This document shows, one piece after another, positions 1 to 64,000 of a stretch of 64,000 bases of DNA. Every line of letters starts with the position of its first letter. The stretch's first letter is position 1. The translations under genes were made by a program, and so were the position numbers. The stretch is from contig OX031071.1 of assembly GCA_943736015.1 (NCBI GenBank), positions 27,481,619-27,545,618 of the forward strand. Reading direction: 5' to 3'. Origin of the DNA: Tridacna crocea. Taxonomy: Eukaryota > Mollusca > Bivalvia > Cardiida > Cardiidae. Under the pieces are notes generated by a model that made no database searches, was not told the origin of the DNA, and saw only the letters and a program-made list of their open reading frames with translations.

Positions 1-579
1 GTTCCCGATAAATCCTTAAATAAATAAAATGAAACTTCAAATCGATAAAAAATAATCAAACCAAATTTTCCTATTTCCACGGTACTTTTTGTAAAAAATA
101 ATTCGACCTCTGTGCACAAAAATGTTGATTCATACAGTCCTCAAAAGGTCTTGGAGAAAGAAGCTCCATGCGTAGCAGCCTAAAGGTTGATATATTTGGA
201 TTTAAATTTTCAATTGAATACTCATCTTGACCTGCACAACTACGCTCATTCCAATATTTGAAAAACAGCTAATAGTGCAGTCCTCAAATTATACTGCACG
301 CTATTTTGCTCTCTGATCTTGACTTGCGATATTCAATTAGTCCAAATAGATGGTCTGATCTTGATCTACGTTGATTAATGACAATTGAGCTACACGCTCA
401 ACGACAAACTTCTCTTGTTTACATGAATGTTTCATCACGTCTATGTACATGGACCGGAAGCCTAATACTCTATTAATCTATTGTATTGTATTGTATTGAT
501 TTAAACATAAGTGGAAATCTAGAAATTGGAGTAATGTTTCCTCTAGAACATTTTGTACCCATGCGGAATTAGAAAACTA
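1..579. other. 3' flank of the calmodulin-like gene, no feature seen
   Basis: AT-rich sequence with no credible exon or known repeat, apart from GATCTTGAC-type scraps at 310-370 and TATTGTATTGTATTG at 479-497. It may include distal 3' UTR. Confidence 0.4.
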
Positions 580-797
580 TTAACTATTTACCAAACCACA
601 AAATTTTAGACTTGCCCAAATTGAAAACATTTACAGACGACAAAGTAAACATGACTCAAAAATTGAAACTTAACTTTGGTGAGTAGAAAACCATGTAGGA
701 AAAGGTTACCAGCATTTTCTCCTTTACCTACAATGTTTTCAGAAGGCTTCTTCTCTGGGTCATTAAAAGCAGGGATTGTTTGGCAAAGAGATAATTG
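580..797. mobile_element. piggyBac-like MITE (family A), diverged
   Basis: TTAACTATTTACCAAACCAC starts it and ATTGTTTGGCAAAGAG ends it. The central palindrome (GGAAAAGG..CCAGCATTTTCTCCTTT) is partly deleted. Confidence 0.7.
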
Positions 798-1119
798 GAA
801 TCCCGTTCCCGCTTTGACCTTAGAACTTAAGTGGAAGTACAAAACAAGAAATCAGAATTCAATTTCCGCCCTTTGAACAAATGTTTTCATCCATCCGAAG
901 GAATGTTTTTCTAATTCCGCTTAGGTCTACGGTCGATAGGAAGGGCACGGTCCTGTAACTGGGATTATGGTATTATACGTTTCAAATTACTGCGAGTACA
1001 AAAATATACAATATACAGTGGTACAAAATTATTTGAAATCTGTTTAAACTTTAAAGCCGTTTTCTAATGCCGAACACTGAACATCTAGTTTGTTATTTTG
1101 ATTTCACATACTATGTAAA

Positions 1120-1151
1120 CTACGTTGCTTCACACCATATCTTGACAAACT
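1120..1151 (-). CDS. calmodulin-like gene, last coding exon
   Basis: This 32-nt coding segment follows a TATTTTCAG acceptor and reads (E)FVKIWCEAT then TAG. It is in the phase left by exon E and supplies the invariant Glu of EF-hand 4 plus the FVK of its exit helix, as in calmodulin's EEFVKMM. The 3' UTR must lie below 1120. I did not find a clear polyadenylation signal there. Confidence 0.88.
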
Positions 1152-4100
1152 CTGAAAATATATAAAAGAAAAATATTACTTTCATACAATAAAACTCGTA
1201 ACTCTGGAGACCTCGTACCCTTGAGACTGGGGTACGAGTTCTCCAGGGTACGAGTCCTCCAGGGTACAAGTTCTCCAGGGTACGAGTTCTTCAGGGTACG
1301 AGTCGCCAGGGTACGAGTTCTCCAGGGTACGAGTTCTCCAGGGTACGAGTTCTCCAGGGTACGAGTTCTTCAGGGTACGAGTCCTCCAGGGTACGAGTTC
1401 TCCAGGGTACGAGTTCTCCAGGGTACGAGTTCTTCAGGGTACGAGTTCTCCAGGGTACGAGTTCTCCAGGGTACGAGTTCTCCAGGGTACGAGTCGCCAG
1501 GGTACAAGTTTTCCAGGGTACGAGTCCTCCAGGGTACAAGTTCTCCAGGGTACGAGTTCTTCAGGGTACGAGTCGCCAGGGTACAAGTTCTCCAGGGTAC
1601 GAGTTCTTCAGGGTACAAGTTCTCCAGGGTACGAGTTCTCCAGGGTACGAGTTCTACTGATACCAATAAAACAGGTGAACTCTTTGGTTGCTAAGCTCGA
1701 GGTGAACTTTAAGGACAATGGAGGTCCAAGTTCAGATTGCAGAGGGAGATTTTAGGACAAAGAATAGAGTGCTGGTAACTTGAGAAATTCTTTTTGTCGT
1801 ATATTTTCTAACCTATCAAAGACAACTCCAAGCATTTCATACATCCAATTTTCCATTAGTAGACCGTTTAAATTTAGATGAGTGATATTCTATTTTCATC
1901 TGGTAAAGGTACATTTTTGTCATTGGCGTTATTTTAGTAAAAATGACGTTTCTAGTCTGACGGACTTTTATGCTCTTTCTTTGCCAAAACGCATGTAATG
2001 AAATTGTCGGTCACTTTAGTGCACATTCCATCAATGTTATCTACTAGTATTTTACTCTGAGTGTTTTTTAAGTATTCTTTAACAGTTATCGTCTCTTTGT
2101 ATACCTTTGACTTCATAATACTCCAAAGGAAGAAGTCACACAAGTTGAGGTCGGGATTGTGTTTAGGCCATGATATTCGGCAACCTCTTATCTCCGGATA
2201 TTGTCTCGATATTACCCTATAACCAAGCATATCGTACAGTAAGACTGTCACAGAAACAGATGTGTCTGCAGTAGCACTATCCTACATGAACCAAGTGTCC
2301 TGCAAAGTGGGTGACTTCATCCTAACCTCAACCTGTGTGACTCCTTTCCGTTAGGTTATTTAAAGTCAGTCGTGTACAATCCCATCCTAAACAACACAGA
2401 CATGTTGTTAAAGAACATTTAAAGTGAAATCAAGATGACTGATATTGGAGTGATAGACAATTTCATCGAGAGTGTAAGGAAAGGAAAGTTCATAACTGAC
2501 CGTAACAATGAAAACGTCATTAAATATTAAAATAACGCTAATGACAAAAACGGCACTTTTGAATAAAAACCTGTATAAAAGAGCAAAATTTAATGAAAAT
2601 TGAATCAAAATATTACAAAAAAAATCACACATTTCATTTACATGTATATACATTTTTGTCTTTTTATCTTATATTTTAAACCTAATTATGAATGTACGAA
2701 AATGTTACATTACTCTCCGGACACCTTATACTATCAATTTGGACCAGTCTAAAATTTTGACGTTTGGTAAATGGTTAATAGAGATACAGTCATACTATAA
2801 TGACATATTCTACCTTCATCGTTAATTCTACTGTCACCGTTTTGCTTTTAAAGAACAGATACAAGGTAGAGAACTTTTATCAAAATTTACAGATTTAACT
2901 AAAACATACTAATCTCCCTTTAACTGAATAGTTTATCCGGAAACAGTGATGGAATGTGAGATTTCATTAGTTATGGTTCCGATCAGTGAAATTTACCATA
3001 TTTATCATCTCCCACTAGATGGCATTCTAAAACCTACATTTCTAGTGTTTTACTTTATAATGTAATGCTTTCTTATGAGGGGGTGGTGGAAGATACACAG
3101 CGTGGAATTACATAAAACAACTACTCTGGACTTTGACGAAAGTCCAAACAACGAAAGGGAAAAAAGGTGGTAGTTGCATAAAATTATTTGTTGTTATTGT
3201 AGTTGTTTCTGTGAAATATCGATTTTGTTTAACCAATTACCACACAATCCCTACTTTTGACACCTCTGAGAAAGAAGCCTTTTGAAAACACTGGGGAAAA
3301 TGGAGAAAATGCTCATCACCGGCATTTTCTCCTTTTCCCCCAGTGTTTTCTACCCTTCCAAGAACAAATTTCATTTTTTCAGTCACCTTTATTCTGTCGT
3401 CTGCAATGCTTTCAATTTGAACCAGTCTAAAATTTTGTCGTGTGGTAAAGAGTTACTTATATTAACATTGTCAGAATAATATTCACCCTCGGCTGTGCTA
3501 CACGTCAATGTATTATTTATGATGTTCACTCAATAAAATAAATCTCAATCTTTCACCGAAAAAAAAGCTGAAGTCCTCTATATAGTGACATATCCTACCT
3601 TCATAGTTGATTCTACCGTCACCGTCTATATCGGCCTGCTTCATCATGTCTTCTAGCTCTTTATCCGTCAAACATTCTCCTAGCTTTTTCATTGCTACTC
3701 TGAAAACAGGAAAACCTTTGTGTAAGTTGTAAGTTTCATTTTAGATATGCTCCATGATAAAGGGGCTTAATGCATCTGCGAACAGTCTTGGCCCAGGTCA
3801 GCCTACGCACTATCGTCAATTCCCTGTTAGTCAAAACTACTCAAAATGAGTCAAAACTTTTCGCGTCAAAACTAGGCAAAATGAGCCAAAACTTTTCGCT
3901 ATTAGTCCATTCCCTGTTAGTCAAAACTACTCAAAATGAGTCAAAACTTTTCGCGTCAAAACTAGGCAAAATGAGCCAAAACTTTTCGCTATTAGTCCAT
4001 TCCCTGTTAGTTAAAACTAGTCAAAATGAGCCAAAACTTTTCGCTATTAGTCCATTCCCTGTTAGTCAAAACTACTCAAAATGAGTCAAAACTTTTCGCG

Positions 4101-7100
4101 TCAAAACTAGGCAAAATGAGCCAAAACTTTTCGCTATTAGTCCATTCCCTGTTAGTTAAAACTAGTCAAAATGAGCCAAAACTTTTCGCTATTAGTCAAT
4201 TCCGTGTATGTCCAAGGATCAGTCTACCTCATGGCTAAGTCGATTATTAAAGAAAGTAGCTTTTATGGATCCATAATCACGGGAATACTCGCTTGGTATC
4301 GTGTATCATGGAGATGCATTAAGCCCATTTTTGCCAGAGCGCGGCCCATTTATAGTGTCTTTCAAAACGCCTTAAATTAAGGCGGTACTGATTTACATAA
4401 GGCTATCCCTCGTAAGAGCCATGAAAAGTCAAAGCGTTGAGAACGCTGAAGTGGTAAAAAGAAGGAAACCATTGTGTGGAACCAATAATTTGAAAGAAGA
4501 AGTGAAATAGTATTTAACTATTGGCTTGAAAGTCAGCCTACCAAGCAAATTAATACCTTTTAATTTTGGTTGAAGGGAGAGTACTCATGACAAAGTTAAC
4601 ATTATCTGTGTATTAGTGGTTTCCCTTTAATCATTACGAGGAGTCAGAAGTAACGTCCCTTGACAGTAGGATGCATGATAGATAGAAAGAGAATCCATGT
4701 GATATATCGAATAAGATTAAGGTTGTACCTGAAAATTACATTTTTTAAATATCTGTGGCCCTTTGCATTTAATTCCCAACATTACAAACAATTATTTCGA
4801 TCTATAAATATTCATGCCCAATCAAATGGAGTAGTGTGCATTCATGAGATGAACAACCCATGGGACGGAATGGTTTTGGAACGAAAATGCCCTTGACCAA
4901 GCAATTGATAGACAAATTATGTATCATTGCGTCAATGGAAAGCTATGACTGAGTGAAGCTATTTTTAATCAAAAATTAGTATTTTCACGATCGATGGCCT
5001 CACCCATTGTATTTTATCATTTCCAATTACATATCTAAGCGCTATCGAAAAATCTCATTTGCCTTAGAAAAATTGAATATAATCGGGTTTCTTTCCTTCC
5101 ACTTTGCACAAAATACGATACATGATTTTCAAAATTCAGTATTGAACTCATAGTAGTATAGTCTTGGACAAATACTACAAAAACGCTTTATAAAATATTG
5201 TTAGAGAAGGCAGAAATGTTTATTACAGTTCCTTGTTCTCCCACAACTTGGAACCCCTCACTTTTTTGCTGACCCCAACGATACTGTCTACCCCTTCCAC
5301 TCAAAATTCCTTTATTTGAACCACATTTGATTTGTCGTCCGCAAAAGCTTTCAATTTAGAATTCAATTTTGAGCCACTCTCTGACAAAAGGAGGCTTTAT
5401 TCATCTCCGTGATGAATGATACCGATCGAGTCATCACAGTATTATTACGGTCCCACAAAGTCCTTTTTCTATAACAACGGACTCAATCATCTGGTACACT
5501 GGTCCTTTGACATACAGAAAATTGACTACAAGCAAAAGGTTTTGATTCGGGTCAGCCTGCACGGACTATGCAGACTGACTTGTGTCGATACATTTTTGCA
5601 GATGCATCAAGTTCCTTTTCACAGAGCATGGCTCGTTCTTTTTTTTTGTTGTGCGGTACAGAGTCTTACATGACGCATCACTCTCCCCGATATAGGGGAG
5701 ATAATAGCGCTATAAAATAGCAATGGAGAAAATGGCTTTTATCAATACGTTTGAGGAGAAATCAATCCCGTTTAAGCTCCAGATTTCTTTAAACTGCTGA
5801 TCATAGCTGAATGAATCGCATCAGGTAGCGTTTTATTGAGTAAACTTTCAAAGTAACGGTTGTCGCACAGAAAAGTGGTTCGGTTCTGTATCCAGGAGGC
5901 CAAAATTAGATAAATGAGTATTTGACAAAATGCCATCTAGCCGGAGATATTGATCCCATACACCATTTTGTGTTGGTTTTACATGTATTTATAAAGCTAT
6001 GTTTACACAGCTGAGCTACTATACACAATTTCAAGATTAAAACATCTCTGTCTCTGTCTGTCTGTCTCTCTCTCTAGCTGTAAGGATGCTGTGACGTTGT
6101 ACCTTTAATGTTGTCTGTATCTTAAGTACGTGTTGTAGAATTAAATCTGACTTCATTCCATATAATTCAGTTTGGAAGGCGTTAAATTAGCTATAAACTA
6201 GATTAAGATGCTTTTCTTGTATACGGGAGCCAGAAACGTTCCATACCAATTGCCTGTTCGCTTTAATTAACTCTTAGGCTTCTACACTCGACTCAACGAC
6301 CTTTTGCGGACAGTGTAGATCAAGGTCAGACTGCACAGAACGTGCAGTCTGATCTTGAACCTACACTGTCCGCTAGGGAGATATTGTTTACCCCAAAAAT
6401 AGATTTAAAAGAGCAAAATTCTGTTTTTTATTATCTGCTTGAAGTTTTGTTTACAGCACTTAACAGGCTAAATGTTAATTCTGAACGAGCTGCAAGTTTT
6501 CTTCTGAACATATGTGTCTTTTTTAGGGATGGGCGAAGGGGATATTAGGGTGATCAGATGGTACCCTTCCTTGGCAACGGTGCGAAATGCTTACGGCACA
6601 GTCTGCTGTTGACATCTACATGTAGCACTTCAACATAAACATGTTTATTTCCTTACTATAGGACCCATGCTCTGTAAAAATTGGGCAAAATTCATCTGCG
6701 GAAACGATGGAACCAGGTCAGCCTGCGCAATTCGCAGTCGTGGGTTCGAATTCAAACAGATGTGAATATATCATTTATAACACTGTGCTTATCGTTTGTT
6801 TGGGTTTTTACTCAACAAAAAGCAAAATCATCACCAATGTTTATGAATTTTCCTCACAAAATATAAACCTTCTCTCAAGAATTCGACCCCCCCCCATTTT
6901 TTCCCCTCCATCCCTGTGTGTCTTTTTTTTTCTCATTTTATAAGACATGTAGCTTTATTAATGAAAACCAGAAGGTCATAGACCTATGAGGTGTATGAAA
7001 AACATATAAATGTATAGTACAATATGGCGAACCTTTTCCAATATTATGAAAAGTAATTTAGCATTATCCTTTTTGATAAATCCCCTTCATTCCATTAATG

Positions 7101-10100
7101 TCTTCCTTGTTCGAAACGAAAAAGCAAGGTAGACAAATGGATTGCTGGGGAATAAATCGAAAAACATCATCTGCAAAAAATTGCGTAACTATTCTTTAAT
7201 GATAACTTACTATCATTCCATCTGCGTTCAAAATTGAGAATAAACAAAGGGAGCCATAGAAAATCGTCATGTTCAGAAACATTTGTAATAACTATAATGT
7301 TACTTGATTAATCAAACAAATTTGCAGAAGTATATTACATATTTACAATATAGTCGTAATAAAGCGTAAAAGATAAACAATGGAAATAGGAAATAACCAC
7401 TGGCATAGGATTAGATCAGACTGTGCAAATATGCAAAAATAAGAACTTAACGCCGAAAGTAGCGAAAATTGCAAAAAGTGTGAAACAAGATCAGACTGAA
7501 ATAAACACTGGCATAGGATTAGATCAGACTGTACAAATGTGCAAAAGTAAGAACTTAACGCCGAAAGTAGCGAAAATTGCGGAAAGTGTGAAACAAGATC
7601 AGACTGAAATAACCACTGGCATAGGATTAGATCAGACTGTGCAAATGTGCAAAAATAAGAACTTAAGGCCGAAAGTAGCGAAAATTGCGGAAAGTGTGAA
7701 ACAAGATCAGACTGTACACAAATACAGGCCTGTTCATGTCAACACCTTCTTTATAAAAGAAAGTATACAAAAAAAAAAAACCTTTAGTGTAAGACAGGAT
7801 CATATACTGAGGACATGTGCAAACAAAGGTTGCAAACTGAAAAACCCGAAAAACAACAAAAATATCTATAATAAAGAAGAGCGTGGAACAAGATCAGACT
7901 GTACTTGCAGATCAGACCGATCTCATTCCACACCTTCCTTCAAAGCACAAAAGTTAAAATAGCGAAAGTAACGAAATGTAAGACAATATTAGACTGCATA
8001 TTACATATGACATGATAATAAACATAATATAAACATATGTATAAAAATGTAGTCAGGAGCTACGAATCTTCTGTTCTTTTATACAGAATACTATTTCTTA
8101 GCATGAATGCTTTGTTTACATAATTACCAAGCCCTCTTATCAAACTAGTATTGTCGGAATTCATAAGTTCTAAAAATTTGTACATGCAAGGATGTTCCCA
8201 GAAATGTTTTGGTATAAACTGCTGTCTCAATTCTGAAAAAACTTGACATTGAATGACAAAGTGGTATTCATCTTCCAAAACATTACAAAAAGAGCATTTG
8301 CGATCATTAAATGGAATACTAATTAATGGAATTTTATACTGCTTGGACCGTTTTCCACACAATTCCGAGTTTTAACAAACCTGAAAGAGAAAGCTTTTAG
8401 AAACATTGTGGGAAAGAAGAAAATACTGGTAACCATCATTTTCTCTTTTTTCCGCAATGTTTTCTGCCTTATCAAAGACACCCAGCGTTATTTGAGCTAC
8501 AGTTATTTTGTTCCCTCGAGTGCTTTAAATAACCCATTATCACACAGCAAAATTTTAGACCTACCCAAATTGAAAGCATCTGCAATTTCAAAGTGACTCA
8601 AATGGTGCAACTTTCCTTTGATAGGGTAGAAAACTTTGTGGGAAAAGGAGAAAATGCTGGTAACCAGCATTTTCTCCTTTTCCCACAATGTTTTCAAAAG
8701 GCTTCGTCCTCCAAAGTGTTAAAACTTGTCATTAATTAGTTTAGTTTAAACATATTTATTTTACATCGATTGAGAAACAAGTTCTTACAACTGATACTAA
8801 TCTCTCTCGGTTCTGCTTCCTGGGAACTACACCAGTACTCGTGCCGAAAGTGTGAGCCAATGAAAAATCCCAAAGTTGACACCCCCTCTCAGGTATCGAA
8901 CTCAGGACCCTTAGATTATGAGGCCGACGCTCTACCTCACGACCACGGACATCACAAGTCGACATTGTGTGGTAAAGGGTTAAATTTGGTCAAGTCCAAA
9001 ATTGTGCCCTTGATAAAGAGTATAGATCAACTCTTAGGTTACAAGGCATGATTTACCTACCTTTAGCGGACAGTGTAGATCCAAGATCAGACTGCAAGTT
9101 CTGTGCAGACTGATCTTGGATTTACACCGTCCGATAAGGAGATATTTTAACAAGTTAGAAGCAGCATTTTTCGAGTCTGTACTATCACCTTAAAAAATTA
9201 CTTAGCGGGATAGGGGTGCAGGTTTCTCCCTGTTGGGTTTATTATCCGATCATTACATGCTGGTCGCTCGTCCCAAAGGTAATCAATATGTAATCAGACA
9301 ACATCGTTATCGAAGTTAACCCTTTCAGTCCTTGTGATGGCTCATCTTGACCTACACTGTCCACAAAAACAGCCTCTGTTGAAGTAAACATCTTTAAATA
9401 TTTACCCTTTACCAGATGAAAATATATTGAAGACATTCGACTCCAAAACATTTCTCTATTTCCCGCAATGTTTAACTCTTTGCCAAACGACAAAATTTCA
9501 GACTGGTCCAAATTGAAAGCACTTGCAAACGAAACAAACTCAACAACTGAAATTTGTTTACAGCAGGGTAGAAAATAATGTAGGAAAAGGAGAAAATGCT
9601 GGTTACCAGCATTTTCTCCTTTACTCACAATGTTTTCAAAAGGCTTCTTTCTCAGGGTCGTAAAAACCAGGTATTGTTTGGTAAAGGGTTAAACAAGCCT
9701 TCTTTTTCATAGTTGTCAAAATCGGGACTGTGGTAATGGGTTAAGATTTCTTTCCACAGATCATTACAAGCAGGTTGCCTGTCTCTAGGGTAATTTATAT
9801 GCAATCAGACCGCGATTTCATTTCTTGACATGTCTCAATAAAAGGCAGTCTGATCTTGGTCTTTACTGTCCGCAAAAACAGCTGTTGTTGTTGTAGACAT
9901 TACAAGTATTTTTTTTCCAAATACCAAAGTTATATATGTGTCCAAAGTCTACACCATCATAGACTACAGATAAATTGTTGCTCGATATGTGGAATTTCTC
10001 TTTGACAGAAAACATTGGTGAGCAGAAGAGAAAATGATGGTTACCAGCATTTTTCACTAAAGCCTTCTTTCTCTGCGTTGTTTAAAACTCGGAATTGTGT

Positions 10101-13100
10101 AGTAATGGTTTTTTTTTTTTTTTTTTATTATACATGTATATGGTGTTTAATACCGTTTTCAGATACTATTTCAGTTATATCAGAGCGGCCAGTGCAACTT
10201 TTTGTACTTTCTTGCAATTTCTGTGGCCAGTACTCCACACGACATTCTATATAAGCCATTTGCTCCTTTCCCACATAGCCATCGTCGAAACAATAGGCAG
10301 AAGTATGGGGCGTCTATATCAGTCCCGAGAAAATTACATGTCCAATCATTTCAAGTAGGCCGCCCGTCTCAAGGGTAATCTATATGTAAACTGACTGCGC
10401 TTTTCATTTGTGGCGGAATCATAATAACCTCTTTAATTTTTAAAGTCTGATCACGATCTACACTTTTTTGCATAATCAGCTACTATTATTGTTGACATTA
10501 CACTAAGATTTCTTCAAGAAGAGTTACATGTCCAATTATAACAAGCAGGTTGCCTGTCTCTAGGGTAATCTGTATGTAATCAGACCGGGCCTTGCATTTA
10601 CTGCAATAAAACCTCCATCAAATGATATTAATTTCTACCTGTCCAACTTCACCAAACAGAGTTGATTTCTACTGGTCCATTTATCTGTTAGGATGGTACG
10701 CGTGACTAGCTGACCTTTTGCGGACAGAGTAAATCAAGATCAAACTGCACAGAACGTATCATTCTCCAAGAATACCTTTGAAATAAGAGCCCTCCCGGGT
10801 GACTCAGTGGTGAGCATGTCTGACTCATAACCTGGTGGGTGTGAGTTCGGTACCCGGTTGAGGCGAACTTTCTTTCCGGCTTATTTTCGCCTCTCACCTC
10901 TGCTGAAGCATGTGAGAAAAGTAGTCAGTGGCTTTGGAAAAAAAGTTGTGTTAGAATTGGTATGAGAAAGCCAGGAAACACATGTGCGTCACCGACCGCC
11001 ATGATATGACCTTAGCTGTTAAAGTGGCGTAATACCATAAAACAACCAACCAACCAAATTTGAAATAAGAAACTTTGTGTTTTCTACATGTGCTAGAAAG
11101 TTTTACTTCTTTTATTTAGCAAGAAAAAGGTTAACTTTTACCAAACATTATATTTTACACGTCTACTGAACAAGCATCCCGAGTTTTCGAAAACAGAACA
11201 AAACAGTCGACGAGTAAAAATACACCTAGTCAAAATCACATGAAGTATAAAGCGATGTGGCCCGACACCCAAAAGGGACCATCTTGGAAATGCGAAAGAT
11301 GTCAACCCTGGTCAGAGTGTGCGAATTGCGCAGGCTGACCAGGGTTGACACTTTTCGCTTTTGTGTTATTATCTGTATAAAAAAAGTGGTCATTTTACTT
11401 TGTTATACAATCATTTTAAAACTATCAACTGAAAATGACCTGCCTTATCGTCGATCTTTTTTCATCTGATTGAAGTACGGAATTCCAAGATTTTTCTCTT
11501 TCGCGAGACGTGTCAAAACTATTATTTTGCAAAGCTCTCTCTCTCTCTCTCACGATTTTAAGGAAGACTCCTTTTTTAAAAACATCTCGGGAAAAGGGGG
11601 AATTGCTGGTAATTAGCATACTCCAATTTTCCGACAGGAATCATTTACTTCTATTGACGACACAGCTTTATTTTTCAAAACTTGTAGCATTTGCAAGACA
11701 ACAACAAGACAACAACAAGACAACAACAAACAACAACAAGACAACAACAAGACAACAACAACAACAAGACAACAACAAGACAACAACAACAACATAGCGA
11801 AGTGGACGCAAATGATGAGAGTTGTCTTTGAAATAGTAAACATTGTGGAAATCGGTAGTTACCTCTGTTTTCTCTTTTTCCACGATGTTTCCAAACATCC
11901 TCTTCCAAAGGTTCAGAGGTTGGTTCTTAATCACACAACCCGAAGGTTGACTGACTCTGAAGGAAAACACTTTTGAAAACATTTTGGTAAACGGAGAAAA
12001 CGTAGGGAACCAGCATTTTCTCCCTTTCCATATTTTTCTACGTCTTTCAATGATCTTCCATTCATTCCAAACACTTTCGAATTTTTCCTCTGCAGAAGAT
12101 TTCAGTTCGGAAGAGTCTAGGGTTTGTGGTTTGGTAAAGAGTTAACTCTTCACCACACAAACTTCACGTTTAATGACCCTGAGAAAGAGAGCAATTGAAA
12201 ATATTGTGGGAAAAGGTGAACATCTGGGCAACCAACATTTAGTCCTTTTCCCACAATTTTTTCTACCCTTCCCAAATCACATTTCAATTTTTCATCCATA
12301 TTTATTTTTTTCGTCTGCCAATGCTTCCGATTTGAACTAGTCCAAAATCTTGTCGTTTGGCGAAGAGTTAATCATAGATAGGCTAGCATTGACCTCAACA
12401 TTTTTTCTGATAAATAAGTGAAATAAAACTTTCTTGTAAAAGCTGGTCATAAAAAAAAGATAATTTTGTTTCTTATCTTCTCATAGATGCTAACCTATCA
12501 TTTGGAAAAGATAAAAAAAAAAAACTATCTGATTATCGGAAAGTGTAGATCCAAGATCAGACTACATGTTCTGTGTTCACGTTCTGTGCCATCTGGTCTT
12601 GGATCTACACTGTCCGCCTAAAGTTCAGTGAGTCGTGTTTAGCCGGCTATAGGTTAAGAGCGTCCCACAGGCATGGGCGGGTGCAACACTAGACTCTCAG
12701 CGTTTAGGAATAAATGCATTTTTGAACATGGACGAGGTCCGTTGGGGACGAATCGACTTCTTCAACTTTTATCTCATTTAAATCAATTGAACCATGCCTG
12801 ATAAAAGGGGGCTTAATGCATCTCCACAATCTATCGTACTATGCAAGGCATCACATAATTATGGGTCTGTAAAAACTTTTTTACAGGATAAACAACTGGA
12901 TCAGAATGTAGATTGGTCCTCTGCCATGAGGAAATCTGACAAATAGTAAAAATCAAATTGGCCGAGGTAAGTTTGTACAGACTGCGCATGCTCAACAGGG
13001 TTGATGTATTTTTTATGTGTGTATTAAGCCCCATCCTTACAGACCATGACTCAATTTCTAATAATTATTTTCCAACTATAGTAGTGTTTTCTGAAAATTC

Positions 13101-14035
13101 TATATTTTCATTTTACCTAGATAAAATTTCCGGGAAACTTTAATTTATTGCAATAGTTTTCTAAAATAATCCTGATAGTTGTTATGTATCTCGTGGCAGA
13201 TTAATGTCACCAAACTATAGTTACGTTAAACTTACGCAAATTTTGTTCGTAAATATACTTCAGTGAAACGGGGGACCAGAGGTATATTAGTATTCAAACT
13301 CTGATGTATTTTGATACAGACAGCAAAAAAGAAAGGTAACCTAGCGAGAATTTGGGTTTCTTTTTTCTCATCGTGTTGTATATTGTTGAAAATTCAGATT
13401 TTAGTTAGATATTTTGTTAACAAGACCATGACTGAAAAAAAAAAACAGCAACTAAGACTGATATATATTTTTAGAAATGTACCATTGATAGGAAACCCAT
13501 CCGGGCATTAACCATTACGTATGTTAACGTATGTCTCTTATTTCAAGGAGACATGCATCAAATCATGTCCATGTTTAAGCCTGCATAATATAAGAGCCGG
13601 TGTAATGCAGATAAATGACCATCCCCTACAAAATGACCCGGGACATTATTCTACGTAGAGAAATGACCCCAGAAAACATTTCACTACGTAGAGGAATGAC
13701 CCGGGTCATTATTCTACGTAGAGAAATGACCCATGGGTCATTTTGTAGGGGAGGGACATTTCTCTGCACTACACCCGCATTTTTACACATGCGTAAACGA
13801 CTATTAATTCACTGAAATATAACAATACCGAAAAGTAGGTGAAAGGTCTGCTACTTTGCCTGCATATTTAGCTCAGGTGCGGATAAAGATAACGACTGAT
13901 TTACCTCAATTCTTTAGCATCGATAAAACCATTTCCATCTTTGTCAAATGTGCGGAAGGCTGAACGAATAACGTCCTCTTTGTGAGTGAAGTTGGCATCA
14001 CCTGAAAGTCAACACTGGTTTTATTAATGCCGTAT

Positions 14036-14111
<76 letters not shown>

Positions 14112-17100
14112 AAATGAACTTGACTTCTTTCAAGAGTTCTAAAAAAAAAATACATAAAAACTAACAAATATCATAAAGGTTTTAATACAAAAGCGGACGG
14201 TATAAATCAAAGATCTGACTGCACGTTCTGTGCTGTCTGAGGTCTTCTAAAAAAGTCACTGTTTTTCGCCTATACCGCAGACAGGGTTAATTCACTTATA
14301 GTTCTATAAAAAACATTTGAATGAAATTTTTTATCTGGTATGCTTGAATAAAAATGCGGACCATGAATACATATCCAAGATACGTATCCAAGATCAGACT
14401 GCACGTTTTGTGCTGTCTGATCTCATCCGTGTCATCTACAAAAAATGTTAACACATTTCTCTGTGCCGTCCACAAAAACTTTTTGTTAACCCGTTACTAC
14501 ACAATCCACAATTCTATCATGAAAAAAAGGCAACTAGTTTCAGGAAGAAGGCATTTGAAATAATTGTGGAAAAAAGGAGTAACTGCAGGTATCCAAGCAT
14601 TTTCGCCTTTTTTTTTTCATAATGTTTCCCTCCCTCCAAAGACATACAGTATTCAGATTTTGATTTATAGATATTTTCTTTTCCACAAAGGTTTTCAATG
14701 TGGACCAATCTAAAATTTTGATTTCCGGTAAAGAAAAAAAAACATGTGCAGTTTTGGCCACTTTCAACGTTATTTCAGTCAAATCGAAGCAATAAGTCAC
14801 ATATTCATGTATAGCCTGTTTTTTTTCAGTAGGCTAAGGCTTTGAAGTATCTTGCCCAAGGACACTACTACGAAATTCTCACTGCTGACGCCGAGGTTCG
14901 AACCCATGACGTCCATCTTAACTCTTTACCTAACGACAAACTTTTAGACACGTCCAAATTGAAAGTATATGCAGACGACAAAATTAACTTGTCTTAAAAA
15001 TTGAAATCTGTTTGCAGTAGAGTAGAAAACATTGTGGGTAAAGGAGAAAATGCTGGTTACTAAAGGCTTTGTCATCTGGGTCGTAAAAACAAGTATAACG
15101 ATTTTTCAAACCTGCTCAGGCTGGTGAAAACGCAGTAAGCACAAGGAAATATGCCTTGTTGCAAGCAGTTTCTACTATTTTTTACACAATGCTAAAAACA
15201 AACTGTTAATCAACTCTATGGTAAAAGGGGGGTTAACATCATGTCCGTGATCTATTATAGGAAGCAATTATGTATCCTTTAGGATCATAAAATACATTTT
15301 GCCTAACACTATGGTCACAATGTGAAACTGCCGCCTGCCGATTTTTAGACATCGGTGGATTCTCAAAATTACATGCCGCCGGCCGATTTTTTACAAATCG
15401 GTGAGAGTGGTCATAAATAACTGTCAGTAAAAGGCCGCCTGGCGGGTTCCGGGCGGCGGCAGGCAGTTTCTTAAGTTCGAGGGGTGTGGGGTGTCATCAG
15501 GGTGTCGGCCGGTGGCAGTTAGGCGACAGTCCGGCAGCCGTCAGATTTTACCTGCCACCGGCCGGCGACCTGGCGGACACCGACCATTTACAACTGACAC
15601 CAGCCGGCGATCGGGCGTTCGAACTGCCACCGACAGGCGCCCGCCCGATAATCTATTTAATCTGGACAAAAACAGATTGTCATCTTGACAATAATTTCAA
15701 TGCTTTCAAATGGTATGATTAAAATTTGTGCACTTTTTATTCTTGATATTTTTTTTGCTTTTGGCTGCCACTTGGGCTTTAAGAGTGTTCAAATTTGGTT
15801 TTTCACATTCCAAACTAAATTGATGTTTTTATCATTATTCTTTACCAAACAACAAAATCTTAGACTTGTCCAAATATAAGGCATTTGTTGACAAAGGAAA
15901 AATTTAATACAACTCACACGGTAGGGTTTGCAGTGACCACATGTTAACCAGACAGCAAAATTCTAGAACAGTTCAACTTGAAACCATTTGCAGATAGAAA
16001 ATTAAATCTGGGTCAATTATTTGGCTCTTTCTTCAAAAGGGTTGAAAATATTGTTTAAAATGGAGAAAATGCTGATTACCAGCATTTTCAACTTATCCCA
16101 CAATGTTTTCAAAATCTCTTTCTACTCAAGGATTTTTTTAAAATACAGTGTTGTTTGGTAAGAAATTAAGCGGACTAGTATTCTTTGCTCCATTGGGATT
16201 TGCTATACTTTAATTGTATGTGCTGTTGACATTTATGTAAAAATGTGTATTTGTTTGATTCTAGAAAGCCAAATGGTTTTTGGAGTCAGACTCCAGATAT
16301 TAATATTTTTTCTTCTTTGGATACTTTGGCCATAATCTCAACAGAAAACATACTCCACACTAAACTAGTGTTGACTAAATCCTATACCAGAAAATCTTGT
16401 CTTTTAATGACCCTGACAAAAAAAACCAGCTCTAGGAAACATTGCGGAAAAAGGAGAAAATGCTGGTTACCAGCTTTTTCTCTTTCTTCCACAATGTTTT
16501 CTGGAAGAAAAGAAAAGACAGTTTCATTACTTGAGCCACCTTTGATGCTTTCACAATGGGGAAGTCCTGAATTAAGTTCTCTGGGAAAGACTATAGAGTA
16601 CAGTACTGTGTGCAAGCCTGTCTCTAGTGACATAATTTGAGGACAGCGGCACTATGGGTAACTGTTTACATCCAATCGATTGAGCCCATGAACTAGCATT
16701 TTGTCCTTTTCCCACATTGTTTTCTATCCTTTGAACAAAACATTCCAACTTTCGAGTGACATGTTACTCTTTTAATGCCAAATACTACTAGTATACAGTT
16801 GACCTTTTCTGTGGGATGAAGAAAAAGTCCAAAATAATTTGGGACACATTTTGGCCTTAGATGTTGGCTTAACCCTTTACCCACAAGGCATTTCTATGGT
16901 ATCTCTGAATAACAGCAAGGATGAAGCCATTTCTTATGTGTATATGACACCTTTTGAAATCGATATAGGGAAACATACGGAAACCATCCCAGTTTTAACA
17001 GACGATACAAGAGTCACCTATACAATGGAAGATTCGGGAATCAACCAAACATTTCGAATCCACAGCGAAACAGATACAATACACAGTTGAAAGGAAATGT

Positions 17101-20100
17101 ATGGACAATGTGTAGAACCTGTGGTATGAACAACCATAAAACAATGGAATGTCGTCGAAATAGGGACTGGTAGGAAATAGATGACAGACATAATCATACA
17201 CCTTTATTCCTCACTAATAACAATTATAACATTCTTTGCTCGTTGTGTGAAAACTGCAATATCGCTCCATGCATTTGTACTGCGGACAGATGCTTAGAGT
17301 TTAAACCAATAAACTGTAGACTTCCTACACAAAATGAAATAACCAAATTCTTAAATAATGATAATACACATTATATTACCGGTAATGAAATAGAATGTAA
17401 TTCTGATTTAAAGATTCCCGAAAATAATGATATTCAATATCAATCAAGTAGCATAGGTGATTCACACAAAAACGCTCATCTAAGTTCATCTTATACATTG
17501 TGTAGCCCTGAACTTTTACGGTTCAGTGCGGAAGGGTTACATGTTGTGAATTTGAATATTCAGCACTTTTTACCAAAATATGATGAAATTAGAATTATTT
17601 TACATGAAAACAGATTAATAGATATATTCGGGTTTTGCGAATCTTTTTTATCAGATAATGTTCCAGACAAGAACATTATCATAACCGGGTTCAAGTTTGA
17701 ACGTAAAGACAGGGAAAACAAAGCTGGGGGAGGTATAATAGTTTATGTAAAAGATTATATAACATACACACGGCGCTATGATATGGAATTCTCCAACATT
17801 GAATCAATCTGGTTGCAGATAAATACCGATGATAACGCGCAAATCTTAGTAAATTTCACTTACCGCCCTCCAAATAGTCCACAATCTTGGATAGATGAGT
17901 ATGAAAAACAGTTGATATTAGCGGAATCTTCTAATTTAGACTGGTTTGCTATTGGGGATTATAATATCAACTTCTCACCTCCACATTCTTTTACTAATAG
18001 TAAATGGTCAAAAGTGGTGTGTGATTTTGGGCTTCACCAACTTGTTAATACCCCAACTAGAGTAACAAAAAGCTCTTCGTCAATCATAGACCATATTTAT
18101 ACCACGGCTACTAACTATATAGGTGAAATATTTGTTCCTGAAATAGGCGTTAGTGACCACTTTCCAGTAGCTGTCACTTTAAGTAAAAAGTGCAACATCA
18201 AACATTCAAACAGACATAAAGCGATTACATATAGATCTTTTAAGAGTTTTGATAAAAGCTCCTTTTTACATGATATTTATAGAGTCAACTTCGATATTTT
18301 GGAAACGATAAGCGATACAAATTTATTTCTGGATAAATTGTATTATATGTTAAACTGTGTACTCGATAAACATGCGCCGTTAAAATGTAAAAGAGTAAAG
18401 CGGCTACAGCAGCCTGGCTGGTACACGGACGAAGTCAAACAGGCTAGAATTACAAGGGATATGTATAGATCGCATAAAAATTGGGATCAGTATAAAATCT
18501 GGAGAAATAAGTGCGTTTCGATCATAAAAAAGGCTAAAAAATCTTTCTTTAATAATTCAGTCAAAGACAAAAAAGATGCAAAGATTTTGTGGAAAAATAT
18601 AAAACTAGTTTCAAACGAAAATGAACAATGTATATCTGTTCCGAATACTTTAAAGATCAACGATACAATAATTGAGGGAATGCAAAATATAGCTGACGCA
18701 TTGAATGATCACTTTGTAAACATTGCCAAAACGGCAGAAAAGTCACAATTTAATGCAGAAAATTTCATTTCACTTCAACGATTTCTTGATATGAAATTGC
18801 AAAATTCATCTTTTGATATTGATTTTATTACCCCCTATGAAGTTAGTATTCTCATTGAAAAATTGGACACAAATAAATCTTCTGGGCTAGACAAAATAGG
18901 GCCTAATATTTTAAAACTATGCAAAGACCAGGTTGCAAGACCTATTGCAACTTTAATAAATTACAGCTTATCATCTGGCGTTTTCCCAGACAAACTTAAA
19001 GAAGCTGGTGTTGTTCCATTACATAAGGGAGGAAGCAAAGATGACCCGAATAATTATAGACCTATCTCCATTTTGCCAACGTTGTCTAAAATATTCGAAA
19101 GACACGTTGCTAATCAATTAAATAAATATCTACAAAATACCAGCGTGCTTGATGAACGCCAATCTGGTTTTAGACAACATCATTCGTGCCAAACTGCTCT
19201 GATAAGATTAGTTAATTCATGGTTAACGAGCATGGATGAAGGTAATATTATAGGTGCTGTATTCTTAGATTTCAAGAAAGCGTTTGATCTCGTAGATCAT
19301 AAAGTATTACTTCATAAATTAAAACTGTATCATTTCTCTAGTAATGCCTTAAACCTCTTTGAATCCTACTTGACAAATAGAACTCAAGCGATCAGAACTG
19401 CTGTAGTATGCTCAAATTATCTTCCCATAACGTCTGGAGTTCCGCAAGGATCCATACTCGGACCACTGTTGTTTTTATTGTATGTAAATGACTTGCCTCT
19501 TGAAATCAATTCCGATACGGATATGTATGCTGACGATACAACATTTCACTGTAAAGGTAAAAACATTAATGAAATTCAATTAACACTTCAGTCAGATATC
19601 AACAAAACACAACGCTGGTGTATGAAAAATAACATGGCCATCAATCCTACCAAAACCACTTGTATGATGGTAGGATCAAAGCAAAAGTTATCATGCATTG
19701 AAGATCTAAATCTGTATGTTAATAATAACAGGATAACTAATGTCGAATCACAAAAGCTTCTTGGGGTTTACATAGATAAAAACTTAACATGGAAATTACA
19801 CATTGACAAAACATGTAAGAAACTTGTTTCAAAGTTATTTCTTTTGAAAAGGATTCAGTATTTTCTTACACCTGATGTTAAGCAGTTGTTCTACAACGCA
19901 TACATTACACCAATATTTGACTATGGTTGTGTAATATGGAGTAAAGCAAACACGGTTGATATTCATAGAATTACCAAATTACAAACACGAGCAGCTAGAA
20001 TCATGTTAAATGAACACAGGGATAAATCTCCATACGAAATGCTCAGAACTCTAAATTGGTTAGCATTTCCAGTCCGATGCAAATATTTTATAGGCTTATT

Positions 20101-20592
20101 AATTTTTAAAGCCATTAATAACCTAACACCTTCCTATATTTCTGACCTTATTACATTCTCATCAAATAATACTTATGTTTTACGGTCAATAGCTAAAAGG
20201 GATATTTCACACAATAAACCCAATACAAACTATCTCAAAAAGACTTTTAGCTATTCCGGTATGGAAATATGGAATCGAATACCAACAGAAATTAGAAACT
20301 CTCAAAATATCAACACATTCAAAAGTAAATTAAAATCATTTCTTTTTGAAAATTGCTAAAGTTTGAAGCAAAAATATCTATAGATGTTCGAACAGATTGC
20401 AGATACCCATTTCCGTTTATGTCTGTCTTTGAGGTATAACTTCTATTACATGTAATTACATTATTTGTTTTATACTGATTAATTATATAAATATTGTTAA
20501 AGAAGGCATCATTGGAAATAATATTGCCTTAAATAATGTATCATTTTTACATTGATGTGTAATATTAATGATTTACCTTCTGAAAATAAAGA

Positions 20593-20629
<37 letters not shown>

Positions 20630-23600
20630 ATCTGACGGCGGCAGGCTGGTTTACGGGGGATATATATAGCTAGATTGCTCTCGTATCACTTCAAAGTGTT
20701 CATCATTATTATCAACCACAAGATAAATAGATCTAGTTTTTAAGAAATATTTCCTTCCAACAAGTTGCCCCCTAAAGGCAAGGGGCAAGACAAAGCGCCA
20801 GCACCGAACCGCAAAAGAGCAGAGCCCAACCCAGCAATATGCAAGTCTCTGAGTCGCCCTGGTGCTGTTAGAATCGCCATGACGACCATTTCTTATTGTG
20901 AATAGCCTCGGATTTATATTCAGGGGCCCGGGAGTCTGCACTCGGCAGATCGCTATCCTGCCACCTATTAACACCGACAGCCGCCTTCCATCTGCTTTTC
21001 AATCTCCGCCCTACCGCCGGCAGGTATATTGAAATCGCACGGTGGCATGTCGGTAGCATAACGGTAGCAGGCCGGATGCTGGAGAGTGGCAGTTAGTTCC
21101 TACCGATCGCCGGCCGAAGATTGAAGGCCCTCGAACCCCGTGACGACTGAGTAAAAATCGCGCTGCCGCCCGTCTGCCGCTTGATTGCCACCGCGCGACT
21201 ACGAAATGCGCCCGGCCGGCGTCCTGACGACAGCCACAATTGGAAAAAATCGGCCGGTGGCAGTCAGAATTTTAACTTTTTCTTAAAACTTCAGCGGCGT
21301 CCTAGCGGCGTCTAAAATGCCGCCTGCCGCCTGCCGATTGTGCCTGCCACCGAGCTGCCACCGGGCTGCCACCGGCCGAATTTGAGTGAAAACTGGCAGT
21401 TTCTACGCCGGCAGGCGGCATTTAGTGATTTGTGACCGTACTATAACTACTGATAGAATCATGTATAGCCTGGTTTCTTCCGTAGGCTGGTAGACTGGTC
21501 CATCGACATGGAGAAAATCTACAAACAGCAAAATGTTTTGACTTCGCAGACTGCACAGACTGATCTTGGTCGATACTTTTTTCAGATGCAGTAAGTTCCC
21601 TTTTCACAGACCATTGCTCATTCCAAATGTCGACAGGGTTACAGGTGGGATCTTGCATTCCGATGTCTACTTGTTGTTGCCAGTTCACTTGCTGGTGTTT
21701 AATTCGCTATCCTGCTGAATAACTAAATTGCAATTTTCAATTTGATTTTGAAAATCCAAATGCTGTTATTTCAAAGGCATGTTTTGGGGGAATATTGTCT
21801 CTTTATCGGAGAGTATAGATCTGCACTGTTATTTAAGGTAGGTGAGTCCTGCCTGGGAGCTTAACAATTAACCCTTTACCAAACAATCCCTGCTTTTTAC
21901 GGCCCTGAGATAGAAGCCTTTTGAAAACATTGTGGGAAAAGGAGAAAATGCTGGTAACCAGCATTTTCTCCTTTTCCCACGATGTTTTCTACCATGCTGG
22001 AAATGCATTTCAATTTTTGGGTTACGTTTATTTTGTCGTCTGCTAGTGCCGCTAATTTAGATTGGTCCAAAATTTTGTCGTTTGGGAAAGGGTTAAATAT
22101 GTCTTTTTTTAGTGTGTGCAATCGTTTGGTTTTAAGATTCTTTTAAATCGATCATTCATTTCTAAAATCCCGTATTTTTCCAACCCGATTTCATCTTTTT
22201 TAAGACGGCAATTATGAGTTTCTTAAATGGCAATTATGAGTGAGTGAGTGAGTGAGTGAGTGAAAGAACGAATTAATGACATGCGTGGCGAAGTATTCTG
22301 TCCTCAAAGGAATGTAAAACGAAATAAAGAGAAAGGACAATGTAAAAGTGAAGAATAAATTAAGGATATCGATTCAGATGTTTATGTTAATTACGAGAAC
22401 AGTTATGACCCTCGGGCTATATTAACAAACTCACTGATACAGGTAATACTTAGAGCTTAACATTTCTATTCTATTTATAGTATTTGGGTGATGCTTTTCT
22501 TTTCCATTATTTAACACAAAATTTGAACAAGTGCTTAGCTTTAGAAACGGAGGAGAGTGTGTGACTTTTCCTAATTCATCCTCTGTTTTATATCAATTTG
22601 ATCGTAAAAATCCTGAAAGATATTTATAAAGAGACAGATTTATTATTTGTAAAATTTAATGAGGTGTCGATGAAGCCCTGTCGGAATATCGATATGAACA
22701 AAGCCGTCTGTTCGTTCTATAAATTATAAATAAAAGCTGCACGTTCAGCGTACAGGTAGCCCTTATCAGCCGATATAGCTCAGTAGGTAGAGCGTAGGAC
22801 TTGTGAACACATTGTCCTACAGGTTGTGGGTTCGAATCCCCGGCTGGCCAACTTAAAAATTACTAATAGTCTTTCGGATGAGACGTTAAACCGAGGTCCC
22901 GTGTGACGGTGCTACACACCGAGCACGATAAAGAACCAGGCGGAATTCTCAGTAGTTTCGTCCTGTATCCTTGCACTATCCCCCGTAACAACTAACCGTC
23001 TTCTGGGGGCGTCGCTCAGATGGGCAACCGGTAGCGACGATAAATAAACGAAAATAATCAATCAAACAGGTAGCCCTGTAAAAAGCTAAAAGTTGGGCTC
23101 TGCAGAACGGACGCTCCTTCACCCTTCACATTGGTTTCCCCCGTCCCCGTCCCGCCCCGCCCCTGGAGAGAGAGTCCGTCCGTCCGTCCCACCTTGCCAG
23201 CCAAGACGTACCTACTATAGAATGAGTCGAGGAAAATATCGGAGCCGGAAGACTAACTTCTTATCCAATTGCCCGACTATGGAAAAAGGTTCCTAACCAA
23301 ATGTTGACAAGGTTTGTAGTAAAGAATTGAGTGATAGAATTATCAGACATTTTAGTTTAAACAAAAACTAGTGCCTTTTCAAAGTTGTTTGTGCCCAGAG
23401 AGTCTCAGCAAAACAGTCAGTGTATATCAAGATCAAGTTGCACGTTTCATGCAGTCTGATCTTAATCCACACTGACCGCACAGGCAAGTTTAGGTGTGAA
23501 AATGTGTAACATACTATGCTAAATGACGAAGATATTTTTGAACAGAAAAATTAGTGCGACAAATCTTTCATACCCAGACAGTACGGATTCCAATTCATTC

Positions 23601-26600
23601 CAATTATTTACTTGGCGTAATTATTTACAATATCCTAGGTGATGTTGACTGCCTGACTGACTGATTGATTGATTGATACTTAACGCCGTTTTAAACATTA
23701 GTTCAGTTATATTGCTTTCAAGGAATTTCTTTTACCAGCAATCAGCACAAAATTCTTTCCAAGCTACTGGCTACTTTCCCACATAATCATCGTCAAAACA
23801 ATGCTCAGCCTTGAAAGAGGAAATAATTCTGTTGCAATGACTATCATCAATCCTCGGAAATAGATTGGCCAAGCCGGGCAGGGGATCGAACCATTGACCC
23901 CTGTTCTTGAGTCCTGTACGCTAATGGCTAGGACTCGGCTTATTTGTGAAATATTAGACTGGATTAAGTAAAAGATCAGACTGTTGTACAAGCAGTATTC
24001 ACATCCTCATCTGTTGTCCATTAAAGCACCGGAAATGACCGAAATGGTTACAATTCTTTCTACGACTAGTCTAGACGGCATAAGTGAAATCAGTTGGTTT
24101 ATGCGAACAGCAATATATGGTCTGCAACACGTGACAAGGGGCATTCGGACTTTCTCGTGAAGTGTTGTCTCGGATCAGCCTTCGCAGTCCGCGCAATCTG
24201 ATCCAAGACACTTTCCGCTCGTGAGTTATTTTCTGTTCCATACAAATTTACTGTTTACTTTTTTGTTGTCGTAAAGTGCGAACTGCGCTGGTTGAGCTGG
24301 ACCGACGCTTTACACAAATGTCTGGATGACTCTTTTTCCTGTATTACATGCCATAACGAGATCAGACTGAACAGAACGTGAAGTCGAATCTGGGATATAT
24401 ATCATTCGCTTGTTAAGCCAAACGTATAAGATTAAAAATCTGTTTTTATTTTAGTGGTTTGCAGCTTTAATTGTCAAAAGATATTGGATATTTGAGGTAT
24501 GTTCTGTGAAAAGGAGGTTTAATGCATCTGGAAGAAGTATCTACCCAGATCAGTTTGCACAGACAGCACAAGCTGACATGGGTCGGAACTTTTTGCCGTT
24601 GGTCAATTTTCTCCATGTAAAAGGACTATTCAACCTCATGATCTACACTGAAACGAACTTCTAAATGGCCACTTTAAGCTGTAATTTTCCATAGTGCTTT
24701 TTATGTGTCCGCTGCCTATAAAAGGGACAGATTATTTGGTTTAATTTTTTTCAGAATGTTTTATCGGTCTGGAAACATACCCGAGCCAAATTCTGAAGTG
24801 AATTGATTCAAGTTTAATCGCAGAAGAAATTTTTTGTCGTTCATTCAATCAACATTGTATATTGAAATATCAAGTTTACGAAAACTTCATGCTTCTTTTT
24901 TTGGATTACATTTTTTCACAGAAAATAATTTTCATGTTTTTTCTTATTGCTTAAAAAAGTTCTGTATTTTGTGATACTCTTTTTTAAACTGTTTTGGCTG
25001 ATAGTCACCGCGCATGCGCAAACAATTGGTTTTCCTTTTTTTGAAAAAGAGAGTCCTTCTGTTTGCAAAATCGAGAATCTTTTTGTCACAATACCTTGGT
25101 AGTTTTAGCTTAAACATATCTATTTTCCCTCAAATTTACATGGAAATGGGGTTGGGTCACAAGTTATAACAACTTAGAAATCGACCCTCCCCCTACAATA
25201 TAATGAATTTACAACTGTTACGAAGATAGTTATGAAATAAATCACTATTTAGTCCACTGCATTTATTCCTAATCCGGGCATGCATAACTGATAAGAAACG
25301 ATTGCCTTCAAGGTAATAGGCGGGGACAGGGGTTAATGGGAACCTACTTGAGATTAATTTTTTACAATACCTTGGTTAACGTCCAGATATATGTCACGAT
25401 TTATTTTCATTAACATTTCTTCTATACTTGCTCTAATTTATGGGAGAAACAAAAGTAGCCGTTTAGAAGTTCATGTCAGTGTAGTCAATCATGATATGTG
25501 GGAAAAGTTGCCAAAGGTTTTGAAAGAATACTGTGCGAAATACTTGGTGACTGGACTGGGAAAAAACGTACGTAGATGTGTATCCGTTATGTGTTAAACC
25601 AGGCAAGTTATCGTAAAAAAAGATTTGTCTTAAAACTGACAGAGTTGTGCGGTAGTGTGATCATTAGACATTCTAAAAATTAATAAAAAGAAAAAAGTTT
25701 CGACTCATCTCAACCTGCGCGGCCTGTGCCGGCTGACATTTGTCGGTACTTGTTGCAGATATATTTAACATCCTATTCCCAGACCATAGCTGGAAAACTT
25801 ACATGTACTTAATAATCGACTATATATACGTATAAATAAACCGTAAAATTTCAATGTTCATTGCTTATTGTAAAAAGATACCCAGAAATACATATTCGTA
25901 GATAATAAGTAAACATTTGCGTTCAAGAATCCTTCCTTCCTTCCTTCCTTCCTTCCTTCCTTCCTTCCTCTCTTCCTTCCTTCCTTCCTTCTGACTGACA
26001 AGTGTCTAGGACAACGCCATTTCAGAGATTACTCATCTCTGAAAATGATATAAAATAATAAGTATAATGACAATAATAATAATGATATAAAATTACAATA
26101 AATGATTCTCCGTCCGTCCGTTCGTCTCTCTCTCTCTCTCTCTCCGCTCTCTCTCGTTCTCCCTTTTTCTCCGCTCTCTCTCCCCCCCTCTCTCTCTCTC
26201 TTTCTCTCTCCGCTCTCTCTCGCTCTCCCACTCTCTCTCAATCAACCAAGCTTGCCACATAACTATCTTTTCTTATACGTACCTACTTTCGCCATTTCCG
26301 CTTGCATAAATGTATAGAATTCTTGGAAATCGACTCGACCATTCCCTGAAACATGCGACAGAAGCATAAACCTGTCAATAGGAGACTTACACTAATCTAT
26401 TACTCTTTTCAACACAGTTTTAAGTTAACGATCCTGGGACAGAAGTCTTTTAAAACAAAATTGTGGGAAAAGAAGAAAATGTTGGTAACCAGCATTTTCT
26501 TCTTTTCCCACAATGTTTTATATCCCATAAAAAAATAATCAAAATGTTTTGAGTTGCATTTGATATTTTGCATGTAAATGCTTACAATTTGGACTGGTCT

Positions 26601-29600
26601 AAAATTTTATCGTGTGGTTAAACTGTACAATAAATGAAATTGACAACTTTAGGTAGATCTAGTAATTAAAAAACAAAATATGGCATAGTGGTAGGACGTA
26701 TACCATTTCTTTCCTGTCAGCAATACTAGTGTTTGTTTTCTGTTTTTGTTTTGGTGATTTATCGGAAAAAATAAAAGATCATAATTTGCTAAATTCACCT
26801 TTTCGACAAGTGAATTTACCCATTCGATACACTCATTGAACATTAAACTGGAATAATTTCACTCTTTGCTGAGCAGCCCCTGAACATATTATTGATGATG
26901 ATGCTACCTCGACGAAATAGATTTCGATCTTTAACTCATTACCAAACGACAACATTTTAGACTTGTCCAAATCAAAAGCATTTGCAGACGACAGAATAAT
27001 AGTGACTGAAAATTTGAAATCTGTTTTGGAAAAGATAGAAAACATTGTGGGAAAGGGAGAAAATGCTAGTTACCAGCATTTTCTCTACAGTGTTTTCAAA
27101 AGGCTTCTTTCTCAGGGGCGTCAAAAGTAGGGATTGTGTGGTAATGGGTTAACCAAAAAACGAAATTTCATTCTGATAATATTTGTGACAGTGAGGATCT
27201 GTTATCAAACTTCACGTTTTGTACAGTCTGATTTAAATCTACACCCCGAGCCAAAGCGTTTTTGGTGATACTTGACAGAAAAAACAACTGTTTGTGCCAG
27301 GTCGTTAGATATTTTATTGGAAAGGTTTAAGATTTTGAGATCTAGGACAGTGCAGAGCTATGATCAGACAGCACGTTCTATGCAGTATGATTTTAAGGAC
27401 CTTATGTCAAGTCTGACAGCATAATTATCTTTACTTGTACGGTCAGGTGACAGGGGACTCTCTGCAGTGGGTGAGTAAAAATGCTGTTGAATTTCAAACA
27501 ACTTAGAATGTTACGGAAATCAGTCCTTTGTATAGAAATGGATAAATTAATGATATATAATATGGTATAATAATAAAAAAAACACGGAGATTTGTGAGAA
27601 AAACCGAACATTGGTCAGAAGAAGAAAACTGACTGACGATCGAAGCTGTTCGCAATGGCTGTGCGTCACGGAAATTTATCGTTGGTTTCCGCCCACTGTC
27701 GGATACGGTGTAACTTGCATGATCATCAAACGAATCTACCCGAGTATATCGAAAATCTTCGATTAAAGAACCGGAAACGACGAGTCTGTTTACATAGAAG
27801 GTCGCAACTCGGCGAAATGCATTTCCTATCAACTGTAATCTAAGCAACCTTGTAAACGCTAGGCACAATATTTGGCATTAAAATATAAGAATGACTATAG
27901 TTTGACAAAATGAGTTAAAGCTGGCTGAAAATGCGTGTAAGGGCCTCTTTAAACGAATTTTAGCTGTTTTTTGGTTAAAAAAAAACAAATAGTACGCTGA
28001 CAAAGTATAATTGCCCTTCTGACTGCCCCAATTTACTGAACACTGACGTCACTGGGAACGGACGTCAATGTTGGAAATACGTGCTAAAACGTGCAGTTTG
28101 ACGCATAATCTTGGTGAAATCTTGAACGACGCCGCCATTTTGAATGTTGTGTTTGATAGTGTAGTCATGTATACGGGGCTCCCGAAAGGGAAACTGCTAT
28201 TTACGAAGGTTTTACTAGTGTACATGAGATATGCGTTCGGGGCATATTATCCAATCAGATCGCACTAAATTTCTCTGCAGTAAAGTCAATATAGAAATAC
28301 CAACAACAACGCTGTCGTTATTTTTGGCAGTAAAGTAAAACCGTCTGTTTACTCTATGTTTACAAATACTATATATTCATTTACTTCAATGATGTAGCGC
28401 GGTAGCAGTGTGGTTGGTGAACTGGTGGTTGTGAGATCGATACTCGGCCGAGGCAAACTTTATTAGCACTTGGCGATTTTTCGACCCTCTCCTCTGATGC
28501 ATGTGAGAAAAGTAGTGAGTGACTTGGATGGGAAGCTGTGTGCCAGTACTGGTGTGATAAAGCCAGGAAACACATGTACGGGTGCACTGAAGGTCGGGAT
28601 ATGAACTGTTTAAACGGCGTTTAACACCAGAACTCGAATTAGTCAATCAATGTTTCGCATGAAATTTCGATTCACAGCAAAAAAACAAAGTACACATTTA
28701 AAACGAAAAACAAAAAATGGAAAATGGTGAGGATGACATATGGCGGGGAAAATAATCACAAATAATCAAAAATCGACAAGAAGACGCTGTACTCCCAAGC
28801 CATACATTTCTCTCTGTTCATTAAAACAATTTTATCACACAGCTAGGTTTTTCGGAAGATCCAGAGGATTGAGTCCTTTGAATGCATTGTTGGAAAAGGA
28901 GAAAATGCTGGTAACCAGCATATTCTTCTTTTCCCACAATGTTTTCAACCTTTTGACGGGCATTTTCCATCATCTGAGGTACCACAGAAGAGGTCGTCTG
29001 CATTTGCTTTCAAGATGGCGGAGTGTAAAGTATTGTTGTGTACAGCGTTAACACTTTGGCTGACTTTTGGCGGACAATGTAGATCAAGATCAGGCTGCAC
29101 AGAGCGTGTGGTCTGATCTTTGATCTTCATAGCCCGATATGGACATATATGTTTGAAATGGCAAAATTTAGGTTTTTACTATCAGCTAAAAAGTATCATT
29201 TCACTTAGTGAGAGGGTATGGTTAACTCTTACTACCAAACGACAAAATTTTAGACTGGTCCAAATTGAAAGCACTTGCAAACGACAAAATAAAATGCAAC
29301 TCAAACATTGAAACTTGTTTCAAGAAGGGCAGAAAACATTGTGGGATAAGAAGAAAATGCTGGTTACCAGCATTTTCTCCTTTTCCCACAATGTTTTCAA
29401 AAGCCTTCTATGTCAGGGTCGGAAAAATTAGGGATTGTTTGGTAAAGGGTTGAAAAGCGAAGATTAATTGAAAAGAACGGCATTTAATTCACTAATGCCT
29501 TCTAAACTACACATGAGGTTTACAACTTTTGTTGGCTGATAGATTATGAACGCCAGTCGTAATACTTAATTAACTTTCTTGAGGAATGAAGATGTCGCCT

Positions 29601-30838
29601 AATGGTGACGTTTTTCCCACCACTTTCTCGCCGTCTTGATAAAAATTGATTGGAAAAATATAGGGATTTTTTTCCGAGTCCCCCCCCCCCCCCACAACCC
29701 CATGTTGCTGCTCTTTGGGTTCAATTGTGTGTTTATTATCTGTTTTAGCTCATCTGAGCACAACGTGCTCAAGGGGAGCTTTTAGGATCACCCGGTGTCC
29801 GTCGTGCGTCAGTGCGTAGTGCGTCGTCAACAATTCTTGAAACATCAACTCCTCCTAAACCGTAGAGCCAATTTGGACCAAAATTGGCTGGAATGTTCCT
29901 TGGGAGGTTTTCTTTGAATACTGTTCATAGAATTTGATTCCATCAAAAATTCTAGTTGCCATGGCAACTAAATGGAATTTTCTAGGAAATTCTTAAAAAA
30001 TCTTCTTCTCTGAAACTGCTGGTCAGATTCTGAAATAATTTCACACAGACTTTAAGTAGGTGACCCTTTTCAAAAATCGTTCGTGAAATTTTGATCCGCC
30101 TAGAAACGTGGCTCTGGTGAAAGGGGGCTTCTTGCACTATATGGCCATGAAGAAATTCTTAAAAATTCTTCTCTGAAACCACTCGTCAGATTTTAAAATA
30201 ATTTCACTGAGATGTTCTTTTTGTGACCCTTTTCAAAAATTGTTCGCGAAATTTTAATCCGTCAAGAAACATGGCTCTGGAGAATGGGGTCTACTTGCAC
30301 TATATGCCGAAAATGAAGAAATTCTAAAAAAGTTCTTCTAATCTGAAACGGCTGGTCAGAATTTGAAGTAATTTCGCAGAAATTTTCCTTGCATGACCCT
30401 GTTCAAAATCTGTTCGTTAAATTTTGATCCGTCTAGAACTGTGGCTCTGGCGAATGGGGGCTACTTGCACTATACGGAAATGAAGAAATTCTCAGAAATT
30501 CTTCTTTTCTGAAACGACAGGTCAGATTTTGAAACAATTTCACAGCAATGTTCCTTGGGTGACCCTTTTCAAAAAAAAAAAAAAAAAAAAATTAAAGAAA
30601 TTTTGGTCCATCAAGAAACATTGCTCTGATGGCTGTGGGCTATTTACACTATACCGACATGAATAAATTCTTTAAAATTCTTCTTCTCTGAAATGGCTGA
30701 TTAGATTTTGAAAAATTGGTTATGGTCCTCTCAAAAATTCAGGTGACCGATCCAGGGCCATCTTGGCCCTCTTGATTTTTATTCATTTGTTCCAGGAAGT
30801 TTTCTCGGTTTATTTGATTAATTATGAAATAATGATAA

Positions 30839-30870
<32 letters not shown>

Positions 30871-33800
30871 ACAACATCGTCGTCATCATTCCCTTTATTT
30901 CCTCCTGTGGGGATCAAGTGAACATCTTTTCATACAACAAAACATTACATAAGAAATGGAGAAAAACAGGGAAAAATGGCAGGAGAACAAACAGCACACC
31001 GGGTTAATAGACAGCACTTATCTCGTTACCAGTCTCATTTCTTCTTTTCCGAAATTTTCTGTAACCTTCTAATTAACAGTCTGAAAAACGCAGGGCAGTC
31101 TAACAAAGGTTTGAATTAAAATGCAAGAATACTTGAGTAAAGAGGGAGCATCTGGGTAAAGTATCGACTCAGGTCAGCCTGCAGAGTCCGCACTGGCTAA
31201 ACTGGCCCGAAACTTCTCGATATACATGTCAAATGACGAGTCTACTTCATGATAAAGCCGCTTGTAAAAAGTAAAATGGATATTATGAAGTCATAATTAT
31301 GAGATGTCTTGCTTGGTACCATGGGTCACAAAGATACATCAAGCCCCATTCTACCAGGACATAACTCAACCTCATTTTTTTGGCGCCACATGAGCTTTTG
31401 AAAGTACTATTGAGGCAGCCATATTGTTTACTCGGCTTCCAGTCATTTGGTAATAAAATCATTTCGTCCCTAGGCCATTTCGTACAATTTTGGTCATTTC
31501 CTACACCCACCTATTCTTTTTATTTTGGTCATTTCCTACACCCACCTATTCTTTTTATTTTGGTCATTTCCTACACCCACCTATTCTTTTTATTTTGGTC
31601 ATTTCCTACACCCACCTTTTCTTTTTATTTTGGTCATTTCCTACACCCAACTATTCTTTTTATTTTGGTCATTTCCTACACCCACCTATTCTTTTTTATT
31701 TTTGTCATTTCCTACACCCACCTATTCTTTTTATTTTGGTCATTTCATACGCATTTTGATCATTCCATACCAACTTTGGTCATTTCATACCTAATTTTTA
31801 GTAATGTAAAACCTAGAGTTACTACTATTTTGTTGTGATGCTTGCCGAATGACAACTGCTTTTGTGCTTAGGAACTTACGTTAAATTTCGCCGAAGAATG
31901 GCTATGACTGTATCTAACCATTATTGCTTCTTTCTTTTTTTTTTTAGATTTTTATTTGTATTCTAAGGATAGTTTAGGGCTTCTCGATTCATTTCTCACC
32001 GATTTCTGCATAAATTTAATTCAGACAATCTGAAAATGCTGTAATGTACATTATTTCAGAAACAACTGATTGATGTTATGCATCAAAATTTTCTCATTAC
32101 CATTTTTGTCCAGGGTTCTCATGGCGTCGCTGATTTCTTGCTGGGTTGGGCTCATACCTAGGAACCTCATGGCTTTGCCGAGCTCGTTGACTGATATGGA
32201 TTTGTCGTTATTTGTGTCGAACAGTCGAAATAATTCCCTGATTTCTGGAATTTCAACCAAAGAAAGTTATAATGTGGCTTGCATTACGTAAAAGGAACAT
32301 TCGGGCATTTGCTTAAAGTCTCGTCTCGGATCAGCGTGCATAGTCCGCGCAGGCAAATCTGAGACAGTACTTTACGGCTATACTTGATTTTGTGCTTCAG
32401 CAGTCTTGCACAAAACAGAAAATTACATAAAACGGAAAGTGTCGTTTCGGATTAGCCTACTATGAATGCGCAGGTTGATTCGAGACGACACTTTACACAC
32501 ATGTCCGAATGTGCCTTTTTTGCGTGTTGCAAGCCATATGATATAATTATACTACATATCTTATATACTGTTACAATATAATGATCGAAATCTCCTTGAT
32601 TGTTGTCCATGTCCTGCTTCATCATCATCATCATCATCATCATCATTGTTATCGTCAACATCACTGTCATCAGTTTTGTTACTGTTGTTGTTTGTTGTAG
32701 TAGAAACATTAAACTTTAAATTATTTCTGATCCATGAAAGCCAACATAGTAATACTGGTGGAGAGAAAAATGTCTTAATCGAAGTATATGTAGGATGGTC
32801 CTCGATGGTACCGGGGTACTTAATTTTGCAGAAAGTTTACTAACAGAGAGGATAGTCACATGTATTATTTTCTAATACTGTTATAAACCATTGCACGTAA
32901 AGTTACAATATATGTGCACTATCAAAGCTTCATTCGTGTTTTTCAAACAAAAATAACCTTTTCTCGTCAAAAATGAATTGTCGGATTATTGAAGCGTTGG
33001 GGTAATTATTTTCAAAACATGGAGGAAAAATGTGCTTTATCATTGCAATTTGTGGATATTGAAAGTAACATAAATTCATCGTTTTGGAAACGGTTAAGGT
33101 AAGATCTGTGTAATGCACTTCCGGTGAAAATTCTAATTGGTTGATAAATAAAGATAAATTAGGAGTCATGCAGAAATAATATTTTTGCACATTTCTAACT
33201 GATCAGAAATTCCGTTTATGTCTATCTTGAAATTATTTTTTGATACTTTTGTTACTTTTCTGAAAAAGGAGGTAATTATTATCTCTTTTTGAATTGAGAA
33301 TATACTGGTTTTAGATTTATAAATGATAATTCAAAGAAGGAAAAAATGGAAAACATGAAAAGGTGAAAGTAGTTCAATAATACTCGTTTTTGATTATAGC
33401 TAATTTTGCAGTGTGATATTTTAGTGGAAATAGCTGTTTTCCATTACACAGGTCTTACCTTATATGAGTTTAATCACATAATAAATAAATGAGCAGTACT
33501 CTGTAAAAAACGGGTTTAATGCATCTGCAAAAAGTGTCAAACCAGGTCAGCTTGCAGTCTGCACAGGCTGACCGGAGTTGGACCGGTTTTTTTTTTTTTT
33601 ACAGGTAAATTTTCTGAATATGCAAGGCCCACTCTACCGCAGTATTAACCTGCAGGTCAAAATGGATTTGATAGATCTGTAATTATGTGATAACTTGCAA
33701 AGTAGACCCTATCACAGAGAACCTATCACAGAGATACATCAAACCGCAGTTTGCCAGAATATGCCTCAAACACTTACGATCAATTAGGTGTTTGTGTGTG

Positions 33801-36723
33801 TGTGTGTGTGGGTGTATGTGTGTGTGTGTGACTTGATAAATTGAAAGTGAAGTTAGAATACTACTTAACTAATTACCAAACGAACAAATATTAGATTTGT
33901 CCAAATCGAAAGCATTTGCAGACGACAAAATAAATGTGACTGAAAATTGGAAATTTGTTTTCTGAAGGATAGAAAACATTGTGGTTCCCAGCATTTTCTC
34001 CTTTTCCCACAATGTTTTCCATAGGCGTCTTTCTCAGGGTCGTCATAGGTAGGAATTTTGTGGTAATGGGTTAAAAGAGTTGGAAAAAAACGGATTCTGT
34101 TTCATTGCTCAAACTAATAGTGTATATAGCGACACAAACAAAAACTGGCAGATCACTGTACAGAAATGCATTTCCCTCCTAAACACTACAAGATAGCATA
34201 CAACATAAAATAATAAAAAGAAATCGGTTCCATATAAACACAACATATGACACCATCTTGCCTGAATCGAAATTGCCTCGTTCTGGTTTGTCCGTGCAGT
34301 CCTGGTCCCGTCCGCCATCTTGCAGCAATAAAGGAATGTTAAACACTTCAAAACAATTCCATGTGCTCATGTCCATTAGCAGGAATATTTTTTTAGAGTA
34401 TTTTGAGGAAAGGAGATCTACTTTCAAAGTAAATGTTTTCTACACTTCCGAAGACGAATTTCATCTGAGGAACTATAGTTAACGTAATATCTGTGTACAA
34501 CTTAGGTGAGAATTATATATATAATTTTTTTTTAATATCATGCTTTTAAATAGGTTATCGAGTAATATCTGTGAAATATCTTTTCGATATTTCATGGTTA
34601 CGAAATTCCATGGGGAGAGGAGATCTACTTTCAAAACAAATGTTTTCTACACTTCCAAAGGAGCTACAATTAACGTAATAATCTGCGAATAACTGTAATA
34701 GTGAGAATTTTTTCTTTCTTTTTTTTTTTTATAATTTCATGCTTTTCAAAAGGTTATCGAGAAATATCGGTAAAATATTTTTCGACATTTCAAGGTTACG
34801 ACAAGCGAAAATACCGATTTTAATGTTCTAGTTATTTCGGTAAAATGAGCGTGACACACAACCAGATGGAAATATGACGTCATTTACCTTATATTTCTCG
34901 CGCTTTACGTAATATTGTAATGCGGTGCTATGCAGGAGGGGTACGCCACGGGGAGTAACTGAAAAGTACTGCTCTGGATTTTGATGAAGTTTCTCCCAGA
35001 AAGGATTAAAAGCATGAAATAAATATTTTTTTCAGGTAAGGATCGAAAGTAATTATCTCGTAAACACTATCGATGATATTTTCACGAGTGGCTGCACCCC
35101 TCGTGAAAATATTACCGACGATGTTCACTCGATGATATAAGTTTCGATCTTTAACCAGAAATAACCAACAGATAACCTCTATTTATTTATCATTTAGTTA
35201 GGGCTGAAGTATTTACATTTCAAGTCTAGACACATATTTTGACTTTTCGACAGGCAAATATAAGGTTTGAGATGGGGGTGGTGATGGTGGAAGTTCCAAT
35301 TTTTGCGTGTCAAAAATGTCCTTGTCAGAGTATTTACATGTGCTATAATTCTCTCACTTAAAGTTTTTTCAAAATTCCATTTCTTTCATCTTTTATTTCT
35401 TTTTTTTTTTTCAAACAGCTTGAGACAAGTCATATCTAGAGACAAGGAAATGCCATCATACTTGTATTTATCGAACACCTAAGCGAAACTGAAACTGTGT
35501 TTGAATCAGGTTTGTTTACTACAGATATCTTCAAACATTATTATTTTCTCGGAGAACAAATATGATAACTTAATTCTTTATCGCACAATGACAAGTCTTA
35601 ACGATCCTGAGGAAGACGGCTTTTGAAATCATTGTGGGAAAAGAAGAACATGCTGTTAACCAGCATTTTCTTCTTTTTCCTCACTGTTTCCTACCTTTTC
35701 AAGTATTCAAGTCATTATGTGAGCCAGATTATATTTTGTCAGTAGCAAGTAGTTTAAATTAGAGCCAGTCTAGACCATTGCAGTTTGAGAAAGAGTTCAT
35801 ACAGGTTTGCTACAACTACTGTAAGCTTCTCCTATGAAAGAAAGTACAAATTTAGAAATATTACAGAAAAATATGTGATTTCTACTAGTTTTGATCTATG
35901 GAGACTAATAAATTAACCCTAGAAGACATAAACTCTTTACCATACAACAAACTTTTAGCATTGTCCAAATTGAAAGCATTTTCAGACAACAATTTGAATG
36001 TGGCTCGAAGAGTGCAATCTTGCTTTGATAGGGTAGAAAGCATTGTGTAAAAAGGGATAAATAATGGTTACCGGCATTTTCTGCTTTTCCCACAATATTT
36101 TCAAAAGGCCTCTTCTACAAGATCGTGAAAGTCAGGACGGTTTGGTATAGAGTGAAACTGCTCACACGTACTTTACAAGGCAACTTAAAATAGAACCATG
36201 CTCTCGTAAAAGATGGCCCAATACGTTAACCAAGCCAGTCATCACGTGATCATAGATTCAAAAAGTCCAGTCAGTCCAACAACCGACTGAATCATGCGGT
36301 TAACTGGGCCTTGGACATGCAGAAAATTGGCTAATACCAAAGCTATTCGGCTCAAGTCAGCCTGGACGGACTGCGCAGACTGACATGGGTCGATATTTTT
36401 TTGCATGTTTATCAAGACCCCTTTTTACAGAGCATGATTCATACAATAAAGAGGTTTCTATTCCCTGTATAATGTATTATGTAACATTGTCAAGATTCTC
36501 TCTTCTATATCATACAGATGTAACGAGAAGGAAGAATGAATGAATGAATGAACGAACGAACGAACGAAAGAAAGAAAGAAAGAAGAGGAAAGGAAAGAAA
36601 AGGGAAGGAAAGAAAAGAAAGAAAAAGAAAAGAAAGCAATAAAGCAAATCTGTTTAAAAACAATGTAGAGTTCACAATACCTTTTTCAATGCTGCGTTCT
36701 TCTTTGGTTTGTTTTCTGGTGGC
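1120..36723 (-). CDS. calmodulin-like four-EF-hand protein (spliced, six exons)
   Basis: The product is a calcium-binding EF-hand protein, probably a cytosolic Ca2+ sensor that changes conformation to bind targets. Exons at 36723-36681, 32244-32101, 26345-26283, 14001-13905, 3699-3599 and 1151-1120 join without a frame break (phases 1,1,1,2,1) into 159 codons plus TAG. Every border has AG acceptor and GT donor signals. The four 12-residue loops begin [27 protein letters not shown] and DIDGDGRIN, and each has acid at positions 1 and 12. Only loop 1 lacks Gly at position 6 (Lys). The layout matches calmodulin (about 149 aa), with a longer basic, polar N-terminus and the ending [11 protein letters not shown] instead of the calmodulin tail. 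It is therefore a diverged calmodulin-like paralogue, not calmodulin itself; troponin C is less likely. The start codon is not in these six exons. Introns reach 12 kb and are packed with transposable elements. Confidence 0.93.
1230..1652 (+). repeat. 15-bp minisatellite
   Basis: GGTACGAGTTCTCCA repeats about 28 times with variants (TTCTTCA, TCCTCCA and a shortened TCGCCA). It lies in the last intron of the calmodulin-like gene, only 80 bp upstream of the last exon's acceptor. Open frames on both strands are artefacts of the 15-bp period. Confidence 0.95.
1952..2320 (-). pseudogene. mariner/Tc1-type transposase C-terminal relic
   Basis: The minus strand encodes [20 protein letters not shown], matching the WPxxSPDLxPxDFFLW block near the catalytic end of mariner-family transposases. 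Upstream in the same frame, past a stop, [19 protein letters not shown] resembles the WFQQDGATAHTA block. The stop, the missing N-terminal half and changed motif residues show it is dead. Confidence 0.7.
2798..2845 (-). pseudogene. partial duplicate of exon E border
   Basis: GTCACCGT..ATTCTAC..GTTRATTCTAC..CTACCTTCAT is shared with 3588-3634 at about 41 of 48 positions. The minus strand reads [10 protein letters not shown] then a GTAGAA donor-like site, a decayed version of [16 protein letters not shown]. There is no acceptor or upstream EF helix. Confidence 0.55.
3232..3466. mobile_element. piggyBac-like MITE (family A)
   Basis: Opposite orientation to the 580 copy. CCAATTACCACACAATCCCT leads to the palindrome GGAGAAAATGC..GGCATTTTCTCC and then TTTTGTCGTGTGGTAAAGAG. 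Confidence 0.75.
3599..3699 (-). CDS. calmodulin-like gene, exon E (EF-hand 4)
   Basis: This 101-nt exon follows TTTTCAG and ends GAAG|GTAGGA. It encodes [19 protein letters not shown], then KQA and the loop [11 protein letters not shown], whose twelfth residue (Glu) is completed by the last exon. [19 protein letters not shown] is close to the calmodulin sequence. A partial, decayed copy of its 3' border lies about 750 bp downstream (2798-2845). Confidence 0.95.
3749..4350 (+). mobile_element. foldback element family C with an internal tandem repeat
   Basis: The ends are inverted: GATAAAGGGGCTTAATGCAT at the left, and ATGCATTAAGCCCATTTTTG with CCAGAGC at the right. CCCAGGTCAGCCTACGCA lies inside. 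The centre has been filled by a tandem array (3819-4205). Confidence 0.6.
3819..4205 (+). repeat. 90/54-bp tandem repeat
   Basis: ATTCCCTGTTAG recurs at 3819, 3909, 3999, 4053 and 4144. The units are built from a 36-bp submodule (CAAAATGAGCCAAAACTTTT and variants), giving 90-bp and 54-bp versions. ORFs in it (104, 70 codons) are artefacts. Confidence 0.92.
4351..5394. other. intron sequence, nothing recognised
   Basis: No ORF with coding character and no repeat shared with the rest of the window was seen. Confidence 0.4.
5395..5655. mobile_element. foldback element family C
   Basis: GGAGGCTTTATTCATCTCCG at the left; GTCAGCCTGCACGGACTATG with CAGACTGAC; GCAGATGCATCAAGTTCC at the right. Confidence 0.65.
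5685..5930 (+). repeat. dispersed repeat, also at 58855 and 59435
   Basis: GGAGAAAATGGCTTTTATCA, ATACGTTTGAGGAGAAATCA and TCAGGTAGCGTTTTATTGAG are matched at 58900-59015, and TTCAAAGTAACGGTT..CCAGGA at 59460-59515. Confidence 0.75.
6262..6385. mobile_element. foldback element family B
   Basis: GCGGACAGTGTAGATCAAGG..CAGACTGCACAGAACGTGCA and its complement form a palindrome centred at about 6336. TAACTCTTAGG lies at its left. Confidence 0.7.
6390..7390. other. intron with minor repeat scraps
   Basis: A family C scrap (AACCAGGTCAGCCTGCGCAA, 6711-6730) and a C/T-rich run (6886-6935) are all I can support. Confidence 0.4.
7396..7720 (+). repeat. 108-bp tandem repeat, three copies
   Basis: GGCATAGGATTAGATCAGAC recurs every 108 bp (36 codons), so a 179-codon frame appears with repeated [13 protein letters not shown]. 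There is no other coding evidence. GATCAGACTG links it to the family B foldback elements. Confidence 0.85.
8060..8362 (-). pseudogene. LINE ORF2 C-terminal fragment
   Basis: The fragment encodes [20 protein letters not shown], a CX2CX7HX4C cluster with the EDEYHF signature found at the C-terminus of many invertebrate LINE ORF2 proteins. About 100 codons remain; the reverse transcriptase part is gone. It is 5'-truncated, as usual for LINE insertions. Confidence 0.6.
8360..8735. mobile_element. two adjacent family A MITEs
   Basis: Palindromic cores at 8400-8465 and 8636-8695 lie head to tail. The second is near perfect (GGAGAAAATGCTGG/CCAGCATTTTCTCC). Confidence 0.7.
8735..8955 (-). mobile_element. 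tRNA-derived SINE (family S2)
   Basis: Read on the minus strand: head GTGAGGTAGAGCGTCGGCCT and GAGTTCGATACCTGAGAG, body GGGATTTTTCATTGGCTCAC, tail in an A/T-rich TAAACTAA run. Confidence 0.7.
9035..9150. mobile_element. foldback element family B
   Basis: AGCGGACAGTGTAGATCCAA with GATCAGACTGCA and the inverted arm ending ACACCGTCCG. Confidence 0.7.
9472..9692. mobile_element. piggyBac-like MITE (family A), full length
   Basis: Bounded by TTAACTCTTTGCCAAACGAC and TTGTTTGGTAAAGGGTTAA. TTAA at both ends is the piggyBac target duplication; CYCTTT inside it resembles the CCC start of piggyBac inverted repeats. The central palindrome is intact. Confidence 0.82.
10140..10360 (-). mobile_element. 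SINE remnant (family S4 type)
   Basis: GGTGTTTAATACCGTTTTCA, GCTCCTTTCCCACATAGCCA and ATCGTCGAAACAATAG match the S4 body; the head is missing. Confidence 0.5.
10797..11056 (+). mobile_element. tRNA-derived SINE (family S1)
   Basis: A box TGACTCAGTGGTGAG, B box GAGTTCGGTACCC; body GTGAGAAAAGTAGTCAGTGG and GCCAGGAAACACATGT; tail CAACCAACCAACC. Confidence 0.75.
11697..11795 (+). repeat. (CAACAAGA)n-type low-complexity run
   Basis: ACAACAAGACAACAACA repeats. Apparent polar or valine-rich ORFs here are artefacts. Confidence 0.9.
11940..12373. mobile_element. two adjacent family A MITEs
   Basis: The first ends GGTTTGGTAAAGAGTTAA at about 12145. The second runs from that TTAACTCTTCACCACAC to GTTTGGCGAAGAGTTAA (12373). 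They abut at one TTAA. Confidence 0.72.
12535..12660. mobile_element. foldback element family B
   Basis: AGTGTAGATCCAAGATCAGA paired with TCTTGGATCTACACTGTCCG; followed by the AGTTCAGTGAGTCGTG end. Confidence 0.7.
12793..13051. mobile_element. foldback element family C
   Basis: TGATAAAAGGGGGCTTAATG at the left and TATTAAGCCCCATCCTTACA at the right, inverted. Confidence 0.68.
13597..13777. mobile_element. foldback element family E (ACGTAGA dyads)
   Basis: CCGGTGTAATGCAGATAAAT at the left and ATTTCTCTGCACTACACCCG at the right are inverted. In between, ATTCTACGTAGAGAAATGAC recurs in both orientations. Confidence 0.72.
13905..14001 (-). CDS. calmodulin-like gene, exon D (EF-hand 3)
   Basis: This 97-nt exon follows CTTTCAG and ends TTGAG|GTAAAT. 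It encodes [18 protein letters not shown] followed by the loop [12 protein letters not shown] and the start of the exit helix. [20 protein letters not shown] closely follows the calmodulin EF-hand 3 pattern. A (CT)n microsatellite lies just upstream in the intron, near the acceptor. Confidence 0.95.
14038..14108 (+). repeat. (CT)n microsatellite
   Basis: About 35 CT units with three interruptions, 35 bp upstream of exon D's acceptor on the minus strand. Confidence 0.95.
14480..15115. mobile_element. two family A MITEs flanking a SINE fragment
   Basis: The first (14482-14735) has a degraded core. The second (14920-15085) keeps TTAACTCTTTACCTAACGAC and GGGTAAAGGAGAAAATGCTGG but lacks the 3' half of its core. 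Confidence 0.6.
14815..14925 (-). mobile_element. SINE fragment (family S3)
   Basis: GTAGGCTAAGGCTTTGAAGT, TTGCCCAAGGACAC and GGTTCGAACCC (B box) are shared with copies at 44880 and 51190. Confidence 0.6.
15835..16690. mobile_element. nested family A MITE fragments
   Basis: TTTACCAAACAACAAAATCT (15840), a core at 16050-16110 and another at 16437-16505 mark at least three partial copies upstream of the LINE. Confidence 0.6.
16839..17173 (+). pseudogene. LINE ORF1 remnant with CCHC zinc knuckle
   Basis: One frame is open from 16839 to 17090. Another frame then encodes [14 protein letters not shown] (17111-17152), a clean CX2CX4HX4C zinc knuckle, ending at TAG 17171-17173. Gag-like ORF1 proteins of LINEs carry such knuckles and bind the element RNA. 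The frame change implies a frameshift or that only the 3' end of ORF1 is present. Confidence 0.6.
17243..20359 (+). CDS. LINE ORF2: endonuclease-reverse transcriptase
   Basis: This 1038-residue protein nicks target DNA and copies the element's RNA. An AP-endonuclease-like domain (about residues 95-310) shows LNIQHF (103), GFCES (130), YRPP, IGDYNIN (236) and SDHFPV (302). The reverse transcriptase domain (about 520-800) shows [35 protein letters not shown] (673), [19 protein letters not shown] and the catalytic YADDT (761). The C-terminus ends in the [18 protein letters not shown] type typical of jockey/CR1-like LINEs, with no RNase H domain. The N-terminus is cysteine-rich ([17 protein letters not shown]). 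The jockey-superfamily label is from motif style; the exact clade was not determined. Confidence 0.93.
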   Translation: MCENCNIAPCICTADRCLEFKPINCRLPTQNEITKFLNNDNTHYITGNEIECNSDLKIPENNDIQYQSSSIGDSHKNAHLSSSYTLCSPELLRFSAEGLHVVNLNIQHFLPKYDEIRIILHENRLIDIFGFCESFLSDNVPDKNIIITGFKFERKDRENKAGGGIIVYVKDYITYTRRYDMEFSNIESIWLQINTDDNAQILVNFTYRPPNSPQSWIDEYEKQLILAESSNLDWFAIGDYNINFSPPHSFTNSKWSKVVCDFGLHQLVNTPTRVTKSSSSIIDHIYTTATNYIGEIFVPEIGVSDHFPVAVTLSKKCNIKHSNRHKAITYRSFKSFDKSSFLHDIYRVNFDILETISDTNLFLDKLYYMLNCVLDKHAPLKCKRVKRLQQPGWYTDEVKQARITRDMYRSHKNWDQYKIWRNKCVSIIKKAKKSFFNNSVKDKKDAKILWKNIKLVSNENEQCISVPNTLKINDTIIEGMQNIADALNDHFVNIAKTAEKSQFNAENFISLQRFLDMKLQNSSFDIDFITPYEVSILIEKLDTNKSSGLDKIGPNILKLCKDQVARPIATLINYSLSSGVFPDKLKEAGVVPLHKGGSKDDPNNYRPISILPTLSKIFERHVANQLNKYLQNTSVLDERQSGFRQHHSCQTALIRLVNSWLTSMDEGNIIGAVFLDFKKAFDLVDHKVLLHKLKLYHFSSNALNLFESYLTNRTQAIRTAVVCSNYLPITSGVPQGSILGPLLFLLYVNDLPLEINSDTDMYADDTTFHCKGKNINEIQLTLQSDINKTQRWCMKNNMAINPTKTTCMMVGSKQKLSCIEDLNLYVNNNRITNVESQKLLGVYIDKNLTWKLHIDKTCKKLVSKLFLLKRIQYFLTPDVKQLFYNAYITPIFDYGCVIWSKANTVDIHRITKLQTRAARIMLNEHRDKSPYEMLRTLNWLAFPVRCKYFIGLLIFKAINNLTPSYISDLITFSSNNTYVLRSIAKRDISHNKPNTNYLKKTFSYSGMEIWNRIPTEIRNSQNINTFKSKLKSFLFENC
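21455..21625. mobile_element. foldback element family C, partial
   Basis: GACTGCACAGACTGATCTTG, TTTTTTCAGATGCAGTAAG and TTCACAGACCATTGCTC match the family's right half. It starts directly beside the GC-rich element. Confidence 0.5.
21868..22095. mobile_element. piggyBac-like MITE (family A), full length 228 bp
   Basis: TTAACCCTTTACCAAACAAT at the left and TTTGTCGTTTGGGAAAGGG with TTAA at the right. The core is a perfect palindrome with 30-bp arms. This is the best reference copy in the window. Confidence 0.88.
22100..22750. other. intron, no feature except (GAGT)n
   Basis: AT-rich, no shared repeat or exon-like segment. Confidence 0.4.
22233..22262 (+). repeat. (GAGT)n microsatellite
   Basis: Seven GAGT units. 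Confidence 0.9.
22764..23065 (+). mobile_element. tRNA-derived SINE with 12-bp target duplication
   Basis: The head GCCGATATAGCTCAGTAGG has an A box (22776-22787) and a B box GGGTTCGAATCCC (22828-22840). The body carries CTTTCGGATGAGACGTTAAA then CCGAGGTCCC, and the tail is (AATC)n-like. ACAGGTAGCCCT flanks it on both sides (22752-22763, 23066-23077). The anticodon arm is enlarged, so it is not a working tRNA gene. Confidence 0.85.
23655..23945 (-). mobile_element. tRNA-derived SINE (family S4)
   Basis: TTGATTGATTGATACTTAAC tail; body CTTTCCCACATAATCATCGT; head GGGGATCGAACC and CCGAGTCCTAGCCATTAGCG on the minus strand. Confidence 0.7.
24145..24345. mobile_element. foldback element family D
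   Basis: GTGTTGTCTCGGATCAGCCT..GTCCGCGCAATCTGATCC, then CGACGCTTTACACAAATGTC inverted to GGGCATTCGGACTT. Confidence 0.55.
24350..25800. other. intron with two family C scraps
   Basis: Scraps at 24510-24640 and 25690-25795 (CTCAACCTGCGCGGCCTGTG). The 68-codon ORF at 25391-25597 has no recognisable domain. Confidence 0.4.
25930..25992 (+). repeat. (CCTT)n microsatellite
   Basis: About 15 units of CCTT. Confidence 0.95.
26125..26240 (+). repeat. (CT)n-rich tract
   Basis: CTCTCT runs with CCGCTCTCTCTCG interruptions, just downstream of exon C. Confidence 0.9.
26283..26345 (-). CDS. calmodulin-like gene, exon C (EF-hand 2)
   Basis: This 63-nt exon follows a TTTCAG acceptor and ends at a strong GTACGT donor. 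It encodes [20 protein letters not shown] plus V and the first base of Gly. With exon B the loop reads [12 protein letters not shown], a textbook EF-hand. [10 protein letters not shown] is the central linker between the two EF-hand lobes. Confidence 0.92.
   Translation of the reverse strand, partial: GMVESISKNSIHLCKRKWRK
26415..26625. mobile_element. family A MITE, diverged
   Basis: Core palindrome GTGGGAAAAGAAGAAAATG/CATTTTCTTCTTTTCCCAC, ending CGTGTGGTTAAAC. Confidence 0.68.
26931..27152. mobile_element. piggyBac-like MITE (family A), full length
   Basis: Bounded by TTAACTCATTACCAAACGAC and GTGTGGTAATGGGTTAA; the core has a small deletion. Confidence 0.83.
27160..28030. other. intron, ORF of unknown status at 27503-27868
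   Basis: Family B scraps at 27190-27250 and 27350-27395. A 121-codon minus-strand frame (27868-27503) and a 62-codon plus-strand frame (27655-27843) overlap; neither resembles a known protein or has exon signals I trust. Confidence 0.3.
28049..28138 (-). other. short ORF with ATGGCGGCG start, between CRE sites
   Basis: On the minus strand AAAATGGCGGCGTCG opens a 29-codon frame ([12 protein letters not shown] and on) that ends at TGA inside a TGACGTCA motif. A second GACGTC lies 20 bp away. It looks like promoter or 5' exon sequence, but no donor or further exon was found. Confidence 0.25.
28395..28648 (+). mobile_element. tRNA-derived SINE (family S1), older copy
   Basis: Shares GTGAGAAAAGTAGTGAGTG and GCCAGGAAACACATGT with the 10797 copy; tail AGTCAATCAATG. 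Confidence 0.7.
28800..28985. mobile_element. family A MITE, partial
   Basis: The core GGAAAAGGAGAAAATGCTGG/CCAGCATATTCTTCTTTTCC survives; the termini are degraded. Confidence 0.6.
29222..29453. mobile_element. piggyBac-like MITE (family A), full length
   Basis: TTAACTCTTACTACCAAACG to ATTGTTTGGTAAAGGGTTGA, with an intact palindromic core. Confidence 0.82.
29460..29745. other. no feature seen
   Basis: AT-rich with a C13 run at 29680-29692. Confidence 0.35.
29748..30775 (+). mobile_element. 1-kb AGCTCATCTGAGC repeat with internal subrepeats
   Basis: It starts AGCTCATCTGAGCACAACGT and ends GGGCCATCTTGGCCCTCTTG. Subrepeats of about 165 bp (GAAGAAATTCTTAAAAATTC..GACCCTTTTCAAAAAT..GGCTCTGG) occur five times. 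No coding. This type is widespread in molluscs to my knowledge. Confidence 0.72.
30836..30890 (+). repeat. (ATC)n microsatellite
   Basis: CATCATCAT run followed by AACAACATCGTCGTC. Confidence 0.9.
31140..31375. mobile_element. foldback element family C, diverged
   Basis: CAGGTCAGCCTGCAGAGTCC near the left; AAGCCCCATTCTACCAGGAC near the right. Confidence 0.55.
31492..31745 (+). repeat. 35-bp minisatellite, seven copies
   Basis: GGTCATTTCCTACACCCACC then TATTCTTTTTATTTT repeats every 35 bp, followed by degenerate GGTCATTTCATAC units to 31790. Three long overlapping frames are period artefacts. Confidence 0.93.
32101..32244 (-). CDS. calmodulin-like gene, exon B (EF-hand 1 and start of EF-hand 2)
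   Basis: This 144-nt exon begins after ATTCCAG and ends G|GTAATG. It encodes [20 protein letters not shown] (EF-hand 1), the linker [18 protein letters not shown], and the helix of EF-hand 2 up to DKN. The Ca2+ loop of EF-hand 2 is split by the intron and is completed exactly by the next exon. An unspliced read-through of this exon runs into unrelated residues and a stop, so splicing is needed. Confidence 0.92.
32290..32522. mobile_element. foldback element family D
   Basis: CATTCGGGCATTTGCTTAAA to CACACATGTCCGAATG. TCTCGTCTCGGATCAGCGTG and AGTGTCGTTTCGGATTAGCC form two inner dyads. It lies 45 bp upstream of exon B's acceptor. Confidence 0.65.
32618..32646 (+). repeat. (CAT)n microsatellite
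   Basis: Nine CAT units, about 400 bp upstream of exon B. Confidence 0.9.
32850..33480. other. intron, no supported feature
   Basis: An 86-codon minus-strand frame (33190-32930) has no recognisable similarity. An EF-hand-like scrap nearby is discussed among the rejected items. Confidence 0.35.
33500..33775. mobile_element. foldback element family C
   Basis: TCTGTAAAAAACGGGTTTAA, then AACCAGGTCAGCTTGCAGTC/CACAGGCTGACCGG, and ATCAAACCGCAGTTTGCCAG. Confidence 0.65.
33787..33832 (+). repeat. (GT)n microsatellite
   Basis: GTGTGT run with one GGTGTATG interruption. Confidence 0.9.
33865..34074. mobile_element. piggyBac-like MITE (family A), full length
   Basis: TTAACTAATTACCAAACGAA to GTGGTAATGGGTTAA. 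Half of the core palindrome (the GGAGAAAATGC arm) is deleted. Confidence 0.8.
34242..34318 (-). other. TISU-like start inside an intron, possible alternative first exon
   Basis: GCAAGATGGCGGACGG on the minus strand is an exact TISU match. The frame reads [19 protein letters not shown] up to CAG|GCAAGA, which fits the rare GC donor. Its phase (0) does not fit exon B of the calmodulin-like gene (needs phase 1), so it would need another exon or another donor. It may start a separate transcript. Confidence 0.3.
34404..34800 (+). repeat. tandem duplication of about 210 bp
   Basis: AGGAGATCTACTTTCAAAGT..GTTTTCTACACTTCC..AGGTTATCGAG..GGTTACGA occurs at 34404-34603 and again at 34615-34801 with drift. 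Confidence 0.75.
34801..35565. other. intron with one short inverted repeat
   Basis: GATATTTTCACGAG and CTCGTGAAAATATT (35072-35114) are inverted; otherwise unremarkable. Confidence 0.4.
35570..36155. mobile_element. two family A MITEs in a row
   Basis: Copies at 35572-35798 and 35927-36155 have recognisable cores and flanks (GTCCAAATTGAAAGCATTTT; GTCTAGACCATTGCAG). Confidence 0.68.
36195..36440. mobile_element. foldback element family C
   Basis: ATGCTCTCGTAAAAGATGGC to ATCAAGACCCCTTTTTACAG with GTCAGCCTGGACGGACTGCG inside. Confidence 0.62.
36535..36640 (+). repeat. (GAAT)n/(GAAC)n/(GAAA)n tract
   Basis: GAATGAATGAATGAACGAAC then GAAAGAAA runs, about 40 bp downstream of exon A. Confidence 0.9.
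36681..36723 (-). CDS. calmodulin-like gene, exon A (N-terminal segment)
   Basis: This 43-nt exon follows a TTTCAG acceptor and ends at a GTATTG donor. It reads [14 protein letters not shown] plus one base, which completes the Glu codon at the start of the next exon. It corresponds to the QLTEEQIAEFKE helix of calmodulin but is more basic. Its phase (0 in, 1 out) fits the next exon. Short length makes it less certain than the EF-hand exons. Confidence 0.75.
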
Positions 36724-37029
36724 CTGAAATGAATCAAGACAGAGAATACAGTCTGTATATATTCAAGAAAAGTTATTTTGACTCTTTACCACATAGTATC
36801 GACCTTTAACTAATAACCGCTATTTCCTCCTTTCCCGCCATGTTTCCATGTGGTGGCCTCTCAAGACCTAGCATTTATGATACCTTTCTCCGACCTCAGG
36901 TACTTCTAAATGAGGACATTACTGGAGGTGGATTCGACTCCCATCCCATATCCTGCCGAACAAGTCACCGCCATAGTAAAAATTTAATCGTTACTATTTC
37001 AAAAGTATGTTTGGGCGAATGTATGTCTT

Positions 37030-37125
37030 TATCGGACAGTGTAGATCCAAGATCAGACTACACATTATGTGCAGTCTGATCTTGATCCACACTGTCCGCA
37101 AAAGGTCAGTGAGTCGTGCTAAGTT
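37030..37125. mobile_element. foldback element family B
   Basis: GGACAGTGTAGATCCAAGAT paired with GATCTTGATCCACACTGTCC. Confidence 0.72.
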
Positions 37126-37387
37126 ACCCGAAGGGTAAAGTCAGTTTATCATGTTAAGAAAGACATTACAGACTTCTGAATCATATAAGATAGTACTCAA
37201 CAAGTAATATTATCTCTATCGCGTGACAACAACCGTTCTTACAATGTGCTGGTGATTGAAGACCTGTAAATTGGACACTTTACCTTATTCTTATTGTCTC
37301 TCAGAGCGTATATACTGTATTTGTTCTATCTTTGGATTTCTAAAACCAGCCGGGTCCGTATGCGACAACCGTTCAGAAATAACATAC

Positions 37388-37578
37388 CTGGCCCGTATTC
37401 ACCAACCATTCTTTAGAATATTCTTTGTCTTATTCTCCAAGGTTTTTTTCTAAATTTGTAAGTAACACGACTTCTGATTGGCTAAACTGAATGGTTTTGT
37501 TACTTACAAACGTGGAAAATTCTGGAGAATAAGACAAAGAACGTTCTTAAGAATGGTTGGTGAATACGGGCTAGGCTG
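37388..37578. mobile_element. foldback element, GCCCGTATTCACCAACCATT type
   Basis: The left arm GCCCGTATTCACCAACCATT is answered by AATGGTTGGTGAATACGGGC at the right; TTTGTCTTATTCTCCA pairs with TGGAGAATAAGACAAA. Arms are about 60 bp with a short AT-rich loop. Confidence 0.8.
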
Positions 37579-37687
37579 GTTTAAGTCTGTATCTGGACAG
37601 TAACACAATTTCCAACAGGCTTTGAACATCAATTTTTGTGTAGCCCAACATTGTATACCATTTCGACACTGGGAAATGTCTGAGAAT

Positions 37688-37880
37688 TAGTTTAGTTTGA
37701 ATATACTTATTTCACATGGATGAGAAGTCCTTCCAACTTGTACTAATCTCAATTCTGCGTGCTGAAATTTACACCAGCCCCCGTGTAGAATGTGAGGAGT
37801 CCCAAAGTTGGCATCAGGGTATCGAACTCAGAACCTTATGGTTACATGGCCAACGCTCTACCTCACTAGCACGAACACAT
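37688..37880 (-). mobile_element. tRNA-derived SINE (family S2)
   Basis: GAGGTAGAGCGTTGGCCATG and GAGTTCGATACCC on the minus strand; the body matches the 8735 copy. Confidence 0.68.
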
Positions 37881-38199
37881 CACTTAACTGTCATTGTAAA
37901 CTTCCGTGTAGTTCTAATTTTTAGAAAGGTGAGGAGTGAGGCTTCTGAACACATAGCGAGGAAAGGAGAAACTGCTGGTGACTAGCATTTTCTCCTTTTG
38001 CTTCAATGTTTTCTGATATTTCTAGGACATACATGTACCACTTGAATCCAACAATACAGAATTTTTTGTGTGAAACTTTTTATCTGTTTTGACGAGTCAA
38101 AAAATCTCATCGTCAGATAGACATGCACAACAGTCTTTTGTGAGCTTCTGGACACAAAATGTTATCTTCAGAAGTAATGTGTAGGTTCAAAAGTTCAGA

Positions 38200-38300
38200 T
38201 AATAATACTAATAGTAATAATTATAATAATAATAATAAAAAATAAACAAACAAAAAAGAATAATAATAGTAATACAAATAATAATAATAGCAACAATTAT
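38200..38300 (+). repeat. (AAT)n-rich tract
   Basis: AATAATAATA runs bordering the family A MITE. Confidence 0.85.
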
Positions 38301-38515
38301 TAACTCATTACGCAACGACAAAAATTTTGGGCATGTCCAAATCGAAAGCATTTACAGGCGACAAATTAAAAGTGACTTAAAATTTTAAGTTTGTTTTTGT
38401 GAAGGGTAGAAAATATTGTTGGAAAAGGAGAAAATGCTGGTTACAAGCATCTTCTCCTTTTCCCACAACGTTTTTAAACGGTTTCTTTCTCACGGATTGT
38501 GTGGTAATGGGTTAA
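38300..38515. mobile_element. piggyBac-like MITE (family A), full length
   Basis: TTAACTCATTACGCAACGAC to GTGTGGTAATGGGTTAA. It ends 13 bp from the proposed start exon's donor. Confidence 0.8.
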
Positions 38516-38528
38516 TTTATCTTATTAC

Positions 38529-38564
38529 CTTTCTGTCCCCTCTCAAACCTCTGCAGCAGTTCAT
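38529..38564 (-). CDS. possible start exon of the calmodulin-like gene
   Basis: On the minus strand an ATG opens MNCCRGLRGDRK and reaches an AAAG|GTAATA donor in phase 0, the phase exon A needs. It would make a 171-residue protein with a basic, cysteine-containing N-terminus. The same frame stays open upstream of the ATG, so this could instead be part of an internal exon or a chance match. No promoter motif was seen. Confidence 0.3.
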
Positions 38565-38934
38565 GTTACTATAGTCCTTTGTTTTGGCTGGTTTCAATAC
38601 GAGTGAGCAAAAAAAAAAACAGCTTTGAGCTTGAAAATATTTTGGTTTTTGCTGCTAACCTAAACAATTGAGTTTTGATGTAACAAGTGTGTTTTGTTCT
38701 GTGAATATCGGCGAGAAATCTACCTACAAAACATAATGACGTAGATCAGCGTGTGCATTTCGCGCAGATTGAGATGGGTCGAAACATTTTGGTGTTTGCA
38801 AATTTTGTACTCTGAGTTTTGGATGCCTAATCGTCTGAAGACTTGCTTGTTAATATATATCCCAGAGATATATTTAATCACCTTTCTGCTGAAAATTCTA
38901 TTTATATAATTATGGCGTGCGACACGCGAAAAAG

Positions 38935-39120
38935 AGCATTTTGACATCAAGTTGCGTAAAGTGTCGTCTCGGATCGACTGCACAGTCCGCACAGGCTAAT
39001 CCGAAACGACACTTTCTGTTTTAATGTAATTTTCTGATTACCTCAAGTCTATTGCAGCATAAAAGCTATTGTAGTCGTAAAGTGCCGTCTCGGCTGCGCT
39101 GACCGAAGACATCATTTATG
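38935..39120. mobile_element. foldback element family D, partial
   Basis: AGTGTCGTCTCGGATCGACT and ACAGGCTAATCCGAAACGAC form the inner dyad. Confidence 0.55.
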
Positions 39121-39469
39121 CGAACATTATTTTCTCCTTTTCTCACAATGTTTTTTATTCTTCTGAAGTCAAGTTACAATTTTTGAATCACGTTTATTTT
39201 AACGTCTGCAAATGCTTTCAATTTGGACAAAATTTTGCTGTTTGGTAAAGAGTTAAAAGACAAATGTCGCCGATAACTTTTAATCTATAGTCTACATAGG
39301 CTTCAAGTTGGCCAAATTAGAATTTTACAGCCTGGTAAATAACTAGAAATAAAATTGTAATAGATATTGATAACATTTTTATAAACTCTTTTTGTATGCT
39401 ACTTATTATCCCTTTTTATCCGTAATTTTTATTTAAACATTGATTTTAGTTTGCGTGTGACCCGTGTTC

Positions 39470-39690
39470 TCTGAAAACGGTATCTTATGCATCGGCTCAG
39501 GCCAACCTGTGTGGCCCCTGAAAGCTGTCCTAGGTCAATACTGTATGCTTTTTATCAATTTTCTGTATGTCAAAGGACCGTTCTAGCTCGTGATTCAACC
39601 GGTGGATAGACAAGATTGGATATTATGGATCCCTAATTATGTGATGGCTTGCTTGGACATGCATCAAACCCCCTTTTACCAGAACACGGC
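39470..39690. mobile_element. foldback element family C, diverged
   Basis: TCTCTGAAAACGGTATCTTA at the left; CATCAAACCCCCTTTTACCA at the right. Confidence 0.55.
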
Positions 39691-40119
39691 TCATAATTCA
39701 AAGTTGTCTTTATTAAAAATAAAAACTGAAAAAAATTATCCTTTCCATTATCCGAAAAAACAAGCACAAAAAAACACCTAGGACTAAAAACCTTTATTAT
39801 TTCACGTTAAAAAATACTTCGTATAGCAAACTACAGTCCACAAACGTTTCATTCGAAAGCTCGTAGGATTTTGATTCATTCGCAATATTTTGGACATTCT
39901 ATACATATAAATTTCATATGAATATAAATGATAATAGTCTCATCGATAAGGTCAGAGTATAACCAATTAGTCGCATTGCGTTCTAGCAGCTGTAATACAA
40001 TAGACATGCGCAGTAATTCCCACAAGTTTGTCATCCGAGGTTTGTAATGATACCCATTATGAAAGAGATCATCCTTTGTCCTATGGACTTGATCTTCTCT
40101 CAGATTTTGAAATATTTTT

Positions 40120-40530
40120 GCGGGCGGCGAAGATAAAGATCAGACTGCACAGAACGCGCAGTCTAATCTTATATCTACACCATCCGCAACTAGATTTTGA
40201 TTTCTAAAAAAAGAAGTCTTGCCGCCTGCCTGCAGCCGTGATTAAAGTCAGAGCGATATAATATTCTCGTTAAGTCTGCCCAGCCATCTGTATGTATGTT
40301 TCTATGTCTCTGAGCCGAGTCCGGGTAACGTAGTCGGTGGCCGACAGGACTTTAGAACAGTGGATCAATTGTTTGAATCCCTAGCTCGACAGGCGTTGAT
40401 CGCCTAACCGGCGTTTATCAACCCTTAAAGCGCTGGACCCGACTTAACTGGTCTTTGTGGACAGTGTAGATTAAGATCAGACTGCACAGAACGTGCAGTC
40501 TGATCTTAGATCTACACTGTCCACTATTTT
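40120..40530. mobile_element. two family B foldbacks flanking a tRNA-derived repeat
   Basis: Palindromes at 40122-40195 and 40455-40525 (GTGGACAGTGTAGATTAAGA/ACACTGTCCAC) enclose a repeat at 40311-40445. That repeat has A-box-like AACGTAGTCGGTGG and B-box-like GTTTGAATCCC. Confidence 0.65.
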
Positions 40531-40639
40531 GTTACATATTCTGGCAAAATAAAAATTGTTACAGCAATATTTCAGATGTTTTTCTTATTCAAAAATGTCT
40601 CTAGCTTTAATTCAGCACTTTAAAGGTTAATTGACCGTT

Positions 40640-40925
40640 GTTTTACACTACTTCGAAGACTATTTCAGTCATATCACTAAAACTCTTTCATAGGATCGGT
40701 AATAACTGTCATAGTCCTTGCAACAGGATTCATTCCTCTCTCACAGCTGATCGTTATTTCGAAGATAGCTGTGTGGGATAGCAGCAATTGGCGCAGAAAT
40801 GGTACTATGCGCACTACAAGTACTATCGATAGAAACTTCTAGAAGAGCAAGGTTTGGTGAACTGGCCGCCCTGATATTACTGAATTTATGTTAAAAACGG
40901 CCTTATAATCCATACAATCAATCAA
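40640..40925 (-). mobile_element. SINE remnant (family S4 type)
   Basis: CTATTTCAGTCATATCACTA at the left, AATCCATACAATCAATCAAT at the right; the middle is diverged and the tRNA head is not recognisable. Confidence 0.4.
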
Positions 40926-41339
40926 TCATCAGTCTATTTTTTTAATTCATTTCACTATAGCTTTTTTTTTTTTATTTCTTTTTTTTTAATTTTTTCATTT
41001 TTAACGGTATTTAGCCTGAGAGAGGAACTGTTTAAACTCTTGTCACAAAATTACCATTAACCCCCCAAAATAGTTTTGACCTGCCAGAGAATCGAGCTCA
41101 CGGCACTTTCAAAAGAAAAAAAGAAACATTATCTTATACGTTCAGCAACTCTATATCGGTCTCTAAGAATGAACGAAAAGATATTTTCGATATTCATTGG
41201 AAAAAGCCCCTGGGAAAAAGAATTTCAGGTATTGGTTACTATCCCCGGTACAAAGTTATCGAACTTGATTCAAATACGCGTACCCTTCTAGCTTTCCACA
41301 AAACTTTAAACGAATCTATGATTATATTATTTGCAAACG
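40925..41339. other. flank of the minisatellite, nothing recognised
   Basis: T-rich run at 40960-41000; the 71-codon ORF at 41076-41291 is unsupported. Confidence 0.4.
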
Positions 41340-43261
41340 ATTTATGTTATGGAATTCATTTATGATTGGGTGTATGTGATGGGATTCGTGTATGACTGGA
41401 TGTATGTGATGGGATTCGTGTATGACTGGATGTATGCGATGGGATTCATTTATGACAGGAAGTATGTGATGGGGCCCACTTATGACTGGAAGTATGTGAT
41501 GGGATTCATTTATGACAGGATGTATGTGATGGGATTCATGTATGACTGGTTGTATCCGATGGGACTCATGTATGACTGGTTGTATCCGATGGGACTCGTA
41601 TATGACAGGATGTATGCGATGGGACTCGTGTATGACAGGATGTATGCGATGGGACTCGTTTATGACAGGATGTATGCGATGGGACTCGTGTATGACAGGA
41701 TGTATGCGATGGGACTCGTGTATGACTGGATGTATGCCATGGGACTCGTTTATGACTGGATGTACGCGATGGGACTCGTGTATGGCAGGATGTACGCGAT
41801 GGGACTCGTTTATGGCAGGATGTACGCGATGGGACTCGTTTATGACTGGATGTACGCGATGGGACTCGTGTATGACTGGATGTACGCGATGGGACTCGTT
41901 TATGACAGGATGTACGCGATGGGACTCGTGTATGGCAGGATGTACGCGATGGGACGCGTTTATGACTGGATGTACGCGATGGGACTCGTTTATGGCAGGA
42001 TGTACGCGATGGGACTCGCGTATGACTGGTTGTTCGCGATGGGACTCGCGTATGACTGGACGTACGCGATGGGACTCGCTTATGACAGGACGTACGCGAT
42101 GGGACTCGCGTATGACTGGACGTACGCGATGGGACTCGCGTATGACTGGACGTACGCGATGGGACTCGCGTATGACTGGACGTACGCGATGGGACTCGCG
42201 TATGACTGGACGTACGCGATGGGACTCGCTTATGACAGGACGTACGCGATGGGACTCGTTTATGACAGGACGTATGATAGGACGTATTCGATGGGACTCG
42301 TTTATGATCGGACGTATGCGATGGGAGTCGTTTATGTCCGGATGTATGCGATGGGACTCGTTTATGACCGGACGTATGCGATGGGACTCGTTTATGACCG
42401 GACGTATGCGATGGGACTCGTTTATGACCGGACGTATGCGATGGGACTCGTTTATGATCGGACGTATGCGATGGGATTCATTTATGACTGGATGTATGTG
42501 ATGGGATTCATTTATGACCCGAAGTATGTGATGGGACTCATTTATGATTGGATGTATGTGATAGGACATGACTGGATGTATGCGATGGGACATGACTGGA
42601 TGTATGCGATGGGACATGACTGGATGTATGCGATGGGACATGACTGGATGTATGTGATGGAACATAAGTGGATGTTTGCGATGGGACTTATTTTTGACTG
42701 GATGTATGCGATGGGATTCATTTATGACAGGATGTATGCGATGGGATTCATTTATGACTGGATGTATGCGATGGGACTCATTTATGACTGGATGTATGCG
42801 ATGGGACTCATTTATGACTGGATGTATGCGATGGGACTCATTTATGACAGGATGTATGCGATGGGATTCATTTATGACTGGATGGGACTCGCGTATGACC
42901 GGACGTACGCGATGGGACTCGCTTATGACCGGACGCACGCGATGGGACTCGCTTATGACCGGACGCACGCGATGGGACTCGTGTATGGCAGGACGCACGC
43001 GATGGGACTCGTGTATGGCAGGACGCACGCGATGGGACTCGTGTATGGCAGGACGCACGCGATGGGACTCGTTTATGGCAGGACGCACGCGATGGGACTC
43101 GTTTATGACTGGATGTACGCGATGGGACTCGTTTATGATAGGACGTACGCGATGGGACTCGTTATGACAGGATGTACGCGATGGGACTCGTTTATGACTG
43201 GATGTACGCGATGGGACTCGTTTATGACAGGACGTACGCGATGGGACTCGTTTATGACAGG
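41340..43261 (+). repeat. 30-bp minisatellite, left part
   Basis: Units of the form TATGCGATGGGACTCGTT plus TATGACTGGATG repeat every 30 bp, about 64 times. Because 30 is divisible by three and the unit lacks stops in several frames, giant reading frames appear on both strands (up to 724 and 655 codons). They are frame artefacts, not genes. Variant units come in runs (TACGCG, GGCAGG, GACCGG), showing local amplification. A shorter unit at 42565-42660 (GGACATGACTGGATGTATGC) breaks the period. Confidence 0.95.
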
Positions 43262-43469
43262 TGTTACGAGAGACCACTCCTTCCTGCATGGCATATACTC
43301 CCGATTTAAATACAATACCTGGCTACTGCGTCAGGGAGATATCTCTTTGGCTCAGTGGTTAGGGTATTGGCTTTGCGTCCGGGAGTTCGGAGATCGAATC
43401 CCGCTCCGATCCTTATTTCTACCATGCATTTATTCATTTGTTTCTTTGTTACGGACTTCGTTCGTAAGA
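43262..43469 (+). repeat. 5' LTR of the miniature element, with tRNA-like A and B boxes
   Basis: The LTR carries TGGCTCAGTGG (43348-43358), a canonical A box, and AGATCGAATCC (43391-43401), 9 of 11 matches to the B-box consensus. They are 43 bp apart, as in a tRNA gene. A TATA-like TTTAAATA lies at about 43304. A pol III-type internal promoter inside an LTR is the hallmark of Cassandra-type TRIMs in plants (there 5S-derived). Confidence 0.8.
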
Positions 43470-43487
43470 TGGGGGCTCGTCCGGGAT
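43470..43487 (+). promoter_or_regulatory. primer-binding site, proline tRNA
   Basis: TGGGGGCTCGTCCGGGAT is an 18-nt exact proline-tRNA primer site placed directly after the 5' LTR. Confidence 0.9.
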
Positions 43488-43567
43488 TGGCCATTGAGCC
43501 ATTAGTCCCATTTGTTGTCCAAAATCGGACTTCCTGCCTAATAAGGCTTTGAGTGTAAGAGGGGGTG

Positions 43568-43775
43568 TGTTACGAGAGACCACTCCTTCCTGCATGGCAT
43601 ATACTCCCGATTTAAATACAATACCTGGCTACTGCGTCAGGGAGATATCTCTTTGGCTCAGTGGTTAGGGTATTGGCTTTGCGTCCGGGAGTTCGGAGAT
43701 CGAATCCCGCTCCGGTCCTTATTTCTGCCATGCATTTATTCATTTGTTTCTTTGTTACGGACTTCGTTCGTAAGA
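43568..43775 (+). repeat. 3' LTR of the miniature element
   Basis: It has the same length as the 5' LTR, with two substitutions seen by eye (A/G in CTCCRATCC form and A/G before CCATGC). The A and B boxes are intact. It is followed by CAGGACG, resuming the satellite. Confidence 0.88.
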
Positions 43776-44665
43776 CAGGACGTACGCGATGGGACTCGTT
43801 TATGACAGGACGTACGCGATGGGACTCGTTTATGACTGGACGTACGCGATGGGACTCGTTTATGACAGGACGTACGCGATGGGACTCGTTTATGACTGGA
43901 CGTACGCGATGGGACTCGTTTATGATAGGACGTACGCGATGGGACTCGTTTATGACTGGATGTACGCGATGGGACTCGTTTATGATAGGACGTATTCGAT
44001 GGGACTCGTTTATGATCGGACGTATGCGATGGGAGTCGTTTATGTCCGGATGTATGCGATGGGACTCGTTTATGACCGGATGTATGCGATGGGACTCATT
44101 TATGATCGGACGTATGCGATGGGATTCATTTATGACTGGATGTATGCGATGGGACTCATTATGATCGGATGTATGCGATGGGATTCATTTATGACCGGAT
44201 GTATGTGATGGGATTCATTTATGACCCGAAGTATGTGATGGGACTCATTTATGATTGGATGTATGTGATAGGACATGACTGGATGTATGCGATGGGGCAT
44301 GACTGGATGTATGCGATGGGACATGACTGGATGTATGTGATGGAACATAAGTGGATGTTTGTGATGGGACTTATTTTTGACTGGATGTATGTGATGGGAC
44401 TCATTTATGATCGGATGTATGCGATGGGACTCATTTATGATCGGATGTATGCGATGGGACTCATTTATGACTGGATGTATGCGATGGGACTCATTTATGA
44501 CTGGATGTATGCGATGGGATTCATTTATGACTGGATGTATGCGATGGGACTCATTTATGACTGGATGTATGTGATGAGGCTCATTTGTGACTGGAAGTAT
44601 TTGATTGGACTTATTTACATGTATGACTGGATGTATGCGATGGGACTCATTTATGACTGGATTTG
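43776..44665 (+). repeat. 30-bp minisatellite, right part
   Basis: The array continues after the LTR element. From 43991 its variant units follow the same order as those from 42283, including a CGTATTCG unit, a GGGAGTCG unit, the shortened GGACATGACTGG units and a GGAACATAAG unit. This indicates a larger duplication with an offset of about 1.71 kb. Confidence 0.9.
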
Positions 44666-44869
44666 TAAAAAGGGTTTAAAGACACCTTCTCTCACAATGT
44701 TTTAAATAGCCACTTTTTTATGTTTTATAAGTTCGATATTGTTTTGTACAGGGTTTAAAGTCTAATACGAAGTTTTAATTAATCTATCAATTGTACAAAA
44801 ACAAGCTTTTACGCCCTTGCAAATGTTGGCTATCTAAAATTACAAATAAGATTAATTCAGTCATATCAC

Positions 44870-45010
44870 GACGGCAGTTCACTAGCATGTACGTGTACTA
44901 GGTTTCGCCAGTACTAGGCTAAAGCTCTGAAGTGTCATTGCCCAAGGACACTCCCACGCAAAATCAGTGTTTGAAGTGAGGCTCGAACTCGGGGCCTCTA
45001 GATTACGATT
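44870..45010 (-). mobile_element. SINE (family S3)
   Basis: CAGTACTAGGCTAAAGCTCT, ATTGCCCAAGGACACTCC and GGCTCGAACTCGGGG, ending the head on the minus strand. Confidence 0.62.
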
Positions 45011-45828
45011 TTTAGAAATTTAACAATAAGACCTTACAGGTGACTTTTTCCCAGCACAGTAAACAAGAAACACCCTTCAACGAATATATACATGGCTAAA
45101 AGTTTTCATAAAAAAAAAAACCGCGAAATCCCTTAGAATATAACCGTCTACAATTTTGACCAATCACAATTTTTTAATTATTCAGTTGTTATTAGTGCCA
45201 AAAAGTAGGTCTAAGCCCAATACATTCGGCTACGCCGAAACAGTACCTAAAAATAGCAACATACAAAAACTTACTCAACAACCTTATCGCTATAAATGTC
45301 TTCGATCGTCACATTTTTTTTTCTCACAACTGCAAGGAAAAAAAAACCTCGTCTACCTGAAGAAAATGTGTTAAACATTTGAAAAATAAATCCCGAATCA
45401 GAAAGAAAACAACAAGCTGTATGAAAAGCTTTATACAATGTTTTCAACTCTTTCACAGACAAATCCTTTCATAGAGCTACACTTAATTTGTCGTCTGCAG
45501 TTGCGATCGACATAGAAAAATGTAAACTCTTATAATTTGGTAAAATACGAGTCTGTTTTTGACATATAGAAAATGGAAAACGACATAGATTACGACATAA
45601 AGAGAAGCGTAAATGTCAAAGCGACGACAATTAGCAAAATATGCAATATTCTATCAAACCAAATTAAGTCCAAACCAATTACTCCTAAATGTTTCAGGTT
45701 ACATCGAAATAGTCTAGTTGGTCTTTACAGAACGTAAAAATATTACACGGAACCGTATTGTTTCATGGTATAGGTTTCCGTCGTACAAAAAGAAAATGAC
45801 GATCTAAAACATCGAACAGAAAAAAATC
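45010..45828. other. AT-rich, no supported feature
   Basis: A possible decayed family A scrap at 45430-45545 (ACAATGTTTTCAACTCTTTC) is all that is visible. Confidence 0.35.
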
Positions 45829-45899
45829 ATGACTATATTCTACATTCTCCTTATTCATTTGATCGATCGATTAAACGATCCATATATGCTTCCCATCCG

Positions 45900-46012
45900 G
45901 TCATCCATCCATCCATCCATCCATCCATCCAGCCAGCCAGCCAGCCATCCATCCATCCATCCAGCAAGCCATCCAATAAGCCAGCCAATAAGCCAGCCAG
46001 TTATACGGAGCT
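45900..46012 (+). repeat. (CATC)n/(CAGC)n tract
   Basis: CATCCATCCATC changes to CAGCCAGCCAGC and back; Ser/Pro-rich ORFs are artefacts. Confidence 0.92.
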
Positions 46013-46145
46013 TAGATATCGGAACGAAAACCATATAAAACAATAAACAGTGCCTATGCAATTACGGCGCAAAGAATGGTCTATAAATCAAAGGTACAAT
46101 GCATTAGTCTGTATTTACACGAAAGAGAAAAAAATACAGGTCATT

Positions 46146-46400
46146 AAATAGAAGAATTCTCAGTTCTTACAGAATTAATGCAAAAAAAGAACTTTAAAAA
46201 ACGGCGAAATTTTATTGTTGTCAAATTTAAAAGCATTAGCAGAAAACAGCCACAGAAACTCAAACAATACATTTTTTTTTCGAGTATTAAAACATAGTAG
46301 GAAAAGAAGAAAATGCTGGTTTTCAGTACATTCTTCATTTCCAACGATGTTTGATAGACCTTTTCCTCAGGTTTAACAATCTACAGATTATTTGATAAAG
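46146..46400. mobile_element. family A MITE, strongly diverged
   Basis: GGAAAAGAAGAAAATGCTGG and an AAAAGCATTAGCAGA flank remain. Confidence 0.5.
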
Positions 46401-47160
46401 GTCTGATTGATTGAAAATACATACAGTTTTTTTTTCTGTTTTTTTTGTACTTTTAAATTGTATAAAGGCTGGTCCAGATTCAAAGTGTTCGCTGATGATA
46501 AAATTCAGATCTGGAAACAGTCCCGCTAAAAAGAATCAGGATTTTCTTATTTTCCAAAATTGTCCTCAATTTTTCTCCACACAAATTTGTTTAGAGACCA
46601 CAATGATAATGTATTATACAATGTACAATGTATTACAGTAACAGAACTTGTTATATAACGACCCATCCGTTTGAATTTTTAGTGCTATATCTTTTAGAAA
46701 ACAACTTGAAATAGTAAATTACTGCCCCGTATTTTTTTTCTTATATTAAGCACAATATTTTTGACCAAAACATTTCGCCCCCTGTTTTTTATTTTGCACA
46801 ATATTTGATCCAAGTACAGTTGAAAGAGACAGTTTACGCCCCTTCTTTTATTTGTCACAACATCTGACTAAAATTCACTGGAAACTGTTGAATTATCCCC
46901 CATCTTTTCTATTATTTCGATATCGGAATATTTTTTACTAAAATGGAATTAAAATGCGCCCAGTCTCCTTTTTTTTTCATTTATTGGCAAATTTATTTGT
47001 CAGTTAATAACAATTCATTACGTAACGTTCGTTACTAGGAAACGGACTCCCATAAGTCAATATTGTCATGTCCATGTTTCCATGTGGAATAATCCCCCTC
47101 CCTTATTGCGGTTTTCTTTTTGGTTCTTCTTTTACTGCTTTTCTCATTATCTGAGTCATA
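46401..47160. other. AT-rich with degenerate roughly 80-bp repeats
   Basis: Segments of the type CGCCCC..TTTTATTTTGCACAATATTTGA recur at about 46720, 46780, 46840 and 46895. Confidence 0.4.
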
Positions 47161-47164
47161 CTAT

Positions 47165-47350
47165 CGTAAAACGGGGTTAAATGCATCTCTGTGATATGTG
47201 ATACCAACTAAAGTCATCACAGGTCCATAAGAGCCATTTTTTAAATAAATGACTTAATTATGAGATAGAATGGTCCATTGACAAACAGACAATTGACAAA
47301 TATTGAAAAGTTTAGGCCCAGTTCAGCCTGCGCAGACTGCGAAGGCTCAT
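47165..47350. mobile_element. foldback element family C, interrupted
   Basis: CGTAAAACGGGGTTAAATGC to CCAGTTCAGCCTGCGCAGAC. A (CT)n run and a family A core replace its right end. Confidence 0.55.
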
Positions 47351-47351
47351 C

Positions 47352-47353
47352 GG

Positions 47354-47388
<35 letters not shown>

Positions 47389-47390
47389 AA
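47352..47390 (+). repeat. (CT)n microsatellite
   Basis: CTCTCTCT run joining a family C fragment to a family A core. Confidence 0.9.
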
Positions 47391-47810
47391 AATACTGTGG
47401 GAAAAGGAGAAACAGCTGGTAACCATCATTTTTTCCTTTTCCAACAATGTTTTTGAATATTTAATTGAACGATCCTGCTGTTTGAAAAAATGATTATTTT
47501 TTTCTCTGTAAATATTTCGTATGGATACTGCGTCAAAAGTTTAGACATGTGGTATAGATATTAAAGCAGCTGTCAAATGATTTCTTTAGGGGAGAGAAAC
47601 GTAACCGAAATCGAGAAAGTGTCAAGGACCAGCAAACCCATTTTTACCATATATTCTCCTATATTTACACCTTGCTCAGCAATAACGTTTATAATGCTAG
47701 TAATAGAACAAGAAACTTTACAGAAAAAACCTCTCTGCAATTCCACGTGTTTTCTACACGTATCGTTACCTCTGTTGTATTTTCAACCCTTTAGCTGCTA
47801 ATGCCTAGGT

Positions 47811-47985
47811 CACAAAGGCCGACTTCGTTTGGTGCTATAGCCACGGCTAAAGTGACGTCAGAAAGCTATAAATAAACGGGAAGCTGTCAAGTACGCATGT
47901 CATGAAGCGAACACACATAGCCTTTGCAACAGCAGTCAACAATATGGCGGCGTCCATGGATACCTATACTGTTGGCGATTGAGAT
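47811..47985 (+). promoter_or_regulatory. promoter-like region with CRE, TATA box and ATGGCGGC
   Basis: TGACGTCA (47853-47860, a perfect CRE) is followed by TATAAATA (47867-47874), and about 70 bp later by ATATGGCGGCGTCC (ATG at 47944). The spacing is that of a real core promoter. The reading frame from this ATG closes after 12 codons, and I found no convincing donor, so the transcript is unknown. The 5' part shares a block with the small gene's upstream region. Confidence 0.45.
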
Positions 47986-48140
47986 TTTTTTTTATGGACG
48001 ATGATTTAAATGACATGTTTTTTATTCATTTACCTACAAAAACTGTTTTGCTTGGTCTCTTACTCAGACTCCGTCGACAGCATATTCAGCGGGTGCAGGG
48101 TTATTCAGAGAATATAATTCCCCACTTTATAGACTTTGAC

Positions 48141-48365
48141 TTAACCTTTTCCCAAACAATCCCTGGTTTTTACGGGTCTTGAATAGTAGCCTTTTGAAAA
48201 CATTGTGGAAAAAGGAGAAAATGCTTGTAACCAGCATTTTCTCCTTTTCCTACAATGTTTTCTACCCAATCATAGACAGAAATCTTTTTAGCAAGAGTTG
48301 AATTGTCGTCTGCAAATCTTTCAATTTGGTCTAGTCCAAAAGTTTGTCGTTTGGGAAAGGGTTAA
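48141..48365. mobile_element. piggyBac-like MITE (family A), full length
   Basis: TTAACCTTTTCCCAAACAAT to TTTGTCGTTTGGGAAAGGG with TTAA; core near perfect. Confidence 0.85.
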
Positions 48366-48599
48366 GGTACCATTTTCGAATTGATAAAGGGATGTGTGAG
48401 GAGGTTCTAAGGATTATCGGCCTTTTCTTACAAGCCAGGACCATAGTGGTGGTATTGAGGACACAGATCTGTTTTTCTTCCGAAAAATCGCAAATTTCAA
48501 TGAAAATGTTTGGTATTTTTCTTTGACCCCAAAAGGTTTTCAAAACTTTTGGAGACAATTAGCTCTACCGTAATTCCAGCTACATTTGATTTCTGCATA

Positions 48600-48794
48600 T
48601 GCATTCAATTTCAACCTTTGAAAACACTGTTGGAAAAGGAGAAAATGCTGGTAACCAGCATTTTCTCCATTTCCCACAATGTTTTCTACCCTTTCCAAAT
48701 CAATTTTCTATTTTTATTCACATTCATTTTGTCGTCTACAAATGTTTTCAATTTGGACAAGTCCAAAATTTTGCTATTTCCTAAAGAGTTAAAT
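48600..48794. mobile_element. family A MITE, 5' end damaged
   Basis: Core GGAAAAGGAGAAAATGCTGG with a good second arm, then GTCCAAAATTTTGCTATTTC and AAAGAGTTAA. Confidence 0.72.
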
Positions 48795-49235
48795 AAAAAG
48801 ATTCCCAGGGCTATGACCAAGACTCATACAGTGTAGGCCTAGTTGTAGTCTTGATAAAAATCCTTTTTTGGTGTAAGGCAGATCAGGAGTTGAATAAGAA
48901 TTTCTATCTGGCTAAAAATTGTTTAGCCAAATCCTGAATGAGTCCAGACCAATTAAGAATTTTTATCTGTCCTAGTCATGATAAGATCGAATGCCTATCT
49001 GGTCTAGCCAGATTCTGAATCTAGCTGAATCCCTGTCTAGCCTACGACATTTATAACTGTACACCCAAACTTTTACTATAAAGTAGGTCTTACAAAATTG
49101 ATCATTTGAAGGGTACCAGTATATTTAAGTCATAAAAGCAGAAGTTTGGAAAATAAATGAGATATGCCAACAACAGTTAACATCATTTTAATAAAGTTTG
49201 AAAACTAACATGAAAATCAAAGTGTCAGATAAATC
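48795..49235. other. short dispersed motifs only
   Basis: CTGGTCTAGCCAGATTCTGAATC-like words recur at 48905-49045; nothing else seen. Confidence 0.35.
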
Positions 49236-49605
49236 TAACAAGAGGCCCATTATGCCCCTGTACATTGCTCCACTGGCTTTTTAACCATACAAATTTGAAG
49301 TGATTGAGGTCCATAAGATAAAGCTAGATGCCAAATTTGGTAGCCCTGGGTCTTATGGTTTCAGACAAGAAGATTTTCAAAGACAATCAAAATTTTTCGG
49401 TTTTGTTGCTATGGCAACCAGCTTTTTAATTCTTTCAAGAATTTCTGCAGAAGACAATAGCAGGATCGTTTCTGTGAGGTTTCATCAAATGGATGGGTAG
49501 TTCCAGTGAAGAAGTTTGAAAAAAAAGTTAACACACAGACACATATGTACAGCGGGCACCAGGCCATGACATAAGCCTGCTGGCCTTGGGCCAGTGGAGA
49601 TAAAA
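49236..49605 (+). mobile_element. AAGAGGCCCATTATGCCCCT repeat
   Basis: AACAAGAGGCCCATTATGCC to GGCCTTGGGCCAGTGGA. It has internal text similar in style to the 29748 element (GCTATGGCAACCAGC). The 66-codon ORF in it is not supported. Confidence 0.6.
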
Positions 49606-49834
49606 ATGTCTAAGGTTGTTCATAAAAACTTGTGAAATCAAATGCAGCCACCAAAGTTTCTTTGTATGCTGCTTCAAGTTAAAGCAGAATTAGGGTAAAA
49701 GCCTTGTCCTGTTTTAAATTGAGGCAACATTACAACAAAAGCCATATAATATGGGATGAACAGGCATTAGACAATATAACATAATATTCCATCACTTCCT
49801 GTGGTAGAGTATAAAGAACTAGTGTCCCTTATCC

Positions 49835-50056
49835 CAATACCACACAATCCCTACTTTTGACGCCCCTGAGAAAGAAGCTTTTCGAAAACATTGTGAGAAA
49901 AGGAGAAAATGCTGGTAACCAGTATTTTCTCCTTTTCCCACAATGTTTTCTACCCTTCACAAAACATATTTCAAATTTTCAGTCATTTTTATATTGTGGT
50001 CTGCAAATGCTTTCAATTTGGACAAACCTAAAATTTTGTCGTTTGGTAATGAGTTA
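49835..50056. mobile_element. piggyBac-like MITE (family A)
   Basis: CCAATACCACACAATCCCTA at the left; TTGTCGTTTGGTAATGAG with TTAA at the right; core intact. Confidence 0.8.
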
Positions 50057-50495
50057 AGAGCCTGAACTGCTCTACTTGCAGTGTATCTACTTATTTTCTT
50101 GCAAACTGTCAAAGTTAAAAAAAAAAACATGAAAACAAATAAAATTTTCATCATGTAAACAAGAAATGGAAATTTTCAACTTGAAATGGCTACTTTTCCG
50201 ATATTGTTTGTTTATTTTTTTTTCAAAACCATAAAGCTATTGATAAAACAAACTTTGCAAGTACACAGAAATCTGACAGATAATGCATTCTTTATCAAGT
50301 AAACAAGCAAAAGCTATTTTCAAATTAAAGTGGCTACTTTTCCCTTACTGTTGTTTTTTTTTTTTTTTTTTTTTGTTTTTTCAAAATCAATCAGCTTGAA
50401 GCTGTTGATGAGATAAACAAATTGTGCAAGTTTCACGAAAATCCAACCAAAAATGCTGACCAAATCATGTAAATATGAAATGGAAATTTTAAACT

Positions 50496-50730
50496 TTAAC
50501 TCATTACCAAACAACAATATTTAATTTATAGACTTGTCCAAATTGAAAGCATTTGCAGACGACAGAATAAAAGTGACTGAAAATTTGAAATTTGTTTTGT
50601 GAAGGATAGAAAACATTGTGGGAAAATGAGAAAATGCTGGTAACCAGCATTTTCTCCTTTTCCCACAATGTTTTCTAAAGGCTTCTTTCTCAGGGGCATC
50701 AAAAGTAGGGATTGTGTGGTAATGGGTTAA
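50496..50730. mobile_element. piggyBac-like MITE (family A), full length
   Basis: TTAACTCATTACCAAACAAC to GTGTGGTAATGGGTTAA; near-perfect core. Confidence 0.85.
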
Positions 50731-51081
50731 CTGGCTACTTTTCCCATATTGTTAGGGCATAAATGTGACAAATGTGCAGGTGAAAAATAAATGGAACAAA
50801 CTTAAAAAGGATTATCGGAAAGCAGTCTTGAGAACAACAGTACAGGGAATAATCCAACTAAATTCAAGTACTTTGAAGATTTCAACAGAATCTATTGAAA
50901 CAGGGCTTCAACCAAACCTATGGTAGTGTATGACACTGGTAACAGACAGCCACTCTGCCTTTTTAGAGTTATCAAAGAAACAGAAAAAATGATCCTCTGC
51001 AAAGAAGCACTCTCAAAAGTCCGAAAATGTTAAAATTATGGAAAAGTTAGACCAGTAAACCAGGACATCATGGCGTTGATT
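50731..51081. other. downstream flank of the small gene, nothing recognised
   Basis: No repeat or coding signal seen. Confidence 0.4.
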
Positions 51082-51087
51082 TTTATT
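51082..51087 (-). terminator. polyadenylation signal AATAAA of the small gene
   Basis: AATAAA on the minus strand lies about 50 nt after the proposed stop codon of the small gene. Confidence 0.45.
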
Positions 51088-52739
51088 AAACTCCTCATCA
51101 ACTTCTCCTTTCACACTTATTAGAGCTTTCTCTTCACTTGATGTCCATAGGTGTATAAGCTATAAAAAATAAAAAAAAAAAGGGATATATTTGACGACTG
51201 TTTTATGCCGCTTCAACATTATTTCAGTCATATCACTGCAGCAGCTGGTATATTCATGTATTTTCTGGGTTTTAGCAGTACTAGGTAAGGGCTTTGAAGT
51301 GTCTTGCCAAAGGGCACTCCAATGAAAACTCCAATGAATGCAGTGCAGCTTGAACCCAGAGCCTCCAGCTTATGAGTCCCACACTTTACCACTGAGCTTT
51401 GCAGGACTCCTCCTGTGCTGGTCAGGAAAAGATAGCCTATCCTAGTTCTTTTTCAACCACTAAAATCATTCAAAGCCACTGTATCTTGTGATGACAAACA
51501 TTTCTGCCAAGGAACAGAATTTTGATTTGGCCTGAGCACTTACTTTCACGGCTCTAGAAAAGCAATGATCTTTCCCGCTCTGCTGAGGCCAAATATAGTT
51601 TCAGTTTACTTGCCTATATAGAAGTCAATATATGATTTCATAAGATTACACAATTATCTCTTTGGAGAAGTGATATAACTCCCATGTTATTACTATTTTA
51701 GGTACAGGTCAGGTAAGATTCTTTCTGAAGTAGGCAGATGCCAGTATCTGACTTAGTACTGGTTAAAGTTCTGCCTATTCAGTAGAGTCTGGTTAGGATG
51801 AGTGTTGATATACATGTATAACTGAAAATTTGCTAATATGGCATGAACCCCAATAAGCAATTATCAGTCTTATTTCTCCATCATAGGAGTGTAAAGGGTA
51901 CTGATAAAGCTTATGAAACTTCAAAAAACCTGCCTGCATGGTACTAATCTGACACAAGCTAGAAGACTGGTGTTTGATACCCCAACCTAGCAACATGTTT
52001 TTTTTAACATTTCTCCCAAGTCATACATACCACAAACTGGTGAACTGATCATATCAAATAAAGATTGGCTAATTCTTGCCAAGTACATTGTGCCATTTTT
52101 GTTCACCATAATCCTGAAAGAAGAAACAAGTGCAAATATCATATTACTGCTCTTCTACAGTACAAAAGTGATTTTGAATAGAAATAATTTTAGTTTTTTA
52201 CTTAAAAAAAAACGTACTTCTATTGCCTTCACTATATGCTGTTTTCAAAATTAGGGCCGAATCTTCCTCTACCTTGGGCCGAATCTTCTCATAGGTGGTC
52301 CGAATCTTCTTGGGTCCGAATCTTCTCAAGATTTTGCGTTGGGCCGAATCTTCTTGGGTCCGAATCTTCCTCCACCCCTTCTATTGAAGTGTATTCTCCC
52401 AGGCAGAATATTGTCTTATTTTATGGGTCTTAAGATGGGATATCTCAGATTTAAAAAAAAAAATGAGACATTTCTGAAAATTGATCTGGACTTATGGGCT
52501 CAAAAATTAAATTCAATTTGGGGACAGATTCTCAACGGGCCGATTTCTCCATCAATCATAATGAAAAATATCATCGGCTGAAGCCATCGGTTCGTTTGAA
52601 ATAACACATATACTCCATTTCGATGCATAACTATTGGCTGGCATATAGGTCTGATCAAATAAATAATATGGAACGAATACGGTTTGTACTTCTACCTTTT
52701 CAACATGACATACATTTCATTTCCTTCCCCAGTCGCCAT
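51082..52739 (-). CDS. small spliced gene, product unrecognised (about 50 aa)
   Basis: Three exons (52739-52696, 52113-52031, 51159-51134) join in phase. Together they encode MATGEGNEMYVMLKR, then IMVNKNGTMYLARISQSLFD and MISSPVC, then AYTPMDIK and a stop. The start lies in CAAGATGGCGAC, a near-perfect TISU/YY1 context typical of short-5'UTR housekeeping genes. Donors are GTAGAA and GTATGT; acceptors are CTTTCAG and a T-rich TATAG. An AATAAA signal follows the stop by about 50 nt (51082-51087). I do not recognise the protein. It has no obvious signal peptide or membrane segment. The third exon is the weakest part; alternative acceptors nearby would change the last residues. Confidence 0.6.
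51134..51159 (-). CDS. small gene, proposed last coding exon
   Basis: After a T-rich TATAG acceptor the phase left by exon 2 reads AYTPMDIK then TGA. The AATAAA 50 nt on supports a 3' end here, but the coding part is too short to be sure of. Confidence 0.42.
51190..51415 (-). mobile_element. SINE (family S3), full length
   Basis: CATTATTTCAGTCATATCAC, AGTACTAGGTAAGGGCTTTG, GTCTTGCCAAAGGGCACTCC, then the head with GCTTGAACCCAGAGCC and TACCACTGAGC. It lies just upstream of exon 3 of the small gene, in its intron. Confidence 0.68.
51416..52030. other. intron 2 of the small gene, nothing recognised
   Basis: A 67-codon minus-strand frame (51996-51793) has no coding support. Confidence 0.4.
52031..52113 (-). 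CDS. small gene, exon 2
   Basis: This 83-nt exon follows CTTTCAG, completes the split Arg codon, stays open for 27 codons (IMVNKNGTMYLARISQSLFD then MISSPVC) and ends at the consensus donor G|GTATGT. Both splice sites are strong and the phases fit exon 1. Confidence 0.65.
52245..52375 (+). repeat. short tandem repeat of GGTCCGAATCTTC
   Basis: GGGCCGAATCTTCYT and variants occur six times with spacers, within intron 1 of the small gene. Confidence 0.8.
52696..52739 (-). CDS. small gene, exon 1 with TISU start
   Basis: This 44-nt coding exon runs from the ATG in TTCCAAGATGGCGACTGG to AAAAG|GTAGAA and leaves phase 2. The local sequence upstream is CpG-rich (GCGAGCGCGG), consistent with a promoter. 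Confidence 0.65.
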
Positions 52740-52745
52740 CTTGGA
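52728..52745 (-). promoter_or_regulatory. TISU / YY1 element over start codon
   Basis: CCAAGATGGCGACTGG on the minus strand matches the TISU consensus SAASATGGCGGC at 11 of 12 positions. In known genes this element works both as a YY1-bound promoter element and as an initiation context for very short 5' UTRs. Confidence 0.6.
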
Positions 52746-52838
52746 ACTAAACCGACCGTGGGTGCGAGCGCGGTCCGACAATAGCCGAGGTTAAAGGTCA
52801 AATGACATCATTATAGTCCTGGCTTTTGATGTTCGGTT

Positions 52839-52888
52839 GGAGCCATTGTTACTGTAGCCGTGGCTATAGCCCCAAACGAAGTCAGCCA
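52839..52888 (-). promoter_or_regulatory. shared upstream block of the small gene
   Basis: On the minus strand GACTTCGTTTGGGGCTATAG then CCACGGCTACAGTAAC lies about 110 bp upstream of the TISU start. A close copy (47819-47855, plus strand) lies about 90 bp upstream of another ATGGCGGC. GGCTATAGCC in it is a perfect palindrome. It may be a promoter module or part of a dispersed repeat. Confidence 0.4.
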
Positions 52889-52984
52889 AATAAAACGGGC
52901 GCCGGACGATTTCTTCCAACTTCGCCGATTCAAAAATTTGGGACATCGTCCGGGCGCCGTACAATTTTCAGACATTTTGCCCAA

Positions 52985-53948
52985 GCAGTCACAAATCAAA
53001 CGGGCATCGGACGGCAGTTTCTTTGGAAATGCCGTGCGTGCAGTTTTCAGTTCAGAAAGGCACCGGGCGGCAACCGGACGGTCATCGGGCGGCGACCGGA
53101 CGGCGATCGGACGGACATCTTTCGAACTTTGTGCCGCCGTCTGGCTAGCTACAGAGGCGTGTCATATTGTCCGAGGATGACACGCCTCTGTAACCACGTT
53201 TTGACCCACACAGTCCTCACTCTGCGGCCTCGCCCAGCACGCTTCTGATCGTAAACAGATCGTAAACAGCAGCAGCTGCTATTACATTTATCTGCCATCA
53301 GCGAGTAGCTTGCAATCTCTCTTGATGAAGGAAAAGGTTCAACAGATTTTGTGGCGGTATAAGTGCCATTTTAACTTCAGAACTGATAAATTATGATGAA
53401 GTAAGACATTCATATACACTTTTATGATATTCTCATGTCGCCAAAGTATATGTTTGCCGTCCGGTCGCCGTCCGGAAAGACTTAACAAAATCAATGCCGC
53501 ACAGCGATCTGACGGTCACCGGACGGTGCCCGTACAAATATTCATAATCGGGTGGTACCCGTCCGGGCTCCTCCCGGCGCCTGGACGGAGACAGTCCGGT
53601 CGCCGCCCGATGACCGTCCGGTCGCTGGACGATTTGGAGATAAACTTTTTCATAAAAATCGGCTGGGCGCCGTCCGATCTCTGAAGGCATCGTCCGGTCA
53701 CCGCACAGCGCCTGGACGGTGCCCGGACGATGAGTTAACGGGCTCTCCGATGGCCAAAAATCGTCCGGTCGCCGTCCAATTATAACTTTGTTTTAAAACT
53801 CGAACGGGCGCCGGACGGCGTCTCAAAATTAAACTGCCGCCGTTCAAATTGAGCTGCCACCGGACGGTCGCCTTGCGGTCCCCGGACGATTGCATCAAAA
53901 TCTCCTGAAAAACCCGCCGTCCGGCGGCAGTTCGTTATTTGTGACTGA
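52985..53948. mobile_element. second GC-rich inverted-repeat element
   Basis: It begins CAGTCACAAATCAAACGGGC and ends GGCAGTTCGTTATTTGTGACTG. The interior is packed with CCGTCCGG/CCGGACGG and CGCCGG blocks on both strands, in sharp contrast to AT-rich flanks. It includes a perfect 16-bp stem at 53150-53192. No credible coding region was found. Confidence 0.55.
53150..53192. repeat. perfect 16-bp stem-loop
   Basis: TACAGAGGCGTGTCAT and ATGACACGCCTCTGTA are separated by 11 nt. It sits inside the GC-rich element. Confidence 0.85.
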
Positions 53949-53969
53949 GGCATAAGAGCGACTCAAGGA

Positions 53970-54160
53970 CCTTTTGGGTACAGTGCAGATTAAGATCCGA
54001 CTGCACAGAACGTAAAGTCTGATCTTGGATCTACATTGTCCGATAGCGAGATATTACTATTATAAGATTATAAAATTATACTCTTAAAATAGCAACATAA
54101 GCTTGACTCAAGGATCTTTTGCGGACAGTGCAGATCAAGATCAGAATGCACGGAAATGGA
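53970..54160. mobile_element. family B foldback copies
   Basis: One palindrome at 53975-54045 and a half copy at 54105-54150 (TTTTGCGGACAGTGCAGATC). Confidence 0.62.
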
Positions 54161-55895
54161 TTTGCAGTCTTAATTACAAATCAAATGAATATTCGCAGGT
54201 TTTATTACGAATCGAATGAACATTCACAGTCTTTAACGAAATATTATCACTGTAAGATTATAAGATTATACTTTTGAACAAGCCACATTTGGTATTTTAC
54301 TAACAGCTTGAAATGTTGATTTATTTACAGGATAATGGTTACAACCATCTTTGCAATGGAATGAATATTTGCAGTCTCTATTACAAATACTTGTAGAATA
54401 AATATTTGCAGTCTTTATTTTGAATCAAATGGATTTGTAGCCTTAATAACAAATCAAATGAATTTTCGCAGTTTTCATTACGAATTCAATGAACATTCGC
54501 AGTCTTTATGACAAAGCAAATGAATATTCGCAGTCTTTATTACTAAGTGAATAAATATTCGCAGTCTTTATTACTAAGTGAATGAATATTCGCAGTCTTT
54601 ACTGACGCGAATAAATATTCGCAGTCTTTATTACCAAGCGGACGAATATTCACAGTCTTTATTAAGAAGCGAATGAATACTAGTATTCGCAGTCTTTACT
54701 GACGCGAAAAAAATATTCGCAGTTTTTATTACGAAGCGAATGAATATTTGCAGTCTTTATTATGAAGCGAATAAATATTTGCAGTCCTTTATAACAAAAT
54801 CAAATGAACATTTGCAGTCTTTATTACGAAGCAAATGAATATCCGCAGTCTTTATTACGAAGCAAATGAATATTCGCAGTCTTTATTACGAAGCGAATAA
54901 ATATTCGTAGTCTTTATTATGAAGCCAATGAATATCTTCAGTCCTTTATAACAAATCAAATGAATATCCGCTGTCTTTATTACGAAGCAAATAAATATTC
55001 GCAGTCTTTACTACGAAGCGAATGAATATCCGCAGTCTTTATCATGAAGCGAATGAATACATCTATTCACAGTCCTTTATTACAAATAAAATGATTTTTT
55101 ATCATTTATGATTCTTTATCACGAATAGAATGAATATTTGCAGTCTTTATTACGGATAGAATGAATACATGTATTTGAAGTCTTTATTACAAATCAAATG
55201 ACTTTGCAGTCTTTATTACAAATCCAATGAATATTCGCAGTCTTTGTTACAAATCCAATGAATAGTCGTAGTCCTTATTATGAAGCGAATGAATATTCGC
55301 AGTCTTTATTACAAAGCGAATGAACATTCGCAGTTTTTATTATTAAGCTAATGAATATCTGCAGTATTTATCACAAAGCGAATGAATATTCGCAGTCTTT
55401 ATCACAAAGCGAATGAATATTTGCAGTTTTTATTATTAAGCGAATGAATATCTGCAGTATTTATCATAAAGCTAATGAATATTTGTAGTTTTTATTACAA
55501 AGCAAATGCTAAATACTGAGCCTTTATCACAGAGCGAATGAATATTCGCAGTCTTTATAACGATTAGAATGGATATTTGCAGTCTTTATCACAAAGCCAA
55601 TAAATATTTTCAGTCTTCATTACGAATAGAATTTCTATTTGCAGTATTTATCACGAATCGAATGCATATTTGCAGTCTTTATCACGAATCAAATGAATAT
55701 CTGTAGTATTTATCACAAAGCTAATGAATATTTGCAGTCTTTATCACGAATCGAATGAGTATTTGAAGTCTTTTCCGAAAACTGAATGAATATTTGCAGT
55801 CTTTATCGTGAATCAAATGAATTTAGCATTCTTTATTATGAATCGAATGAATATTCGCAGTCTTTAGGATGTATCAAATGAATATACAGTGTTTA
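54150..55895 (+). repeat. 31-bp degenerate satellite
   Basis: Units like GAATGAATATTCGCAGTCTT then TATTACGAAGC repeat over 1.7 kb, with drift and small indels. GAATATTC is palindromic. Order of variants suggests local unequal exchange. Confidence 0.9.
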
Positions 55896-56239
55896 TCACG
55901 ATTTCCTATTAAAAGGGGAAAAATATGATTTTGGATAATTTTTCCTTTAAAAACCAGAGAGCTGAATCGATGAATAAAAATCTGTTCGAAAAGGAAAAAA
56001 ACTGTGTTTGATTATGTGTCATCCTATAAAATTCCTAATTATCACTAAAAAAGCGGTAGGCGTCGTCTCAACACCCAAAGGTCTGCATTTTAAAACGGTT
56101 TCCTGAGGAACAGAGTATTACTTGTCAATCTAACACTTTTTCCAAAATATCCCAACTTTCAGCGACCCTGCCGAATTTTGAAAGCTTTGAGGGGAAAGGA
56201 GAAAATATTGGTTACCTTTATTTTCTACATTCCACACAT
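55896..56239. other. no supported feature
   Basis: A family A scrap (GGGGAAAGGAGAAAATATTG, 56191-56210) only. Confidence 0.4.
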
Positions 56240-56435
56240 TTCTCTCCGTTGAGTTTAAACATAATTACTTTGTACTGTTTGAAAAACACGTTTTTGTCTC
56301 GATTCTACTTTCTGGGAAATACACCAACACTCAAGGCGATTGTGTTAGTAAATGAAAGGTCCAAAAGTTGACACCCGCTGCCAGGTACTGAACTCGGAAC
56401 TTTATGATTATGAGGCCGACTCTGTACCGAAAAAA
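56240..56435 (-). mobile_element. tRNA-derived SINE (family S2), diverged
   Basis: AAAAGTTGACACCCGCTGCC and GGCCGACTCTGTACC correspond to the head; TTTAAACATAATTACTT to the tail. Confidence 0.6.
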
Positions 56436-56905
56436 AAAAACAACAGACACACACCCTTTACATGACAATCCTGCCATATAAACAAGACCAAATTTTCTTC
56501 TGCACATTTTCAAATGATTGCCTTGTAAACAATTAGGGCTACAGCATTTCGATTTTTTAAAAAAATGCAATGCCTTATTTTCTCGGTTTTTATTCAGTGT
56601 CGCTTTATGGTATTTTTTTCCTGTCTATGGATAGGTCTTAAAGTCTTCTTCGATACGGAGTAAAACATCCTTTTTTGTTAAGATTGTCTCAAAAACTTGG
56701 GAAACAAAATTTAACTTAGCATTACCTTAAAGGTGGGTATTTAGAATTTTTACATCTCACCAAATTATAAAATATATATATCACTGAAATTCATATGAAA
56801 AAATAATACAAATCATCAATAATTAAGATTCATAAAATTACAAAAAAAATTTTTTTTGATGGTATTCCCTTAAAAGGCTACGTAGCCTCTTAAGGTATTT
56901 TTAGA

Positions 56906-57060
56906 TTTCGCGCCAAAAATCAATAAAGCATTTCGGGAATACCAAGTGACTTGCACGTGACTCATAACGCTTGAATTCTATCACAAAACAAACATGTAAT
57001 AATTATTTTCCATAATGTCTTCTTCGGACGCTATGTTTGAAACTTCGTCTGTGTATTCCT
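56906..57060 (+). promoter_or_regulatory. E2F / E-box region and possible first exon
   Basis: TTTCGCGCCAAAA (56906-56918) is a perfect E2F site. CACGTG (56954-56959) overlaps TGACTCA (56958-56964). An ATG at 57015 opens MSSSDAMFETSSVYS and reaches a strong T|GTATGT donor after 57060. No downstream exon was identified before the window's end, so this is only a candidate first exon. Confidence 0.33.
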
Positions 57061-57271
57061 GTATGTAAATGGGTGAATTTATCATCTAAAAATAGAACGT
57101 CTCTCCCGTCGGTGTCGACCTGGGGTGTAGTAAATCTCTAATTTCTCGTGTTGTCGGACTGTGTTCGAGTACTGGGGTTTTATGAATGACAATTAAAAGG
57201 CTTTGGGAGTATAAGGATGACTTTTTTGCATTTATGTACAATTTTCTTCCCAAAATCTGAAGGGCCACCTT

Positions 57272-57505
57272 TAACCCTCCGTCAAACAAGAGAATTCTAG
57301 ACTTGTCGAAACATCGAAATTGAAAGCATAGGGCAAATTGCAAACCGCTCATTTGGCATAATTTATCTTAAAAAATATATATAAATAAAAAACATGTGGG
57401 AAAAGGAGAAAATGCTGGTAACCAGCATTTTCTCCATTTCCCACAATGTTTTTTCAAAAGCATTTTCCTCAGAGTTAATAAAAGTCGGGATTGTATGTTA
57501 AAACA
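57272..57505. mobile_element. piggyBac-like MITE (family A), diverged ends
   Basis: TTTAACCCTCCGTCAAACAA at the left; perfect core at 57390-57450. Confidence 0.72.
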
Positions 57506-57765
57506 TTAATGACCTGGGATGTCTTGTCCTACGTACAAGATTTACCGTATTTGCAGAAAAAAAACACATAAATTACCACATGAATATTTTATTTTGTCGA
57601 AAATCTTTAGAATTTTGTCTCCAGGTAATTAACTGAAAGCATCGCCCCCGTCGTTTTTCCGAGACACTCTTCGTTATTAACTTTTGTGAGGTGGGAGGCT
57701 TTGGAAAACATCGTCTGAAAAGGACACAAAATAAAACTTGTATCACAGCACATCCTCTGCCTTTT

Positions 57766-58010
57766 CCGGTGTAATGCAGAAAAATGACCATCCACTATAA
57801 AATGACCCGTGGGTCATTTCTCTACGCAGAGGAATGACCGGGTCATTATTCTACGTAGAGAAATAACCCTCTGCGGTCATCTGTCGACGTAGAATAATGA
57901 CCCTGTGGTTATTTCTATACGTAGAATAATGACCTGGGTCATTCCTCTACGTAGAGAAATGACACACGGGTCATTTTGTAGGAGAGTGTCATTTCTCTGC
58001 GATACACCGG
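57766..58010. mobile_element. foldback element family E, full length 245 bp
   Basis: CCGGTGTAATGCAGAAAAAT to ATTTCTCTGCGATACACCGG. It holds seven CTACG(T/C)(A/C)GA-type dyads separated by ATGACCC/GGGTCAT. Confidence 0.78.
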
Positions 58011-58317
58011 TCGTGATTTCTGCGATATCAGAGAAATCACGTCAGTTTAGGTAGAATTTATTTCCGAAAGCCTCCCTCAAGGTCGGGATTGTATACTAGA
58101 GGATAGACTTCACCCGTCACCAGATCACACAATTTGGGTTTCGTTTTTAAACAGACAAAATAGATGTGGATCAAAGTAAGACATCTGTCTATATTTGTGT
58201 AAAAATAATACGTGGGAAAAGGAGAAAACAGTGGAAAACATTTCCTCAGCGTATTCCAAATGTGTTTTCAGCTACAAAGTGTGGAAATCACGTCAGTTCA
58301 GGTAGAATAAAGTCTTA

Positions 58318-58740
58318 ATCCCTGTTTTTTATGACCCTGAGATAGGAGCCGTTTGAAAACATTGTGGGAAAAGGAGAAAATGCCGGCCAGCAGTTACCAG
58401 CATTTTCTCCTTTTCCCACACTGTTTTCTACCCTGCTGGAAACCTATTTCAAGTTTTGAGTTACGTTTACTTTGTCGTCTGTGAGTGCTTTCAATTTGGA
58501 CCAGTCTAAAATTTTGTTGTTTGGTAAAGAGTTAATCTTATGATGCAATCCACTAGTAGATGACATTCGGATGTGGCCCATTTTTCTCCTTTTCCCACAA
58601 TGTAACCAGCATTTTCTCCTTTTTCGATACGTTTTCTACCCTATCAAGGAAATAATGCACCATTTGAGTCACATTGTCACTGTCGTATGCCAAGGGTTTC
58701 AAATCGGACGAGTGTAAACTTTTTGGTCTGGTAAAGGATT
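58318..58740. mobile_element. two family A MITEs
   Basis: The first ends TTGTTTGGTAAAGAGTTAA (58535) and has extra bases (GGCCAGCAG) at the centre of its palindrome. The second (58570-58740) is partial. Confidence 0.7.
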
Positions 58741-58854
58741 AAAAAGGCTTTTTCTATAGGAACGTTGAAACTCGTCATCGTTTCGTAAACGTTGTCTGCG
58801 CTTATCATATTCTTCGAAGATTCAACCTATCGTATTATGACGTATCACGTCCCC

Positions 58855-59535
58855 CCAATATTGGGAGGGGGATTGTAGTAATACTTGTTATATAGTAACA
58901 ATGGAGAAAACGGCTTTTATCAATACGTTTCAGGAGAAATCAGGCCTGTTTTAGTTCCAGATTTCTCTAAACTGATGATCATAGCCGAATTAATCGCACC
59001 AGGTAGCGTTTTATTCATCTTCGCGGGCCATGATTACGATCACTACGTATATCTTACCTTGGCTGATTGAGCCCGATTTCGAGATACCTGCGATTCGCCC
59101 TCTATTGGATGCTGGTTATTACCGCCCTTTACATCATATTTCTAAAAGCCAGTGAAATATCGTTTTACATACAAACCGTTTACGAATACACATGAAGCGA
59201 TAAGCAGACATCCACGTAGGTTTCCATGTTTACTTTCAATTCGAAAGGTAGCGACCTTATTCTATCATGTTTTATAAAAGATGAAATGCTACGAGCGATT
59301 TCATTCGTTGCAGTTAGAGCTGGCTGTATTCAATGAAAAAGCGTACGGTGGGAATGTAAAAATCAAGCTCGATCCGCCAAGGGCAGAGTAGCGTAGTGAA
59401 TCGTCAGCCTTGGCTTGCAAAAATGCGTTTTATTGAATAAACGTTTATTTTAGTTTAAAATTCAAAGTAACGTTTACCGTGTAGAAAAGCAGTCCAGATT
59501 TTTACCCAGGATGTCCAAATTAGATAGATGTATAT
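58855..59535 (+). repeat. same dispersed repeat, interrupted by a 420-bp insertion
   Basis: The repeat breaks at GCGTTTTATT (59003-59013). The same ten bases recur at about 59424-59434, where the repeat resumes, so they are a target duplication around an inserted segment (59014-59423). The 61-codon ORF across the junction is not a gene. Confidence 0.65.
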
Positions 59536-60313
59536 TTATTATATACCCAGCAGTGAAATCCTGGAATTTCCCAGTTTAATAAATTTTGTTATTACATTCT
59601 GTTACTAATAATAGTAACATTTTCCACCGAAAATGGTGTAATATCAGTGTCACGCGAGGGCAGATATGACGGGGCAACGGGCTGATATCTGATATCCTGC
59701 CTGTTGATAAGATATTTGTTCTATATCTATAGCAACAGAACACTCGCTCGTAAACGAACGTTCCCAAAACACCCATTTTGAAAAAAAAAATGGCGGAATT
59801 GGTCCGTCAATCGCTAGCGGACAAATCTTCAAAACTACAGGCAACGTTGAATCGTTTAAAAGACGTGATAAATAGAGAATAGATTGTTGTTGTCTTCGAT
59901 TGGGAAACTTACAGGCAATGTGTAGTGTCTATAGGCTAGTAGTTCTACGATTTTTGTCTATTGAGCCGGATGAACCGAGCTTGATTAAGTTTCATAATTC
60001 GAAGCACCAACCATCTTTTCTATTTATCCTGTCTCTATATTTTCATCCCTATCACACTAAATTGAATATTTAGATTGAGAAACAATAATGGCAACATCTT
60101 TTTAACAATAAACAAACACGAAGAACTGTTTATTTAAACGCCCTATACTGCAAATACCCATCTCTACGATAGTGATGATGAATGACGTCATGAACGTGAC
60201 CTTTACCCGCGGCAAAAAATTGTGTCGAATGGAGACAAGATATTTTTGTTTTTAGTATTTAAACATGCTAGAAAACCAAAATAATCGTGCAATTGATCCA
60301 TGAATGTAATAAC
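59536..60313. other. repeat-derived sequence with a short ORF
   Basis: 59540-59592 is an inverted match of 61520-61572. 59640-59700 has GAGGGCAGATATGAC..GGGCTGATATC, similar to parts of the 60314 palindrome. Otherwise nothing apart from the ORF at 59790. Confidence 0.45.
59790..59882 (+). other. 30-codon ORF with ATGGCGGAA start
   Basis: After a poly-A run, ATGGCGGAATTGG opens MAELVRQSLADKSSKLQATL then NRLKDVINRE and a stop. The composition is helix-forming and not obviously random, but it lies in a region of dispersed repeats. No family recognised. Confidence 0.25.
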
Positions 60314-60458
60314 GAGGTTATTAAACGGCTGATGAGGGCCGGAGAGTGATATCGGCCCTCCACCTCGAAATCTGCCCTCGGGCTAAAGCCCTCGGGGCAG
60401 ATATCAAGGTGGCGGGCCGATATCACTCTCCGGCCCTCATCAGCCGTGTAATAACCTC
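60314..60458. repeat. 145-bp near-perfect palindrome
   Basis: GAGGTTATTAAACGGCTGAT to ATCAGCCGTGTAATAACCTC, with GGGCCGGAGAGTGATATCGG mirrored inside. Arms are about 65 bp; it would form a strong hairpin. Confidence 0.85.
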
Positions 60459-60459
60459 T

Positions 60460-60775
60460 AAATATCATCACTAGTGACGTTATCAACTTTCACTTTCACT
60501 TCCTGCCGTAATTTGGGAACTACTTTATTATTTCGACTACATTTTTTTCGACTTTCAAACGCAAAATTACAAATAATGATGTTAATAAAGTATATGATAA
60601 ATAGAATAATCAACTGATTATTTTTGATATGAAAAATATTTCACTCGGACGCGTCGTAAGGCGTTAAAAAAACTTGTGCTGCGCACTCGTTTTTTCAACG
60701 CGTAACAACGCATCCTCGTGAGATATTTTTCATATCAAATATAACCAGCTGATTATCCTCTATTTATAAAATGCC
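60460..60775. repeat. left arm of a large inverted pair
   Basis: CTTTCACTTTCACTTCCTGC..CGACTTTCAAACGCAAAATT..TATTTTTGATATGAAAAATA..GATTATCCTC is repeated inverted at 61213-61512. It itself contains a palindrome (GACGCGTCGTAAGGCGTT). Confidence 0.82.
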
Positions 60776-60984
60776 ATCTAGTAATAATGTTTGGTAAACG
60801 GCTAAGAGGCCATGTTTATACTTTAGGTGTTAAAAATGGAGATATTTCCAAGTTAAGAACAAAGAATGGGGCCTGATATTAGCCACTAGTATCCTGTAAG
60901 CAATGTAATTTATAATTGTCTGACGGGCTGGGAGAGGATAATCAAATATTAACAACAAAATTAGTATAATTGGAGTTTTTCTGT

Positions 60985-61215
60985 ATGGTGAAACGGAGTT
61001 TAACGCATCTCCGTGATGGACGATAACAAGTAAGTCATCACAAAATTATACATCCATAAAATCCATTTTCTTAACCAACTGCCTGATTGATGAATCATGA
61101 GGCCAACTGGTCCTTCGACATGCAGGACGAGTTATAGCCGAAAGTCTTGACCTAAATCAGTCGTTGCGTACAGCGCTGGCTGACCATGTTGGGTCGATAC
61201 TTTTCGCAAATACAT
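60985..61215. mobile_element. foldback element family C
   Basis: GTGAAACGGAGTTTAACGCA at the left; GCGCTGGCTGACCATGTTGG and CTTTTCGCAAATACAT at the right. Confidence 0.58.
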
Positions 61216-61512
61216 AGAGGATAATCAGCTGGTTGTTTATGATATGAAAAATATCTCACGAGGATGCGTTGTTAGGCGTTCAAAAAATGAGTGCGCAGCA
61301 CGAGTTTTTTTAACGCCTTACGACGCGTCCGAGTGAAATATTTTTCATATCAAAAATAATCGGTTGATTATTCTATTTATTATATACCATATTAACATCA
61401 TTATTTGTAATTTTGCGTTTGAAAGTCGAAAAAAAAAATGTAGTCGAAAAAAAAGGTAGTTCCCAAATTACGGCAGGAAGTGAAAGTGAAAGTTGATAAT
61501 GCCACTAGTGAT
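61213..61512. repeat. right arm of the large inverted pair
   Basis: Inverted match to 60460-60775, with a spacer of about 440 bp that holds a family C element. Beyond it, 61520-61572 matches 59540-59592 inverted (GGGAAATTCCAGGATTTCAC). Confidence 0.82.
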
Positions 61513-61707
61513 GATATCAAAATTTATTAAACTGGGAAATTCCAGGATTTCACTGCTGGGTATATGATAAAATAAACTCCTTTCTCCCAGAATATACTAG
61601 TAACTCGTTTGCAATGACATTGAGAGGATAATAGAATGACAACCACAAGATTAATATGATGTACTTTTCTATCAAGCCCTTGTTGCACCATCTTTCTACC
61701 GTTTTTT

Positions 61708-61820
61708 AACTCTTTAGCTTACGACTTACTGACCTTTAGCGGACAGTGCAGATCAAGATCAGACTGTACAGAACGTGCAGTCTGATCTTGGATCTTCACT
61801 GTCCGATAAGGAGATAATAT
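61708..61820. mobile_element. foldback element family B, well preserved
   Basis: TAACTCTTTAGCTTACGACT then AGCGGACAGTGCAGATCAAG and its inverted arm ending CACTGTCCGATAAGGAG. Confidence 0.75.
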
Positions 61821-61986
61821 GAGGTTATTCAACATGCTTGGGTACAATACTGAATTCTATTGGATTAGTACACTGCAGAACCAGTCTATATTTTGGACGA
61901 GGCGACGAGTCCAAAATATAGATTGGTTCTGCAGTGTACGAATCCAACGGAATTCAGTATTGTACCCAAGCATGTTAAATGACCTC
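61821..61986. repeat. 166-bp palindrome with similar ends
   Basis: GAGGTTATTCAACATGCTTG to CAAGCATGTTAAATGACCTC. Arms of about 75 bp include CTGCAGAACC and ATATTTTGGAC. Confidence 0.85.
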
Positions 61987-62152
61987 TTTATTTCACAATT
62001 CTGTATTGACTTTAAAGTAAATGACAAGTATAGGGTCATTTCATTTTGAAAAAATCAAAACATATCAAAAGAGAGGTTTGAAGTTATTTTTTTTTACAAC
62101 GGACTGCGGTAAACTTCTCTTCAGGTCCAATATCGATATTCGGGCCTCAAGC

Positions 62153-62490
62153 CTCGTATTGAAAAATCCGTATTGGACTCTTGCCTCGTTCTGAAAAATC
62201 TGTATTGGACTCTTGCCTCGTTCTGAAAAATCTGTATTGGACTCTTGCCTCGTTCTGAAAAATCCGTATTGGACTCTTGCCTCGTTCTGAAAAATTTGTA
62301 TTGGACTCTTGCCTCGTTCTGGACTCTACAGGACTATATTGGACTCTATAGCGTCTAATATGGGCTATTATTTCACACCTGCAATTTAACGTCCAATGAA
62401 ATCGCTTTAATGCTACCACGTATGTACAGAATATCTTAGCCCATATTTGACGCTCTAGAGTCGAATACGAATTTTTCAGAACGAGGCTGC
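62153..62490. repeat. element with a 32-bp tandem repeat
   Basis: CTGAAAAATCTGTATTGGAC plus TCTTGCCTCGTT repeats five times (32-bp period). TTTTTCAGAACGAGGC at the right end is the inverted unit, and TCTAATATGGGC/GCCCATATTTGA pair inside. Confidence 0.8.
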
Positions 62491-62499
62491 TCATGGCTG

Positions 62500-63154
62500 T
62501 AATCCAATCTAGATCTGTACTGTCTACCTTATTTAGGATATATTTCCCTTCACTAGACAACTCCCAGTTTTACAACTCTACAGTGATATTGTCTGGCATA
62601 GGGCTACAGTCGATAAATACATGTTATTTCAAGGCCTAAAACATTATAAATATTTCTAAATAATATCAGGAAATTTTGTGGAACGCTTACTTCAAGATTT
62701 GTCAACATGGAAACATGGTGACAAATCCTAAATTAAGGAACATACAATAAGGTTTACTGCTTCTATAAATGCTGAAAAGTTTCAACGGAGAAAATGCCGA
62801 GTACGAAACATTTCCGTGTCATTTAGAACTATTCATTTAAAACTTGGCATTGTAACACAATGTTACAGAAGACAATTAAACAAAGAAATTTGTTTCACTT
62901 ACACCGTGGTGGGCTCTATATAAGTTTCTTTATACAAGCGAAATTGTGTGACTGCACTGGAAAGCGAACGTAACATGTCTGGCAACATATCCACTCGGAG
63001 AAATAAAAGGAAGCTGTGAACCAAGTTACCCTTGGTAACAAACCAAAGTACCAAGAGTATTACCATGTTCCAGAACAATCATTTTCAAAGATAGATAAAT
63101 GTATGTCTAATAACTATCCGATATATTGTATTTCTTTTGTTTTGTTCTCTTTAC
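62500..63154. other. possible promoter-like segment, no gene
   Basis: CTATATAAG at 62915-62923 is a TATA-like box. An ATG at 62975 opens MSGNISTRRNKRKL then stop. No splice donor was found, so I make no gene call. Confidence 0.25.
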
Positions 63155-63350
63155 AATGCAATCCCGACTTGTTATGGGGAAAGCAACTTCTGAAAACATT
63201 GTTGAAAAAGGAGAAAATGCTGGTAGGCCGCATTTTCTCCTTTTCCATCGATATTTTCTTCTTTCAAAAGACATTTTCCGTCATTCAAAGCCTATATTGT
63301 TTTTGTCTACATTTATTTTGGTTAAATCCAAAATTTTGTCGTCTGGTAAG
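63155..63350. mobile_element. family A MITE, diverged
   Basis: GGAGAAAATGCTGGTAGGCC followed by GCATTTTCTCCTTTTCC, then CCAAAATTTTGTCGTCTGG. Confidence 0.68.
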
Positions 63351-63644
63351 AGTCAGACAAAAACGCTGTCTGTCATATGCATGTGTTTATGAATATTCTA
63401 TGAGGTGATTTGGGACGGAGGTTTGACGACAATTCAGTCTAGTCGGCATGTTATACAGATACAATTATTTCCACGTTACATAACGTCACAGTAATTTCCC
63501 GCGGGCACCATATAATACAGCTTTATCTGAACTTTAATTCGAAGTAAGAGGGGATCATTTTGGACTGAAGATAAAGTTTGGCAAAAGATATATTGGTTAT
63601 GTGCCTTAACTCTTTATCACGAGGTCGCGAGTTTTATCTGACCT

Positions 63645-63885
63645 GATTGATTGATTGATTGATTGATTGTTTTGCATTGTGTTAAGATTCTTCCGAAGCC
63701 ACTGACTGCTTTCCCACATTACTATCATCGCAACAATTGTCAGCAGTGAGCGAGAAATGAATCCTTTCGCATTGACTATCACCGATCCTCGGGGAAAAAT
63801 GGTTGAGTCAGAGATCGAACAAGTGACCTCTTTCTCTCAAGTCCTGTAGGCTACCCTACCGACTGAGCTACCCGGCTTGGCTTTA
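63645..63885 (-). mobile_element. tRNA-derived SINE (family S4), good copy
   Basis: On the minus strand GCCGGGTAGCTCAGTCGGTA (A box) and TTGTTCGATCTCTGAC (B box), body with GGGAAAGCAGTCAGTGGC, tail (CAAT)n. Confidence 0.78.
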
Positions 63886-63904
63886 ACTAACCTGAGAAAT
63901 AATG

Positions 63905-64000
63905 ATATAGAAAACATTGTGGAAAAAAGGAGAAAATTATGGTAAACAGCATTTTCTGCTTTTTCCAAAATTTTCCTACCCTATCAGAGAGAATTTCGAT
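63905..64000. mobile_element. family A MITE, cut by window end
   Basis: GAAAACATTGTGGAAAAAGG and the CAGCATTTTCTGC arm are visible. Confidence 0.6.

Follow-up and report, generated by a model that had tools for sequence, protein, structure and literature searches.

A miniature LTR retrotransposon with A and B boxes in its LTRs, and its composites with a Gypsy family, in the genome of Tridacna crocea

The element and its insertion site

Within the window, i.e. the whole 64-kb stretch of DNA analyzed here, we confirmed the presence of a miniature LTR retrotransposon (TRIM) at positions 43262 to 43775, a non-coding element of 514 bp. As originally predicted, two LTRs of 208 bp with two differences (at 43409 and 43421 only, 2/208) enclose about 80 bp of non-coding interior, which amounts to 98 bp when the primer binding site (PBS) is counted and is too short for element proteins. 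The following features were identified.

41359..44662, no strand: 30-bp minisatellite array, a tandem repeat and the insertion target; the joined flanks restore its unit
43258..43261, no strand: left copy of the target site duplication (TSD), CAGG, delimited by the 4-bp rule of the sister copies
43262..43469, + strand: 5' LTR, 208 bp, TGTTACGA...TCGTAAGA, with the same ends as in the best copies fetched
43305..43312, + strand: TATA-like TTTAAATA in the 5' LTR, read from the sequence, possibly serving pol II or, as an upstream element, pol III
43348..43358, + strand: A box TGGCTCAGTGG of the 5' LTR, a motif read there and exact in 118/120 full LTRs
43391..43401, + strand: B-box position of the 5' LTR, AGATCGAATCC, a variant of this copy, the family having mostly RGTTCGAATCC
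43470..43487, + strand: PBS TGGGGGCTCGTCCGGGAT, 18 nt, exact, presumably complementary to the tRNA-Pro 3' end
43488..43556, + strand: non-coding interior, lacking about 18 bp that sister copies have
43557..43565, + strand: polypurine tract (PPT) AAGAGGGGG, followed by TG, read from the sequence and similar in sister copies
43568..43775, + strand: 3' LTR, 208 bp, 99.0% identical to the 5' LTR by LTR comparison
43654..43664, + strand: A box of the 3' LTR, read as a motif
43697..43707, + strand: B-box position of the 3' LTR, read as a motif, the same variant as in the 5' LTR
43776..43779, no strand: right copy of the TSD, CAGG, read from the sequence

The proline-tRNA primer site predicted directly after the 5' LTR was found there as an exact match, and the predicted PPT was likewise present. 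The 18-nt PBS, which we take to be the complement of the tRNA-Pro 3' end, had a single match within the 64-kb window at up to three mismatches and none in 100 shuffles; by text match, its letters recur in seven published papers, at least three of which concern murine leukaemia virus. The duplication had been given as GACAGG/CAGG, of which CAGG stands, but the preceding GA belongs to the LTR terminus and is found in both LTRs; since sister copies follow a 4-bp rule, the TSD is CAGG. When the element and one CAGG are removed, the flanks join into an unbroken minisatellite unit, and the 24 nt spanning the restored junction occur three times in the array. A search of the 64-kb window with LTR and interior gave no second full copy. 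A chance repeat was rejected, as the PBS, the TSD and 3171 related blocks in the genome (see below) speak against it.

Elsewhere in the window, positions 17174 to 20359 hold a LINE open reading frame (1061 aa) that encodes an endonuclease and a reverse transcriptase domain. Its closest matches, over residues 560–900, are about 72% identical, and other matches to the reverse-transcriptase part came from a sea anemone (42%), a gorgonian (44%) and oyster and pearl oyster (51%). Large tandem arrays lie at 54396–55866 (units of about 31/62 bp) and 1230–1655 (16-bp units).

Copies in the genome and their promoter boxes

The host assembly comprises 1.049 Gb in 31 contigs, among them 18 large ones and C31, of 29 kb, with ND5-, ND2- and ND4-like mitochondrial frames under the invertebrate code (names by reading). 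Searching it with a 58-nt tRNA-like piece of the LTR and allowing up to three mismatches, we found 1553 + 1618 = 3171 places, against none for the reversed control. Among the 100 matches listed out of the 3171, only the two LTRs of the window copy matched the piece exactly, and the 98 other places had a T at the B-box position that is changed in the window copy. For closer reading we sampled the 20 best-matching copies, 40 PBS loci away from the listed tRNA-like places and 20 single-standing tRNA-like places. Together with the window copy these made up 81 loci, of which 14 belonged to a Gypsy family (see below), three held partial LTRs only and 64 had at least one full LTR. The last group consisted of 52 loci with two LTRs, two with three and ten with one. 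Exact 4-bp TSDs flanked 47 of the 52 two-LTR loci; in the remaining five they were either one base off (L090, L098) or the locus derived from tandem or broken forms (L018, L079, L129). Eight of the ten one-LTR loci were solo LTRs, all eight with exact TSDs, and the other two were a composite (L100) and a broken copy (L111). Tandem forms of the type LTR-interior-LTR-interior-LTR were seen in L018, L028 and L104. The two LTRs of a pair were identical in 14 of the 52 loci, with a median difference of 0.96% and a maximum of 9.4%, in a sample skewed to young copies because 20 were chosen as best matches.

Compared with the 514 bp of the window copy, the other two-LTR loci mostly measured 523–534 bp. 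The interior of the copies read was usually 116 bp long and non-coding (116–118 bp in the 20 best fetched), and where the window copy has its deletion of about 18 bp, sister copies carry a short hairpin with AATAAA. The prediction of a multi-copy TRIM was thus borne out by tRNA-like blocks, solo LTRs and copies with TSDs. Three observations had been named that would speak against it, i.e. a single locus, a tRNA-like part confined to this copy and a coding interior elsewhere. What we found instead were the 3171 blocks, other copies that carry the tRNA-like part, and short non-coding interiors, with Gypsy interiors confined to composites among the copies read.

Five further loci (L060, L061, L072, L081 and L088) are older relatives of the TRIM, very roughly 70–84% alike where aligned. 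One of them, L060 (C1:814368), was considered as a longer partner and rejected, being a diverged relative of the Helenus type (TRIMp3), the group of TRIMs with which the family is compared below. Long hairpins near L009, L013 and L081 fell below the cut-off as microRNA families and are perhaps inverted-repeat DNA transposons. An exact 26-mer of the tRNA-like block had no match in viral_contigs.

An A box and a B-box-like sequence at tRNA spacing had been noted in each LTR. Both LTRs do have them, with starts 43 nt apart (43348/43391 and 43654/43697), a spacing that fits a tRNA promoter; AGATCGAATCC, however, is the altered variant of the window copy and not the B box of the family. Such a pair was found in none of 5000 shuffled LTRs and once in ten shuffled windows, and the real window has one more, at 22776. 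This further pair lies in a tRNA-headed, SINE-like sequence at 22776–23050, with A box TAGCTCAGTAGG, B box GGTTCGAATCC and a body starting with tctttcggatgagacgttaaaccgagg.

Box counts were made on full LTRs, partial ones, some of which have no A box (L079, L111), being excluded. The A box was exact in 118 of the 120, while the B-box position read AGTTCGAATCC in 90, GGTTCGAATCC in 23, single variants in five and AGATCGAATCC in two, namely those of the window copy. Because both LTRs of the window copy have AGATCGAATCC, the change either pre-existed in the template used in the last replication cycle or was introduced during that cycle. In 198 sliding windows, the A box was among the three least variable, whereas the conservation of the B box was ordinary, 122 of the 198 being equally or more conserved.

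Despite the boxes, the tRNA covariance model (Rfam) matched neither the window copy (E up to 10) nor ten further loci (E up to 1), and ARAGORN found no tRNA in the window or in 13 loci. By these searches, the tRNA likeness appears to end at the A and B boxes. A functional tRNA was consequently rejected, it is the boxes and their spacing that justify the label tRNA-derived, and the proposed origin of the promoter from a tRNA or tRNA-SINE stays conjectural. TTTT, the usual pol III stop, is absent from the sense strand of the window copy; by shuffling, the chance of this is 0.05 for LTR plus interior and 0.11 for the LTR alone, and TTTT is likewise missing from 132 of 1274 pieces of this length (306 bp) taken from the window. 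The absence is hence only mildly unusual, and no terminator was identified. Past LTR position 75, TTTT occurred in three of the 120 full LTRs.

From the boxes we infer that the TRIM is transcribed by pol III. Alternatively, they could be relics or an unused captured promoter, in an otherwise ordinary TRIM driven by the TATA-like TTTAAATA, which at 43305–43312 ends 35 bp 5' of the A box. The missing tRNA fold and pol III terminator are in line with this, as is the fate of the B box, which is changed in the window copy and lost in some old copies (L060 and L081, both of which retain the A box). It is difficult to reconcile with the near-invariance of the A box, with a spacing that suits a tRNA promoter, and with the 24 loci chosen by their PBS, whose 47 full LTRs kept the A box in 45 cases and RGTTCGAATCC, i.e. 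(G/A)GTTCGAATCC, in 44. We consider pol II transcription doubtful and pol III transcription the better reading.

The Gypsy family and the composites

The original prediction also held that a larger LTR element, sharing the primer site, mobilizes the TRIM in trans. Exact copies of the 18-nt PBS were found at 1386 + 1404 = 2790 places in the genome, against none for the reversed control, and 37 of the 100 matches listed (of 2790) had a listed tRNA-like place no more than 700 bp away. We examined 48 of the other 63, of which 31 were Helenus-type (TRIM, older relatives and the composite L100) and 17 belonged to one Gypsy family; no third kind of carrier was seen among these 48 exact sites, a search by which families with a variant PBS would be missed. 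A copy of the Gypsy family at C1:115534-123660 (L066) is 8.1 kb long, with 562-bp LTRs that are 99.3% identical and the TSD TCAT. Its domain order is gag with SCAN, integrase, reverse transcriptase and RNase H; a stop codon interrupts the frame between two integrase domains, and the frame shifts ahead of the reverse transcriptase. The predicted long partner thus has the PBS in common with the TRIM, but the LTR ends merely as a few terminal bases, the LTRs themselves being different.

The evidence that the two families meet comes from composites, in which they are joined at the shared PBS and of which 17 distinct loci were confirmed by reading. A pattern of Helenus LTR end, PBS and Gypsy interior occurred at 13 places (reversed control 0), all 13 of which showed the join when read, with a whole TRIM LTR in 11 and a partial one in two (L136 and L142). 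These two loci have composite or TRIM LTR pieces beside inverted TRIM pieces. For the opposite join, from Gypsy to Helenus, a first pattern found only L100, and a pattern with the usual Gypsy spacing found nine places. Five of the six read were confirmed (C1:45.6 Mb, C17:7.4 Mb, C5:58.8 Mb, C11:44.2 Mb and C15:27.65 Mb), the sixth, C8:33406097, being rejected since it had no Gypsy LTR match of at least 40 nt; the places outside these six are C5:7445569, C8:46901579 and C5:63093437. Both kinds of join are present in the C1 and C17 composites. In L100, which is flanked by ATCT at either end, positions 1–84 of the TRIM LTR are followed by about 385–562 of the Gypsy LTR, the PBS, the interior of the TRIM and a complete TRIM LTR, so that the family is switched inside the LTR as well. 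The position of the joins at the PBS is in part given by construction, because the patterns were placed at the primer site. On the other side, where the PPT of one family would be joined to the LTR of the other, two patterns of uncalibrated sensitivity found no place.

Matching TSDs were found in seven of the eight composites that could be tested at both ends. Besides L100 with its ATCT, the composite at C1:45596252 has the TSD CTTG and outer Helenus LTRs that are identical over 206/206 positions, C15:27650238 has ATAT, and C5:58784336 has ATGG around one insertion with a Gypsy LTR at its left end and a TRIM LTR at its right end. For three of the seven, namely C11:44220858 (CAAC), C2:4643573 (CAAT) and C15:16596637 (CAAC), the right end was located by a 13-nt pattern of the Helenus LTR end and not by read-through. 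The C2 and C15 loci were picked for this test before the search, and C11 was recognized later among the same hits. The number of hits to this pattern is meaningless, as the reversed control is as frequent (128 places vs 108), whereas their position and strand are informative; by our own arithmetic, a same-strand hit within 8 kb is expected by chance at about 4 to 5 in 10,000 per locus. No Gypsy LTR end with CAAC or CAAT that could serve as right end was present near the C2 and C15 composites, where the Helenus LTR end was found. The eighth, on C18, has ACAT vs CATA and no clean 4-bp duplication.

Alternatively, the composites could postdate integration, with ectopic recombination or gene conversion acting on the 21 bp of homology at the PBS, and would then be uninformative on the partner. 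The joins do coincide with the common 21 nt, albeit after a search directed at that site, and the C18 composite, one of the eight tested, would fit. The seven matching duplications argue against such an origin, as do the identical outer LTRs at C1:45596252. In a study of Triticeae elements (PMC1950507), matching duplications and like outer LTRs are taken as marks of one reverse-transcription cycle and one integration. Formation after integration appears unlikely to us, and given the duplications in seven of eight composites, both families were therefore probably copied in one replication complex. The composite at C5:58784336 supports a single integration event that used one Gypsy end and one TRIM end, a case relevant to the demands that an integrase makes on its two substrates. 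Mobilization in trans by a larger element with the same PBS is thereby supported. It is possible that a third element mobilizes both TRIM and Gypsy. That the TRIM is simply a deleted form of the Gypsy family was rejected as highly improbable, since their common ground is limited to 21 nt (the PBS and 3 nt), the 4-bp TSD and similar LTR termini (TGTTA, CGTAA), while in the comparisons made nothing else was shared, the 562-bp and 208-bp LTRs matching only in scraps of up to 12 nt, the interiors only in the 21 nt, and the best TRIM copies having their own short non-coding interior.

Taken together, we consider it likely that the window copy is an abundant Helenus-type TRIM (TRIMp3), transcribed by pol III and replicated and integrated with the machinery of the Gypsy family. 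Guided by the A and B boxes, pol III would initiate close to the tRNA-like block in the 5' LTR, cross the short interior and continue into the 3' LTR. The TRIM RNA would be packaged and copied together with Gypsy RNA, as the composites support in outline, with tRNA-Pro priming on the common PBS, the Gypsy family presumably supplying the proteins, and the shared machinery integrating both families with 4-bp duplications. Plus-strand strong-stop DNA, which ends in a copy of the PBS, could anneal to the minus strand of the other family and so yield a composite that switches at the PBS; further jumps would be required for L100, for the C15:27.65 Mb composite and for the short stretches of Gypsy sequence at C1 and C18.

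A more specific proposal, on which we are evenly divided, is that a pol III-transcribed TRIM and a pol II-transcribed Gypsy with unrelated LTRs share particles and one integrase by little more than the 21-nt PBS, and that strand transfer at this site keeps yielding hybrids. Hybrids of about 3.4 and 4.5 kb have a TRIM LTR and Gypsy interior at the start and, by pattern, a TRIM LTR at the end. Kojima 2024 (PMC10886601) describes as unknown by what means a TRIM is kept dependent on an autonomous element. If the proposal is true, the PBS alone could determine which autonomous element a TRIM parasitizes. One genome with both parties in recent copies, along with composites, allows direct tests of which partner is chosen, of packaging and of where strands are exchanged.

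Comparison with known systems

Cassandra is a plant TRIM with a pol III-type promoter in its LTR that is derived from 5S rRNA. The element had been called Cassandra-like, and the two are alike in being TRIMs with a pol III-type promoter in the LTR. The promoter of Cassandra is 5S-derived, however, and the window copy has no 5S rRNA match, so that membership was rejected and the comparison does not hold at this point.

A second candidate was biv-TRIM of bivalves, described in PMC6934838 with terminal repeats of 202–218 bp, an interior of 77–80 bp and no clear PBS found. This animal TRIM resembles ours in the length of its terminal repeats and in its solo and tandem forms, but differs in the interior (98 bp here, 116–118 bp in the best copies) and, by reading, in its TGATCCCAAAGGAC and its PPT GGGGAGA, both missing from the window copy. 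Membership was rejected.

The best agreement was with Helenus (TRIMp3), the name that Kojima (2024, PMC10886601) gave to TRIMs whose LTRs contain tRNA-like sequence and which occur in animals, fungi and a plant. According to the same work, animal Helenus elements have 4-bp TSDs, the bivalve families include tRNA-Pro primers, and there are solo LTRs (in fungi) and tandem arrays (in a zebrafish family). The present family shares the short TRIM structure, the A and B boxes in the LTR, the PBS, the PPT and the 4-bp TSD (47/52 two-LTR loci and 8/8 solo LTRs). With two LTRs and a short interior, its 514 bp fall within the 311–1263 bp given there, and it has the boxes listed there (A TRGCY...YGG, B GGTTC), although GGTTC itself is in the minority (23/120) and the window copy reads AGATC. 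The expected animal counterpart, a TRIM with A and B boxes in its LTRs, is hence real, but not unprecedented. In Kojima 2024, Gypsy partners of animal Helenus are proposed from PBS similarity and TSD length, whereas here composites join both families and, through their matching TSDs, indirectly indicate mobilization by Gypsy. We found no report of TRIM-Gypsy composites in animals in the open-licence literature, and the text of PMC10886601 had no word starting with "chimer".

The partner family resembles Gmr1-type Gypsy elements, which, according to PMC8220671, have the integrase upstream of the reverse transcriptase; the assignment is by domain order in one copy. The composites themselves recall the complex elements of Triticeae (PMC1950507), which are TSD-flanked multi-LTR insertions explained by template switching of co-packaged RNAs. 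There, like elements are combined, whereas here a TRIM and a Gypsy with unrelated LTRs are joined at the PBS. The element type is already known, and these TRIM-Gypsy composites seem to be a new addition to it.
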